In this document: positions 1-49,999 of the stretch, piece after piece
How positions within the stretch are numbered: the first letter of the stretch is position 1
Layout: each line of letters begins with the position of its first letter
From: Bacteroidota bacterium
Lineage (GTDB): Bacteria; Bacteroidota; Bacteroidia; B-17B0; Aurantibacillaceae
DNA length: 49,999 nt
Reading direction: 5' to 3'
Assembly: GCA_025363015.1 (NCBI GenBank)
Contig: JANYEQ010000015.1
Location: 1 to 49,999 of the forward strand
Translations under genes and position numbers: made by a program
Notes under the pieces: model-generated
The model's input: the letters and a program-made list of their open reading frames with translations, nothing else
The model's database searches: none
Told to the model about the DNA's origin: nothing

Positions 1-117
1 TTCTGCAATTTTAGCCTGTGTAACCTTATCTATTTTTTTATTGGTTAATAATAATATAAAAGGTAATGCACAAACAAAAAACACACTAATTAAAACAAAG
101 CCATCTAAATACGACAA
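1..117 (-). pseudogene. C-terminal fragment of an MFS (DHA2/EmrB-type) drug exporter
   Basis: The minus strand is open for 39 codons from base 117 to the window edge and reads LSYLDGFVLISVFFV followed by CALPFILLLTNKK. This has the look of the last transmembrane helix and basic tail of DHA2-family exporters, which work with an HlyD adaptor and a TolC-like channel. A TGA in the same frame sits at 118-120, and the next bases already belong to a TolC-like gene on the other strand, so the fragment has lost everything upstream. The natural stop lies outside the window. The assignment rests on a short hydrophobic tail and is moderately secure. Confidence 0.5.
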
Positions 118-1035
118 TCAAAAGATAATGTAGAATTTAACAAGACACAGCTGGCAGCACAAATAGCAACTATTTATTATAGCTTTATCTATTTAAAAAA
201 TGCAATTACGGTTCAAGATTCTATATTGTCTTCGTTAAACCAAACAAAAAAACAAGCCGAAAATAAATTAAAAAATGGCGATGCACTTGAGCTAGAAGTA
301 TTAACTATTAATAGCAATATAGATGCAGAACAAAATAAAAAGGTAGAATTAGAAACTTTACTTCAAAAGCAAATAAATGTATTGTTTTATTCAACAGGAG
401 TAGAAACTATTAATTCACTTAATACTAATTTTAGTTTTTTAGTAATCAATAATATTGCTGCAAAAGAAGAAATAGTAAAGCAAGCCGAAGAAACAAATTT
501 AGATTTTAAATTAACAAAACAAAAAAGTGTACTTACGCTTAACGATTGGAATATTAATAAGCGAACGTATTATCCTTCGCTTAATTTAATTGGTAATGTA
601 GGTATGCGCAATGGCTATCAACCCAATATTGATGATTTAAAATTTAATTATTTAGTGGGTGTTAGTTTAAATGCGCCATTATTTCAAGGCGGTAGGTTTA
701 AACAGCAAAAGCAATTGTTTGAAGCTACTTCAAAACTTAATGATTTAATGCTAGTTACCTTAAAGAAAAATTATGAGAGAGATATTGCGCAAGCTACAGC
801 GGATATTAATTCATATACTACACGATTAATGAATGTACAGGGTCAAATACATCAAGCACAAAAAGCTTTAGAATTAAGTAACGCGAGGTATAAAAATGGA
901 ATTGCGCTACAAATAGAATACATTAATGCCTTAACGACATTACAAAAAATTAAATTATCAGCACTAAATTACGAATACCAAAAATGTCTTTCTCAAATTG
1001 AACTAACCCGATTAATTGGCAACAAGTGGTGGTAA
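112..1035 (+). pseudogene. TolC-like outer membrane efflux protein, N-terminus missing
   Basis: The frame is open from 109, after a TAA at 106-108. TolC-family similarity is visible from about 118 (KDNVEFNKTQLAAQIA, then YLKNA and VQDSIL), well before the TTG at 226, which is probably an internal Leu codon. The family channels drugs or metals across the outer membrane as a trimer. The visible part carries the helical repeat, the GVSLNAPLFQGGRFKQQ strand-turn and the C-terminal ALxxxxARYKNG helix. Roughly the first 100 to 150 residues, including the signal peptide, are absent. A perfect AT-rich hairpin follows the stop. It is unlikely to be functional unless the true 5' part was lost in assembly. 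Confidence 0.75.
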
Positions 1036-1062
1036 ATTGTAATTATTTTTAATAATTACAAT
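1036..1062 (+). terminator. AT-only hairpin after the TolC-like gene
   Basis: A perfect 12-base inverted repeat, ATTGTAATTATT and AATAATTACAAT, around a TTT loop starts directly after the TAA. No G+C-rich core or long T tract follows, so termination is plausible but weak. The rest of the 289-base gap up to 1324 holds one smaller hairpin (GTAGTA-GAAT-TACTAC, 1211-1226) and nothing else I recognise. Confidence 0.4.
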
Positions 1063-1324
1063 ATTATTATTGCTAAAACTACCATAATTTTTTTTGTTTT
1101 ATTTTTTAGATTCTAGTGGAAATGTATTGTAAATCTTTAAAAATATTTAATAAAAACATCTCAAAATTCTATAACTTTTATATCTCATTCAAAAAAAAAT
1201 GTATAAACTTGTAGTAGAATTACTACTAAAAAAAATGTAGATGTTTTTTAGTTCAATAACAAAGAGGATTTAAATATCAAAGAGTTGAAATAGTTTTATT
1301 AATCACGGTGGTGTTGAAACTTAC

Positions 1325-2194
1325 ATGGACATAAATTATTATAAAGAGCAACTTCAGGCCAAAGAGGATATGCTTGCCCGTACAACTGGATTTTTAAGCG
1401 AAATTCAAAATTCTTTAACGGAAAAAAATAATTATTTAGCCAATATTCAACAAGACATTTTTGATAGCGTAAATTTTGCTAAGCTCATTCAAACATCATT
1501 GTTACCAGAGGTAGAAATTTTAAAAATTTTTTTTAAGGATGCCGCTTATAAAATTTCACAACAAATTGGCATTGGTGGCGATACCATTTTTATTAAAAGT
1601 ACAAACAGTGGGGTTGTTTTTTGTTTATTAGATGCCACCGGACATGGTATTCCCGCTACAATGCTCAGTATATCTGGCTCATTAATTTTAAATGATATTA
1701 CATCCTCTATAGAGATTGATAACCCTTCTGTATTGTTGAAATTATTAAATTACAGGTTGCATAAAACGTTTAATAACGATAAACGATCTATTGCACATTT
1801 TGAAGGTATTGTATTTTATTATTCTACTAAACAAAATACACTAAGCTATAGCTCAGCAAAAGGCAAAGCACTTTTGGTAAATTTAAAAGGCGATATTATT
1901 TCTTTAGAAAGCTCTAAAACTTCGGTTGGAGAAAACCCAAACACTGAATTTGAGCGGTTTGAACTTCCTATCAAAAAAGGAGAAAAACTACTACTCTTCT
2001 CTGATGGTTTAACCGACCAATTTGGTGGAGAACACGACAAAAAGTTTTCAGTTTCAAGACTCAAACAATTATTATCAGACCATCCACATAAAGATGTAAG
2101 TGAATTAAAAGAAATTATTTATCAAGAGCATAAAGCGTGGAGAGGTAATAACAAACAAACAGATGACTTATCCTATAAACTAATAGAATTTTAA
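1325..2194 (+). CDS. SpoIIE-type PP2C serine/threonine phosphatase
   Basis: Residues 1-45 are charged and probably coiled-coil. The PP2C SpoIIE domain follows. Visible motifs are AKLIQTSLLP (52-61, the usual lead-in of RsbU/SiaA-type phosphatases), GIGGD (82-86), DATGHGIPATMLS (103-115), FSDGLTDQFGG and the closing QTDDLSYKLIEF. The Asp residues in GGD, DATGHG, SDG and TDD are the expected metal ligands. There is no membrane segment or input domain beyond the coiled coil. Family members dephosphorylate STAS-domain anti-sigma-factor antagonists or related small proteins. The next gene starts directly after the stop and looks STAS-like, so the two are probably co-transcribed partners. Confidence 0.85.
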   Translation: MDINYYKEQLQAKEDMLARTTGFLSEIQNSLTEKNNYLANIQQDIFDSVNFAKLIQTSLLPEVEILKIFFKDAAYKISQQIGIGGDTIFIKSTNSGVVFCLLDATGHGIPATMLSISGSLILNDITSSIEIDNPSVLLKLLNYRLHKTFNNDKRSIAHFEGIVFYYSTKQNTLSYSSAKGKALLVNLKGDIISLESSKTSVGENPNTEFERFELPIKKGEKLLLFSDGLTDQFGGEHDKKFSVSRLKQLLSDHPHKDVSELKEIIYQEHKAWRGNNKQTDDLSYKLIEF

Positions 2195-2659
2195 ATGAAA
2201 ACTATACCCCAAAACCCATTTGAGTTTAAAGTAATATATAACGATAGTTATGTAACCCTAAATTATAATGAAGACTTAGCAATGGCAATTTGCAAGGCAG
2301 ATTCTGAATATATTCCAATTGATGAATTCAAAAAAATATTTTTGTTTGTTTCTGAGTTTATAGAAACATCAAAAATTTGTTATTTTGTTTTTGATAAAAG
2401 TAATTTAAGAACTTTTCACCAACCTAGTATGGAATGGTATTTTGCTATTTGGAAGCCAAGCCTAAAAGCTAAGGGTTTGGTAAATCATTATAAAATTTTA
2501 CCAAAGTTAGAATGGTTTGCTAAAGCTGTAGAAGCTGGCAAACACGAAATATTTCAAAAATACGGAAAAGATATTTTAAACGGGATTTACATTACGTATA
2601 TAAGTTCAATAGAAGAGGTAATTGAACAAATACAAAGGGATAAAAAAAGCAATTTATAA
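2195..2659 (+). CDS. STAS/SpoIIAA-like small protein, possible phosphatase partner
   Basis: This 154-residue soluble protein begins on the base after the phosphatase stop, which argues for translational coupling. The pattern resembles the small STAS-like proteins common in Bacteroidota: an N-terminal beta region, a helix with MEWYFAIWKPSLKAKG, and a final element ending ISSIEEVIEQIQ. I see no catalytic motif. If it is the substrate or ligand of the phosphatase, a conserved Ser/Thr at a helix start should be the switch; candidates are Ser92 and Thr68, but I cannot choose. It could equally be an adaptor of unrelated fold. Confidence 0.5.
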   Translation: MKTIPQNPFEFKVIYNDSYVTLNYNEDLAMAICKADSEYIPIDEFKKIFLFVSEFIETSKICYFVFDKSNLRTFHQPSMEWYFAIWKPSLKAKGLVNHYKILPKLEWFAKAVEAGKHEIFQKYGKDILNGIYITYISSIEEVIEQIQRDKKSNL

Positions 2660-2803
2660 TTTATTAATATTATATTATAAAAATTTAGTTTTTCAATTAC
2701 TAGTCTGCTATTTTATTTTACACAGTGTTCAGTTTCATAATTATAAAATGTAAACTAAATTATAATTGAGCTTAATAAGTATTATTGAGTTAAAAAGATA
2801 TTT

Positions 2804-3991
2804 TTAATTAATGTCTAGTTTATTTAAACTGTCTATTTTACCTTGAGGTTGGTTTATAGGTAATGTAAAATAAAATGAAGAACCTTTGCCCTCAATACTT
2901 TCTACCCAAATTTCGCCACCGTTTTTTTCTAAAAAACCTTTTACTAAAAATAGACCAATACCAGCTCCTTTATTTTCAGTTCTTGCTTTAGAAAGCGAAG
3001 ACATTTGTGGCGTAAACAACTTTTCCACTATATCTTTCGACATTCCAATGCCACTATCTTTCACTTCTATAATAAGTTTATCTTCACTTCTTTTTGCAGT
3101 AATGGAGATTTTGCCACCTGACTTAGTATGCTTTAAAGCATTTGAAACTATATTTTGTAAAATGGAAAGCAACATTTTTCCATCTGCAAAAACACTCTCG
3201 TTTTCTTCAATTTCGTGATGAAGATTAATTGCATTTACACTGGCAGTTTCATTTAATATATCAAAAACCTTTTCTACATAGTTAATAAGTTCAATTTTTG
3301 CAGGAGAGAATACCTCTGATGCATATTTTATTCTTGCCCATTCCACCAAATAGTCTAACATGTTTAACTCGTTAATGGATTCGTTATAGAGAAGTTCTAG
3401 CATCTCCTTCACTGCCTCGGGTTTCATTTTTTCAAAATTATCTTTTAGGTATTTAGCCGTTCCAATAATTGAAGATAAAGGACTTCTTAAATCGTGTGAT
3501 AAAATGGCAAGTACACTTTCTTTGTGTGTATTTAATTCTTCTAACTCTTTTACATAATTTTTAATAGAATCTTCCGCTTTTTTTCTCTCGGTTAGGTTAC
3601 GTAGTATTTTTACATAACCTAACATTTCCCCATCTATACCCTTAAGTGGAAATACTAAACCATAAGCATAAAATATGCTTTTATCTTTGCAAATATGCCA
3701 GCGGTTATCAACAGCTCGGCCTTCTTTTAATGCTTTATCAATTTCTTTTTGAGGAATTCCAATTTTTCGGTCCTCTTCCGTAAAAATAACATCAAAACTT
3801 TTGCCCATCATATCTTCTGGTTCATAGCCAAAAATAGCAACTGAACCAGAGCTCCAACTATTAATTTTTAATTCATTATCTAGTGTTAGGATGGAGTAAT
3901 CTTGCAAACTATCTATTATTTGGCTATAAAATTCCGAAGTGGGAATATATTGGCTTTTCAATATCTTAGAGTCTTTTGGTATATCTGCCAT
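2804..3991 (-). CDS. PAS-domain sensor histidine kinase
   Basis: This 395-residue protein has no signal peptide or membrane helix, so it is cytoplasmic. A PAS domain spans about 25-135 (LTLDNELKINSWSSG, IFGYEPEDMMGKS, and the closing KILRNLTERKKAE). A short coiled coil leads to the HisKA domain with phospho-acceptor His166 in AILSHDLRSPLSS. The HATPase domain shows the N box NIVSNALKHTKSGG, the G1 box DSGIGM and the G2 box GAGIGLFLVKGF. It converges with the STAS-like gene across 144 bases. No response regulator is adjacent, so it is an orphan kinase whose partner is elsewhere. The signal sensed by its PAS domain is unknown. Confidence 0.92.
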   Translation of the reverse strand: MADIPKDSKILKSQYIPTSEFYSQIIDSLQDYSILTLDNELKINSWSSGSVAIFGYEPEDMMGKSFDVIFTEEDRKIGIPQKEIDKALKEGRAVDNRWHICKDKSIFYAYGLVFPLKGIDGEMLGYVKILRNLTERKKAEDSIKNYVKELEELNTHKESVLAILSHDLRSPLSSIIGTAKYLKDNFEKMKPEAVKEMLELLYNESINELNMLDYLVEWARIKYASEVFSPAKIELINYVEKVFDILNETASVNAINLHHEIEENESVFADGKMLLSILQNIVSNALKHTKSGGKISITAKRSEDKLIIEVKDSGIGMSKDIVEKLFTPQMSSLSKARTENKGAGIGLFLVKGFLEKNGGEIWVESIEGKGSSFYFTLPINQPQGKIDSLNKLDIN

Positions 3992-4206
3992 TTTTTATGG
4001 GGTTTTATAAGAGTTTGTAGGTGTAATTTAGCGGATTCATAAAGATTATTTTTTTAAAAACTAAATGCACTTTATTTATCAAATCTATAATAAATAGTTC
4101 AATTTCTTTTAATTTATTATATATAATCCTAACTATTCAAACATAATTGTATTCTAAAAGTGAAAACAGAATGTTTTTGTAAGAATGTTTTTGTATATTT
4201 GTAATA

Positions 4207-4593
4207 GTGAAAAAATATCTTTTCATACTTTTAAGTTTTATTTATCTGATTGTTACATCAGGTTTTACTCTTAATTATCATTATTGCGGTGGTAAATTAA
4301 AAAAAGTTTCTTTTGTTTCAAATAACGAAAAAGGTTGTTGTGGCAATAAAATGAAAAGCAAAGGCTGTTGCAAGGATAAACACAGTTTTTTTAAAGTAAA
4401 AGATAATCATAAACTTGGCAATAGTGTAAATTTAAGTACCAATAACTTTAAAATTATTGACAGCGCATTAATTATAACTGAAATTTTTAATGTGTGTAAC
4501 CAAAGTTTTAATTCACAAATAGTAAACTGTTATTCTCCTCCCGTCGTCGGCGGCAAACCCTTATATATTAAAAATAAGGTAATATTAATCTGA
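4207..4593 (+). CDS. HYC_CC_PP family secreted small protein
   Basis: This 128-residue protein starts at GTG. A hydrophobic signal peptide (residues 1-20) precedes HYCGGKL at 25-31, two CC pairs (GCCGNK and GCCKDKH, about 43-59) and a C-terminal YSPPVVGG. These three motifs define the HYC_CC_PP family of Bacteroidota. No biochemical role is established that I know of. Its Cys/His content and repeated co-occurrence with metal-efflux loci make metal binding in the periplasm likely. Here it heads the copper block but has its own terminator, so it may be transcribed alone. A TATATTTG sequence at 4194-4201 sits so close to the start that the message may be nearly leaderless. Confidence 0.8.
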   Translation: MKKYLFILLSFIYLIVTSGFTLNYHYCGGKLKKVSFVSNNEKGCCGNKMKSKGCCKDKHSFFKVKDNHKLGNSVNLSTNNFKIIDSALIITEIFNVCNQSFNSQIVNCYSPPVVGGKPLYIKNKVILI

Positions 4594-4610
4594 TTTTTCT
4601 TTAATATAAT

Positions 4611-4641
4611 AATTTCCCAACTTTAATTAGTTAGGGAATTT
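4611..4641 (+). terminator. Rho-independent terminator after the HYC_CC_PP gene
   Basis: AATTTCCCAAC and GTTAGGGAATTT pair around an eight-base loop with one bulged A, and the 3' arm ends in a T tract (GGGAATTTTTG). It lies 18 bases past the stop, separating this gene from the following T9SS genes. Confidence 0.6.
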
Positions 4642-4710
4642 TTGTGCTTGTATTTAATCGAACTTAATTCTAGTATAATAATCTTAATTAACAAATAAAA
4701 CAAAATTAAA

Positions 4711-5604
4711 ATGAAAAAAATATTTATATCAATTTTCGCTATTACTTCAATTTCAGTTTCTGCTCAAATTCCAAACAATAGTTTTGAAAACTGGACAACT
4801 GTTAGCACATATTCCAATCCTACAAGTTGGGATCAATTAAACGCAATGACTTCAAGCATGAGCATTTATACAGCAACAAAAGGTACTGGTGGTGCAACAG
4901 GCGGTGGCGCATCGTATTTAAAATTAGTTTCTAAAATGGTTGGAACAATGGGTGTAGTACCCGGAGTTGCAGTTAGTGGTGTTTTAGATATGACTACTTT
5001 TAAAGCAAAATCGGGTTTTGCGTTTGCACAACAGCCTCAAAAATTAACTGGTAATTGGCAATATATGGCTTATGGAGCTGATGCTGGTTTTGTTGCTGTG
5101 TATTTAACTAAATGGAATTCTATGATGATGGTGCGTGATACAGTTGCTAAAGCAATGCAAAATTTATCGGGTATGGTAATGAGTTGGGCTAACTTTAATT
5201 TAAACTTAACTTATATGAGTTCGGCAATGCCTGATAGTGCAATTATTATACTTTCTTCAAGCGGTGCTACACCAGTTAATAACAGTTATTTGTATGTAGA
5301 TAATTTATCGTTTAGCGGTACAGTAACAGGACTAAAATCCTCAGAAAATATTATTTCAAATGTTTCGGTTTTCCCTAATCCAACAACAGAAAATATTACC
5401 GTACAATTAAATGTGCAAAAAACATCCGCTGTTAAATTTCAATTAATTGATATAACTGGCAAATTAGCAAAAGAAACAAACGTTGGAGAAATAATTGGAA
5501 AATTTGAAACAACTGTTACCACAGTTGGAATAACAAAAGGCACTTATTTCTTAAAAGTAATTTCAAAGGATGCAGTTGAAATTAAAAAAATTATAATTCA
5601 ATAA
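4711..5604 (+). CDS. T9SS-sorted Met-rich secreted protein
   Basis: This 297-residue protein has a signal peptide (about 1-19, cut after SVSA). The start of the mature part, IPNNSFENW...PTSWDQL, resembles the jelly-roll domains often placed before Bacteroidota sorting domains. A type A T9SS sorting domain covers about 220-297 (VSVFPNPTTENITV, IDITGKLAKE, GTYFLKV). The middle is unusually rich in Met (KMVGTMG, WNSMMMVRD, AMQNLSGMVMSW, YMSSAMPDS), about 14 in 200 residues, as in Cu(I)-binding proteins. It lies 26 bases before a secreted thioredoxin-like gene and upstream of a secreted copper oxidase. I infer a cell-surface copper-binding protein; no enzyme motif is visible. Confidence 0.75.
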   Translation: MKKIFISIFAITSISVSAQIPNNSFENWTTVSTYSNPTSWDQLNAMTSSMSIYTATKGTGGATGGGASYLKLVSKMVGTMGVVPGVAVSGVLDMTTFKAKSGFAFAQQPQKLTGNWQYMAYGADAGFVAVYLTKWNSMMMVRDTVAKAMQNLSGMVMSWANFNLNLTYMSSAMPDSAIIILSSSGATPVNNSYLYVDNLSFSGTVTGLKSSENIISNVSVFPNPTTENITVQLNVQKTSAVKFQLIDITGKLAKETNVGEIIGKFETTVTTVGITKGTYFLKVISKDAVEIKKIIIQ

Positions 5605-5630
5605 TACTTTAACAATTAAAAACACAAAAT

Positions 5631-6434
5631 ATGAAATCAAAAATTATCACACTAACTTTAGCTGTAACTTCTTTTTTTACAGCCCAAAAAGCAAATGCTC
5701 AAACAAATGCTATGGATTTTACAATGGTAGATTGTAGTACTGTAGCAGCAACCCACAATTTATTTGCTGACCTTAACGCTGGAAAAGCAGTTATTATTGA
5801 ATATTTTATGACAAGTTGTGCATCATGTCCTGCCGCAGGTTCAAAATTAGAAGCTATGAAATCAAATTTATTGGCGCAATATCCGGGTAAAATAAAATCG
5901 TATGCTTTTGCATTTAATAATTCCTACTCGTGTTCAACAGTAAATAATTGGGTTACATCAAACGGCTTTACTTCTATTCCGTCTGATAGTGGTGCTACGC
6001 AAGTTGCTTATTATGGTGGAATGGGTATGCCAACTATTATAATTGCAGCGGGTACAAATCATAAACTATTAGGTTCGCCTTACGTTGGTTTTAGTGCGTC
6101 TGATACAAGTATTATGGCTAATGATATTCGTACGTTTTTAAATTCTCCTACAAGTATAAACGAATATAAAAACAACATTACCAAATTAAATGTTTATCCT
6201 AACCCAACAAGTAGCGAATTAAAAATAAGTTTTAATTTAAACAAAACGTCAACTGCTTTAATTGAAGTAATGGATATTACAGGTAGAATTGTAAAAACCT
6301 TATTAAACGAAAAAGTTAATGCAGGTATTTCTACTAAAACATTTAACGTATCAAGTTTAGAAAGTGGTAATTATTTTATAATAATAAATGCTAATGGACA
6401 AATGACACAAAAAAAATTAAACATTATTCATTAA
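5631..6434 (+). CDS. T9SS-sorted thioredoxin-fold protein with CxxC
   Basis: A signal peptide (about 1-24) precedes a thioredoxin-like domain with EYFMTSCASCPAAG, redox pair Cys63 and Cys66, and a late GMGMPTIII holding the cis-Pro typical of the fold. Further Cys residues occur at VDC and YSCS. A type A T9SS sorting domain begins near 185 (LNVYPNPTSSELKIS) and ends KKLNIIH. The protein is therefore expected on the cell surface or released. Thioredoxin-like proteins of this kind serve as disulfide exchange or copper-delivery (Sco-like) factors. Its place directly before the multicopper oxidase (17-base gap) favours metallation or maturation of that enzyme, which is inference. Confidence 0.8.
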   Translation: MKSKIITLTLAVTSFFTAQKANAQTNAMDFTMVDCSTVAATHNLFADLNAGKAVIIEYFMTSCASCPAAGSKLEAMKSNLLAQYPGKIKSYAFAFNNSYSCSTVNNWVTSNGFTSIPSDSGATQVAYYGGMGMPTIIIAAGTNHKLLGSPYVGFSASDTSIMANDIRTFLNSPTSINEYKNNITKLNVYPNPTSSELKISFNLNKTSTALIEVMDITGRIVKTLLNEKVNAGISTKTFNVSSLESGNYFIIINANGQMTQKKLNIIH

Positions 6435-6451
6435 TATAATAGTATTTACAA

Positions 6452-8194
6452 ATGCAAAAATTACTCTTAAAAAATAAATTTACTGCTATGGTTTTTGCCA
6501 TAGCAGTATTTAATTCATTTGGTCAAAACGCATTATTTATTCCCGATACGTTAAGCGGTACTGTTTTTAACTTAAACGTTCAAAACGGTACTAAGCAATT
6601 TTACGGTACAAATAATACGCCCACTTATGGCTATAATGGAAATTTTTTAGGACCAACGCTTCTAATCAAAAATAATGATAGCATAACCTTAAATGTTACA
6701 AATAATTTAACACAAAAAACTACGGTGCATTGGCATGGTTTTCATGTTGCCCCTCAAAATGACGGTGGTCCGCACCAAATAATTAATGCAGGCGCAACGT
6801 GGAGTCCAAAATTTAAAATGCGTAATGAAGCTGCAACATTTTGGTATCATCCGCATGGCGATACAAAAACCGAAATTCAAATTTCTAAAGGTTTGGCAGG
6901 TATGATTATAGTAAGAGATAATATCGAAGCTACTTACACTTTGCCTCGCAGATATAAAATTGATGACTTTCCTTTAATCGTTCAATCGAAAGCATTTGAT
7001 ATTTTATATCAATTCGCAACTGCAACGCACGAAGACAGTATTATGATGGTAAATGGTACTATAAAACCATTTTTACAAGTACCTAAACAAGTAGTACGTT
7101 TGCGACTTGTAAATGCTTCGGCAGATAGAACATATTATTTTGGCTTATCCGATAATTCTAATTTTAATTTAATTGCAAGCGATGGTGGTTTATTATCGCA
7201 ACCCTATTTAACTAACCGAGTTAGGTTATCAACTGGCGAAAGAGCCGAAATATTAGTAAATTTTAATAACTACACTCTTGGACAACAAATTTATTTAAAA
7301 AGCTATGCATCGCAATTACCAAAAGGAATTATAGGTGCTGATTCTGTTGGAACACCTGCAATTTTAATGGCAGAGGGGTATTATTCAAATTCTTTAAACG
7401 GTGCAGATTTTAATGTGTTACGTTTTGATGTGGTTGCACAAACGGCAAATCCTGTTTTAACTATTCCCACTACTTTTGCGCCTAAAATACCTTTATTAGA
7501 AAGTTCTGCAAATGTTCATAGGAACTTCAATTTTTCGCCTGATACTTTATTTAGCGGACAGCAAGGTAAAGTAGATGGTCCTTTTTTTATAAATAACAAA
7601 TCGTTTAATATGGATAGCATTAGTATTAAAACCTATCTTAATAATACTGAAGTATGGAAATTAAGCAACAACACAATGGTAGCACATCCTTTTCATATTC
7701 ACGACATTCAGTTTTATGTGTTAGATATTAATGGCTTACCACCACCGCCCCAATATCAAGGTTTAAAAGATGTTATTTTAGTTCAACCAAAAGATACCAT
7801 ACGCTTTATAACCAAGTTTACAAATTTTGCCGATGCTACTGTTCCCTATATGTACCATTGCCATTTATTACACCACGAAGATGAGGGTATGATGGGTAGT
7901 TTTTTAGTGTTAGACCCTAATGCAATCGGAATTAAAGAGCTAAATAATAATCAAAATGATATTTCAATTTATCCAAATCCAGCAACAGATTTAGTAACCA
8001 TAAATTTAAAAGAGTTAAAAATTACACAGCAACTTGATATGATTGTTTACGATGTATTTGGAAAAATAATTTATTCATCAAAAATAAATTCAAATTTTTT
8101 TAATATTAATACTAAGAATTGGCAAAGGGGAATTTATAATATTTCTATAACGCAAAATAACATTAGCACTCATAAAAAATTAATACTTAATTAA
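6452..8194 (+). CDS. T9SS-sorted multicopper oxidase (CueO/bilirubin oxidase type)
   Basis: This 580-residue protein has a signal peptide (1-24) and three cupredoxin domains. Copper ligands are visible in all four signatures: HWHG (93-96), WYHPHG (131-136), HPFHIHD in the third domain, and HCHLLHHEDEGMM (from about residue 469), which holds the T1 Cys, His and axial Met. A type A T9SS sorting domain occupies about 490-580 (ISIYPNPATDLVTINL, KKLILN). Such enzymes oxidise Cu(I), phenols or bilirubin with O2. With sorting to the surface and metal-binding neighbours, cuprous oxidase activity is the likeliest role. It lacks the long Met-rich insert of the second oxidase at 10415. The next gene follows after one base. 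Confidence 0.92.
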   Translation: MQKLLLKNKFTAMVFAIAVFNSFGQNALFIPDTLSGTVFNLNVQNGTKQFYGTNNTPTYGYNGNFLGPTLLIKNNDSITLNVTNNLTQKTTVHWHGFHVAPQNDGGPHQIINAGATWSPKFKMRNEAATFWYHPHGDTKTEIQISKGLAGMIIVRDNIEATYTLPRRYKIDDFPLIVQSKAFDILYQFATATHEDSIMMVNGTIKPFLQVPKQVVRLRLVNASADRTYYFGLSDNSNFNLIASDGGLLSQPYLTNRVRLSTGERAEILVNFNNYTLGQQIYLKSYASQLPKGIIGADSVGTPAILMAEGYYSNSLNGADFNVLRFDVVAQTANPVLTIPTTFAPKIPLLESSANVHRNFNFSPDTLFSGQQGKVDGPFFINNKSFNMDSISIKTYLNNTEVWKLSNNTMVAHPFHIHDIQFYVLDINGLPPPPQYQGLKDVILVQPKDTIRFITKFTNFADATVPYMYHCHLLHHEDEGMMGSFLVLDPNAIGIKELNNNQNDISIYPNPATDLVTINLKELKITQQLDMIVYDVFGKIIYSSKINSNFFNINTKNWQRGIYNISITQNNISTHKKLILN

Positions 8195-8195
8195 T

Positions 8196-8570
8196 ATGAA
8201 AATTTTAAAGTACATAGCAATTATATATTTAGCATTAACATTAACATTTTGCGGAAATAAAACTGAAAATGCAAGCACCATAAGTAAAACCGAAATTGTA
8301 AATGGTATAGCTACATCAACTTTTAAAGTATGGGGCAATTGCGAAATGTGCAAGGAAACAATTGAAAATTCACTTAAAGTAGATGGTATAAACAAAGCTG
8401 ATTGGAGTACTGAAACTAAAATAATAAACGTTTCTTATGATACTGCAAAAATTAACCTCGACCATATTCAAAAAAATATTGCAGTGGTAGGTTACGATAA
8501 TGAAAAGTATAAAGGTGATGATAAAGCATATAGGGGCTTACCTGATTGTTGCCAATACGATAGAAAATAA
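8196..8570 (+). CDS. HMA-domain lipoprotein with GNCxMC and CC motifs
   Basis: This 124-residue lipoprotein has a lipobox ending LTFC-G (Cys19). A heavy-metal-associated (HMA) domain of about 40-105 carries GNCEMCKETIE, with metal-binding Cys49 and Cys52. The C-terminal extension AYRGLPDCCQYDRK adds Cys118 and Cys119, and the same extension recurs in the protein at 9558. HMA domains bind Cu(I) or Zn(II) and hand it to partner proteins. Anchored in the membrane, it would act as a periplasmic metallochaperone or scavenger. It starts one base after the copper oxidase stop, so it is operonic with it. Confidence 0.85.
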   Translation: MKILKYIAIIYLALTLTFCGNKTENASTISKTEIVNGIATSTFKVWGNCEMCKETIENSLKVDGINKADWSTETKIINVSYDTAKINLDHIQKNIAVVGYDNEKYKGDDKAYRGLPDCCQYDRK

Positions 8571-8586
8571 TTTTAAATAGCATAAA

Positions 8587-9387
8587 ATGAAAAATATAAA
8601 TACAACTAAAACCTTGCTGATTATTGTAACTGCAATTACATTATTTTCGTGTAAAAAAGATACAATTGTTGAACAAACACCAGCAATTACAGAGCCAACA
8701 ACCACTAATGTAAAATTAAATTTTACAAACGTTGTAGATAACTCTGTTCTAAAAATTTCTTCGGATGATGCCTATACTATAACAACGCCCAAATACCTTA
8801 ATGCGTTTGGCGATACATTTGCGGTATCGAGTTTTAAATATTACATATCAAATATTAAACTAAAAAAAAGCAATGGTACTTATTTTGTTGAACCCGAAAG
8901 TTATCATTTAATTGATGCAGGCGATACCAACACCACTTGTAAAATAAATATTGCAAATGTGCCAATTGATAATTATGTAAGCATAGAATTTTTATTAGGT
9001 ATAGATAGTACAAGAAATGTTAGTGGCTCACAAACAGGCGATTTAGACCCTGCCCATGGAATGTATTGGGCTTGGAATCAAGGTTATATATTTATGCGTT
9101 TTTTTGGTTATAGTTCTTCTGCGCCACAAAATACAAGTCATAATATTACTTACGAAATTGGCGAATATACTTCTGCTTGTAAAATTAGTTTGCCGTTTGC
9201 TTCAACTAATTTTAATTCAAAAAACAACGGTAATTCTATAATATATTTAAAATCCAACTTGGCAGAAGTATTTAAAAGCCCCAACACTATTAGTTTTAAT
9301 CAATTAAACATTGCTATGGTTCCACGCCATTTCCGCCCATTAGTTGAAAATTATGGTGATATGTTTAGTATTGTATCAATTAAATAA
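8587..9387 (+). CDS. MbnP-family copper-binding-type lipoprotein
   Basis: This 266-residue lipoprotein has its lipobox at TLFSC (Cys22). The MbnP-type domain is indicated by a beta-rich start (VKLNFTNVVDN), KYYISNIKL, and the strongly conserved LDPAHGMYWAWNQGYIFMRFFG. MbnP proteins accompany methanobactin-linked systems and many copper or iron loci. They bind copper and are modified by a partner di-haem enzyme, MbnH. No MbnH-like gene lies next to it, so its Trp residues may stay unmodified or the partner may be elsewhere. It is the fifth gene of a tightly spaced run from 4711, which supports a copper role. Confidence 0.8.
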   Translation: MKNINTTKTLLIIVTAITLFSCKKDTIVEQTPAITEPTTTNVKLNFTNVVDNSVLKISSDDAYTITTPKYLNAFGDTFAVSSFKYYISNIKLKKSNGTYFVEPESYHLIDAGDTNTTCKINIANVPIDNYVSIEFLLGIDSTRNVSGSQTGDLDPAHGMYWAWNQGYIFMRFFGYSSSAPQNTSHNITYEIGEYTSACKISLPFASTNFNSKNNGNSIIYLKSNLAEVFKSPNTISFNQLNIAMVPRHFRPLVENYGDMFSIVSIK

Positions 9388-9417
9388 ATTTAAAAAAAGA
9401 ATAACAAAACTAAACCA

Positions 9418-9541
9418 CTATGGACTGAAAGTCTATAGGTTTTGAGAACGAAGGAATAAAATTCCTTCTTCTAGACAGACAGCAAAATGTAACGAGTATA
9501 AAAATATTTGTAGAACCTGAAAGCCTTGCACTAAAAGTACA
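9418..9541 (+). ncRNA. Structured intergenic element with three hairpins (unassigned)
   Basis: In the 170-base gap between two copper genes lie three stable hairpins: CTATGGACT-GAA-AGTCTATAG (9418-9438, one G-T pair), GAAGGAAT-AAA-ATTCCTTC (9450-9468, perfect) and TGCACT-AAA-AGTACA (9527-9541, one mismatch). AGGTT at 9437-9441 can also pair with AACCT at 9514-9518, enclosing a multi-branched fold. The first and last hairpins resemble each other in inverted orientation (CTATGnACT...AGT). It could be a cis-regulatory RNA, a group II intron domain I relic or a small inverted-repeat element. I cannot match it to a known riboswitch from sequence alone. Confidence 0.45.
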
Positions 9542-9557
9542 TAGATTCAACTAACGA

Positions 9558-10412
9558 ATGAGACCAATGAAACCTACATCAAAAATAATTTCGACAATAA
9601 TCGCTATACTTTTTTATACTACCAGTACAGCACAAATTAAAAACTCAAAAACAGAAACCATAAAAGTTTATGGTAATTGTGGAATGTGTAAAGCAACTAT
9701 TGAAAAAGCAGGAAACTTAAAAAAAACCGCTAAAGTAGTTTGGAGCGAAGAAAGTAAAATGGCAACATTAACTTACGATTCAAAAAAAACAAATCAAGAT
9801 GAAATACTAAAACGTATTGCTTTAGCCGGTTACGATAGCGATAATTTTTTAGCTCCCGATATTGCATATGCTAAACTCCCCGAATGTTGCAAATATGAAA
9901 GAGTAAAAAAGGTCGTTTCAAAAAAGGAAACGATAAAAGAAAATAGTATAAATACTAACACAGCAATAACAAATACTCAACATAATTCATTTAAAACAAT
10001 TTTTGATAAATATTTTTTAGTAAAAGATGCTTTAGTAAAAACAGACGCTAACACAACTTCTATTAAGGCAATAGATTTATTAGCAGCCATAAATTCTATA
10101 AAAATGGAAACATTAAAAGCAGAAGAACATAGCGTATGGATGAATGTGTTAAATCCCTTAAAAGAAAATAGCAAGCTAATAAATGAAACAAAAGATATTG
10201 AAAAACAAAGAATGGCTTTTATTACGTTATCTAATAATATCTACGATTTACTTAAAGTATCTAAACAACTCGAAACAATTTACTACCAGCATTGCCCAAT
10301 GTATAACGATGGCAAAGGTGCTGATTGGTTGAGCAAGGAAAGTGTAATTAAAAACCCTTACTATGGCTCGCAAATGATGACCTGTGGTAAAACTATGGAA
10401 ACAATTAAGTAA
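9558..10412 (+). CDS. Exported HMA plus DUF3347 protein
   Basis: This 284-residue protein has an alternative ATG at 9567 that gives a cleaner signal peptide (to TSTA-Q). An HMA domain of about 33-108 carries GNCGMCKATIEKA (Cys41, Cys44) and the LPECCKYERV tail shared with the lipoprotein at 8196. After a Lys/Asn-rich linker, a DUF3347 domain fills about 140-284 and ends with the family's hallmark YYQHCPMYNDGKGADWLS and NPYYGSQMMTCGKT. DUF3347 domains occur in CusB-type proteins and as stand-alone periplasmic copper proteins. The Cys, His and Met residues at the end are likely ligands. It lies two bases upstream of the CopA-like oxidase and probably supplies or buffers its copper. Confidence 0.88.
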   Translation: MRPMKPTSKIISTIIAILFYTTSTAQIKNSKTETIKVYGNCGMCKATIEKAGNLKKTAKVVWSEESKMATLTYDSKKTNQDEILKRIALAGYDSDNFLAPDIAYAKLPECCKYERVKKVVSKKETIKENSINTNTAITNTQHNSFKTIFDKYFLVKDALVKTDANTTSIKAIDLLAAINSIKMETLKAEEHSVWMNVLNPLKENSKLINETKDIEKQRMAFITLSNNIYDLLKVSKQLETIYYQHCPMYNDGKGADWLSKESVIKNPYYGSQMMTCGKTMETIK

Positions 10413-10414
10413 TT

Positions 10415-12733
10415 ATGGTATTACTTAAAAGTTGGTTTAAAAAAATCATTTCAAAAAAGCAGTTATCAATATTACTATTATTAATAACTAAAATTTTATT
10501 TGCCCAAAAAACAGTTCGTTACGATTTATACATTCGTGATACCATTGTAAATTTTACAGGAAAAGACAAAAGAGCCATTGCCGTAAACGGACAAATACCC
10601 ATGCCTACACTTACGTTTACAGAGGGCGACATCGCAGAAATATGGGTACATAATGAGTTAAACGAAAGCACATCATTACATTGGCACGGTTTATTTCTTC
10701 CTAATAAAGAAGATGGTGTGCCTTATCTTACACAATTACCAATTAAACCACATACAACACATTTGTATAAATTTCCTATTATTCAAAGTGGTACGCATTG
10801 GTATCACAGCCATTCGGGTTTACAAGAACAAATTGGAATGTACGGTTCGTTTATTATGAATAAGCGTAAGGATGATAAAACTTTTAGAAAGGAAATTGAT
10901 AATATCCCTTCTATTCCAATTGTATTAAGCGAGTGGACAAATTACAACCCAAAAAATGTACACCGTATGTTACATAACGCTACCGATTGGTTTGCCATTA
11001 AAAAAGGCACAACTCAAAGTTATGCCGAAGCAATAAAACACAAACATTTTAAAACAAAACTTAAAAACGAATGGAAACGAATGTTAGCAATGGATGTAAG
11101 CGATGTTTATTATGATAAATTTTTAATGAATGGGAAAAACGCACAACAACTTTCTCAATTTAAAGGTGGAGATAAAGTGCGTTTACGCATTTCAAACGGG
11201 GGAGCTTCCTCTTATTTTTGGCTGACTTACGCTGGTGGAAAAATGACTGTGGTTGCTAATGATGGCAACGATGTTGAGCCTATTGAAGTAGATAGATTAA
11301 TTATTGCAGTATCTGAAACCTACGATGTAATTGTTACTATACCAAATGATAGTACATCCTACGAATTTTTAGCAACCTCCGAAGACCGTATTAATTCAGC
11401 CTCATTGTATTTAGGTGGTGGCATAAAACAATTAACCGCTCCTTTACCTAAATTAAAATATTTTGAAGGAATGAAGATGATGAATGGCATGATGAAAATG
11501 AACGGCAATTTAGACGATATGAATATGCAAATGAGCCTTAATCAAATGGATATGAATGTGGTAATGTATCCCGAAATTACTGGCGAGGAATATAAAAAAA
11601 GTGTTGAGCAAATACCAATGCAGATGGATAGCAGTGATACAAAAATGAATCATGATATGAAAGGAATGAATCATAGCAATATGAATATGTATAACTCAAA
11701 TGAACTTAGTGATATTACTACTTTAAATTATTCTATGCTTAAATCTCCAACTAAAACAAGTCTTCCAAAAAATGCCCCAATAAAAGAATTGCACTTTGAA
11801 CTTACAGGCAATATGAACCGATATGTGTGGAGTTTAGATAACAAAGTAGTTTCCGAAGCTGATAAAATTTTAATAAAAAAAGGCGAAAACATTAAAATAA
11901 TAATTTATAATGGTTCTATGATGCGCCACCCTATGCATTTACATGGACACGATTTTAGGTTGCTTAACGGACAAGGCGAATACGCACCACTAAAAAACAT
12001 AGTAGATATTATGCCAATGGAAACCGATACCTTAGAATTTAATGCTAATGTAGATGGCGATTGGTTTTTTCATTGTCATATTTTATACCACATGATGAGT
12101 GGAATGGGTAGGGTTTTTAATTATGAAAATCAACCCAAAAATCCACTTATTCTAAATCCAAAATATGCTTATAGAAAATTGAAAAGCGATGATAGAAAAT
12201 TTCATTTTATGGGCGAAAACGATATTGCTACTAATGGAAACGATGGAATGGCTATGTTGCAAAACACACGTTGGAGTTTAATGTCTGAATGGCGATTAGG
12301 CTATATGGATGAACATGGATATGAAGTAGAAACACATCTTGGTCGTTACATTGGTAAAATGCAATGGTTTATGCCTTTCATTGGATATGATTACCGTTAT
12401 AGAAAAAGAGAGGGACAATTAAATTATCAAGAAAGCAATCTATTCAACCAATCAGATACTAAAGATACGCGACAAGCCTTTTCCGTTGGTTTTTCTTTTA
12501 CACTCCCTATGTTAGTACATTTTGAAGCAGAAATTTTTACAGACAGAACAGTTCTTTTGCAATTGAAACGAGAAGATATACCGATTACGAAACGCTTAAG
12601 ATTTGGATTCATGCTGAATTCAGATAAAGAATACATGGTTGATTTTCGTTACATCTTGAACAAAAACATGGGTATCAGAACCCATTATGATAGCGACATG
12701 GGGTTTGGGGTTGGACTTAGTTTGAATTATTAA
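10415..12733 (+). CDS. copA: CopA-like multicopper oxidase with C-terminal extension
   Basis: This 772-residue protein has an N-terminal hydrophobic export signal (to about 30). Copper sites are HWHG (89-92), HWYHSH (128-133), HPMHLHGHDF and HCHILYHMMSGMGRV. Between domains two and three lies a Met-rich insert of PcoA/CopA type (MKMMNGMMKMNG, NMQMSLNQMDMN, MNHDMKGMNHSNMNM). After the oxidase fold, the last about 150 residues (from RWSLMSEWRLGYM) are aromatic and beta-strand-rich and end VGLSLNY. They resemble CopB-like or small outer membrane barrels. Usual CopA oxidases end at the last copper site, so this is a CopA plus barrel-like fusion, also known in other Bacteroidota. Its likely role is periplasmic Cu(I) oxidation and binding. 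Confidence 0.9.
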   Translation: MVLLKSWFKKIISKKQLSILLLLITKILFAQKTVRYDLYIRDTIVNFTGKDKRAIAVNGQIPMPTLTFTEGDIAEIWVHNELNESTSLHWHGLFLPNKEDGVPYLTQLPIKPHTTHLYKFPIIQSGTHWYHSHSGLQEQIGMYGSFIMNKRKDDKTFRKEIDNIPSIPIVLSEWTNYNPKNVHRMLHNATDWFAIKKGTTQSYAEAIKHKHFKTKLKNEWKRMLAMDVSDVYYDKFLMNGKNAQQLSQFKGGDKVRLRISNGGASSYFWLTYAGGKMTVVANDGNDVEPIEVDRLIIAVSETYDVIVTIPNDSTSYEFLATSEDRINSASLYLGGGIKQLTAPLPKLKYFEGMKMMNGMMKMNGNLDDMNMQMSLNQMDMNVVMYPEITGEEYKKSVEQIPMQMDSSDTKMNHDMKGMNHSNMNMYNSNELSDITTLNYSMLKSPTKTSLPKNAPIKELHFELTGNMNRYVWSLDNKVVSEADKILIKKGENIKIIIYNGSMMRHPMHLHGHDFRLLNGQGEYAPLKNIVDIMPMETDTLEFNANVDGDWFFHCHILYHMMSGMGRVFNYENQPKNPLILNPKYAYRKLKSDDRKFHFMGENDIATNGNDGMAMLQNTRWSLMSEWRLGYMDEHGYEVETHLGRYIGKMQWFMPFIGYDYRYRKREGQLNYQESNLFNQSDTKDTRQAFSVGFSFTLPMLVHFEAEIFTDRTVLLQLKREDIPITKRLRFGFMLNSDKEYMVDFRYILNKNMGIRTHYDSDMGFGVGLSLNY

Positions 12734-12757
12734 GCCAAATGCTGTATATTTATATAC

Positions 12758-13069
12758 TTGAAAAAAGCGTTTCACATATTATTCTGTATTTATTTTATTG
12801 CACTGGTAATAGTACCGTGCGGAGATAAAGACGATTGCAATGAAATAAATCATTCAGAAATTTCTCAAACAACCAATCACAAAGAGCATTCAGGAGAAGT
12901 TTGTACTCCTTTTTGTAGTTGCGCTTGTTGTGCTGCCCATTTTTTAAGTAATGAATTAGAACCAACGCTTAATATCGTTGCCATAATAAATACTCTTCAA
13001 ACAGTACACAAAGAATCAAAAATTTCCTCTGCGGTTATTGCCATTTGGCAACCTCCTAAACTCGCTTAA
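12758..13069 (+). CDS. DUF6660 small secreted Cys-rich protein
   Basis: This 103-residue protein starts at TTG. A signal peptide (about 1-19) precedes PCGDKDDC, an His-containing linker (NHSE, NHKEHSGE), CTPFCSCACC and a C-terminal IWQPPKL. This pattern matches the DUF6660 family, which in Bacteroidota heads CusA/CzcA-type metal efflux operons. Its function is unknown to me; Cys and His clusters suggest periplasmic metal binding. It lies 24 bases after the copA-like gene and ahead of a degraded adaptor gene. The RND pump that normally follows it therefore seems to have been deleted here. Confidence 0.75.
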   Translation: MKKAFHILFCIYFIALVIVPCGDKDDCNEINHSEISQTTNHKEHSGEVCTPFCSCACCAAHFLSNELEPTLNIVAIINTLQTVHKESKISSAVIAIWQPPKLA

Positions 13070-13161
13070 TTATAAGCTTCAATTTTATTTTAATACGCAT
13101 TGTGGTATAGCAATGTTTAATTGATGATTTTTGGCGTTTTCGCCTGTCTTAATACAAAAAT

Positions 13162-13346
13162 AAAGATGCAGTGGTGGGCTATCATTTTACAAAAGTTGAA
13201 ATTAAAGTAGGAATAAGTGACGGAAAATATACTGAAATAAGACCATAACTATAATTACAGAAGGTGCTACCATTGTTACCTCTGGTGCTTTCTTCTTATT
13301 ATCACAAAGTAAAATGGGTGGGGCAATGGATGCTTGCGGACAATAA
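13162..13346 (+). pseudogene. Remnant of a CusB/CzcB-type RND efflux adaptor (3' end)
   Basis: This fills part of the 357-base gap between the DUF6660 gene and the ATPase. One frame reads VVGYHFTKVEIKVGISDGKY then TEIRP and a TAA at 13246-13248. A second frame, shifted, resumes at 13251 with IITEGATIVTSGAFFLLSQS and ends at the TAA of 13344-13346. Both pieces are the typical last strand and tail of HlyD-like adaptors of CusCBA pumps. No start, lipoyl or hairpin domain remains. The other bases of the gap (13070-13161 and 13347-13426) show only a small GGCG-TTTT-CGCC hairpin and no gene. Confidence 0.8.
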
Positions 13347-13426
13347 ATAAAATTACACAACCAAAAAATGTTTAAAGTAAAAAAAATAAAATTTTAGACT
13401 TTAGTTAACCAATAAAAATATAAACT

Positions 13427-15445
13427 ATGATAAATACAAACCCTAATCACAAACATACTTACGATGCAAAAGGCAAAATGACTTGCTGCTCTTTGGTTGA
13501 AAAAATTGATGCTAAAACAGGTAAGCCACACGCCCATTCGGAAAATGATGGACACGACCATGAGCATTCACATGATACCGAAAATAATTCTTTTTTTAAA
13601 ACGTATTTACCTGCAATAATTAGTTTTATCTTTTTAATGTTAGGTCTTGTATTTGATTATTTTATTAAACCGAATTTCTTTCAAAATTACTTTAGGCTTG
13701 GTTGGTATATCGTTGCCTACATTCCTGTTGGTATACCAGTAATGAAAGACGCTGTAAAATCAATTTCAAAAGGTGCTTTCTTTTCGGAATTCTTTTTAAT
13801 GTCTATCGCCACATTAGGTGCATTTTTTATTGGCGAATATTCCGAAGGCGTGGCAGTAATGTTGTTTTATGCTGTGGGAGAATTGTTCCAAACAGCAGCA
13901 GTTAACCGTGCTAAAAAAAGTATTAAGGCGTTGTTAGATATTCGCCCAGATACAGTTAATGTCAATAGAAATGGAAAACTACAAACAATTTCTCCTAACG
14001 AAATACAAATTGGAGAAACCATACAGGTAAAAGCAGGAGAAAAAGTGGCTTTGGATGGAGAATTAATTTCAGAATCAGCCACTTTTAATACAGCAGCTTT
14101 AACAGGCGAAAGCAAACCCGATACAAAGAAAAAAGGTGAACAAGTATTGGCAGGAATGATAAACCTTAATTCTGTTTCCGATATAAAAGTTACTACACTA
14201 TTTAAAGACAGTAAACTTTCTAAAATTCTGGAAATGGTTCAGGATGCAACCGCTCGTAAATCGCCCACACAATTATTCATTTCAAAATTCGCAAAAGTTT
14301 ACACGCCAATAGTTGTGTTTTTAGCTATTGGTATTTGCTTGTTGCCTTATTTATTTGTTTCCAATTATGTGTTTAACGATTGGCTGTATAAATCTTTGGT
14401 ATTCCTTGTTATCTCTTGTCCTTGTGCATTAGTAATCTCAATTCCATTAGGCTATTTTGGCGGTATAGGTTTAGCATCTCGTAATGGTATTTTATTTAAA
14501 GGTTCTAATTACTTAGATGTGATGACAAAAATAGATACCGTTGTGATGGACAAAACAGGCACATTAACAAAAGGTGTATTTAAGGTTCAAGAAATTAAAG
14601 AAGTTGGTATTGATGAAAAAGAATTGTTGAAATTAACAGCAGCTATCGAAAGTAAATCAACGCACCCCATTGCATTAGCAATTGTGCAACACGCAGGCGA
14701 TGTAATAAATAATGTTAGTATTAATGATGTAGAAGAAATTTCGGGACATGGACTAAAAGGTAAAATTGATGGCAAAGAAGTATTAGCAGGAAATTTAAAA
14801 CTACTACAAAAATTTAATATTGAGTATGATAAAGAAATTGAAACTATTGTTGAAACCATCGTTGTTGTTGCTGTAAATAATAAATATGTAGGCTACATAA
14901 CAATTGCAGATGAAATAAAGGAAGATGCAGTACAAGCTATTAAGGATTTGCACAGCCTTAACATTAAAACAGTAATGCTATCAGGCGATAAACAAACCGT
15001 TGTAGATAAAGCATCACAAATACTAAAAATTGATAATGCTTTTGGTAATCTATTGCCCGAAAATAAAGTAGAAAAAGTACAAGCCTTAAAAAATGAAAAT
15101 AAAATTATAGCATTTGTTGGAGATGGTGTAAATGATGCCCCCGTAGTTGCATTAGCTGATGCAGGAATAGCAATGGGAGGGTTAGGAAGCGATGCTACCA
15201 TTGAAACAGCAGACATTGTTATTCAAAACGACCAACCTTCAAAAATTGTTACAGCCATTAAAATTGGTAAAGTCACAAAAAAAATAGTTTGGCAAAATAT
15301 TATTTTAGCAATGGCTGTAAAAGTAATTGTTTTAATAGTAGGTGCTATTGGTATTGCTACATTGTGGGAAGCTGTGTTTGCAGATGTCGGCGTAGCTTTA
15401 TTAGCAATATTAAATGCGGTTAGAATTCAAAAAATTAAATTTTGA
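13427..15445 (+). CDS. P1B-type heavy-metal ATPase, Zn/Cd/Pb class
   Basis: This 672-residue ATPase starts with a cytosolic metal-binding tail holding MTCCSL (18-23) and a His-rich HAHSENDGHDHEHSHD stretch, in place of a classical HMA domain. Visible core motifs are TGES (226-229), CPC (331-333) in the sixth membrane helix, DKTGT with phospho-Asp375, HP (413-414) and GDGVNDAP. A Lys in the penultimate helix (AMAVKVIVLIVG) and DVG in the last (FADVGVALLAI) fit the P1B-2 subgroup, which exports Zn2+, Cd2+ and Pb2+. It is the only intact inner membrane exporter in the metal block. No MerR or ArsR regulator lies next to it. Confidence 0.93.
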   Translation: MINTNPNHKHTYDAKGKMTCCSLVEKIDAKTGKPHAHSENDGHDHEHSHDTENNSFFKTYLPAIISFIFLMLGLVFDYFIKPNFFQNYFRLGWYIVAYIPVGIPVMKDAVKSISKGAFFSEFFLMSIATLGAFFIGEYSEGVAVMLFYAVGELFQTAAVNRAKKSIKALLDIRPDTVNVNRNGKLQTISPNEIQIGETIQVKAGEKVALDGELISESATFNTAALTGESKPDTKKKGEQVLAGMINLNSVSDIKVTTLFKDSKLSKILEMVQDATARKSPTQLFISKFAKVYTPIVVFLAIGICLLPYLFVSNYVFNDWLYKSLVFLVISCPCALVISIPLGYFGGIGLASRNGILFKGSNYLDVMTKIDTVVMDKTGTLTKGVFKVQEIKEVGIDEKELLKLTAAIESKSTHPIALAIVQHAGDVINNVSINDVEEISGHGLKGKIDGKEVLAGNLKLLQKFNIEYDKEIETIVETIVVVAVNNKYVGYITIADEIKEDAVQAIKDLHSLNIKTVMLSGDKQTVVDKASQILKIDNAFGNLLPENKVEKVQALKNENKIIAFVGDGVNDAPVVALADAGIAMGGLGSDATIETADIVIQNDQPSKIVTAIKIGKVTKKIVWQNIILAMAVKVIVLIVGAIGIATLWEAVFADVGVALLAILNAVRIQKIKF

Positions 15446-15456
15446 TTTAATTGTAA

Positions 15457-15774
15457 ATGAAACTGTATTTAAAAATAACTAAAGGACTAAAAATAGAATT
15501 TGATAAAGAGCTTACTTTAGCTAAGCAAACTTTTATACAAGTCGACTTATAAAATTCATGGCTACAACTCAAGCGTGCGTACATTCTGGGACAGACTCAT
15601 CCTATTCAACATTTGCAAGCGTATGAGCAGATATTATTATTTGCCTTTAGGATAAAAAATACCAAAGAAATTATTGGACAAATACCTCGTTTATTGGTGG
15701 GTGGAGTAAAATCTTTTGTTAGAGAAATTCCGATAGGAAATACAACCAATGAAAGTATTTTTAAAATGCGATAA
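15457..15774 (+). pseudogene. DUF3703 gene with internal stop and lost 3' end
   Basis: From the ATG at 15457 the frame reads MKLYLKITKGLKIEFDKE, meets TAA at 15550-15552, and continues in the same frame with SWLQLKRAYILGQ, KNTKEIIGQIPRLLVGGVK and EIPIGNTT. These are the characteristic parts of DUF3703 (LERAH.LGQ, E..GQ..R, GNTGG), a small protein often found beside cation-efflux genes. After IGNT the similarity stops and the bases belong to a recombinase remnant in another frame, so the C-terminal end is lost as well. The stop codon plus the truncation make it non-functional. Confidence 0.8.
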
Positions 15775-16390
15775 ATGTGGCAGGTCTTTAAGTGGCTATA
15801 TTGTTAAGAAAAAACAAATTTGGTATTACAAATGCAAAACTAAAGGTTGCTGTGTAAATAAATCAGCCGATAAATTACACAGTACTTTTACCGAGCTTTT
15901 AAAGTCATTTACCTTAAACGATAAATATATTCCATTACTAAAAGAACAGATGTATAAAACAATAAGTGGTTTAACAAAAGAAACAACCGAAAATATAAAC
16001 ATTTAAAAAACTAATCTTAAAGATACAGAAACTAAATTAGCTCGTTTGGAAGAGCGTTATGTTGTTGAGGAATTATCGCAGGAACTTTATTTAAAGTATG
16101 GCGAGAAGTATAAGTGCGAAAGATTAAAAATTTTGCAGGAATTGCAAAAATTACAAGCTGATAGTTCGAACCACGAAACCATCGTTGAAATGGCTTTAGA
16201 AAACGCTAAAAACTTCAGCAAAATATGGACTTCTGGAGGCTATGAGCAAAAACGCAAAGTGCAAGATTGGGTCTTTCCTGAAGGTATTAGGTATAATAAG
16301 GAAAATGACACAGTTCGAACCGATAAATTTAATATGGCATTTCTTTGGATGGCTTGCCAGCAGCAGACTTTAAGCCAAATAAAAAGCGGA
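15749..16390 (+). pseudogene. Serine recombinase, C-terminal remnant with in-frame stop
   Basis: The frame carries a recombinase zinc-ribbon (FLKCDKCGRSLSG, YYKCKTKGC) and then a helical region. A TAA at 16004-16006 interrupts it, and the same frame continues with LARLEERYVVEELSQELY, the typical coiled coil, and KVQDWVFPEGIRYN near the C-terminus. The N-terminal catalytic domain is missing: the junction with the DUF3703 pseudogene lies at about 15743-15755. The open frame runs on to 16486 through the tRNA-Phe terminator and antisense through the tRNA itself, so I end the homologous part near 16390. Large serine recombinases mobilise integrative elements. This one is dead but marks the block as once mobile. 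Confidence 0.82.
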
Positions 16391-16422
16391 ATACCCATTT
16401 TAAATTTAGGATATTCCGCTTT
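16383..16422 (-). terminator. Rho-independent terminator of tRNA-Phe
   Basis: On the minus strand AAAGCGGAATA and TATTCCGCTTT form a perfect 11-base stem, followed by a T-rich run (CTTTTTATTTGG). It begins directly at the tRNA CCA end. The recombinase frame on the other strand overlaps it, which places the putative integration boundary here. Confidence 0.8.
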
Positions 16423-16497
16423 GGTGGTGCCCACTGGGATCGAACCAGTGACACAAGGATTTTCAGTCCTTTGCTCTACCGACTGAGCTAGGGCACC
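16422..16497 (-). tRNA. tRNA-Phe (anticodon GAA)
   Basis: The minus strand reads GGTGCCCTAGCTCAGTCGG at the 5' end, an anticodon arm AAGGACTGAAAATCCTT with GAA in the loop, a T arm CACTGGTTCGATCCCAGTG, and GGGCACC-A-CCA. The seven-base acceptor stem pairs fully and CCA is encoded. The length is 76 bases. Its 3' end faces the metal block and the recombinase remnant, the usual orientation of a tRNA used as an integration site. Confidence 0.97.
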
Positions 16498-16519
16498 CTC
16501 TTTTTTAATTTAAGAGGTG

Positions 16520-16548
16520 CAAAAATACGTATTTTATTTGTATTGCAA
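16520..16548 (-). promoter_or_regulatory. Bacteroidota-type promoter of tRNA-Phe
   Basis: On the minus strand TTG (16548-16546), an 18-base spacer and TATTTTTG (16527-16520) match the Bacteroidota primary sigma consensus TTG-N17-23-TAnnTTTG. The box lies about 22 bases before the mature tRNA 5' end. Confidence 0.7.
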
Positions 16549-16614
16549 AATTTTTTGTAAAAATATATTAATAAAGCCTTTGTTTTAGCCATTTTGAACT
16601 ACCTTTATGCCTTA

Positions 16615-17334
16615 ATGAATTTAGTATTAGATTTTGGTAATACACGTATTAAAGCTGGCATTTTTAAAGATAATGAACTGCTGAATAATTATGTTTTTTA
16701 TTTAGAAGACGAGTTAGTAAAATTTATAAAAATCCAGCCAATAATTACAAATTGCCTCATTGCATCGGTTACCAGTAATCATGTTACTGTTTTCGAAAGT
16801 ATAAAAACAAAAATAAATACTTTAATTTATACCCCACAGTTATTAATTCCATTAAAAAATTTATACAAAAGTGCTGCTACATTAGGTTCAGATAGGATGG
16901 CGGCCTCTGTTGGTGCTTATACTTTTTTTCCAAATAAAAATGTACTAACTATTGATGCTGGTACGTGTATAAAGTATAATTTTGTAAATGCTAATAACGA
17001 CTATATGGGTGGTGCTATCTCCGCCGGAATAAATATGCGTTTAAAAGCCCTAAATCATTTTACACACGCTTTACCTTTGGTTGAATTTGACAAAAATTAT
17101 GAAAAATTAACGGGGCAAACAACTAATGAATCTATTTTAAGTGGAGCATTGCTAGGAGCTGTATGCGAGGTAGAATGTATGATTGAGCGCTATAAAGCTC
17201 AATATAATGATATAGAAATTGTGGTTACTGGCGGTAATGCCGATTATTTGTGCAAGCAACTTAAAAATCGTTTCTTTACCAATCAAAATATTTTATTATA
17301 CGGCTTAAATACAATTTTAAATTATAACCTTTGA
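16615..17334 (+). CDS. coaX: Type III pantothenate kinase
   Basis: This 239-residue enzyme phosphorylates pantothenate, the first step of coenzyme A synthesis. I choose the ATG at 16615, because MNLVLDFGNTRIKAGIF puts the nucleotide-binding DxGNT motif at the very N-terminus; the TTG at 16594 would add seven unlikely residues. Further ASKHA-fold signatures are GSDRMAASVGA, LTIDAGTCIKYNFV, GGAISAGINMRLKAL and VVTGGNA. Length and motif order match CoaX. It is the first gene of a run ending at 19562. Its 3' end overlaps the next gene's TTG by four bases. Confidence 0.95.
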   Translation: MNLVLDFGNTRIKAGIFKDNELLNNYVFYLEDELVKFIKIQPIITNCLIASVTSNHVTVFESIKTKINTLIYTPQLLIPLKNLYKSAATLGSDRMAASVGAYTFFPNKNVLTIDAGTCIKYNFVNANNDYMGGAISAGINMRLKALNHFTHALPLVEFDKNYEKLTGQTTNESILSGALLGAVCEVECMIERYKAQYNDIEIVVTGGNADYLCKQLKNRFFTNQNILLYGLNTILNYNL

Positions 17335-18776
17335 ACTTAAAATTAAAATACTTACTCCTTTTTTTATTACCATTATTTGGTGTTGCACAAACAAATACGT
17401 TTAGCCCTTATTCGCGCTACGCATTGGGCGAATTAAACCAGCCTACCTTTGCGCATAATGTGGGTATGGGCGGGGCTTACATTGCTTTAAAACCCGATAG
17501 TACAATGCCTATTTTTATTAATGCGGGTAATCCTGCCGCTTATGCTTTAATAAAATTAACATCGTTAGAGGTGGGGGGTAATTTTTTGTATTCGCAATTT
17601 AAAGGTACTAATTCATCACTTACTAAATATTCTGCAAATTTTGCTTATGGTGCTTTGGGCTTTCCAATAAGAAGTAGAGGTGGTGCTTGTTTTGGTTTAA
17701 TGCCTTATACAAATGTTGGGTATGATTTAAAATCGACTGCCACATCCATTGATGTAAATGCTAGTGGCGATATTACTTATTTATACAATGGTAACGGCGG
17801 TTTAAATAAAGTATTTGCAGGCTATGGGGTAATGCCATTTGCAGATGTGTTACGAAAATTTAGAAAAAACAATTTGAATGTACCCGACAGTATAAAAGTG
17901 CTATCAAAAACAAAATTTAAACAACATGAATTTATAAATAAATTATTAAGTGATTTTAGTGTGGGCTTTAATGTAAATTATATTTTTGGGCATATCGAAA
18001 ATACATCGCGGGTGGTGTATCCTAACTCATTGTTGTATAATAATACCTACCGCCAAAGAAGCCTATCAATGGGCGATTTTACAGGTAACTTTGGTATGCA
18101 AACTGCCATTAGTATTGATAGCGTAAAATCCAAAACAAAAGCTGGACGTCGCCTTTTAAAAGAAAAAGTAAAATTTACTTTCGGGTATTTTATAGCTTTA
18201 AACAATGCACTTAAAGTAAGTTACGATAATACCGTTTACAATTATGTTTTAAATGGTTTTGGACAAGAAATTATTAGAGATACTGTACTTTATAAAGTAA
18301 ATCAAAAAAGCACAATAAGTTTACCGCTTGAACAAGGTATTGGTATTGGCTTTAAAAAAGCAGAGCGCATAAGTGCTGTTGCCGATTTTGCAATTACCAA
18401 TTGGAAAAATTTTAAATTTTTAGAAAATACAAGCTTGCTAAAAAACAATTATCGATTGGCAGCAGGTGTAAATTTTGTGCCACAAAAATATGCCGCGGGT
18501 AATGGTGCTTTTTTTAAAAAAGTAAATTATCGCTTTGGGCTTAGTTATCAAACAGGTTACATTGAGTTAAAAAACTCTACCCTTGCAAATTATGCTGCTA
18601 CCATTGGCTTTGGTTTACCTGTGGGCATTGGGCGTTTATCATCAATGGTAAATATTGGCTTACAAGTTGGGCAAATGACTACAACTAATAGTGCGTTAAT
18701 TAAAGAAAATTATTTTAGAATAAACTTTGGCTTCACCTTTAGCGATCGCTGGTTTCAAAAATTTAAATACGATTAA
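17331..18776 (+). CDS. Outer membrane beta-barrel protein (unnamed Bacteroidota family)
   Basis: This 481-residue protein has a TTG start and a signal peptide (about 1-19, ending GVAQ). The start of the mature part is typical of a Bacteroidota outer membrane family: TFSPYSRYALGEL, GMGGAYIAL and FINAGNPAAYALI. Alternating aromatic strands continue to a C-terminal YFRINFGFTFSDRWFQKFKYD, a barrel-closing pattern. The family resembles FadL or PorV-type barrels but no substrate can be read. It sits between coaX and lptC, an arrangement I believe is common in the phylum, which hints at an envelope-assembly role without proof. Confidence 0.7.
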   Translation: MNLKLKYLLLFLLPLFGVAQTNTFSPYSRYALGELNQPTFAHNVGMGGAYIALKPDSTMPIFINAGNPAAYALIKLTSLEVGGNFLYSQFKGTNSSLTKYSANFAYGALGFPIRSRGGACFGLMPYTNVGYDLKSTATSIDVNASGDITYLYNGNGGLNKVFAGYGVMPFADVLRKFRKNNLNVPDSIKVLSKTKFKQHEFINKLLSDFSVGFNVNYIFGHIENTSRVVYPNSLLYNNTYRQRSLSMGDFTGNFGMQTAISIDSVKSKTKAGRRLLKEKVKFTFGYFIALNNALKVSYDNTVYNYVLNGFGQEIIRDTVLYKVNQKSTISLPLEQGIGIGFKKAERISAVADFAITNWKNFKFLENTSLLKNNYRLAAGVNFVPQKYAAGNGAFFKKVNYRFGLSYQTGYIELKNSTLANYAATIGFGLPVGIGRLSSMVNIGLQVGQMTTTNSALIKENYFRINFGFTFSDRWFQKFKYD

Positions 18777-18778
18777 TT

Positions 18779-19330
18779 TTGCTTAAACACCTTAGTATAA
18801 TTATAAGCGTGTTTTGTATGTGCCAAGCTTGTACCAACGATTTAAAAGATGTCATGGCCTTGCCATCTAATAAATTAACACCATCGCAAGTGGGTGATAG
18901 CGTTACGATGCTTTATACCGATAGTGCCTCCCTTAAAATTGTATTAACGGCTAGTAGAATGTTACTGTTTAATAAAAACGTAAGCGAACCCTTTACTGTT
19001 TTACCAAAAGGTTTTTTTATTACATTTTTTGACGAAGAAGAAAAAATATCGTCAACCTTAAAAGCAAATTATGGTGTGCGTTATGATATTACTAAACGCA
19101 TGGAAGCAAAATATGCGGTACAAGTAGTAAATAAAAAAGGCGAAAAATTAGAAACTGAACGTTTAGTGTGGGACGAAGCTAATAAAAAAATTTATACCGA
19201 TGCTCCTATTAAAATTACCACCCCCACACAAGTTATAAGTGGCAAGGGTTTAAACAGTAATCAAGATTTTACAAAGTATGAAATTAAAGAAGTAACTGGA
19301 ATTATAAAACTAAAAAACAATGAACTCTAA
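18779..19330 (+). CDS. lptC: LPS export periplasmic protein LptC
   Basis: This 183-residue protein has a TTG start. An N-terminal hydrophobic segment ends in CQACTND, which could be a lipobox (Cys18). The rest fits the LptC fold of repeated beta strands: a TDSASLKIVLTA strand, ISSTLKANYGVRYD, ERLVWDEANKKIYTDAPIKI and a TPTQVISGKGLNSNQDF hallmark. LptC links the LptBFG transporter to LptA on the way to the outer membrane. The next gene overlaps its end by 11 bases, so translation is likely coupled. Confidence is good from the final GxGLxSNxDF motif. Confidence 0.88.
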   Translation: MLKHLSIIISVFCMCQACTNDLKDVMALPSNKLTPSQVGDSVTMLYTDSASLKIVLTASRMLLFNKNVSEPFTVLPKGFFITFFDEEEKISSTLKANYGVRYDITKRMEAKYAVQVVNKKGEKLETERLVWDEANKKIYTDAPIKITTPTQVISGKGLNSNQDFTKYEIKEVTGIIKLKNNEL

Positions 19331-19562
19331 CACTCAAAGTAAATTATTTATTTTTTTAGAACGCCTATGGCTTGTTGGCGTTGCTGTGGGTTTAATAACC
19401 TGCGTTTATTTTTTAATACAAAAAGATAACGATAGCGCACTTTTCTTTTTTGGTTTTTTTATATTATCATCAATTATTTATTTAATGCGTAAACGCCAAC
19501 GTGTGCGCCACGAAGAAACAGTAGCATTTAATGAGAAACAAGGCTTAGGTAAAAAAAAATAA
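19320..19562 (+). CDS. Small two-helix membrane protein downstream of lptC
   Basis: This 80-residue protein starts at an ATG inside the last codons of lptC. Two hydrophobic helices (about 14-33 and 40-57: LWLVGVAVGLITCVYFLI and ALFFFGFFILSSIIYLM) are followed by a strongly basic tail (RKRQRVRHEE, GLGKKK) that would face the cytoplasm. I do not recognise a named family. The overlap with lptC suggests a role in, or at least co-expression with, LPS export. Confidence 0.65.
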   Translation: MNSNTQSKLFIFLERLWLVGVAVGLITCVYFLIQKDNDSALFFFGFFILSSIIYLMRKRQRVRHEETVAFNEKQGLGKKK

Positions 19563-19567
19563 ACGTA

Positions 19568-20578
19568 TTATCGCTCAATTAATTTTGTAGACAATACAAC
19601 ATTGCTTTTATTTGTTTGTTTGCCATTAATAACATCTAAAATTAATAAGGATGAGTTTTTACCAATATCCTCTATAGGTTGCGATACCGATATTATTTTT
19701 CTATCAATAATGTTAAACAAATCAATATCGTCAAAACTGGCAATTTTTATTTTTGAGGCTAATTTTTCAAATTCCTTTTTTCGTAAAGCAATTAATAAAG
19801 CCGTAGTAATATTATTATTTAAACAATAAATAGCATCAATAGCTGTTGTACTTTTTAGTAATTCGTTTAAACTTTGTTCTACATCTTTTTGTATGGTATC
19901 AAATCGTATTTGCTTTATTAAACTTTCATCAACTTTTAATTTATTTTTAATAATAGCGTCTTTATAGCCATTAATCCTATCTTCAATAGTACTAATGTAT
20001 GAAGGAGTAATGCTAAAGCATGCTACCGTTTTACAATTTTGTTTAATTAAATGATTTACAATCTCTATCGAACCGCCATAATTATCAATTACTACATAAT
20101 TAGCATTAAATAAGGGCAATACTCTATCAATAAAAACAAATGGTGTATTTGCGTAACGCGAATTAGTATAAAAATCTGCATTTTTAAAAGTTGAAGCCAC
20201 AATTAAACCATCAACACCTTGTTGGTTTACCATCATTTCTACTAAACGTTTTTCATGCTCTTCGTTTTCGCCAGTACTGCACACCATTAAGTTGTAGCCT
20301 TGTTCAAACAACACAGCTTCAATATTTTTTGCAATAGTACTATAAAAAGGATTACTAATATCGGCCACAATTAAGCCCACAAAAAAACTTTTACCAGTTC
20401 GTAGGGCTCTAGCAAATTTATTGGGTGTGTAATCCAGTTCGGCTACGGCTTTTAAAACCGCTTCTTGTGTTTTTTTACTAATGCCATATTGGTTACCTTT
20501 GCCATTTAAAACCATTGAAATTAAGGTTTTTGAGTACCCTAATTGTTTCGAAATATCTTCTAACTGTAATCGCTTCAT
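19568..20578 (-). CDS. LacI-family transcriptional regulator
   Basis: This 336-residue protein begins with the LacI helix-turn-helix (about 4-55: LEDISKQLGYSKTLISMVLN, TQEAVLKAVAELDYTPNKFA with the hinge helix). A periplasmic-binding-protein-like ligand domain follows (VGLIVADISNPFYSTIAKNI, GVDGLIVAST, FVFIDR, AIYCLNN, ASFDDID). Such regulators usually respond to a sugar, but none is adjacent: the divergent neighbour is an aminotransferase. It converges with the lptC run with only five bases between. Three tandem 21-base repeats lie just upstream and are natural operator candidates. Confidence 0.93.
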   Translation of the reverse strand: MKRLQLEDISKQLGYSKTLISMVLNGKGNQYGISKKTQEAVLKAVAELDYTPNKFARALRTGKSFFVGLIVADISNPFYSTIAKNIEAVLFEQGYNLMVCSTGENEEHEKRLVEMMVNQQGVDGLIVASTFKNADFYTNSRYANTPFVFIDRVLPLFNANYVVIDNYGGSIEIVNHLIKQNCKTVACFSITPSYISTIEDRINGYKDAIIKNKLKVDESLIKQIRFDTIQKDVEQSLNELLKSTTAIDAIYCLNNNITTALLIALRKKEFEKLASKIKIASFDDIDLFNIIDRKIISVSQPIEDIGKNSSLLILDVINGKQTNKSNVVLSTKLIER

Positions 20579-20601
20579 AACAATTTTTTTAATGGTTAAT
20601 C

Positions 20602-20663
20602 AAATTTAAACTATTTATTTATAAATCTAAACTATTTTTAGATAAATTTAAAAGGTTTTAGAT
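20602..20663. repeat. Three tandem 21-base repeats in a divergent promoter region
   Basis: Units are AAATTTAAACTATTTATTTA+T (20602-20622), AAATCTAAACTATTTTTAGA+T (20623-20643) and AAATTTAAAAGGTTTTAGAT (20644-20663). They lie head to tail 24 bases upstream of the LacI-type gene and 140 bases before the aminotransferase. The two-turn spacing would put bound dimers on one DNA face. They could be operators for the regulator; no classical LacI palindrome with a central CG is visible in them. Confidence 0.6.
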
Positions 20664-20803
20664 TTTTGGTAATAAATCAATGATAAACGGTTATTTTTAG
20701 TCGATAAATGAAATAATTATAAACAACAGGCTTAAAGTTTTAAATTACATAACGCTTATTTCAAAAATAAAATTAGGTTTGTAATATTAACTTAACGTAT
20801 AAA

Positions 20804-22060
20804 ATGATAGTCTCTAAATTAGCACAAAACATTATTGGTTCTGAAATTATAAAATTATCAGCCGAGGTAAACGAAAAAATAAAACAAGGCGAGAGAATTT
20901 TCAATCTTACCATTGGCGATTTCAATCCCAATGAATTTCCTATCCCTACTGAATTAAAACAATACATTGTTGATGCTTATTTTGCTAACCTAACAAATTA
21001 TCCCACAGCTGATGGTATGTTGGAGCTACGTCAAGCAGTAAGTAATTTATTAAAACAACGTGGCGGTTTAGATTATAAACCTGACGAAATTTTAATTGCG
21101 GGTGGTGCTCGCCCCATTATATATAGTATTTTTAAGGCTTTGGTAGATGAAGGTGATTCAGTCATTTTTGCAGTGCCATCGTGGAACAACAATCATTATA
21201 CCTATTTAAATGGCGCAAGGCCCATTATTATTGAGGCTACGCCTGAACAAAATTTTATGCCTCAAGCTAAAGATATTGCTCCACATATTGGTAAAGCAAC
21301 CTTGGTAGCCTTATGTTCGCCACAAAACCCAACAGGTACAGTATTTACAAAACAAGGTTTAGAAGAAATTTGCAATTTAATTTTAGTAGAAAATAAACGT
21401 AGAGATGCTTCGCAAAAACCAGTGTATTTAATGTACGACCAAATTTATTGGGCTTTAACGCAAGGCGATATCAAGCATTTTGACCCTGTTAGTTTACGAC
21501 CCGAAATGAAAAACTATACCATTTTTGTTGATGGTATTTCTAAATCCTTAGCAGCCACAGGTGTAAGAGTAGGATGGAGCATGGGACCAAAATTTATTAT
21601 TGATAAAATGAAAGCTATTTTAACTCACGTTGGAGCTTGGGCACCAAAGGCGGAGCAAATAGCCACTGCAAATTATTTAAACCAATTAGATAAATATGAT
21701 GCTTTTTTAATAGAACAAAAACATAAAATAAATTTACGCCTACAAGGTTTTTATAATGGGTTTCAGCAGTTGAAAAATAAAGGTTATAAGGTTGATGCCA
21801 TTGTGCCACAAGCTGCCCTTTATTTAACAGTGCAATTTGGTTTACACAATCAAAAAACAGCTCAAGGAAAAGTTTTAAAAACTACAAAAGATATAACAAG
21901 TTATTTATTAGATGAAGCTAAGTTAGCAATAGTGCCATTTAGTGCTTTTGGTGCCACCGAAAATAATAATTGGTACAGGCTTAGCGTTGGTACTTGTACT
22001 ATGCAGGATGTAAGTGATGTTTTGGTTAAGTTAGAAGAAGCTTTAAAAAAATTATCGTAA
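20804..22060 (+). CDS. PLP-dependent class I/II aminotransferase (aspartate aminotransferase-like)
   Basis: This 418-residue soluble enzyme has fold-type I motifs: NLTIGDFNP, NYPTADGMLELRQAV, IAGGARPIIYSIF, CSPQNPTGTVF, YDQIYWAL and the cofactor-binding DGISKSLAATGVRVGWSMG with Lys247. Arg in WYRLSVGT is the expected substrate-carboxylate ligand. The family transfers amino groups between amino acids and 2-oxo acids; the exact substrate cannot be read, although similarity to AspC-type enzymes is evident. It is transcribed away from the LacI-type regulator, with no close downstream partner. Confidence 0.9.
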   Translation: MIVSKLAQNIIGSEIIKLSAEVNEKIKQGERIFNLTIGDFNPNEFPIPTELKQYIVDAYFANLTNYPTADGMLELRQAVSNLLKQRGGLDYKPDEILIAGGARPIIYSIFKALVDEGDSVIFAVPSWNNNHYTYLNGARPIIIEATPEQNFMPQAKDIAPHIGKATLVALCSPQNPTGTVFTKQGLEEICNLILVENKRRDASQKPVYLMYDQIYWALTQGDIKHFDPVSLRPEMKNYTIFVDGISKSLAATGVRVGWSMGPKFIIDKMKAILTHVGAWAPKAEQIATANYLNQLDKYDAFLIEQKHKINLRLQGFYNGFQQLKNKGYKVDAIVPQAALYLTVQFGLHNQKTAQGKVLKTTKDITSYLLDEAKLAIVPFSAFGATENNNWYRLSVGTCTMQDVSDVLVKLEEALKKLS

Positions 22061-22145
22061 TGTAATTTTATTAAGAAAAATATAATAGGCTAATTACAAA
22101 TAAAATTATGAATAACCAGATTTTTTATTTTATTAAGAAAAAATA

Positions 22146-23000
22146 GTGAGGACTCAATTTTTTATATTTTTAATTTTAATGACTTTAAATTCTATTTCAC
22201 AAAAAGAATTTGAGAAGTATGGTCCATCGGGTTGCGAAACATACACCGATTTGAAATTGGCTTTAAAAATCGAAAAAAAAATTTATAAACTAGATTTAAG
22301 TTACCGAAAAATTGAATCAAAATTATACGAAAAAATATACAAGTTAAGCGATTTACAAGCTCTAAAACTAAGTACTAATGAAGTTACTGAATATCCAAAA
22401 AATATGGATGCACTAATAAATTTAATTTATTTTGCTTCCTATAATAATAAATTCTCTGCATTTCCATCAAACTTAAAACCTTTTTTTAATTTACAATATT
22501 TAGAATTACAACATACCAAAATTGATAGCATACCCGCACAAATTGCCTACTTAAATAAATTACAATCGTTTAAATTTGGTAATACAGACGATACATTAAA
22601 ATTGCCAATAACATTAAAGTTTTTAAAAAATTTAAAAGATATAAGTATCGAAAATTGTATGTTGGATAGTTTACCCAAGCAATTGTTTAAAGTAACAAGT
22701 GTAACTTTTTTAAGTTTATCAAACACAAACACACATTATTTAACCAAACATTTTGAACGTTTACAAAATTTAGAAGTATTAATTATTGAAAACAATCCTA
22801 TTGAAAAAATACCCTTTGATATTTATAAGGCACACAAATTGCGTTTAATTTCGCTTAGAGGAAATAAATTAACAAATATACCCGAAAGCATTTCGCAATT
22901 AGAGAACCTTACTCTGCTGGATTTAAGAGGTAACTTTATAGACAAAGAGCGCATAGATGAATTAAAAATTTTGTTGCCAGGATGTGAGATTTTATTTTAA
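22146..23000 (+). CDS. Secreted leucine-rich repeat protein
   Basis: This 284-residue protein starts at GTG. A signal peptide (about 1-18, ending NSIS) precedes about eight leucine-rich repeats of the LxxLxxLxLxxNxLxxLP kind, for example LQALKLSTNEVTEYPKNMD, LQYLELQHTKIDSIPAQI and LTLLDLRGNFIDKERIDEL, ending in the capping phrase LPGCEILF. LRR proteins bind other proteins; the partner is unknown. The stop is followed in the same frame by a remnant of a T9SS sorting domain. A 15-base direct repeat (TTTTATTAAGAAAAA at 22066 and 22128) lies just upstream. Confidence 0.8.
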   Translation: MRTQFFIFLILMTLNSISQKEFEKYGPSGCETYTDLKLALKIEKKIYKLDLSYRKIESKLYEKIYKLSDLQALKLSTNEVTEYPKNMDALINLIYFASYNNKFSAFPSNLKPFFNLQYLELQHTKIDSIPAQIAYLNKLQSFKFGNTDDTLKLPITLKFLKNLKDISIENCMLDSLPKQLFKVTSVTFLSLSNTNTHYLTKHFERLQNLEVLIIENNPIEKIPFDIYKAHKLRLISLRGNKLTNIPESISQLENLTLLDLRGNFIDKERIDELKILLPGCEILF

Positions 23001-23117
23001 AAAGTTTACGAACAAAACTTAAGCGAAGGTAAAAACGAAATAAGTACAGAGCAACTTGCAAAAGGAATTTATACTGCTATTTATAAAAACAATAAAAAAG
23101 CCGTAGTTGTAAAATAA
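23001..23117 (+). pseudogene. Orphan tail of a T9SS sorting domain
   Basis: Directly after the LRR stop, and in the same frame, 38 codons read KVYEQNLSEGKNEISTEQLA, KGIYTAIYK and KKAVVVK before a TAA at 23115-23117. This is the last half of a type A T9SS sorting domain; the YPNP-containing first half is missing. There is no start codon. It is either a relic of a deleted gene or a former C-terminus of the LRR protein cut off by the TAA at 22998. Confidence 0.75.
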
Positions 23118-23144
23118 TAAAAAACTAAACTAGTATTGCATTCT

Positions 23145-23181
23145 AAAAAGCCACCCTATAAATTTTATAGGGTGGCTTTTT
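23145..23181. terminator. Strong bidirectional Rho-independent terminator
   Basis: AAAAAGCCACCCTATAAA pairs perfectly with TTTTATAGGGTGGCTTTTT, with A and T tracts on both flanks. It serves the LRR/T9SS-remnant side on the plus strand and phoH on the minus strand. Confidence 0.9.
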
Positions 23182-23231
23182 AATTTAGTAATTTGTGTGT
23201 AATGCTAAAATTAATTAAGTGTTACTTTTAG

Positions 23232-24584
23232 CTACAATAAATCATTAGCTAAATTAGCTAATGCGCTTCGTTCACCTTTTTCTAAAGTAATATGTGCGTA
23301 AATCTCTTGTCCTTTTACTTTTTCAATTAAGTAGCTTAATCCGTTACTTTGTGCATCTAAATAAGGGGTATCTATTTGGTGAATATCGCCGGTAAAAATA
23401 ATTTTTGTGTTTTCGCCTGCACGTGTAATAATAGTTTTTACTTCGTGTGGTGTAAGGTTTTGCGCTTCATCTACAATAAAAAATACATTGCTTAAACTTC
23501 TACCACGTATATAGGCTAAAGGACAAACAACTAATTTTTGTGATTCTACCATTTCGGCAATTTGTTTATGTTCTTTATCTTTTTCGCTAAATTGGCTTCT
23601 AATAAATTTTAAATTATCCCAAAGTGGCTCCATATAAGGGTTTAGTTTACTATTCACATCGCCAGGTAAATAGCCAATATCCTTATTACTTAAAGGTACA
23701 ATTGGTCGTGCTAAATAAATTTGATGATAGTTACGACGCAATTCTAAAGCACCCGCTAATGATAATAATGTTTTGCCTGTACCTGCTACACCTTGAATAG
23801 ATACTAACTTAATATCAGGATTCATAATAGCATCAAGGGCAAAGGCTTGCTCAGCATTTTTTGGAATAACACCAAAGGCAGATGTTTTAATTACACGTTT
23901 TAAAGAATCATCTTCTTTATTATAACGTGATAATACACTTTGAGAACCATTTTTTAAAACATAATAGTGATTAGGGTGCGATTTAGATTTTTTTAAAATA
24001 CTTGTAGCTTTACACGACCCTTGATTGTATATAGTTGCAATACTTTCTGCACTTACTTTTTCTATTTCGGTACGGCCAGTATAAAGCTCGTCAATAGTTT
24101 TAATTTTACCCGTTTCGTAATCTTCGGCAATTAAATTTAGGCTTTTTGCCTTAATGCGTAAGTTTATATCTTTTGTAACTAATATAACTTTTCGGCCGGG
24201 GTTTTGTTCGGCGGTGTATAAAGCAGTATTTAATATTTTATGATCGGCTTTTCTATCATCAAAAATACGCTCGGCATTAACTTTGCTTGAGGTATTCATT
24301 TCTATTTTAAATTTACCTCTATTAGGCCCATTAATAGCAGCCCAATCTACCAGTGTGTTTTTGCCACTAAGCTTATCAATAAAGCGTATAAATTCGCGTG
24401 CCGAATAATTTTTAGTATCGTTGCCTTTTTTAAAATTATCTAACTCTTCTAATACGGTAATAGGAATTACCACATCGTGTTCTGCAAAGTTTTTAATAGC
24501 AGTGTGGTCGTAGATAATAACAGAGGTATCTAATACAAATATTTTTTTAGTACCGATACTTGCTTTTGTTTTTTTTATGGGCAT
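23232..24584 (-). CDS. PhoH-family protein: PIN nuclease domain plus PhoH ATPase
   Basis: This 450-residue protein is counted from the ATG at 24584; a TTG two codons earlier is less likely. The N-terminal PIN domain (about 12-150) shows FVLDTSVIIYD, TVLEELDNFK and LVTKDINLRIKA with the acidic metal ligands. The C-terminal PhoH ATPase has Walker A GVAGTGKTLLSLAG and Walker B FFIVDEAQNLTPHEVKTII, followed by FTGDIHQID. PIN-PhoH proteins (PhoH2 type) couple RNA unwinding to cleavage, in RNA turnover or as toxin-like factors. It stands alone between a terminator and the DUF4197 gene. Confidence 0.92.
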   Translation of the reverse strand: MPIKKTKASIGTKKIFVLDTSVIIYDHTAIKNFAEHDVVIPITVLEELDNFKKGNDTKNYSAREFIRFIDKLSGKNTLVDWAAINGPNRGKFKIEMNTSSKVNAERIFDDRKADHKILNTALYTAEQNPGRKVILVTKDINLRIKAKSLNLIAEDYETGKIKTIDELYTGRTEIEKVSAESIATIYNQGSCKATSILKKSKSHPNHYYVLKNGSQSVLSRYNKEDDSLKRVIKTSAFGVIPKNAEQAFALDAIMNPDIKLVSIQGVAGTGKTLLSLAGALELRRNYHQIYLARPIVPLSNKDIGYLPGDVNSKLNPYMEPLWDNLKFIRSQFSEKDKEHKQIAEMVESQKLVVCPLAYIRGRSLSNVFFIVDEAQNLTPHEVKTIITRAGENTKIIFTGDIHQIDTPYLDAQSNGLSYLIEKVKGQEIYAHITLEKGERSALANLANDLL

Positions 24585-24682
24585 ACACAATTTTTTAAAT
24601 AATGTTAGGTTAAATTTATAAATACAAAAAACATCTTTAGCAGAGCTTAAAAATTGATTTGAACAATAGGATGTTAAATGGC

Positions 24683-25438
24683 TTAATTACCAAATACTTT
24701 TTTTAGTAAATCGCTTACACGTGCTACAGGGTTTTTACGAATATTTATTTCTTCATCTGCAATCATTAGCATTAAGCCGTTAATAGCTTTGTTGGTAACA
24801 TATTCGTCTAAATTAGGATTTTGTTTTTTTACGTTTGGTAATTTGTTGTAGGTTGTAACCAAGGGAGTCCAGTAACTAGCAACTTTAGCAGTAGCAATGG
24901 CCTCTTTTACAACAGGCATAAATTTATCTTTTAATGGGTTATAGGTAGTTTTGCGCAAATAATTTGTAGCTGCAGTATCAACGCCTCTTAAAATAGCAAA
25001 TCCGTCTTGTACACTCATATTGGTAATAGCATCTACAAATACTGTAGCTGATTTTTTTGAAGCTTCTTCAGCGGCGCGGTTTAGGCTCATCTCAAAATCG
25101 TTTACTTTTTTAGTTAAGCCCATTTTTATTAATTTGGTTTTCATTTCTGCAGCCTCTTCAGGCCAAGGAATGTATATTTTAGGATTTTTATAAAAACCAT
25201 CAGCTTTAGCGGCCAACGTGCTTGAATTATTTGTACCAACCGTTAAGGCTTCTTTTAAGCCTTTAATTACTTCTTCGTTAGTTAATTTTGGAGCCGTGGT
25301 GCCTGTTAAAATAGCACTTGCCTTTTCTTTAGCTACTTTTTCCAAAGAATCTTTTTCGTGTTTTAAGTGGTTTAAAAAACCTTGTGCGCTTGTGTGTAGA
25401 GAAATAAAAATACTTGCTACTATTAAAATTTTTTTCAT
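24683..25438 (-). CDS. DUF4197 exported protein
   Basis: This 251-residue protein has a signal peptide (1-18, ending TSAQ). The DUF4197 pattern is clear: LTNEEVIKGLKEALTVGTNN, KIYIPWPEEA, EMSLNRAAEEASKKSATVFVDAITNMSVQDGFAILRG (quoted in parts only here as NRAAEEASKK and DGFAILRG), and a C-terminal PNLDEYVTNKAINGLM. The family is periplasmic and helical with no settled function. No neighbour gives a clue: it is flanked by phoH and lpxD with separate short gaps. Confidence 0.88.
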   Translation of the reverse strand: MKKILIVASIFISLHTSAQGFLNHLKHEKDSLEKVAKEKASAILTGTTAPKLTNEEVIKGLKEALTVGTNNSSTLAAKADGFYKNPKIYIPWPEEAAEMKTKLIKMGLTKKVNDFEMSLNRAAEEASKKSATVFVDAITNMSVQDGFAILRGVDTAATNYLRKTTYNPLKDKFMPVVKEAIATAKVASYWTPLVTTYNKLPNVKKQNPNLDEYVTNKAINGLMLMIADEEINIRKNPVARVSDLLKKVFGN

Positions 25439-25540
25439 TTGTTATTTATATTATTTTTTAATTTTATTAAAAATACGTTTGTTATATGGATTAAAAAAAT
25501 GGAATTTTCTATAAAAGATTAACAAGTTTTTTTTTGAAAA

Positions 25541-26578
25541 CTATTTAGTGTTTAATTTTTTTGTTAATTCATTTATTTTATCATTAAGTTTTGGTAAACT
25601 TCTAAATAAAACATAGCTACGCTTATAATCGCCAATACTAAAGGATGGTGAGCCTTGCACAATTTCGTTTTCTTTTTCAATACTACCACCAACACCACTT
25701 TGCCCTGCAATTTTTACACCATTGGCAATTGTAATATGGCCTACAATGCCTACTTGAGCGGCAATCATACAGTTTTTTCCTACTTTAGTACTGCCTGCTA
25801 CCCCTGTTAAACCAGCAATTACAGTATTTTCGCCCACTTCTACATTATGAGCAATTTGTACCAAATTATCTAATTTAACACCTTGTCGTAATATGGTGCT
25901 ACCCATAGTTGCTCTATCAATTGAGGTATTAGAGCCAACTTCTACATAATCTTCTAAAATTACATTGCCAATTTGTGGTACTTTAGTAAATATTTCACCA
26001 TTGGTATTTGGGGCAAAGCCAAAGCCATCAGCACCAATAACGGTACTAGCATGTATAGTGCAATGTTTACCAATAATACATTCGTGATACACTTTTACGC
26101 CAGAGAATAGCGTTGTACTATCACCAATGCTACAATTATCGCCCACATATACGTGTGGATATATTTTTACATTATTACCTATAGTTACATTATTACCAAT
26201 GTAAGCAAAAGCGCCAATATAACAATCTTTACCTATTTTAGCATTTTGACTAATAAAACTAGGTTGTTCAACGCCAGTTTTTGAACCTTTAATTTCGTTA
26301 TATAATTGTAGTAATTTTGCAAATGCTTCGTAGGCGTTTTCAACTCTAATTAATGTACAGGTTTCTTTTATGGGTTTATCTAATACTAAAGTTGTATTAA
26401 CAATTACAATACTTGCGTTGGTAGTGTATATGTAATGAGTGTATTTTGGGTTTGATAAAAAGGATAATGTTTTAGGTAAACCCTCTTCAATTTTTGAAAG
26501 ATTATTTACGGTAGCATTTTCGTTTCCCTCTACGGTACCATTTAAAAGTTGTGCTATTTGTTGCGCTGTAAATTCCAT
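25541..26578 (-). CDS. lpxD: UDP-3-O-acylglucosamine N-acyltransferase LpxD
   Basis: This 345-residue enzyme adds the second acyl chain to UDP-3-O-acylglucosamine in lipid A synthesis. The N-terminal uridine-binding domain ([34 protein letters not shown]) is followed by hexapeptide repeats forming a left-handed beta helix ([30 protein letters not shown] and so on). The catalytic His lies in [15 protein letters not shown]. The C-terminal [20 protein letters not shown] and [13 protein letters not shown] helix fits the family length. It is followed by a glycosyltransferase in the same direction, a lipid A and surface-sugar setting. Confidence 0.95.
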
Positions 26579-26606
26579 AGTTTTATAAATTATAAATATA
26601 CAAATG

Positions 26607-27731
26607 TTATTGTGCTTGTTTAATTACTTCTATTAATTTTAATTTTTCGTTTTGCCAATTTAGTTCGTTAGTAACGTTTAAGGTATTATTTCGATATTCG
26701 GCATAAGTATTTGAGTTTAAAAGTTCATTTATTTTTTGTGCAATATGTTGCGGGTTATGGTTATCAATAAACGTTCCAATATTATAGCGTAAAATTATAT
26801 TTTCAATTTCGGGTAAACGGCTAGCAAGTATTGGTAATTGAGCATGTATGTAATCAAAAATTTTATTAGGTAAGCTATAATAGTAATTCAAATTAGTGTT
26901 TTTATCAATAGATATGCCTAAATCAGCATTAAAGGTGTAATGCATTAGTTCGGCTTTCGGTAGTTTTTCAATTAATAAAATTTTGGGTTGTAGTTTTTTA
27001 TTTTTTATTTTTAGTTTTAAAATATCCCACACATCTCCACTTCCTATGATTAATAAAAGGGCATTTTCTATAAATTCCATAGCCTCTACTAATTCTTCAG
27101 CACCTCTATCAATATTAATACCAGCACCTTGTAATAAAATTATTTTTTTATTTAAAGGTAAATTTAATTGTTGTTTAGTTTTTGCAATAAAATTTTTAGG
27201 AGTATCGGGTATATTTCTTACGGCTTTAAAATTTACATTATATTTTTTTTCAAAAATTTTGGCAATACTATAATTTACGGTAATGCAATTTTTTAATTTT
27301 GGCACAATACGCTTTTCTATACTTAGCCAAATTTTCTTTTTTATAGGTGAGTGTATTAGCTCTGGCACCTCGCAAAATAACTCATGACTATCATATACTA
27401 AGGGGATACGTTTTAATTTAGATACCAGGTAATTGGGCAAAAGTGTATCTAAATCGTTTGCAAATAATAAGCTACTTTTTACAAAAAGTAGCTTAAAAAA
27501 TAATCTAATATTAAAAAATAAATAAAATAAAAATCCTTTTTTAAATAACAAAACCATCCTTACTGTTTTAAAATTCCAGTGAGGTAAGGGAAGTGAATTT
27601 GGTAACTTTCGACCAATTAATACAACAGTATAACCACATTCAATTAGGGTTAAACATGTTTTATTTACACGATTATCAGTAACTAAATCGTTAATTACAC
27701 TTACAGTTGCTATTTTTTTTGTTGTAAACAA
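26607..27731 (-). CDS. Glycosyltransferase, GT4-like (GT-B fold)
   Basis: This 374-residue protein has a TTG start (no ATG fits). The N-terminal Rossmann domain shows [20 protein letters not shown] and [15 protein letters not shown], with [15 protein letters not shown]. The donor domain has [31 protein letters not shown] and [20 protein letters not shown] followed by [19 protein letters not shown], the GT4-like nucleotide-sugar site. The acceptor cannot be read. It lies upstream of lpxD on the same strand with a 28-base gap, and is divergent from murB and the polysaccharide genes. Confidence 0.85.
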
Positions 27732-27798
27732 ATAGGTTGTTGATATTGGTTTAAATATAGAGATTTTATGGCGAATTATTTACTTATTTTTGTTTACT

Positions 27799-28818
27799 AT
27801 GTTACAAATTAAACAACACTTTAATTTAAAGCCTTATAACACTTTTGGTATTGAGGCGTTATGCACATACTTTACGGAAATCTATTCAGAAACCGATTTT
27901 TTAGAATTAATACAAAACACCATTTATAAAACCAATCAAAAATTAATTTTAGGTGGAGGAAGTAATATTTTATTTACTAAAAATTTTGATGGTATAGTAA
28001 TTAAAAATAATTTAAAAGGAATAAGTGTAATTAGTCAAACTCAAACCGAAGTGATAGTAAAAGCTAATGCAGGAGAGGTTTGGCACGATTTAGTATTGTG
28101 GTGTATCAGTAATAATTATTGTGGTTTAGAGAATTTATCGCTAATACCCGGCTGCGTGGGCGCTAGTCCTATGCAAAATATTGGGGCCTATGGTGTAGAA
28201 ATTAAAGATGTTTTTTACGAACTAGAAGCCTTTGATGTTGAAACCGGTGATAAAAGAAGCTTTAATTTATTAGAATGTAAGTTTGGTTATAGAGAAAGTG
28301 TATTTAAAAATGAGTTTAAGAATAAATATTTAATTGCGTCGGTTAGTTTTAAATTAAAAAAACAGGCTCATTTAAATACAACCTATGGAGCCATTAATAC
28401 GGAGTTAGAGCATATGAAAATTACAAATCCTAGTATTAAAGATGTTTCAAACGCAGTAATAAGTATTAGAGAAAGTAAACTCCCTAACCCAAAAAATATG
28501 GGTAATGCAGGTAGTTTTTTTAAAAACCCTGAAGTAACTGAAAGTATATATTTAAATTTAAAATTAAAGTATCCAAACTTGGTTGCATATCTATTAGATA
28601 ATGGCAATTATAAATTAGCAGCTGGTTGGTTAATTGAACAGTGTGATTTAAAAGGTTTTGCGCATAATGGTGCTGCCGTTCATACAAAACAAGCTTTGGT
28701 TTTAATTAATAAAAATAATTGTACGGGTGATGATGTATATCAACTATCAACTTATGTATTGCAAAAAGTATTTAATACATTTGGTGTAACACTTGAAAGA
28801 GAAGTAAATATAATTTAA
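27799..28818 (+). CDS. murB: UDP-N-acetylenolpyruvoylglucosamine reductase MurB
   Basis: This 339-residue enzyme reduces the enolpyruvyl group to make UDP-MurNAc for peptidoglycan. I use the ATG at 27799 (MLQIKQHFNLKPYNTFGIEA). FAD-binding motifs are LILGGGSNILF, LSLIPGCVGASPMQNIGAYG and FKYRES-like FGYRESVFKN, with Arg and Ser in GNAGSFFKNP as catalytic residues. The C-terminal KGFAHNGAAVHTKQALVLIN marks the type I (E. coli-like) enzyme. Its stop overlaps the next ATG (TAATG), so it heads the polysaccharide operon. Confidence 0.96.
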   Translation: MLQIKQHFNLKPYNTFGIEALCTYFTEIYSETDFLELIQNTIYKTNQKLILGGGSNILFTKNFDGIVIKNNLKGISVISQTQTEVIVKANAGEVWHDLVLWCISNNYCGLENLSLIPGCVGASPMQNIGAYGVEIKDVFYELEAFDVETGDKRSFNLLECKFGYRESVFKNEFKNKYLIASVSFKLKKQAHLNTTYGAINTELEHMKITNPSIKDVSNAVISIRESKLPNPKNMGNAGSFFKNPEVTESIYLNLKLKYPNLVAYLLDNGNYKLAAGWLIEQCDLKGFAHNGAAVHTKQALVLINKNNCTGDDVYQLSTYVLQKVFNTFGVTLEREVNII

Positions 28819-30137
28819 TGCTAGCGCTAATAATAGATATAGGTATTTTTTTGAATTTGTTTTTTACAAGTTATGTTTTTTTTAAAGACCCTTTCGAATT
28901 TTACCTTTCTTATATTCCAATTTTAGCTTTACTCCCTATTTTTATTTTAAAGTATAAATTTTATGCACAAAATTTATACATACTTATTCCATTACTTATT
29001 GTAGGTATATTTAATATTGCGGTAGATAATAATACGATAGCTAACTTCTTAAAGATATATTTAAATATTGCTATAAGTTTAATTTTTTATCAATATGTGA
29101 TGCAGTATTACGAATTTGATGTAAAACGCATTTTTAAAATGTATCTAAATGTTTCTTTTTTTGTATGTTTGATAGGCTTGTTCCAATTAGTATCTTATTG
29201 GATTGGATTTAAATATGGTTATAATTTAAAATTAATATATATAGTAAATAAGTGGAGTTTAACTTCAGGTGGTTTAGGAATTAGGATTAACAGTTTATTT
29301 AGCGAACCCTCCTATTTAGGTGCAGTTATAGGCCCAGCTTTTTTTATTTCTATATATCAAATAATTACCAGAACAAGCAACTTTCTTTCTTTAAAAAAAT
29401 GTTTGGTAGTAATTACGTGCTATGTACTTTCTTTTTCAAGCGTTGCATATCTTGGTATTTTCTTTGCCGTTGTACTGTTAACCATAAATTACGGCGCCGT
29501 TAGATATTTTTTAATAGCCATACCACTGGTTATTTTTTTATTTTTTATTGCTTATAACAATACTAAGGAATTTAAAGAACGGGTAGATGGAATAAATGAA
29601 TTATTTTTTGAAAACATTTTAGACAATGATATTAGTAAAACTGAAACTAAATCAGGTAAGGTAAAGCGAATAAGAAACTTTTTAAAAAGAGTACATGGTT
29701 CCTCGTTTGTATTTTATAATAATTATAATGCTGCTAAGCAAAATTTTAAAGAAAATCCTTTATTTGGTACCGGCTTAGGGTCTCACGAATTTGCGTATGA
29801 AAAATATAATTTAAGTGAAAAAATTGGAGGTATTTATCAATTTAATACTACAGATGCTAACTCTATGTTTTTGAGAGTAGTATCTGAAGCAGGTTTAATT
29901 GGTATACTTTTTTTAATACTTTTTATATTTAAATATTTTGTGTCACGCGATTTAAATAATAATGAGATTGATGATTACTGGCTCATTGGTAATGCTCTTT
30001 TAGTATTAATATTACTACAATATGCAAGGCAAGGTAACTACACGTATAATGGCTTTTTTCTTTACGGGTGGATGTATTATTATAATAAAATGGCTTATAA
30101 TAAATACGCTGAATCATTAAATGTCGATTCTAAATGA
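28818..30137 (+). CDS. O-antigen ligase/polymerase-like membrane protein
   Basis: This 439-residue protein has about ten predicted membrane helices and one large hydrophilic loop (about 255-330) before the last helices, the layout of Wzy polymerases and WaaL ligases. The loop region contains NPLFGTGLGSHEF, the usual NxxxGxGxGxxE-like motif of the family, and NSMFLRVVSEAGLIGILFLI follows. It joins sugar repeats or attaches them to a lipid carrier at the periplasmic face. Start and stop overlap with neighbours (TAATG, ATGA) show tight operon structure. Confidence 0.8.
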   Translation: MLALIIDIGIFLNLFFTSYVFFKDPFEFYLSYIPILALLPIFILKYKFYAQNLYILIPLLIVGIFNIAVDNNTIANFLKIYLNIAISLIFYQYVMQYYEFDVKRIFKMYLNVSFFVCLIGLFQLVSYWIGFKYGYNLKLIYIVNKWSLTSGGLGIRINSLFSEPSYLGAVIGPAFFISIYQIITRTSNFLSLKKCLVVITCYVLSFSSVAYLGIFFAVVLLTINYGAVRYFLIAIPLVIFLFFIAYNNTKEFKERVDGINELFFENILDNDISKTETKSGKVKRIRNFLKRVHGSSFVFYNNYNAAKQNFKENPLFGTGLGSHEFAYEKYNLSEKIGGIYQFNTTDANSMFLRVVSEAGLIGILFLILFIFKYFVSRDLNNNEIDDYWLIGNALLVLILLQYARQGNYTYNGFFLYGWMYYYNKMAYNKYAESLNVDSK

Positions 30138-31189
30138 CAGTATTATTTTTATATACCGAAATTGCCGATTACTTTTTAAATTGCTGTAAACAATTGTCCG
30201 CTTCTGCAAATGTTCATATTATTAGATGGGCAGTAAATAAAGAAGCACCTTTTCAATTTGATATTCCAAAAAATATAAATGTTTATGAAAAAAGTAATTA
30301 TACTTATATCCAATTACAACAATTAATTGAAATCATTAACCCAAGTATAATTGTATGCAGTGGTTGGATTGATAAAGATTATCTAAAATTAACAAAACCA
30401 TATTTTAATAAAATACCCACCATTATAACTTGCGATACACATTATACAGGTTCTATAAAACAAAAAATAGCAATTATTTTAAGTCGACTTTATTTATTAA
30501 AAATATTTTCTAACGCTTGGGTGCCGGGTAATTCGCAATTTAGTTATGTCCAAAAATTAGGGTTTAAGTCTCATAAAATAAAAACAGGTTTTTATTGTGC
30601 CGATTTAAATAAATTTAATTTAGTTTATTCAAACTCTATTCAAATTAAAAAAAATAATTTCCCTAAACGTTTTTTATATGTTGGAAGATATTATGATTTT
30701 AAAGGTATTAAAGAATTATGGAATGCTTTTATTGAGTTACAAAACCAACATCCAAATGAATGGGAACTCTGGTGTTTGGGCACAGGAAATATCGAGCCTA
30801 TTCAACATCCTAAAATAAAACATTTTGGGTTTGTGCAACCAAAAGATTTAGAACCTATTTTATTACAATGTGGCGTATTTATTTTGCCTAGTAAATTTGA
30901 GCCTTGGGGGGTAGTTGTACAAGAGTATGCAGCTTCTGGTTTTCCATTAATTTTAAGTAACAACGTAGGGGCAAAACAAATTTTTTTAGAAGAAAATAAA
31001 AACGGATATTTATTTAATCATATTAACACTAATAGTGAATTAAAAAATAATTTAAAAAAAATAACAGAACTATCTGCAGAACAATTAAATACAATGGCAG
31101 AATATGGCCACGCTTTAGCTCAAAATATTACCGTTGAAAAATGGTGCAATACACTTTTAGAATTTAAAAATGATTTCAGGAAAAAATAA
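30134..31189 (+). CDS. Glycosyltransferase family 4 protein
   Basis: This 351-residue protein has an N-terminal domain with ADYFLNCCKQL and IIVCSGWIDKDYL, and a GT1/GT4 donor domain with KRFLYVGRYYDFKGIKELW, LWCLGTGN and the signature GVFILPSKFEPWGVVVQEYA, where the EPWG-VxxEA pattern holds the nucleotide-sugar-binding Glu residues. LILSNNVGAKQIF completes it. It overlaps the polymerase-like gene by four bases and the epimerase by 20 bases. It probably adds one sugar of the surface glycan. Confidence 0.88.
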   Translation: MTVLFLYTEIADYFLNCCKQLSASANVHIIRWAVNKEAPFQFDIPKNINVYEKSNYTYIQLQQLIEIINPSIIVCSGWIDKDYLKLTKPYFNKIPTIITCDTHYTGSIKQKIAIILSRLYLLKIFSNAWVPGNSQFSYVQKLGFKSHKIKTGFYCADLNKFNLVYSNSIQIKKNNFPKRFLYVGRYYDFKGIKELWNAFIELQNQHPNEWELWCLGTGNIEPIQHPKIKHFGFVQPKDLEPILLQCGVFILPSKFEPWGVVVQEYAASGFPLILSNNVGAKQIFLEENKNGYLFNHINTNSELKNNLKKITELSAEQLNTMAEYGHALAQNITVEKWCNTLLEFKNDFRKK

Positions 31190-32129
31190 AATATTAGTAA
31201 CGGGTGGCGCAGGCAATGTGGGTAGTGCATTGGTTAAAAAATTATTGCTTAACCCCAATAATTATGTTGTAATAGTTGATAATTTATCAACGGGCTATAT
31301 TTCTAAACTCCCTGCAGAAGATAATTTAAATTGGAAATTTATAAATGCAGATGTAAATACCTATGCCGATATTTCTTCTATTATGCATTCGTATAATTTT
31401 CATTATGTATTTCATTATGCTGCTGTAGTTGGCGTTCAGCGTACACAAAATAATCCTATTTCGGTTTTAAATGATATAGATGGAATTAAAAATATTTTAA
31501 ATCTTTCAAAAAACTCATCAGTAAAACACGTTTATTTTGCTTCAAGTAGCGAAGTATATGGCGAACCCGTAGAATTACCACAACATGAATTTAGTACTCC
31601 ACTCAATTCTCGTGTGCCTTATGCTGTAGTTAAAAATGTAGGCGAATGTTTTTTTAGAAGCTATTCACAAGCATATAATTTACCCTATACTATTTTTAGA
31701 TTTTTTAATACTTATGGCCCAAATCAAAGTATCGATTTTGTAATTTCTCGTTTTTTAGAAGCGGCTTTAAAAAATAAAGATATAACAATTTATGGCGACG
31801 GCTCCCAAACCCGTACATTTACGTATGTTGATGATAATGTTGACGTGTGTAATACAATTTTTGAAAATAAATTATTAATAAACGATGTTATAAATATTGG
31901 TAACGACGAAATTCTAACTATAAAACAATTAGCGCAACTAATTATTAGAATAACTAATTCCTCATCTCAAATTTGTTATTTGCCACCATTAAAAGATGGC
32001 GATATGACCCGCCGACAGCCTGAAAATAGTAAAATGAAAGAGATCCTAAATAAAAAATTAATTACGGTTGAAGAGGGTTTACGATTAATGATTAACAACA
32101 AACAATTTTTAAAATCAATTGATTTATAA
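31170..32129 (+). CDS. NAD-dependent epimerase/dehydratase (extended SDR)
   Basis: This 319-residue protein has the Rossmann motif ILVTGGAGNVGSALVKKLL (GxxGxxG, with NVG in place of the common FIG), DNLSTG, the SSSEVYGEP active-site Ser region and YAVVK with catalytic Tyr and Lys. RFFNTYGPNQ, GDGSQTRTFTYVDD and NIGNDEILTI are standard for GalE/RmlB-like sugar-nucleotide enzymes. The exact substrate (UDP-Glc, UDP-GlcNAc or a 4,6-dehydratase product) cannot be read. It starts inside the preceding glycosyltransferase gene. Confidence 0.9.
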   Translation: MISGKNKILVTGGAGNVGSALVKKLLLNPNNYVVIVDNLSTGYISKLPAEDNLNWKFINADVNTYADISSIMHSYNFHYVFHYAAVVGVQRTQNNPISVLNDIDGIKNILNLSKNSSVKHVYFASSSEVYGEPVELPQHEFSTPLNSRVPYAVVKNVGECFFRSYSQAYNLPYTIFRFFNTYGPNQSIDFVISRFLEAALKNKDITIYGDGSQTRTFTYVDDNVDVCNTIFENKLLINDVINIGNDEILTIKQLAQLIIRITNSSSQICYLPPLKDGDMTRRQPENSKMKEILNKKLITVEEGLRLMINNKQFLKSIDL

Positions 32130-32135
32130 TTTTTT

Positions 32136-34025
32136 ATGTGTGGTATAAACGGATTTATTTCTCAATCATTTTCTCAAGAACAAAAAAAACAACTTGTTCA
32201 AAAAATGAATACCCGTTTGGCACATCGTGGGCCGGATAATGATTCGGTTTGGAGTAATGACTTAATTAGTTTAGGGCATCGCCGCTTATCAATTATTGAT
32301 TTAAGCGTTGAAAGTAATCAACCTTTTCTATCAAACGATAAACGCTACGTAATTATTTATAATGGCGAATTATATAACTATAAAGATTTAAAATTAGAAT
32401 TACAACGTACAGCACAAGGTTCAGCAAAAGCACCTTATTTTTTTAAAACGAATAGTGATACCGAAGTTATTTTAGCTGCTTACATTCGTTGGGGAAGTCA
32501 ATGTTTGCAATACTTTAACGGTATGTTTGCGTTTGCAATTTTTGATACTGAATTAAATAAATTATTTATAGCACGGGATAGGGTAGGGGTAAAACCTTTG
32601 TATTATTATTATGGTGATGAGGGTTTTTTGTTTTCGAGCGAAGTACGCCCTATCATTCATTCAGGTATAAAACAATTTGGCATTAACAAAAATGTATTGG
32701 CAGAATATGTGATGTATCAAACTGTTTTTGCACCTCAAACAATTGTAAAAGGTGTTAAAATGTTAATGCCTGGGCATTATTTGGAGTACGAAGAATCAAA
32801 AGCGACCATTACACATTATTATGATATTAATAAAATTTCTAAGGCGAGTAATGATTTAAGCTATGCTCAAATTTGTAATAAAGTAAATGAACTACTAACA
32901 CATTCCGTTCAACAACGTTTAGTTGCGGATGTACCTTTTGGTGCTTTTTTGTCAGGTGGAATTGATTCGAGTGCTGTTGTAGGGTTAATGAGTAAAGTTA
33001 CTTCTCAGAAAATTCAAACTTTTAATATTAGTTTTGATGAAAGTCAATTTTCTGAAAGTAAATACGCACAATTAATCGCAAAAAAATTTAATACCCAACA
33101 TCACGAAATTAAATTAACGCCCAGTGATTTTTTAAAACAACTACCCGAAGCGCTAAGTGCTATTGATCACCCCACCGGCGACGGCCCAAACACCTACATT
33201 GTTAGTAAAGCAACTAAGCAAGCTGGTGTTACCATGGCTTTGAGTGGTATTGGAGGCGATGAATTATTTGCTGGTTACGATGTATTTAAGCGGATGTATC
33301 AATTGCAAAAAAAAACTTGGTTAAATGTAATTCCAAAAATTGGCAGACAATTTGGCGGAGCACTTATTCAACAACAAAAAAAATCAATTAGCGGCAATAA
33401 AATTGCAGAGTTGTTAAGCGAAAATAATATTAATTTTAACTCTGCTTATCCTTTAAGTAGAAGCATTTTTACTAAAAAAGAGCTAAGTAGTTTATTAAAA
33501 AATACAACTGCATTTTATGAAATGGAGAAAATAATTTCCTCTATACCTCAATACAAAAATCAATTATTAAGTGCCGTTAGTTTGGCAGAAATTAATACTT
33601 ATTTACAAAATGTATTATTACGTGATACCGATCAAATGAGTATGGCTGTTGCTTTAGAAGTGCGGGAACCTTTTTTAGATTATAAATTAATTGATTTTGT
33701 GCTAAGCTTGAATGATGAACATAAATACCCACATACGCCAAAAAAACTATTAACCGATAGTTTAGGCGATTTATTACCTATTGAAATTGTAAACCGCCCA
33801 AAAATGGGATTTACTTTACCTTGGCAACATTGGTTAAAAAATGATTTAAAAATATTTTGCGAAAAAAATATTATAGAATTTAGTAATTATGATTTTTGTA
33901 TAAAACAAAATATACAAAATTTATGGCAACGTTTTTTAGCTAATGATAAAACCGTAACTTGGAGTAGAATTTGGCACTTAGTAGTTTTAAATAATTGGTT
34001 AAAACAAAATAACTTAGAAAATTAA
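32136..34025 (+). CDS. asnB: Asparagine synthase (glutamine-hydrolysing)
   Basis: This 629-residue enzyme begins MCGINGFIS, giving the N-terminal nucleophile Cys2 of the glutaminase domain (LAHRGPDNDSVWS, IIYNGELYNY, NSDTEVILAAY). The synthase domain shows the ATP-pyrophosphatase loop FLSGGIDSSAVVGLM, SKATKQAGVTMALSGIGGDELFAGY and EVREPFLDYKLIDFVLSL. In polysaccharide clusters such AsnB homologues often amidate sugar acids rather than make free Asn. Its place between an epimerase and a glycosyltransferase makes that likely here, though undecided from sequence. Confidence 0.93.
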   Translation: MCGINGFISQSFSQEQKKQLVQKMNTRLAHRGPDNDSVWSNDLISLGHRRLSIIDLSVESNQPFLSNDKRYVIIYNGELYNYKDLKLELQRTAQGSAKAPYFFKTNSDTEVILAAYIRWGSQCLQYFNGMFAFAIFDTELNKLFIARDRVGVKPLYYYYGDEGFLFSSEVRPIIHSGIKQFGINKNVLAEYVMYQTVFAPQTIVKGVKMLMPGHYLEYEESKATITHYYDINKISKASNDLSYAQICNKVNELLTHSVQQRLVADVPFGAFLSGGIDSSAVVGLMSKVTSQKIQTFNISFDESQFSESKYAQLIAKKFNTQHHEIKLTPSDFLKQLPEALSAIDHPTGDGPNTYIVSKATKQAGVTMALSGIGGDELFAGYDVFKRMYQLQKKTWLNVIPKIGRQFGGALIQQQKKSISGNKIAELLSENNINFNSAYPLSRSIFTKKELSSLLKNTTAFYEMEKIISSIPQYKNQLLSAVSLAEINTYLQNVLLRDTDQMSMAVALEVREPFLDYKLIDFVLSLNDEHKYPHTPKKLLTDSLGDLLPIEIVNRPKMGFTLPWQHWLKNDLKIFCEKNIIEFSNYDFCIKQNIQNLWQRFLANDKTVTWSRIWHLVVLNNWLKQNNLEN

Positions 34026-34028
34026 ATT

Positions 34029-35720
34029 TTGAACAAACCAAAAATAGCCATATTAATTGATTGGTATTTGCCAGGGACAAAGGCAGGAGGACCTGTTCGT
34101 TCAATTTACTCGTTAGTAAACTTACTTAAAAACGATTTTAATTTTTATATCATCACTACTAATAAAGATTTACGATCAAAACAAGAGTACACTAATATTA
34201 AACCTAACGAGTTATTTACCGAAGATGGAATTAATTATTTTTATTTTGATGCTAAATTTTTAACCTCAAATAACATGTTTAATTTATTAAATCAAATTAG
34301 TCCTAATTTAATTTATTTAAACAGTTTTTGGTCATTTAATTTTTCGGTTAATATTATTAAACTTCGGCGTAATATATTTAAAAAAACACCCATTTTATTA
34401 GCGCCACGAGGTATGCTAAGTAAAGGTGCCATGAGTTTAAAGTCGTTTAAAAAAAATGTCTTTATTAATTTATCACGTATTTTAGGCTGGCATAAAAATA
34501 TTATTTTTCATGCAACAAACGAACAAGAAAAAAATGATATTTTACTGCGATTTAAAACAGAAAAAGTAAAAATTGCACCAAATGTCAATGTTGCAGTTCC
34601 ATTATTAATTACTAAAATTAAAGAATCAAATCGCTTAAATTTATTTTTTTTATCTCGCATTTCTCCTGTAAAAAATTTACATTTTGCCTTACAAATATTA
34701 CAATCTATACCCTCTTCTTATAATATCAATTATGACATTTTTGGCAATATTGAAGATGAAAATTATTGGAGCGAATGTTTAAAAATTATTAATCAATTAC
34801 CTAAAAATATTACCGTAACCTATAAAGGTGAGTTACAATTTAATGAAGTTCAAAATACAATTTGTAATTATCATTTTTTATTTTTACCAACCTTAAATGA
34901 AAATTTTGGACACTCAATTGTTGAGAGTTTATTAAGTGGCTGCCCTGTTATTATTAGTAACCAAACCCCTTGGAACGATTGCGAACAAAATCATGCTGGC
35001 TTTGCATTAAGCTTAGATGATAAGCAGGCCTTTATTGATAAAATTATTATTTGCATAGAACTAACGCAACAACAATATGATGCAACAAGCAAATTGGCTA
35101 TTAATTATATAACAAATAAAACAAATTTAACTGAAAATATTAACACCTATAAAAACTTATTTATGAGTTCACATACAACCGATTTATCTACCTTTAATAA
35201 TGATTGGTATAAGCCCGGGGGCACATTACTTAAACGTGCCATGTGGTATATTGTTAGTAAATTTTATTTTAAATCCTCGTTTCCATTTTATGGTTTTAAG
35301 CGTTTTTTATTACGATTATTTGGTGCAAAAATTGGTAAAGGTTTTATTATAAAGCCACATGTATCTATTAAATACCCATGGAAATTAGTTGTTGGAGACG
35401 ATGTTTGGATTGGCGAAAATGTATGGATAGATAATTTAGCTTTGGTAACAATAAAAAGTAATGCCTGCATCTCGCAAGGCGCAATGTTACTGTGTGGTAA
35501 TCATAATTACAAACGTAGTACTTTTGATTTAATGGTGGGTACAATTACCATTGATGAAGGAGCATGGGTAGGCGCACAAACCGTTATTTGCCCAGGCGTC
35601 AGAATGGGAAGTCATAGTTTATTAACTGTTGGAAGTATTGCTACTACAAGTTTAGAAGAATTTTGGATTTATCAGGGTAATCCAGCACAAAAATTAAAAA
35701 AACGAGTTATAAAAAGTTAA
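34029..35720 (+). CDS. Fusion of a GT4 glycosyltransferase and a WcaF-type acetyltransferase
   Basis: This 563-residue protein has a TTG start. Residues 1-378 form a GT-B glycosyltransferase: DWYLPGTKAGGPVRSIYSLV, LLAPRGMLSKGAMSLK, LFFLSRISPVKNLHFAL and FLFLPTLNENFGHSIVESLL. Met379 begins a complete 185-residue WcaF-like hexapeptide acetyltransferase: DLSTFNNDWYKPGG, LRLFGAKIGKGFIIKPHVSI, GENVWIDNLALV, QGAMLLCGNHNYK with the catalytic His, and YQGNPAQKLKKRVIK. No stop separates them, while elsewhere these are two genes. It would let one protein add a sugar and acetylate the same glycan. The ATG at 35163 could also start a separate WcaF product. Confidence 0.88.
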   Translation: MNKPKIAILIDWYLPGTKAGGPVRSIYSLVNLLKNDFNFYIITTNKDLRSKQEYTNIKPNELFTEDGINYFYFDAKFLTSNNMFNLLNQISPNLIYLNSFWSFNFSVNIIKLRRNIFKKTPILLAPRGMLSKGAMSLKSFKKNVFINLSRILGWHKNIIFHATNEQEKNDILLRFKTEKVKIAPNVNVAVPLLITKIKESNRLNLFFLSRISPVKNLHFALQILQSIPSSYNINYDIFGNIEDENYWSECLKIINQLPKNITVTYKGELQFNEVQNTICNYHFLFLPTLNENFGHSIVESLLSGCPVIISNQTPWNDCEQNHAGFALSLDDKQAFIDKIIICIELTQQQYDATSKLAINYITNKTNLTENINTYKNLFMSSHTTDLSTFNNDWYKPGGTLLKRAMWYIVSKFYFKSSFPFYGFKRFLLRLFGAKIGKGFIIKPHVSIKYPWKLVVGDDVWIGENVWIDNLALVTIKSNACISQGAMLLCGNHNYKRSTFDLMVGTITIDEGAWVGAQTVICPGVRMGSHSLLTVGSIATTSLEEFWIYQGNPAQKLKKRVIKS

Positions 35721-35783
35721 GTAGTAATGATTGCATTTCAAATGAGCTAATTAAAAATTATTATTATTAATAAAAAATCTATT

Positions 35784-36386
35784 ATGGCAAATGTATTCGA
35801 ATTCAATGGTTATAAACCTGTAATCGATAAAACGGCTTTTATTCATCCAAATGCAACTGTTACAGGTAATGTAATAATTGGTAAAGATGTTTATATTGGC
35901 CCAGGTGCTGCTATTAGGGGCGATTGGGGACAAATTATTATTGAAGATGGTTGTAATGTACAAGAAAATTGTACTATACATATGTTTCCTGGCACAACAG
36001 TCTTATTAAAGCAAGGTGCACATGTGGGGCATGGTGCTATTATTCATGGTGCTACCTTGGGTAAAAACTGTTTAATTGGTATGAATAGTGTTATTATGGA
36101 TGATGTGGAGATTGGCGACGAGTGCATAGTTGGTGCTTTATGTTTTGTACCTGCCGAAACAAAAATTGAAAAGCGAAAAGTTGTGGTTGGTAATCCCGCA
36201 AAAATTGTAAAAGATGTAAGTCACGAAATGATTGCATGGAAAACAAAAGGAACAGCCTTGTATCAAAAACTTCCTGCAGATTGTTATGCCTCGTTAAAGC
36301 CCTGTGAACCTTTACGCAGAGCGCCTGCCTTTAAACCCGAACAACAAAATGAATATAAAATTTGGAAGAAAACAAAAGAAAAATAA
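35784..36386 (+). CDS. paaY: PaaY-like hexapeptide protein (gamma-carbonic-anhydrase fold)
   Basis: This 200-residue protein has a left-handed beta helix of hexapeptide repeats (TAFIHPNATVTGNVIIGKDV, GPGAAIRGDWGQIIIEDGCN, KQGAHVGHGAIIHGATLGKN). The three metal-binding His of gamma carbonic anhydrases are apparent at ENCTIHMFP and HVGHGAIIH. The C-terminal DCYASLKPCEPLRRAPAF is the PaaY-type tail. PaaY proteins hydrolyse certain CoA thioesters that stall phenylacetate degradation, but no paa gene is near, so a general thioesterase or carbonic anhydrase role is as likely. It sits 63 bases after the fusion gene. Confidence 0.8.
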   Translation: MANVFEFNGYKPVIDKTAFIHPNATVTGNVIIGKDVYIGPGAAIRGDWGQIIIEDGCNVQENCTIHMFPGTTVLLKQGAHVGHGAIIHGATLGKNCLIGMNSVIMDDVEIGDECIVGALCFVPAETKIEKRKVVVGNPAKIVKDVSHEMIAWKTKGTALYQKLPADCYASLKPCEPLRRAPAFKPEQQNEYKIWKKTKEK

Positions 36387-36390
36387 CCTT

Positions 36391-37152
36391 TTACAATACT
36401 AATTGCCTATAAAATTCGGCAGTAATTATTGATGTAGCCATGGCTGCGTTTAACGATTCGGTTCCATTACTTGTGTGGCAGGGTATGGTAGTGAGTTGAT
36501 TTATTAATTTTAAGTTATCGCTGCTAATGCCATTTGCTTCGTTTCCAATTACAATTAAACCATTTTTTAAACTTTGCTTATATATATTTTTGCCATTTAA
36601 TACTGCACCATAAATATGTGCAATATTTTTTGTTTTAATTAATTCGGCTAAATCAACATATACGCAGTTTATTCGTAAAAATGCACCCATTGTAGCTTGT
36701 ATCACCTTTGGGTTATAAAAATCGCAACTAGTTGCAGAGCAATAAATAGTACTAATTCCAAACCAATTAGCCAATCGTAAAATGGTACCAAAATTACCTG
36801 GGTCGCGAATATCATCTAAATACAAACTAAAATTTTTATCAAAATTAATAGTATCTTCTTCTGCATTAAAATAATTACATACCGCTAACGCCTTATTGGG
36901 TGTGTTTTGCAAACTTATTTTACTTAATTCAATATCACTTACAAGTGTATAATTTACGTTATTAAACGTTAATTTTTGTAAATTGAAGGTAATAAAGTCT
37001 TCTGTAGCAAAAATTTGTACAATAAGGTTTGGCCTGTAATTTAGCAGTTCTTCAACGGTTTTAATACCCTCAACTAAAAATAGTTTACGTAAATCTCTAT
37101 TTTTTTTTAAATGTAAACTTTGTATGTTATTTATTTGATTTTTACTAATCAT
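36391..37152 (-). CDS. TrmH/SpoU-family RNA 2'-O-methyltransferase
   Basis: This 253-residue protein starts with the substrate-binding domain (NQINNIQSLHLKKNRDLR, FLVEGIKTVEELL, typical of rRNA methyltransferases such as RlmB). The knotted SPOUT domain follows: FSLYLDDIRDPGNFGTILR (motif 1), IVIGNEANGISSDNL (motif 2) and SLNAAMATSIITAEFYRQ (motif 3), which bind S-adenosylmethionine. It methylates a ribose in rRNA or tRNA; the target is not readable. It diverges from the Omp85 gene with a 35-base shared promoter region. Confidence 0.93.
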   Translation of the reverse strand: MISKNQINNIQSLHLKKNRDLRKLFLVEGIKTVEELLNYRPNLIVQIFATEDFITFNLQKLTFNNVNYTLVSDIELSKISLQNTPNKALAVCNYFNAEEDTINFDKNFSLYLDDIRDPGNFGTILRLANWFGISTIYCSATSCDFYNPKVIQATMGAFLRINCVYVDLAELIKTKNIAHIYGAVLNGKNIYKQSLKNGLIVIGNEANGISSDNLKLINQLTTIPCHTSNGTESLNAAMATSIITAEFYRQLVL

Positions 37153-37187
37153 ATTTTATCCTAAATTAGTACAATTTATTTGTTGCA

Positions 37188-39695
37188 GTGCATTTATTTT
37201 TAAAAATATTTTTTAATAAAAGTATCAAAAATTGGCTTTTAATAGTTAGCTTTTTTTGGTTGGCTTTAGCTTGTAATCCAACTAAAAAATTATTGCCAAA
37301 TCAGTATTTAGTAGATAAAGTAGAAGTACTTAATACCAAAGAAACCAATTTACCTAAAGAAAGTTTTGAAGCTTTTATACGCCAAAAACCAAACCGAAAA
37401 TTATTTAGGCTTTTTCATTTTTATGTGTGGTGGTATAATTTGTGGGATCAAGAAAAAATTAACACAATTAAACAAAAACGAAATAATAGATACGATACGA
37501 TAAATGCTCAAAGAATTATAAAAACAGATTTAAAAAATATTGAACGTGAAAAAAAAGGCAAAAAATTAAAAACACCTAAATTAAAAGATAAAGATGACCC
37601 CATTCTTCGCGAAAGTATAAGAGATATTGGTGAGCCAGCCGTAGTACTTGACTCTGCAATTACCGAACAAACACGTATGCAACTTAGTAGGTATTTATTT
37701 AGCAAAGGTTTTTTTAATAATTTTGTTACCGATACGATAGTATTTGAAAAAGATAAAAAACGTGCTATTGTGGAGTATAAAATACATCCAAAATTTCCCT
37801 ACAAAATAAATAATATTACTTATAAAATGGACGATGAAAAATTAGGAGCTCTAATTTTAGATGATACCATTAAAACCCTTTTAAAACGAGGTATGATTTA
37901 TGATATTGAAAAATTTCAAGCCGAACGCCAACGTATTACTGATTTTGCTTTAAATAACGGATACTATTATTTTGAAAATGCATACATAAGTTTTAATATA
38001 GATTCTAATGCCACCAAACATACAATAGACGTACAACTCCATTTAAAAAAGTTTTCAAAAGCGTATAGTACCACAAATGATTCGTTGGTATTTGCATATC
38101 ATACTAAATACAAAATTCAAAATATTTATATTATTACTGAGCCAGTAGTTGGTAATTTACGCGAAGCTTTTTTTAAAGATACCATAAGAGTTAAAAATAA
38201 AAGCATGGTGTATTTATTAAATAAACCATTACCCTACCGACAAATATTAATTGCTAATTACATTGATATTCATAGTGGCCAACCCTTTAGAAAAGATACT
38301 GCAGAAATTACATACAGGCAATTATTAGGTTTAGGTATTTTTAAAAACGTATCTATTCAATTTTTTAAAAATACAGATTTTAGTAATCGGCTAGATTGTT
38401 ATGTTATATGTAACCCCTTGGTAAAACAATCTATTACTGCCGAAACCGAAGGCACTAATACTTCGGGTAACTTAGGTATTGATGGTAGTTTGCTCTATCA
38501 AAATAAAAATTTATTTAAAGGTGGAGAATTTATTGAACTTAAACTGCAGGGCTCTGTAGCTGCCCAAAAACAATTTAATACACAACAAGAAAATGCGAAT
38601 ATTAGCGAATTTAAAAAAACGTTTAATACGGTTCAATTCGGTCCTGAATTTTCATTTTCTGTTCCGCGCGCATTTTTCCCTTTTTCATTATTACCGTTTA
38701 CAAAAGAAATGTCGCCACGTACATTCATAAAATCATCCTTAAACTACCAATCTAGCCAATTATTTAGCCGTGTAATTACAAATATTAGCTATGGTTTTAA
38801 TTTTAAAACAAGCAAAAATAGACTACGTCACGAAATTACACCTTTTGAAGTTTATTTAGTGAGGGCAAATTTATTTGGTGATTATAAACAGCAATTAATA
38901 AAAACAAACGATGCTTTTTTATTAAACTCTTTTCAAGATCATATTACCACCCTTAGTAGATATGGTTTCACATATACCTCTAAAGAAAATTCAAATACAA
39001 GCCGAAAAGCAGTAAGTTTTTTTAAATTTAATTTACAATCGTCGGGTAGTATTTTACGAAAATATTTTGAAGCTTCGGGGGCAAAACCCGATTCATTAAA
39101 CCGTTATTTAATTTTTAATATACCTTTTGCACAATTTTTGCGTGCTGATATTGATTACCGTATTTATATCCCTATTCGTAAGCGTAGCCGTGTAGTTTAT
39201 CGCATAGCTGGAGGTATTGGCAAACCTTTAACCAACTTAAATGTATTGCCTTACGAACAAAGTTTTTTTACAGGCGGACCAAATAGTAATCGTGCTTGGC
39301 GAGCACGTACTTTAGGTCCTGGGGGTTACGACCCTACAAATAGCACAACACGTTTTGATAAAATTGGTGATATTTTATTAGAAGGAAATATTGAATACCG
39401 GTTTCATATTTTAAAATCTTTTAATGGCGCATTGTTTGTGGATGCAGGTAATATTTGGCGTTTAAATAAAGACGTTGTAAAACCCAATGGTGAATTTATT
39501 CCCACTACTTTTTATAAGCAAATTGCCATTGGAGGAGGTATTGGAATACGTTGGGATTTAGATTTTTTTGTATTGCGTTTAGATATTGCCACACCTTTAC
39601 GTGATCCAAAATATGCCGAAAACAATCGTTGGACATATGATAAAAAACCATGGACAACTATTGTTGCTAATTTTGGCATTGGTTATCCATTTTAA
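37188..39695 (+). CDS. Omp85/BamA-TamA family outer membrane protein
   Basis: This 835-residue protein has a GTG start and a signal segment ending FWLALACNPTK, a probable lipobox (Cys29). POTRA-like domains lie in the first half (NQYLVDKVEVLN, RYLFSKGFFNNFVTDTIVFE, YRQLLGLGIFKNVSIQFF). The C-terminal half is the 16-strand Omp85 barrel with the lid-lock region NRAWRARTLGPGGY, followed by the final strands ending FGIGYPF. The lipidated N-terminus and length fit the Bacteroidota TamL/BamA-like subfamily. It inserts or moves outer membrane proteins. It is followed by a glycosyltransferase gene 18 bases later. Confidence 0.9.
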   Translation: MHLFLKIFFNKSIKNWLLIVSFFWLALACNPTKKLLPNQYLVDKVEVLNTKETNLPKESFEAFIRQKPNRKLFRLFHFYVWWYNLWDQEKINTIKQKRNNRYDTINAQRIIKTDLKNIEREKKGKKLKTPKLKDKDDPILRESIRDIGEPAVVLDSAITEQTRMQLSRYLFSKGFFNNFVTDTIVFEKDKKRAIVEYKIHPKFPYKINNITYKMDDEKLGALILDDTIKTLLKRGMIYDIEKFQAERQRITDFALNNGYYYFENAYISFNIDSNATKHTIDVQLHLKKFSKAYSTTNDSLVFAYHTKYKIQNIYIITEPVVGNLREAFFKDTIRVKNKSMVYLLNKPLPYRQILIANYIDIHSGQPFRKDTAEITYRQLLGLGIFKNVSIQFFKNTDFSNRLDCYVICNPLVKQSITAETEGTNTSGNLGIDGSLLYQNKNLFKGGEFIELKLQGSVAAQKQFNTQQENANISEFKKTFNTVQFGPEFSFSVPRAFFPFSLLPFTKEMSPRTFIKSSLNYQSSQLFSRVITNISYGFNFKTSKNRLRHEITPFEVYLVRANLFGDYKQQLIKTNDAFLLNSFQDHITTLSRYGFTYTSKENSNTSRKAVSFFKFNLQSSGSILRKYFEASGAKPDSLNRYLIFNIPFAQFLRADIDYRIYIPIRKRSRVVYRIAGGIGKPLTNLNVLPYEQSFFTGGPNSNRAWRARTLGPGGYDPTNSTTRFDKIGDILLEGNIEYRFHILKSFNGALFVDAGNIWRLNKDVVKPNGEFIPTTFYKQIAIGGGIGIRWDLDFFVLRLDIATPLRDPKYAENNRWTYDKKPWTTIVANFGIGYPF

Positions 39696-39713
39696 AAAGT
39701 ATAGAATTAAAAA

Positions 39714-40589
39714 ATGAAAGTTGCAGGTTTTACAATTATTAGAAATGCTATAAACTACGATTATCCTGTAATTGAAGCCATAACGTCTATTTTGCCAATT
39801 TGTGATATATTTTATGTTGGTGTAGGAAAAAGCGAAGACGAAACTCGTAAATTAATTGAATCAATTGCTTCTGATAAAATAAAAATTATAGATACTATAT
39901 GGGATGATAGCTTGCGCCAAGGAGGGAGAGTATTAGCCGAAGAAACTAATAAAGTGTTTGATACAATACCCAAAGAATACGATTGGTGTTTTTATATACA
40001 AAGTGATGAATGTGTGCACGAGCAAGATTTATCTACTATTAAAAACGCTATGTACCAATTTAAAGATAATACTAAGGTAGATGGATTGTTATTTAAGTAC
40101 AAACACTTTTATGGGCATTATAATTATATAGGTGCGGGGGGACGTTGGTATAAAAATGAAATTAGAATTATTAAAAATAATAAAATCATTCGTTCGTATA
40201 AAGATGCACAAGGTTTTAGAACCATTGATAATAAAAAATTAAATGTAAAAAAAATTAATGCATTCATCTATCATTATGGTTGGGTAAAGCCACCAAAAGC
40301 ACAACAAGCAAAGCAGCAAAGCTTTCATAAAATGTGGCATACAGATGAGTGGGTTCAAAAAAATATTGCTTTAGCCGATGAATTTGATTATAATATAATT
40401 GATATTTTACAAGAATACAAAGGCACACACCCTGCCGTTTTTACCAACCGTATACATAATGCAAATTGGAATTATGCGTATGATAAAACAAAAGTTAAGT
40501 TAAACACTAAATACAAATTTTTATTTTTTATTGAACAACTAACGGGGTGGCGCATTGGCGAAAATAAAAATTATAAACTTTTAAAATAA
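39714..40589 (+). CDS. Glycosyltransferase family 2-like protein
   Basis: This 291-residue protein begins with a GT-A-like start: KVAGFTIIRNAINYDYPVIE, then IFYVGVGKSEDET and WCFYIQSDECVHEQDL, with acidic residues in the place of the DxD metal site. The GLLFKYKHFYGHYNYIGAGG and RWYKNEIRII segments and an acidic/basic C-terminus match a family of small glycosyltransferases in Bacteroidota sugar clusters. There is no membrane segment. Both acceptor and donor are unknown. It is co-oriented with the Omp85 gene but 5 kb from the main polysaccharide block. Confidence 0.75.
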   Translation: MKVAGFTIIRNAINYDYPVIEAITSILPICDIFYVGVGKSEDETRKLIESIASDKIKIIDTIWDDSLRQGGRVLAEETNKVFDTIPKEYDWCFYIQSDECVHEQDLSTIKNAMYQFKDNTKVDGLLFKYKHFYGHYNYIGAGGRWYKNEIRIIKNNKIIRSYKDAQGFRTIDNKKLNVKKINAFIYHYGWVKPPKAQQAKQQSFHKMWHTDEWVQKNIALADEFDYNIIDILQEYKGTHPAVFTNRIHNANWNYAYDKTKVKLNTKYKFLFFIEQLTGWRIGENKNYKLLK

Positions 40590-40601
40590 ATTTTTACTTT
40601 A

Positions 40602-40850
40602 CTAAAGCTTGATTGTTTTATTAAACACTTTATCTATAGCTAAAGCTAGTGTGCGATCTTTATTAGTTATAATATTTCCAGCGTCGTGCGTAGATAAATA
40701 AATATTAACCTTATTATATTCGTTTGTCCACAAAGGATGATGTTTTTGCTTTTCTGAAAGTCGAGCTACTTTTGTCATAAAGGTAAAAGCAGTTTTAAAA
40801 TCTTTAAATAAAAAAACACGTTTTAATTGGTTATTTTCTTCTGTCCACAT
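40602..40850 (-). CDS. phhB: Pterin-4a-carbinolamine dehydratase
   Basis: This 82-residue protein regenerates the tetrahydropterin cofactor after phenylalanine hydroxylation by dehydrating 4a-hydroxytetrahydrobiopterin. The family motif is clear: KQKHHPLWTNEYNKVNIYLS and STHDAGNIITNKDRTLA, with the three active-site His residues (HHP and THD). The protein is short but complete for a PCD. It lies 30 bases downstream of phhA on the same strand, a classical functional pair. Confidence 0.93.
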   Translation of the reverse strand: MWTEENNQLKRVFLFKDFKTAFTFMTKVARLSEKQKHHPLWTNEYNKVNIYLSTHDAGNIITNKDRTLALAIDKVFNKTIKL

Positions 40851-40880
40851 AAAAGTAAAGGTCTAAATTTCTATTCAATT

Positions 40881-41621
40881 TTAATTAGTCAATGCTAAAT
40901 TATATTCTAACAGCGTTTCAATTTCGGTTAACGAATTATAAAGTTGTTTAAACGAATCGATAATAAAATACTTTTCTTGAAGTATATCTGTTTTATACTC
41001 AGTATTAAAAATGGTTTGCACGTTAAATGGTTGATGAATAACTTTATTACTTAAACAGTGCTCAGTTTCTTCTTTAGATGATAAAATACCAGCTCCATAA
41101 ATTTTTAATTGATTGTTTTCTTTAATTAATCCAAACTCTATGGTAAACCAGTATATTTTACCCAGTAATTCAATAGCCATTGGATTATTAATATGTCGCA
41201 ATGCAATATGACTAATACCTTTAAAAAAATTTACATAGGTTTGGTTGCTCAATAAAGGCACATGTGCAAACACATCATGAAACATATCTGGTTCTTCTAA
41301 ATAATCTAGTTGCTGTATACTTCGTAACCAACAAGTGGCTGTAAATTTTTGTTGTGAAAGAAAATTAAAAAATTCCTTTTGAGGGCTAATGTTTGGAACC
41401 ACCTCTAAACTCCAACCCGTTAGCCCGTTTAAAAGTATATTAACTTCGTTAAAATTAGGAATTTTATTTGCCGAAAATTTTATAATTTCTAAAGCCTTTA
41501 AATATTCAACCGAAACTACTGGAGTTAAAATTTTCATTTGCCGATTAAATAATGTTTCCCAAACTAAAAAATCTTGTTGGGTGTAATTTTTATATACTTG
41601 TGTAGTTGGTCTCATGTTCAT
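40881..41621 (-). CDS. phhA: Phenylalanine 4-monooxygenase
   Basis: This 246-residue monomeric bacterial enzyme converts Phe to Tyr with O2 and tetrahydropterin. Iron ligands are His115 and His120 in DMFHDVFAHVPLL and Glu162 in YWFTIEFGLIKE. Most family members have Gly where this has Ala (HDxFGH), a small oddity. It has no regulatory ACT domain, as usual in bacteria. A Tyr-rich leader peptide and a strong terminator lie directly upstream, so expression is likely tuned by aromatic amino acid supply. phhB follows it. Confidence 0.95.
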   Translation of the reverse strand: MNMRPTTQVYKNYTQQDFLVWETLFNRQMKILTPVVSVEYLKALEIIKFSANKIPNFNEVNILLNGLTGWSLEVVPNISPQKEFFNFLSQQKFTATCWLRSIQQLDYLEEPDMFHDVFAHVPLLSNQTYVNFFKGISHIALRHINNPMAIELLGKIYWFTIEFGLIKENNQLKIYGAGILSSKEETEHCLSNKVIHQPFNVQTIFNTEYKTDILQEKYFIIDSFKQLYNSLTEIETLLEYNLALTN

Positions 41622-41652
41622 TTTATTTATTTTTTAAGTTAATATAGTGCAT

Positions 41653-41684
41653 AAAAAAAGCCTGTTCGTTATGGAACAGGCTTT
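41653..41684 (-). terminator. Attenuator terminator upstream of phhA
   Basis: On the minus strand AAAGCCTGTTC-cataac-GAACAGGCTTT is a perfect 11-base stem followed by seven T. It lies between the leader peptide stop (41709) and the phhA start (41621), not after a gene, which is the position of an attenuator. Confidence 0.85.
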
Positions 41685-41708
41685 ATATATTGTTTTAAGG
41701 TTATTTGA

Positions 41709-41783
41709 TTATGAACAATACTTTGCTATTCCATGGTTATACCTTGGATAGTAATAATAAAAAGTATTGCTTATTTTTTGCAT
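41709..41783 (-). CDS. Tyr/Phe-rich leader peptide of the phhAB operon
   Basis: A 24-codon frame starts at ATG 41783 and stops at TAA 41709. It begins MQKISNTFYYYYPRY and continues NHGIAKYCS: a Phe codon, four consecutive Tyr codons (TAT TAT TAC TAT), then two further Tyr. The run of codons for the product of PhhA, followed by a terminator, is the hallmark of ribosome-mediated attenuation. The CCAAGGT...ACCATGG segment overlapping the Pro-Arg-Tyr-Asn-His codons can form a pause hairpin. TTG at 41814-41812 and TATATTTA at 41795-41788 may be the promoter, with a 16-base spacer. Confidence 0.8.
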   Translation of the reverse strand: MQKISNTFYYYYPRYNHGIAKYCS

Positions 41784-41872
41784 GATGTAAATATATAGTT
41801 TTTTTAACTTACAAATAATTATTTTTTACAAACGATAACTAATAATTAAATAGTGTTATAAAGTTTTAGATT

Positions 41873-43147
41873 CTACAGCCCCAATAAAACCTCTTCGGGT
41901 AATTTACCGCCAAATAAAATACGTGTAGGGTTTTCTAACATTTCTTTTACTTTAACTAAAAAACCTACGCTTTCACGCCCATCAATAATGCGGTGGTCGT
42001 AACTTAACGCAACATACATCATTGGACGAATAACCACTTGTCCGCTAACTGCCATTGGGCGTTCAACTACGTTATGCATTCCTAAAATAGCACTTTGTGG
42101 TGGGTTAATAATAGGAGTACTCATCATACTGCCAAATACGCCACCGTTAGTAATTGTAAAAGTTCCGCCTTCCATATCGGGTATTGATAGTTTACCGTCG
42201 CGGGCTTTTAATGCTAATTCTTTAATACCTTTTTCAATCTCTGCAAGGCTCATTAATTCGGCATTACGTAATACGGGCACCATTAAACCTTTTGGCGCAC
42301 TAACAGCAATACCAATATCACAATATTTATTATACACTAATTCTTCGCCATCAATCATGCCATTTACGGCTGGGAAATGGTACAATGCCTCGGTTACTGC
42401 TTTTGTAAAAAAGCTCATAAAGCCAACGTTAGTGCCATATACTTCTTTAAATTTATCTTTGTAACGTGCGCGTATATCGTAAATAGCGCTCATGTCTATT
42501 TCGTTAAAGGTAGTTAACATGGCGGTTTCGTTTTTAACGGCGACTAAACGTTTGGCTACTGTTTTACGAAGCGATGTCATTTTTGCACGGTCTTTTTCTC
42601 TGCCACCTTTCCAAGTATTACTTAATACTTGTTGTACGTTTGGTAAGCCATTTGATAAGGCGGCTAATACATCTTGTTTAGTAATACGCCCATCTTTACC
42701 ACTCCCGTTTAATTGATTGCCAGAAATATTATTTTCGGCCATTATTTTAGCGGCTGCAATGCTGGGTGTGCCTGTAGCATAAGTAGATTTTCCTTCGACT
42801 CCGCTCAGGATTACAGAATTGGCGGTTGAGCTTGTCGAGACCTCTTTTTTTATTTCAACTTTAGGTTCAGTTTTTGTACTAACGGTTTCTGCCTTTGCTT
42901 CTGGTTTAAACGAGGTATCTACTTTTACAACAACTTGTCCTACTTTAACGGTATCGCCTTCGGCAGCTAATATTTCTATTTTACCGCTTTCTTCTGCGTT
43001 TAAAGTAAGGGTTGCTTTATCGGAATCAATCTCAGCCAGCACTTCGTCTTTTTCAACAACGTCACCGGTGTTTTTTATCCACTTTGCAATTACTACTTCT
43101 GTAATTGATTCGCCCGGGCTTGGTACTTTTAATTCTACTATTGCCAT
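41873..43147 (-). CDS. sucB: 2-oxoglutarate dehydrogenase E2 (dihydrolipoyl succinyltransferase)
   Basis: This 424-residue enzyme transfers succinyl groups to CoA in the citric acid cycle. The lipoyl domain (1-77) carries the modified Lys44 in [10 protein letters not shown] linker precedes the E1/E3-binding domain (about 127-168, [30 protein letters not shown]). The catalytic domain ends [20 protein letters not shown] with the active-site His and Asp. The linker contains a foreign-looking stretch at residues 102-119, encoded by two palindromic repeat units. sucA lies upstream on the same strand with a 37-base gap. Confidence 0.96.
42792..42842. repeat. Dispersed-type palindromic repeat inserted in frame in sucB
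   Basis: CCTTCGACTCCGCTCAGG (42792-42809) and GGTTGAGCTTGTCGAGACC (42824-42842) face each other across 14 bases. TCGAC/GTCGA and GCTCA/TGAGC pair, giving a long hairpin. The two units match a repeat sequence that I have repeatedly seen scattered between genes in Bacteroidota genomes. Here they are translated, as part of the flexible linker of SucB, and are G+C-richer than the surrounding gene. Confidence 0.75.
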
Positions 43148-43184
43148 AAATAAATTTTAAATGTTAAATTATATTTTTTTAATA

Positions 43185-45908
43185 TTATTTTACCAGTACT
43201 TTGGTAAATATAGTTGCCATTATTGCTTCATTTTCGGCATTATGGCGCTTGCTAAAGCCAGTTGCTGGGCTTGCGGCTTCATCTCTACCAATGTATTTTA
43301 AGTTTAATTTACGTAAGTTATGATCTACAAAACGCCAAGCGCCCATGTTTTCACTTTCCTCTTGAACATATAAAAACTGGGTTGCATTTTTGTATTTATC
43401 TAAAACTAATTGTAATTGTTTGTGTGGAAAAGGGTATAATTGTTCTAAACGAATAAAGGCAATATCAGTAACTCCTTCTTTTTCGCGTTGTTCAATTAAA
43501 TCGTAATAAATCTTTCCGCTACACAAGGCAATGCGTTTTATATCTTTTGCATTTGCTTTTGGATCGTCTAATACTTCTTTAAAATTTAATTTTGTGAAAT
43601 CATCAACCGTTGATACACAGGTTGGATAACGCAATAATTTTTTAGGTGTAAAACAAATTAAAGGTTTTCTAAATTCTCGTTTTAATTGACGACGCAATAC
43701 ATGAAATTGTTGAGCTGGAGTAGTTGTGTTTACAATTTGCATATTATTTTCGGCACACATTTGTAAAAAACGCTCTAAACGCGCACTGCTATGTTCTGGG
43801 CCTTGCCCTTCGTAACCGTGAGGTAATAGCACAACCAAGCCATTCATACGGCGCCACTTGTATTCTGACGAAGATAAATATTGGTCGATAATAATTTGAG
43901 CACCATTAAAAAAGTCGCCAAACTGTGCTTCCCAAATTGTTAAAGCATTTGGTGCGGCATAGGCATAACCGTATTCAAAACCTAACACGCCATATTCTGA
44001 AAGTAAGGAGTTATAAATTTCTATTTTGCCAGTTGTGCCTAAATTATTTAAGGGCGTGTATTCTTCTTCACTGTCTTCTACTTTAATAACTGCATGGCGG
44101 TGTGAGAAAGTGCCACGCTCTACATCTTGTCCGCTAAAACGTACGTGATGCCCCTCATGCATTAAACTAGCATATGCCAACAATTCGCCCATTGCCCAAT
44201 CGTAATTATTATTGGTAATCATGTTTTGGCGATCGTTAAATAGTTTTTCTATTTTATTAAAAAACTTTTTATTTTTTGGTAATTGGCTTGATTTTGTAGC
44301 TAGTTCTAAAAATAATTTTGCATCAATAGCCGTTTTTGGCGATTCGTCAAAATCAGTTGCTGTAGCCATTTTAATGTTATTCCAACTGCCTTGTAAAAAC
44401 GAAGTCATTTTTGCTTTTTCGGTTTTGCGGGCTTCGTCTAAATTTTGTTCTAACTCGTTTTTAAATTGTGTTTCAATTGTTTTTATTTCATCAATAGTAA
44501 ACGATTTTTCGTCAATTAATTTTTGAGCATAAATTTCTTTTGGGTTAGGATGTTTTGCAATTTCTTTATACAACAGGGGTTGTGTAAAGCGAGGCTCATC
44601 TCCTTCGTTATGTCCGTATTTACGATAACATAACACATCAATAAACACATCTTTACCGAAAGTTTGACGGTAATCCATAGCTAATTTTGCAACTAATGCT
44701 AAGGCCTCTACATCATCACCATTTACGTGAAATACGGGCGAAAGCACTACTTTAGCCACATCAGTACAATAAATAGAAGAGCGGGCATCAATAAAATTAG
44801 TTGTAAAACTTACTTGATTATTGATAATGAAATGTACAGTACCACCAGTTTTGTAGCCATCTAACTGGCTCATTTGTATTACTTCGTAAACAATGCCTTG
44901 TGCAGCAATGGCTCCATCGCCATGAATGGAAATAGAACAGGCTTTTTTATTATCGCCTTTGTGGCGAATATCAATTTTAGCACGTGTAATACCGCCTACA
45001 ACGGGGGCAACGGTTTCTAAATGTGAAGGGTTTGGCGTTAATGAAATATGAACTTGTTTACCTGAATCGCTTTTAATATCGCTACTATAGCCCATGTGAT
45101 ATTTTACGTCACCATCAAACACACTGTCTTCGCTAGGGCGGCCTTCAAATTCGGTAAAAATATCTTTAGTGGGTTTGTTCATAATGTTTGCCAATACGTT
45201 TAAACGCCCACGATGCGCCATACCAATAACATAATCCTCAATCCCTAATTTAACGCCATGCTCCATTAAGGTATTTAAAGCTGGTAAAAACGATTCGCCA
45301 CCCTCTAATGAAAAACGTTTTTGCCCCACAAATTTGGTAGCTAAAAAATTTTCGAAGGTAACGGCTTGTATTAATTTATTAAGAATTACTTTTTTTTCGT
45401 CTTTGTTAAAGTTTGGAATATTTTTTGATTTTTCAATACGGTCTTGTAACCATTTTGTTTCTTCGGGGTTTCGTAAAAAGGCATATTCAACCCCAATACT
45501 AGCACAATAGGTAGTTTCTAAATGAACAATAATATCTTTTAGTTTTGCAGCGCCAATACCAATTTGGTTACCTGCCTGAAAAACGGTTTCTAAATCTTTA
45601 TGCGATAATTCGAAATTTTCTAGCGCTAAAGTTGGTGTATATGTTCGGCGTTGACGAACAGGGTTGGTGCGTGTAAATAGATGTCCGCGTGAACGGTAAC
45701 CGTTTATTAGGTTTATTACTTTAAATTCTTTAGTAACATTTTCGGGTATGGCGCCGTTTGAGGATGAGTAATCTTTTTGAGCAAATTCAAATCCTTTAAA
45801 AAAATCTTGCCAAGTTTTATCAACCGAATTGTTATCGTTTGTGTATTGTGTAAAAAGCTGTTCAATAGCGTTTACATCGCTGGTGCCTAAGTATGAAAAT
45901 TTATCCAT
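43185..45908 (-). CDS. sucA: 2-oxoglutarate dehydrogenase E1
   Basis: This 907-residue enzyme is counted from the ATG at 45908 (MDKFSYLGTSDVNAIEQLF); an upstream in-frame start would add 11 atypical residues. It decarboxylates 2-oxoglutarate with thiamine diphosphate. Visible family motifs are QKRFSLEGGESFLPALN, GMAHRGRLNVLANI, KYHMGYSSD, SIHGDGAIAAQGIVYE, CYRKYGHNEGDEPRFTQPLL, RHAVIKVEDSEEEYTPLN and PHGYEGQGPEHSSARLERFL. The length fits the family. It forms an operon with sucB. Confidence 0.97.
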   Translation of the reverse strand: MDKFSYLGTSDVNAIEQLFTQYTNDNNSVDKTWQDFFKGFEFAQKDYSSSNGAIPENVTKEFKVINLINGYRSRGHLFTRTNPVRQRRTYTPTLALENFELSHKDLETVFQAGNQIGIGAAKLKDIIVHLETTYCASIGVEYAFLRNPEETKWLQDRIEKSKNIPNFNKDEKKVILNKLIQAVTFENFLATKFVGQKRFSLEGGESFLPALNTLMEHGVKLGIEDYVIGMAHRGRLNVLANIMNKPTKDIFTEFEGRPSEDSVFDGDVKYHMGYSSDIKSDSGKQVHISLTPNPSHLETVAPVVGGITRAKIDIRHKGDNKKACSISIHGDGAIAAQGIVYEVIQMSQLDGYKTGGTVHFIINNQVSFTTNFIDARSSIYCTDVAKVVLSPVFHVNGDDVEALALVAKLAMDYRQTFGKDVFIDVLCYRKYGHNEGDEPRFTQPLLYKEIAKHPNPKEIYAQKLIDEKSFTIDEIKTIETQFKNELEQNLDEARKTEKAKMTSFLQGSWNNIKMATATDFDESPKTAIDAKLFLELATKSSQLPKNKKFFNKIEKLFNDRQNMITNNNYDWAMGELLAYASLMHEGHHVRFSGQDVERGTFSHRHAVIKVEDSEEEYTPLNNLGTTGKIEIYNSLLSEYGVLGFEYGYAYAAPNALTIWEAQFGDFFNGAQIIIDQYLSSSEYKWRRMNGLVVLLPHGYEGQGPEHSSARLERFLQMCAENNMQIVNTTTPAQQFHVLRRQLKREFRKPLICFTPKKLLRYPTCVSTVDDFTKLNFKEVLDDPKANAKDIKRIALCSGKIYYDLIEQREKEGVTDIAFIRLEQLYPFPHKQLQLVLDKYKNATQFLYVQEESENMGAWRFVDHNLRKLNLKYIGRDEAASPATGFSKRHNAENEAIMATIFTKVLVK

Positions 45909-46043
45909 TTTTGGGTTTAAAATAGAATGTAAATTTAACAAAAAATACGTTAATTGTTAATTTTTTAAACCTTAAAACTAACAGGTTAAATACATTATAC
46001 TTTTTATTTTACAGCGCTTAAAAACGCATAATCAAATAATTGT

Positions 46044-47450
46044 TTAACCCAACAATACTTTTTTTACATCGGCTAAAATATCAAATGTAATTTCTTTAGT
46101 GGCTGCTTCGGCGTATGTGCGAAGTACTGGCTCTGTTCCACTCGCTCTAATCATTAACCAAGTGTTATCATCAAAAAAGAATTTGTAACCATCTAAATTA
46201 TCAATGCGCTGTACTTTGTATTTACCAAACTCTTTGTATGAATTACTTTTACAAAGTTCTAATACTTTATTTTTTGTGGCTTCGTCAATATATAAATCAT
46301 TACGCTCAAACCAAAAAGTGCCTGTAATATCATACACTTCTTGTATTAATTGTTTAAGCGTTTTATTTGTTTTAGCCATAAATTCCCAAATGGTTAAGCC
46401 CATCCAAATACCGTCGCGCTCGGGTATATGCCCTTTAATAGCAATGCCTCCACTTTCTTCGCCTCCAACTAAAACATCTTCGGCTACCATAATACTACAA
46501 ATATATTTAAAGCCAATTTTTACAACATCTAAAGGTAAATTGTAATGCTTACACATATTATTAATTTTAACAGTGGTGCTAAATGCCGTTGCCACTTTGC
46601 CAGTTTGGTTTTTATATTTAACCAAGTAATGAATTAATAATAAAATAATGTGGTGCGAATCTACAAAATTACCTTCGTTATCGTAAAGTCCTATTCTATC
46701 GGCATCGCCATCGGTTGCTAAACCACAACTAATGTTTTTCTTATTTTTAATAAAATTACTAAACTCTAATAAATTTTTATGAATTGGCTCAGGTGCTTGC
46801 CCATGAAAACCCGGATTATCATCGCTATGTAAATGATAAATTTCAGGAAACAATCGTTTCATTACCTTTTTACCAGCGCCAAACATACTATCGTATGCCA
46901 ATACAAGGTTTGAGTTTTTAATAGCGTTTAAATCAAAACTTTCTTCAACATGTTTTACGTAAATATCTTCTAAAGGGGCTATTTCTAAAAGTCCTTTTGT
47001 GCTTGCCTCGTTAAAATTTATAGCGTTGTAATTTGCATTTGCTTTTTCAGGAATAATATCTTCTATTTCTTGTACCAATTCAGGCCCTAAAGGCCCACCG
47101 TAACTTCCTTTTATTTTATAACCATTATACGTTGGTGGGTTGTGGCTTGCTGTAATAATAATGCCTAAACTTGTTTTATACTTTACGGCTCCTAAGGATA
47201 TCATAGGTGTGCTCACATAATCTTTTGCTAAAAAAACTTTAATGCCATTGGCTATAAAAACTTTTGCTACAGTTTCGGCAAATAATTCTCCTGCAAAACG
47301 GCAATCGTGGCCTACTACAACCGTAGGATTTTTGTGGTTTTTTAATAACCATTTACTGGTAGCTTCAGTTACACGCGCTACATTTTCTACTGTAAAATCT
47401 TGAGCTATAATTGCTCGCCAACCATCGGTTCCAAATTTTATTTTTGTCAT
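46044..47450 (-). CDS. Alpha-D-phosphohexomutase (phosphoglucomutase/phosphomannomutase)
   Basis: This 468-residue enzyme interconverts hexose 1- and 6-phosphates through a phosphoserine. The phospho-Ser is in GIIITASHNPPTYNGYKIKG. The metal loop is ATDGDADRIGLYD, the sugar-binding loop GGEESGGIAIKGHIPERDG, and the phosphate-binding loop MIRASGTEPVLRTYAEAA. It starts FGTDGWRAIIAQDF. Sugar specificity cannot be read from these motifs. It overlaps the HIT gene by four bases (ATGA), so the two are co-translated, and it supplies sugar 1-phosphates for the surface glycans encoded nearby. Confidence 0.93.
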   Translation of the reverse strand: MTKIKFGTDGWRAIIAQDFTVENVARVTEATSKWLLKNHKNPTVVVGHDCRFAGELFAETVAKVFIANGIKVFLAKDYVSTPMISLGAVKYKTSLGIIITASHNPPTYNGYKIKGSYGGPLGPELVQEIEDIIPEKANANYNAINFNEASTKGLLEIAPLEDIYVKHVEESFDLNAIKNSNLVLAYDSMFGAGKKVMKRLFPEIYHLHSDDNPGFHGQAPEPIHKNLLEFSNFIKNKKNISCGLATDGDADRIGLYDNEGNFVDSHHIILLLIHYLVKYKNQTGKVATAFSTTVKINNMCKHYNLPLDVVKIGFKYICSIMVAEDVLVGGEESGGIAIKGHIPERDGIWMGLTIWEFMAKTNKTLKQLIQEVYDITGTFWFERNDLYIDEATKNKVLELCKSNSYKEFGKYKVQRIDNLDGYKFFFDDNTWLMIRASGTEPVLRTYAEAATKEITFDILADVKKVLLG

Positions 47451-47851
47451 ACTGTTTGTATTATATTTTTTGAAATTTGTTTTGCAATATCGTTAAACTC
47501 TTGTGTTGTAAAAGTTATTTTTTGGTTATTAAAATTACAATCGTTTAGACTATTTATGGGTATTAAATGGATATGTGCATGCGGTACTTCTAACCCTATT
47601 ACTTGCATACTGACTCTATTACAAGGAAACGTTTTTTTTATAGCCTCAGCAATTGGTTTTGCAAAAGCCATTAGGCCTGTATACGTTTGTGTATCTAAAT
47701 TAAATAAATCGGCTACTTCTTTTTTTGGAATAACTAAGGTATGTCCTTTTTTTAGTGGAGCAATATCTAAAAAAGCAAAAAATTGGTCGTTTTCGGCAAT
47801 TTTGTAGCAAGGTATTTGCCCTGCAATTATTTTACTAAAAATGCTTGGCAT
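47447..47851 (-). CDS. HIT-family nucleotide hydrolase
   Basis: This 134-residue protein has the histidine triad in VPHAHIHLIPIN, where the central His is the catalytic nucleophile, and the N-terminal FSKIIAGQIPCYKIAENDQF and DIAPLKKGHTLVIPKKEV typical of HinT-like proteins. These hydrolyse nucleotide phosphoramidates or dinucleotides; the physiological substrate is unclear. Its ATG overlaps the greA stop by one base (TAATG) and its stop overlaps the mutase start. Confidence 0.95.
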   Translation of the reverse strand: MPSIFSKIIAGQIPCYKIAENDQFFAFLDIAPLKKGHTLVIPKKEVADLFNLDTQTYTGLMAFAKPIAEAIKKTFPCNRVSMQVIGLEVPHAHIHLIPINSLNDCNFNNQKITFTTQEFNDIAKQISKNIIQTV

Positions 47852-48324
47852 TAAAGGGTGATTTCAGATATTTCGAAGGTTACTACACCTGCAGGAATTG
47901 TAACATCTACTTTTTCTCCTACCTTTTTTCCCAATAGAGCTTTACCTATAGGAGAGTCAACAGAAATTTTACCTGCTTTTAAATCAGCTTCACTTTCGGC
48001 AACCAAAGTATATTTCATAGCCGCTTTATTTTTTGTATTAATAATTTTAACACTGGTTAAAATGCTTACTTTACTGAGATCTAGTAATGTTTCATCTACA
48101 ATACGTGCGTTTGCAATTATATCGTCTAACTTTTTAATTTTTATTTCTAATAGAACTTGGGCTTCGCGGGCGGCATCATATTCGGCATTTTCGCTTAAAT
48201 CACCTTTATCACGAGCTTCGGCTACGGCTGCGGTTGCATTTTTACGTTCCACTGTTTTTAAATGATGCAATTCTTTTCTTAGTTTGGTTAAACTTTCTTC
48301 GGTATAATATCCAATTTGTGCCAT
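47851..48324 (-). CDS. greA: Transcription elongation factor GreA
   Basis: This 157-residue protein is counted from the ATG at 48324 (MAQIGYYTEESLTKLRKELH); the longer reading with MFFNPTHI in front is unlikely. The N-terminal coiled coil contains the tip acidic residues in DKGDLSENAEYDAAREAQ, which reach into the RNA polymerase channel to stimulate cleavage of backtracked RNA. The C-terminal FKBP-like domain ends SPIGKALLGKKVGEKVDV and a final beta strand. It leads the greA-HIT-phosphohexomutase operon. Confidence 0.97.
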   Translation of the reverse strand: MAQIGYYTEESLTKLRKELHHLKTVERKNATAAVAEARDKGDLSENAEYDAAREAQVLLEIKIKKLDDIIANARIVDETLLDLSKVSILTSVKIINTKNKAAMKYTLVAESEADLKAGKISVDSPIGKALLGKKVGEKVDVTIPAGVVTFEISEITL

Positions 48325-48349
48325 AATGTGTGTTGGGTTAAAAAACAAA

Positions 48350-48375
48350 GAATCCCGATTTTGTCGGGACTCTTA
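48350..48375 (-). terminator. Terminator between the PorV/PorQ-family gene and greA
   Basis: On the minus strand GAGTCCCGA-CAAAA-TCGGGATTC forms a nine-pair stem with one mismatch, followed by TTTGTTTTTTAA. It ends transcripts from the PorV/PorQ-family gene ahead of greA. Confidence 0.75.
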
Positions 48376-48401
48376 AATTTAAAGTAAAGATACTAATTTT
48401 T

Positions 48402-49472
48402 TTATAGGTTTAAACGTAAGCCAAAAGTATGTGTACCACCAAACGGATTTGTAAAGCGGTACGAATAATCTAAAGCGATGGTAGATTTTTTTTCGTTAAA
48501 GGGTACTTCAAACGTTAAACCTGCAGCAGGACCTGTAAATACGGTTCTACGACCTAAATCAAACGATTTATTAATGTTTTTTTCGTACATATAGCCCGCT
48601 CTAAACATTAGCATATCTTTCCAAGCATATTCTGCACCAAATAAAAAGTTATCGTAAGTAAATGAATTGGATGTGTAAGTACTATTCATTGTTAAACGGT
48701 GTTTTTTTGATAAGCCAGTACTATCTTTAGTTAAGTAAAAATCGTAGCTTAAACCTATGTTTACTAACGATGGCAATTCAAAAGCGCCTGAGCGATTGTT
48801 AACCGTTAACTCATAATTACTACCATAATTTACTTTGGTTTGACGGCTTAAACCATCGCCTTTATAACTCATTTTAGGACCTAAGTTTTTAATAGATATA
48901 CCAATGTGTATTTGGTCGTATTTACCTGTGTGGTACTGAATACCTGCATCAATTGCAACACCACGTGCGGCTACGTTTGGTATTTGCTCATTAATAACTT
49001 TTAGGTTTATACCTCCAAAAATATTATCCGAAAACATTTTGGCATAACTTAAATTTATGTTATAAAATGTTGGGGTATAAGTACCCAAGTTACCTTCGGG
49101 TTGATCTTCAGTAGTAATATCAATTTTTCCAGCGTTAATGGCAGTTACACCAAAGCCAATGGTACCAGTTTCGCCAACTCCTTGAGTTAAACCAAAACTG
49201 TTTACAAAAATATTAGTGCCTTGTAACCAGTTACTACGGTTAAAAATAAATTCGGTTTTACGAGTATAAGCGGTACCTGCAACATTTAAAAATTGAGCTT
49301 CTAAACCGCGTACTTTAGCAGAGTTACTCCCTACCATACCTGTATTACGAGCGTAAGGGTTTATAAGTAATTGCCCTGCACCAGCTTGACCAGCACGCTC
49401 GGGGTTACCAGCACGAACGGCAGAGGCTAACATTACGGCCGATAAACTAAGATATTTTATATTTTTTATCAT
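48402..49472 (-). CDS. PorV/PorQ-family outer membrane protein
   Basis: This 356-residue protein has a signal peptide (about 1-21). The mature start, QAGAGQLLINPYARNTGMVG and AKVRGLEAQFLNVAGTAYT, is the PorV/PorQ (UPF0164-like) hallmark. FadL-like barrel strands continue to a C-terminal YRFTNPFGGTHTFGLRLNL. PorV is a T9SS shuttle that binds sorting domains and hands cargo to PorU; PorQ is a related T9SS component. This copy follows a large secreted protein after 20 bases, an arrangement in which a dedicated PorV-like partner is common, so it may serve that one client rather than be the general PorV. Confidence 0.85.
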   Translation of the reverse strand: MIKNIKYLSLSAVMLASAVRAGNPERAGQAGAGQLLINPYARNTGMVGSNSAKVRGLEAQFLNVAGTAYTRKTEFIFNRSNWLQGTNIFVNSFGLTQGVGETGTIGFGVTAINAGKIDITTEDQPEGNLGTYTPTFYNINLSYAKMFSDNIFGGINLKVINEQIPNVAARGVAIDAGIQYHTGKYDQIHIGISIKNLGPKMSYKGDGLSRQTKVNYGSNYELTVNNRSGAFELPSLVNIGLSYDFYLTKDSTGLSKKHRLTMNSTYTSNSFTYDNFLFGAEYAWKDMLMFRAGYMYEKNINKSFDLGRRTVFTGPAAGLTFEVPFNEKKSTIALDYSYRFTNPFGGTHTFGLRLNL

Positions 49473-49492
49473 AATATTTTTTCTTTTTTAGA

Positions 49493-49999
49493 TTAATAGC
49501 TTTGCACGTCTAATGGGCGCATTACTCCAAACCATTTTACTATTTTTTCGCCAAAACCTGGAGCATCTATATAAAATATATATAAACCACTGGCTACGGT
49601 AATGTTATCTTGGTTTTTTAAATCCCAATCTTGGTAAGAAATACGTTTAGATTGTTTAATGTTTGAACCGCTTCCTGTTGTACCGTTGTATAAATCTTCT
49701 TGTCCTTCTACATCACGTTTAATGGTGCGTACTAAGGTACCATTCATGGTAAATATTTTTATACTGCATTTATTAGGTAAGTTGGTAATTCTAACACGGT
49801 TATCAATTCTATTTGTTTCGTATGACGATGAGCCGTAGTAAGGATTAGGAACAATCTTAATTAAATCTAAAGCACTTTTAGCCGTACTACTTTGCTGCAA
49901 TAATGTAGCTATATCGCTAGTATTAAAGCTATACAGTGGAAAATTGTTATTTGCAGGAGATGCTTTAATGCTTGTGGTAAGCATAGATGGACTTGTTAC
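49493..49999 (-). CDS. C-terminal part of a large secreted protein (5' end outside window)
   Basis: The frame is open to the window edge: VTSPS precedes the Met at 49984 with no stop, so this is an internal Met. The visible 168 residues contain DLIKIVPNPYYGSSSYETN and RVRITNLPNKCSIKIFTMNG, then ASGLYIFYIDAPGFGEKIVK and the ending WFGVMRPLDVQSY. This is the tail module seen at the C-terminus of very long Bacteroidota surface proteins, with a FlgD-like or sorting-domain-like beta sandwich. It is followed by a PorV/PorQ-family gene, suggesting T9SS-linked export. Nothing can be said of its main domains. Confidence 0.7.
   Translation of the reverse strand, partial: VTSPSMLTTSIKASPANNNFPLYSFNTSDIATLLQQSSTAKSALDLIKIVPNPYYGSSSYETNRIDNRVRITNLPNKCSIKIFTMNGTLVRTIKRDVEGQEDLYNGTTGSGSNIKQSKRISYQDWDLKNQDNITVASGLYIFYIDAPGFGEKIVKWFGVMRPLDVQSY

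Follow-up and report, generated by a model that had tools for sequence, protein, structure and literature searches.

A putative tyrosine-sensing, ribosome-mediated attenuator upstream of phhA in Bacteroidota

The region between sucB and phhA, the latter encoding phenylalanine 4-monooxygenase, very probably harbors a ribosome-mediated transcription attenuator that responds to charged tRNA-Tyr and governs phhA, probably together with an adjoining phhB-like gene. The features that led us to this reading all lie on the (−) strand of the window, by which we mean the whole 49,999-nt stretch of DNA that was analysed, and are given here in the direction of transcription:

41873–43147 (−): sucB (2-oxoglutarate dehydrogenase E2), the next gene upstream, same strand (ORF reading, family search)
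41709–41783 (−): leader peptide ORF MQKISNTFYYYYPRYNHGIAKYCS, 24 codons, stop included (sequence, ORF reading)
41761–41769 (−): region 1 (CAATACTTT), 5' arm of the 1:2 hairpin, immediately before the Tyr run (fold, covariation)
41748–41759 (−): four Tyr codons in a row, TAT TAT TAC TAT (sequence)
41726–41734 (−): region 2a (ATGGAATAG), antiterminator arm, pairs with region 3 (arm swap, covariation, fold)
41716–41724 (−): region 2b (AAAGTATTG), 3' arm of the 1:2 hairpin (fold, covariation)
41657–41684 (−): intrinsic terminator hairpin 3:4, 11 bp with a 6-nt loop, −15.5 kcal/mol (terminator scan, fold)
41671–41679 (−): region 3 (CTGTTCCAT), common to antiterminator 2:3 and terminator 3:4 (arm swap, covariation, fold)
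40881–41621 (−): phhA, phenylalanine 4-monooxygenase, the putative regulated gene (ORF reading, family search)
40602–40850 (−): phhB-like gene for 4a-hydroxytetrahydrobiopterin dehydratase, 30 nt 3' of phhA (NCBIfam)

The initial annotation of this site had proposed a 24-codon leader with Phe and four consecutive Tyr codons, a pause-hairpin candidate and a strong terminator before phhA. All three were recovered, as the ORF at 41783–41709 (−), the 1:2 hairpin (41769–41761 with 41724–41716) and the 11-bp stem at 41684–41657 with a run of seven T behind it.

In the mechanism that we infer, transcription would start at or beside the leader ATG. When tyrosine is plentiful, the ribosome would reach the leader stop codon and cover region 2, leaving the 3:4 hairpin to terminate transcription before phhA. 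When tyrosine is short, the ribosome would stall on the Tyr run and cover region 1, region 2 would pair with region 3, and the terminator would be blocked; phhA would then be transcribed and tyrosine made from phenylalanine, which is probably imported. The elements expected of an attenuator can be seen at the locus: a leader ORF with a codon run for one amino acid, an intrinsic terminator (3:4) between leader and gene in both sequence and fold, a 2:3 antiterminator that is exclusive with it, and a 1:2 hairpin that a stalled ribosome could open, region 1 lying directly before the Tyr run. The enzyme would also make the very amino acid that the codons specify, judging from its annotation and from the absence of TyrA and PheA matches. 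By sequence, the attenuator on phhA appears to be real, conserved and mechanistically of the classical kind, and a biosynthetic meaning of the switch is probable.

The leader reads F-Y-Y-Y-Y from the codons TTT TAT TAT TAC TAT, with a single Phe codon immediately 5' of the Tyr run. The T run behind the terminator stem reaches 41653 (−), and 35 nt separate the stem from the phhA ATG at 41621. Folding of the 144-nt leader gave −31.5 kcal/mol (z = −5.8), and none of 200 shuffles was equally stable. The FYYYY string by itself is nothing unusual in the 3.3 Mb window genome, which has 7 copies of it and 8 of the reversed pattern; among the seven, only the window copy has a terminator, by our terminator rule, within 150 nt on its 3' side. 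We made a covariance model from the window leader and 11 related leaders, which scored 125.4 bits at the leader, a value high by construction since the window leader is itself part of the model, versus 41.2 bits for the best other match listed in the window genome. At E up to 1 the model matched in 86 of 87 family genomes, and matches of 40–54 bits away from phhA were taken as noise. What rises above chance appears to be the combination of the parts and their conservation, not the FYYYY string alone. One further match, of 123.6 bits (G065:C473:7842–7975; loci L173 and L180), sits 45 nt short of the end of its contig. Together with the lack of a phhA match in that genome, this suggests that phhA was lost there at an assembly gap.

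The initial annotation had looked to conserved Tyr runs upstream of phhA in related genomes, and these we found in 59 non-redundant Bacteroidota loci. The phhA loci came from the 87 family genomes, the best 80 of 569 relatives (named contigs) and a class sample of 396 genomes. We screened 152 of them, 107 from the family and named contigs and 45 from the class sample, for a strict leader (3 Tyr in 6 codons, plus a terminator), a rule that misses L010 and the Algoriphagus-type leaders described below; L015, L032 and L062 were left out for too short an upstream sequence. Leader and terminator were present at 68 loci, and removal of nine duplicates left the 59, of which 37 are in genomes assigned to the class and 22 in named contigs, for most of which the label is Bacteroidetes or Bacteroidota. 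Further duplicate loci (e.g. L029 and L153) stay in the 152-locus screen, none of them with a strict leader, and L045 and L067, which have a Tyr-rich ORF without a terminator, were not counted. At the 59 loci the terminator follows the leader stop by 20–42 nt. Within the family, phhA is present in 27 of 87 genomes, and 26 of these 27 loci have adequate upstream sequence; 24 carry the strict leader and terminator, one a weaker version (L010) and one none (L027, in G050). In the class sample, 99 genomes had a PF00351 match, 49 of them a strong single-domain match, and strict leaders occurred in 10 of the 21 GTDB families having single-domain PhhA. Outside the class, where 48 genomes matched, none of the 34 single-domain phhA loci examined had a Tyr leader (14 of the longer type were left out), and the four loci of a ~590-residue hydroxylase type (L163–L166) likewise had none. 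On a PhhA tree, built without the too-short G324, the leader label changes at least 7 times on supported branches, indicating that the leader has been gained or lost repeatedly.

Another, strongly conserved leader type, [MV]NPTPRT[YF][VI]HHS.., was seen at L070–L106 (mostly Algoriphagus, e.g. L086, L089 and L097). It is His-rich as well as Tyr-rich, mostly has a terminator behind it, and begins 159–370 nt upstream of the phhA start. In the class sample, the five genomes of this family that have no strict leader are all TyrA+.

We then compared the 88 distinct terminators preceding phhA with 169 others in the same DNA, counting among the latter those at phhA loci outside the class. A Tyr-rich ORF ends 15–45 nt ahead of 58 of the former and 1 of the latter. 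These counts replace 59/92 versus 4/162, obtained with duplicates retained, in which the four were one SodB-like gene end. His-rich ORFs preceded 24/88 versus 1/169 terminators, and Phe-rich ORFs 0/88 versus 3/169. The comparison bears on whether the window hairpin is a mere sucAB terminator and the Tyr-rich frame an ORF arisen by chance in AT-rich intergenic DNA, as might be proposed given that sucB lies upstream on the same strand, that the hairpin is the only terminator-like site seen on this strand in a scan of 40500–43500, and that the FYYYY string is common in the window genome. That account is very unlikely: the Tyr leader and terminator recur before phhA at narrow spacing in 59 loci, and a chance ORF was rejected on the rarity of Tyr-rich ORFs before the 169 other terminators. 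The same counts speak to which amino acid would be sensed. The Phe codon right before the Tyr run, a match to the Rfam Phe_leader (RF01859) at 22.5 bits and the Phe-Tyr-Phe leader reported for C. glutamicum aroF in part of PMC11802643 would suit an element that senses phenylalanine, like the E. coli pheA leader, or Phe and Tyr jointly. We consider this extremely improbable, and Phe sensing was rejected on two grounds: no Phe-rich ORF precedes any of the 88 phhA-upstream terminators, 58 of which follow a Tyr-rich one, and the Phe_leader score falls far under the gathering score of 55.

A riboregulator that binds a protein or a tRNA, in the manner of a T-box, with the coding frame a coincidence, would be in line with stable alternative folds, but it is barely credible given that the conserved features are the in-frame Tyr run and the stop-to-terminator distance. 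No Rfam family matched at gathering level at the leader in the window or in the 14 relatives searched, on which ground a known Rfam family was rejected; Thr_leader (RF00506) reached 29.4 bits, also under a gathering score of 55, and T-box had no gathering-level match in the window and none at the leader among matches with E up to 5. The only gathering-level Rfam match in the whole window is a tRNA at 16425–16497 (−). Close to phhA of one relative there is a cobalamin riboswitch (L003:1163–1384, (−), 95 bits).

The attenuator reading entails mutually exclusive terminator and antiterminator forms, as the initial annotation had anticipated, and both the fold and an arm-swap test bore these out. 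The ribosome footprint is about 15 nt. RNA 41744–41671, in which 2a is free with the ribosome at the first Tyr codon, folds as the antiterminator (−13.5 kcal/mol), and RNA from 41697 on, the part not covered by a ribosome at the stop codon, folds as the terminator (−16.8 kcal/mol). Once the whole terminator is transcribed, 3:4 beats 2:3 in the fold even with the stalled ribosome included, so the switch must be kinetic, with timing deciding the outcome. Compared with 500 dinucleotide shuffles, the antiterminator had a mean z of −2.05 and p<0.05 in 33 of 59 loci, and in the other 26 it was not individually better than shuffles at that level. When arms were swapped across species, cognate 2:3 pairing came to −11.5 versus −8.8 kcal/mol for swapped arms, and in the 38 diverged loci to −11.3 versus −8.5 kcal/mol; in each case none of 20000 permutations was as strong. 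The cognate terminator arm was the best of all arms in just 9 of 59 loci (median rank 7). That 2:3 pairing follows species is a further point against a mere sucAB terminator.

The covariation that had been expected among relatives was found on one set of measures and was weaker on another. Alignment A1 holds 12 of the 59 leaders, picked as more alignable and aligned without reference to structure. Its covariation scores for 1:2, 3:4 and 2:3 were each matched by 0 of 500 shuffles, which related sequences may surpass without any structure, and lay above all slid controls; 75%, 95% and 93% of cells, respectively, were paired. On two measures less prone to relatedness the signal was weaker: for 1:2, 3:4 and 2:3, respectively, 32, 76 and 26 of 500 shuffles had at least as many pairs changed on both sides, and 16, 400 and 103 at least as many further pair types. 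For this reason the case for the antiterminator is built chiefly on arm swapping and on the dinucleotide shuffles. Folding also pointed to a longer antiterminator helix, in which 2b pairs with AACAATAT, but covariation lent it no support.

The position of a promoter element before the leader was an unexpected finding. Two boxes lie upstream of the leader ATG, and we take the TTTG at 41812–41815 to be a −33 box of the Bacteroidota sigma-A type, from the consensus:

41812–41815 (−): −33 box TTTG, 16 nt before the −7 box (sequence)
41788–41795 (−): −7 box TATATTTA, agreeing with TAnnTTTG at 5 of its 6 specified positions, with a 4-nt gap to the leader ATG (consensus from part of PMC9723704)

The F. 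psychrophilum −7 box is placed at −12 to −5 in part of PMC9723704, so a 4-nt gap sets the predicted transcription start on the A of the leader ATG. Taking as leader start the ATG of the longest frame not exceeding 45 codons, or the called start if there was no ATG, and counting a −7 box at 5 or more of the 6 specified bases of TAnnTTTG, we found a gap of exactly 4 nt between box and leader start in 20 of 59 loci and of 4–5 nt in 26 of 59 (19 of the 38 diverged loci). Against these 26, 1000 shuffles of the same upstream DNA averaged 1.9 and reached 7 at most; by the same rule, the other 33 leaders have no box at this spacing. Before the phhA start codon itself, −7 boxes showed no peak. The transcript from which the leader peptide is read is thus probably leaderless. 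Leaderless starts are uncommon in the phylum: they account for 5.5% of mapped mRNAs in F. psychrophilum, and about 3.7% of 5' UTRs in B. thetaiotaomicron are shorter than 10 nt. Here they are predicted to serve regulatory peptides.

Turning to the regulated gene, the phhA product scored 261.8 bits against NF008877 (cut-off 247) and 246.8 bits against TIGR01267, slightly below the cut-off of 264.75. The phhB-like gene, whose top NCBIfam match of 88.3 bits is below the cut-off of 108, is probably co-transcribed with phhA; such a neighbour is not general, being found at 5 of 55 leader loci. The gene 5' of phhA varies: it is HPPD in G406 (TyrA+, leader absent), DAHP synthase in G201 (L139) and trpA in a Ferruginibacter MAG (L054). 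At L139 the DAHP synthase precedes an Algoriphagus-type leader, and several other loci have a similar upstream protein end. In the window's own upstream neighbour, the sucB linker at 42792–42843 (−) contains CCTTCGACTCCGCTCAGG and GTCGAGACC on the (+) strand, which resemble a palindromic genome repeat and look, by eye, like an in-frame insertion.

The initial annotation saw in this locus a biosynthetic use of an enzyme usually considered catabolic. The absence of TyrA backs that view, with the nuance that no prephenate dehydratase was found, so that the substrate would be imported phenylalanine. The window genome (G000) has chorismate synthase, as do 83 of 87 family genomes, and gave no match to prephenate dehydratase (PF00800) in the family search; 7 of 87 family genomes have one. 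By the same kind of search it has no TyrA, its sole PF02153 match (20 bits, below cut-off) being ProC by NCBIfam. PF02153 matched in 20 of 87 family genomes, five times above cut-off, and only G050, whose phhA is without the leader, had a strong TyrA match (138.7 bits; identity confirmed). The matches in G005 and G052 were rejected as TyrA, as they adjoin an alaS-like gene and have ProC-like N-termini by eye, and the remaining 16 were all <28 bits. PhhA thus looks like the host's only tyrosine route; with no prephenate dehydratase match, it would act on phenylalanine taken up from outside and not as the closing step of de novo synthesis. Given how few family genomes have prephenate dehydratase (7/87) or TyrA (1/87), most look like Phe and Tyr auxotrophs, and the 27 with phhA would require only Phe.

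Across the class sample, the leader was present in 21 of 32 TyrA− genomes versus 1 of 17 TyrA+ genomes (Fisher p = 5.5e-5), and with the window's own family removed in 13 of 24 versus 1 of 17 (p = 0.002). This comparison covers 49 of the 99 PF00351 genomes, those with a single-domain match >119 bits; the longer type and the low-scoring G214, G354 and G360 were excluded. Counted by GTDB family, the link was not significant (9/16 versus 1/6, p = 0.16), nor was it when independent pairs were taken from the PhhA tree (median p 0.25), the pairs being too few to reach 0.05. The strict leader is absent in 11 of the 32 TyrA− genomes. Relatives having phhA without a Tyr-rich frame or terminator, the case that the initial annotation had set against its own proposal, do occur, in 27 of the 49 class-sample genomes (16 TyrA+ and 11 TyrA−); in 7 of the 11, phhA starts <100 nt from a same-strand upstream gene.

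HPPD scored over cut-off in 81 of 87 family genomes, the window genome included, so tyrosine breakdown probably coexists with the phhA switch, and PhhA may contribute to it. It is nevertheless unlikely that PhhA is simply catabolic here, passing Phe via Tyr to HPPD, with a leader that just trims expression. HPPD is found in most family genomes with or without phhA and in far more than the 27 of 87 that have phhA, hence phhA is not tied to it; readthrough induced by starvation would have the wrong sign for a catabolic gene; and where HPPD lies directly before phhA, in G406 and G292 (by eye), the genome is TyrA+ and has no Tyr leader. HmgA gave 19 matches of just 73–81 bits at class level at an E cut of 1e-20, a cut that is uninformative on absence.

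More broadly, the chances seem to us evenly divided on whether these Tyr-specific attenuators are widespread in Bacteroidia, leaderless, and mark a shift of PhhA from catabolic enzyme to sole Tyr-making enzyme in TyrA-lacking lineages, some of which, the present one included, also lack PheA and would depend on external Phe as animals do. The attenuator would bring tyrosine into the group of amino acids that ribosome-mediated attenuation senses, and would provide a sequence mark separating biosynthetic from catabolic phenylalanine hydroxylases, a distinction beyond the reach of gene annotation. The leader would also help explain how tyrosine is made in Bacteroidota without TyrA.

Ribosome-mediated attenuators are known for the trp, his, phe (pheL-pheA, pheST), leu and thr operons. 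The phhA leader resembles these in its regulatory codon run, its 1:2, 2:3 and 3:4 helices and its terminator before the structural gene, but unlike them it uses Tyr codons and precedes phhA. It also differs from classical attenuators in that, at many loci, the −7 box puts the leader start codon at the predicted first base of the transcript. Mycobacterial attenuators with leaderless polycysteine ORFs are said to have been described by Canestrari in 2020; resembling what is predicted for the phhA leader, these would be leaderless, amino-acid-responsive leader ORFs, differing in the amino acid (cysteine) and the phylum. In keeping with the initial annotation, which knew of no attenuation at phhA, neither a phhA attenuator nor a Tyr-only leader was among the matches listed in the open literature (titles and abstract openings). 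In the same phylum as the leader's host, part of PMC9723704 gives strong indications that leader peptides attenuate amino-acid biosynthesis operons of Flavobacterium psychrophilum, and describes structured 5' elements that precede pheA and hisG and are conserved across the family; its main text uses neither the word 'tyrosine' nor the word 'phenylalanine'. Biosynthetic phenylalanine hydroxylase itself is not new, as a section of the GapMind paper (PMC7311316) already presents it as a tyrosine biosynthetic enzyme. That section notes that E. vietnamensis retains prephenate or arogenate dehydrogenase and, unlike the case made here, describes no regulation. A prediction of attenuators in front of tyrA operons dates from 2005, in part of PMC1173090, where phhA figures in a catabolic context only, with PhhR and sigma-54 or Lrp/AsnC type regulators; those attenuators and the phhA leader are both proposed for tyrosine-pathway operons, the former on tyrA and not phhA. 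Among aromatic-pathway attenuators, the C. glutamicum aroR leader before aroF encodes Phe-Tyr-Phe, and part of the review PMC11802643 describes the aroF operon as unaffected by Tyr availability, whereas the phhA leaders carry Tyr runs without Phe enrichment.
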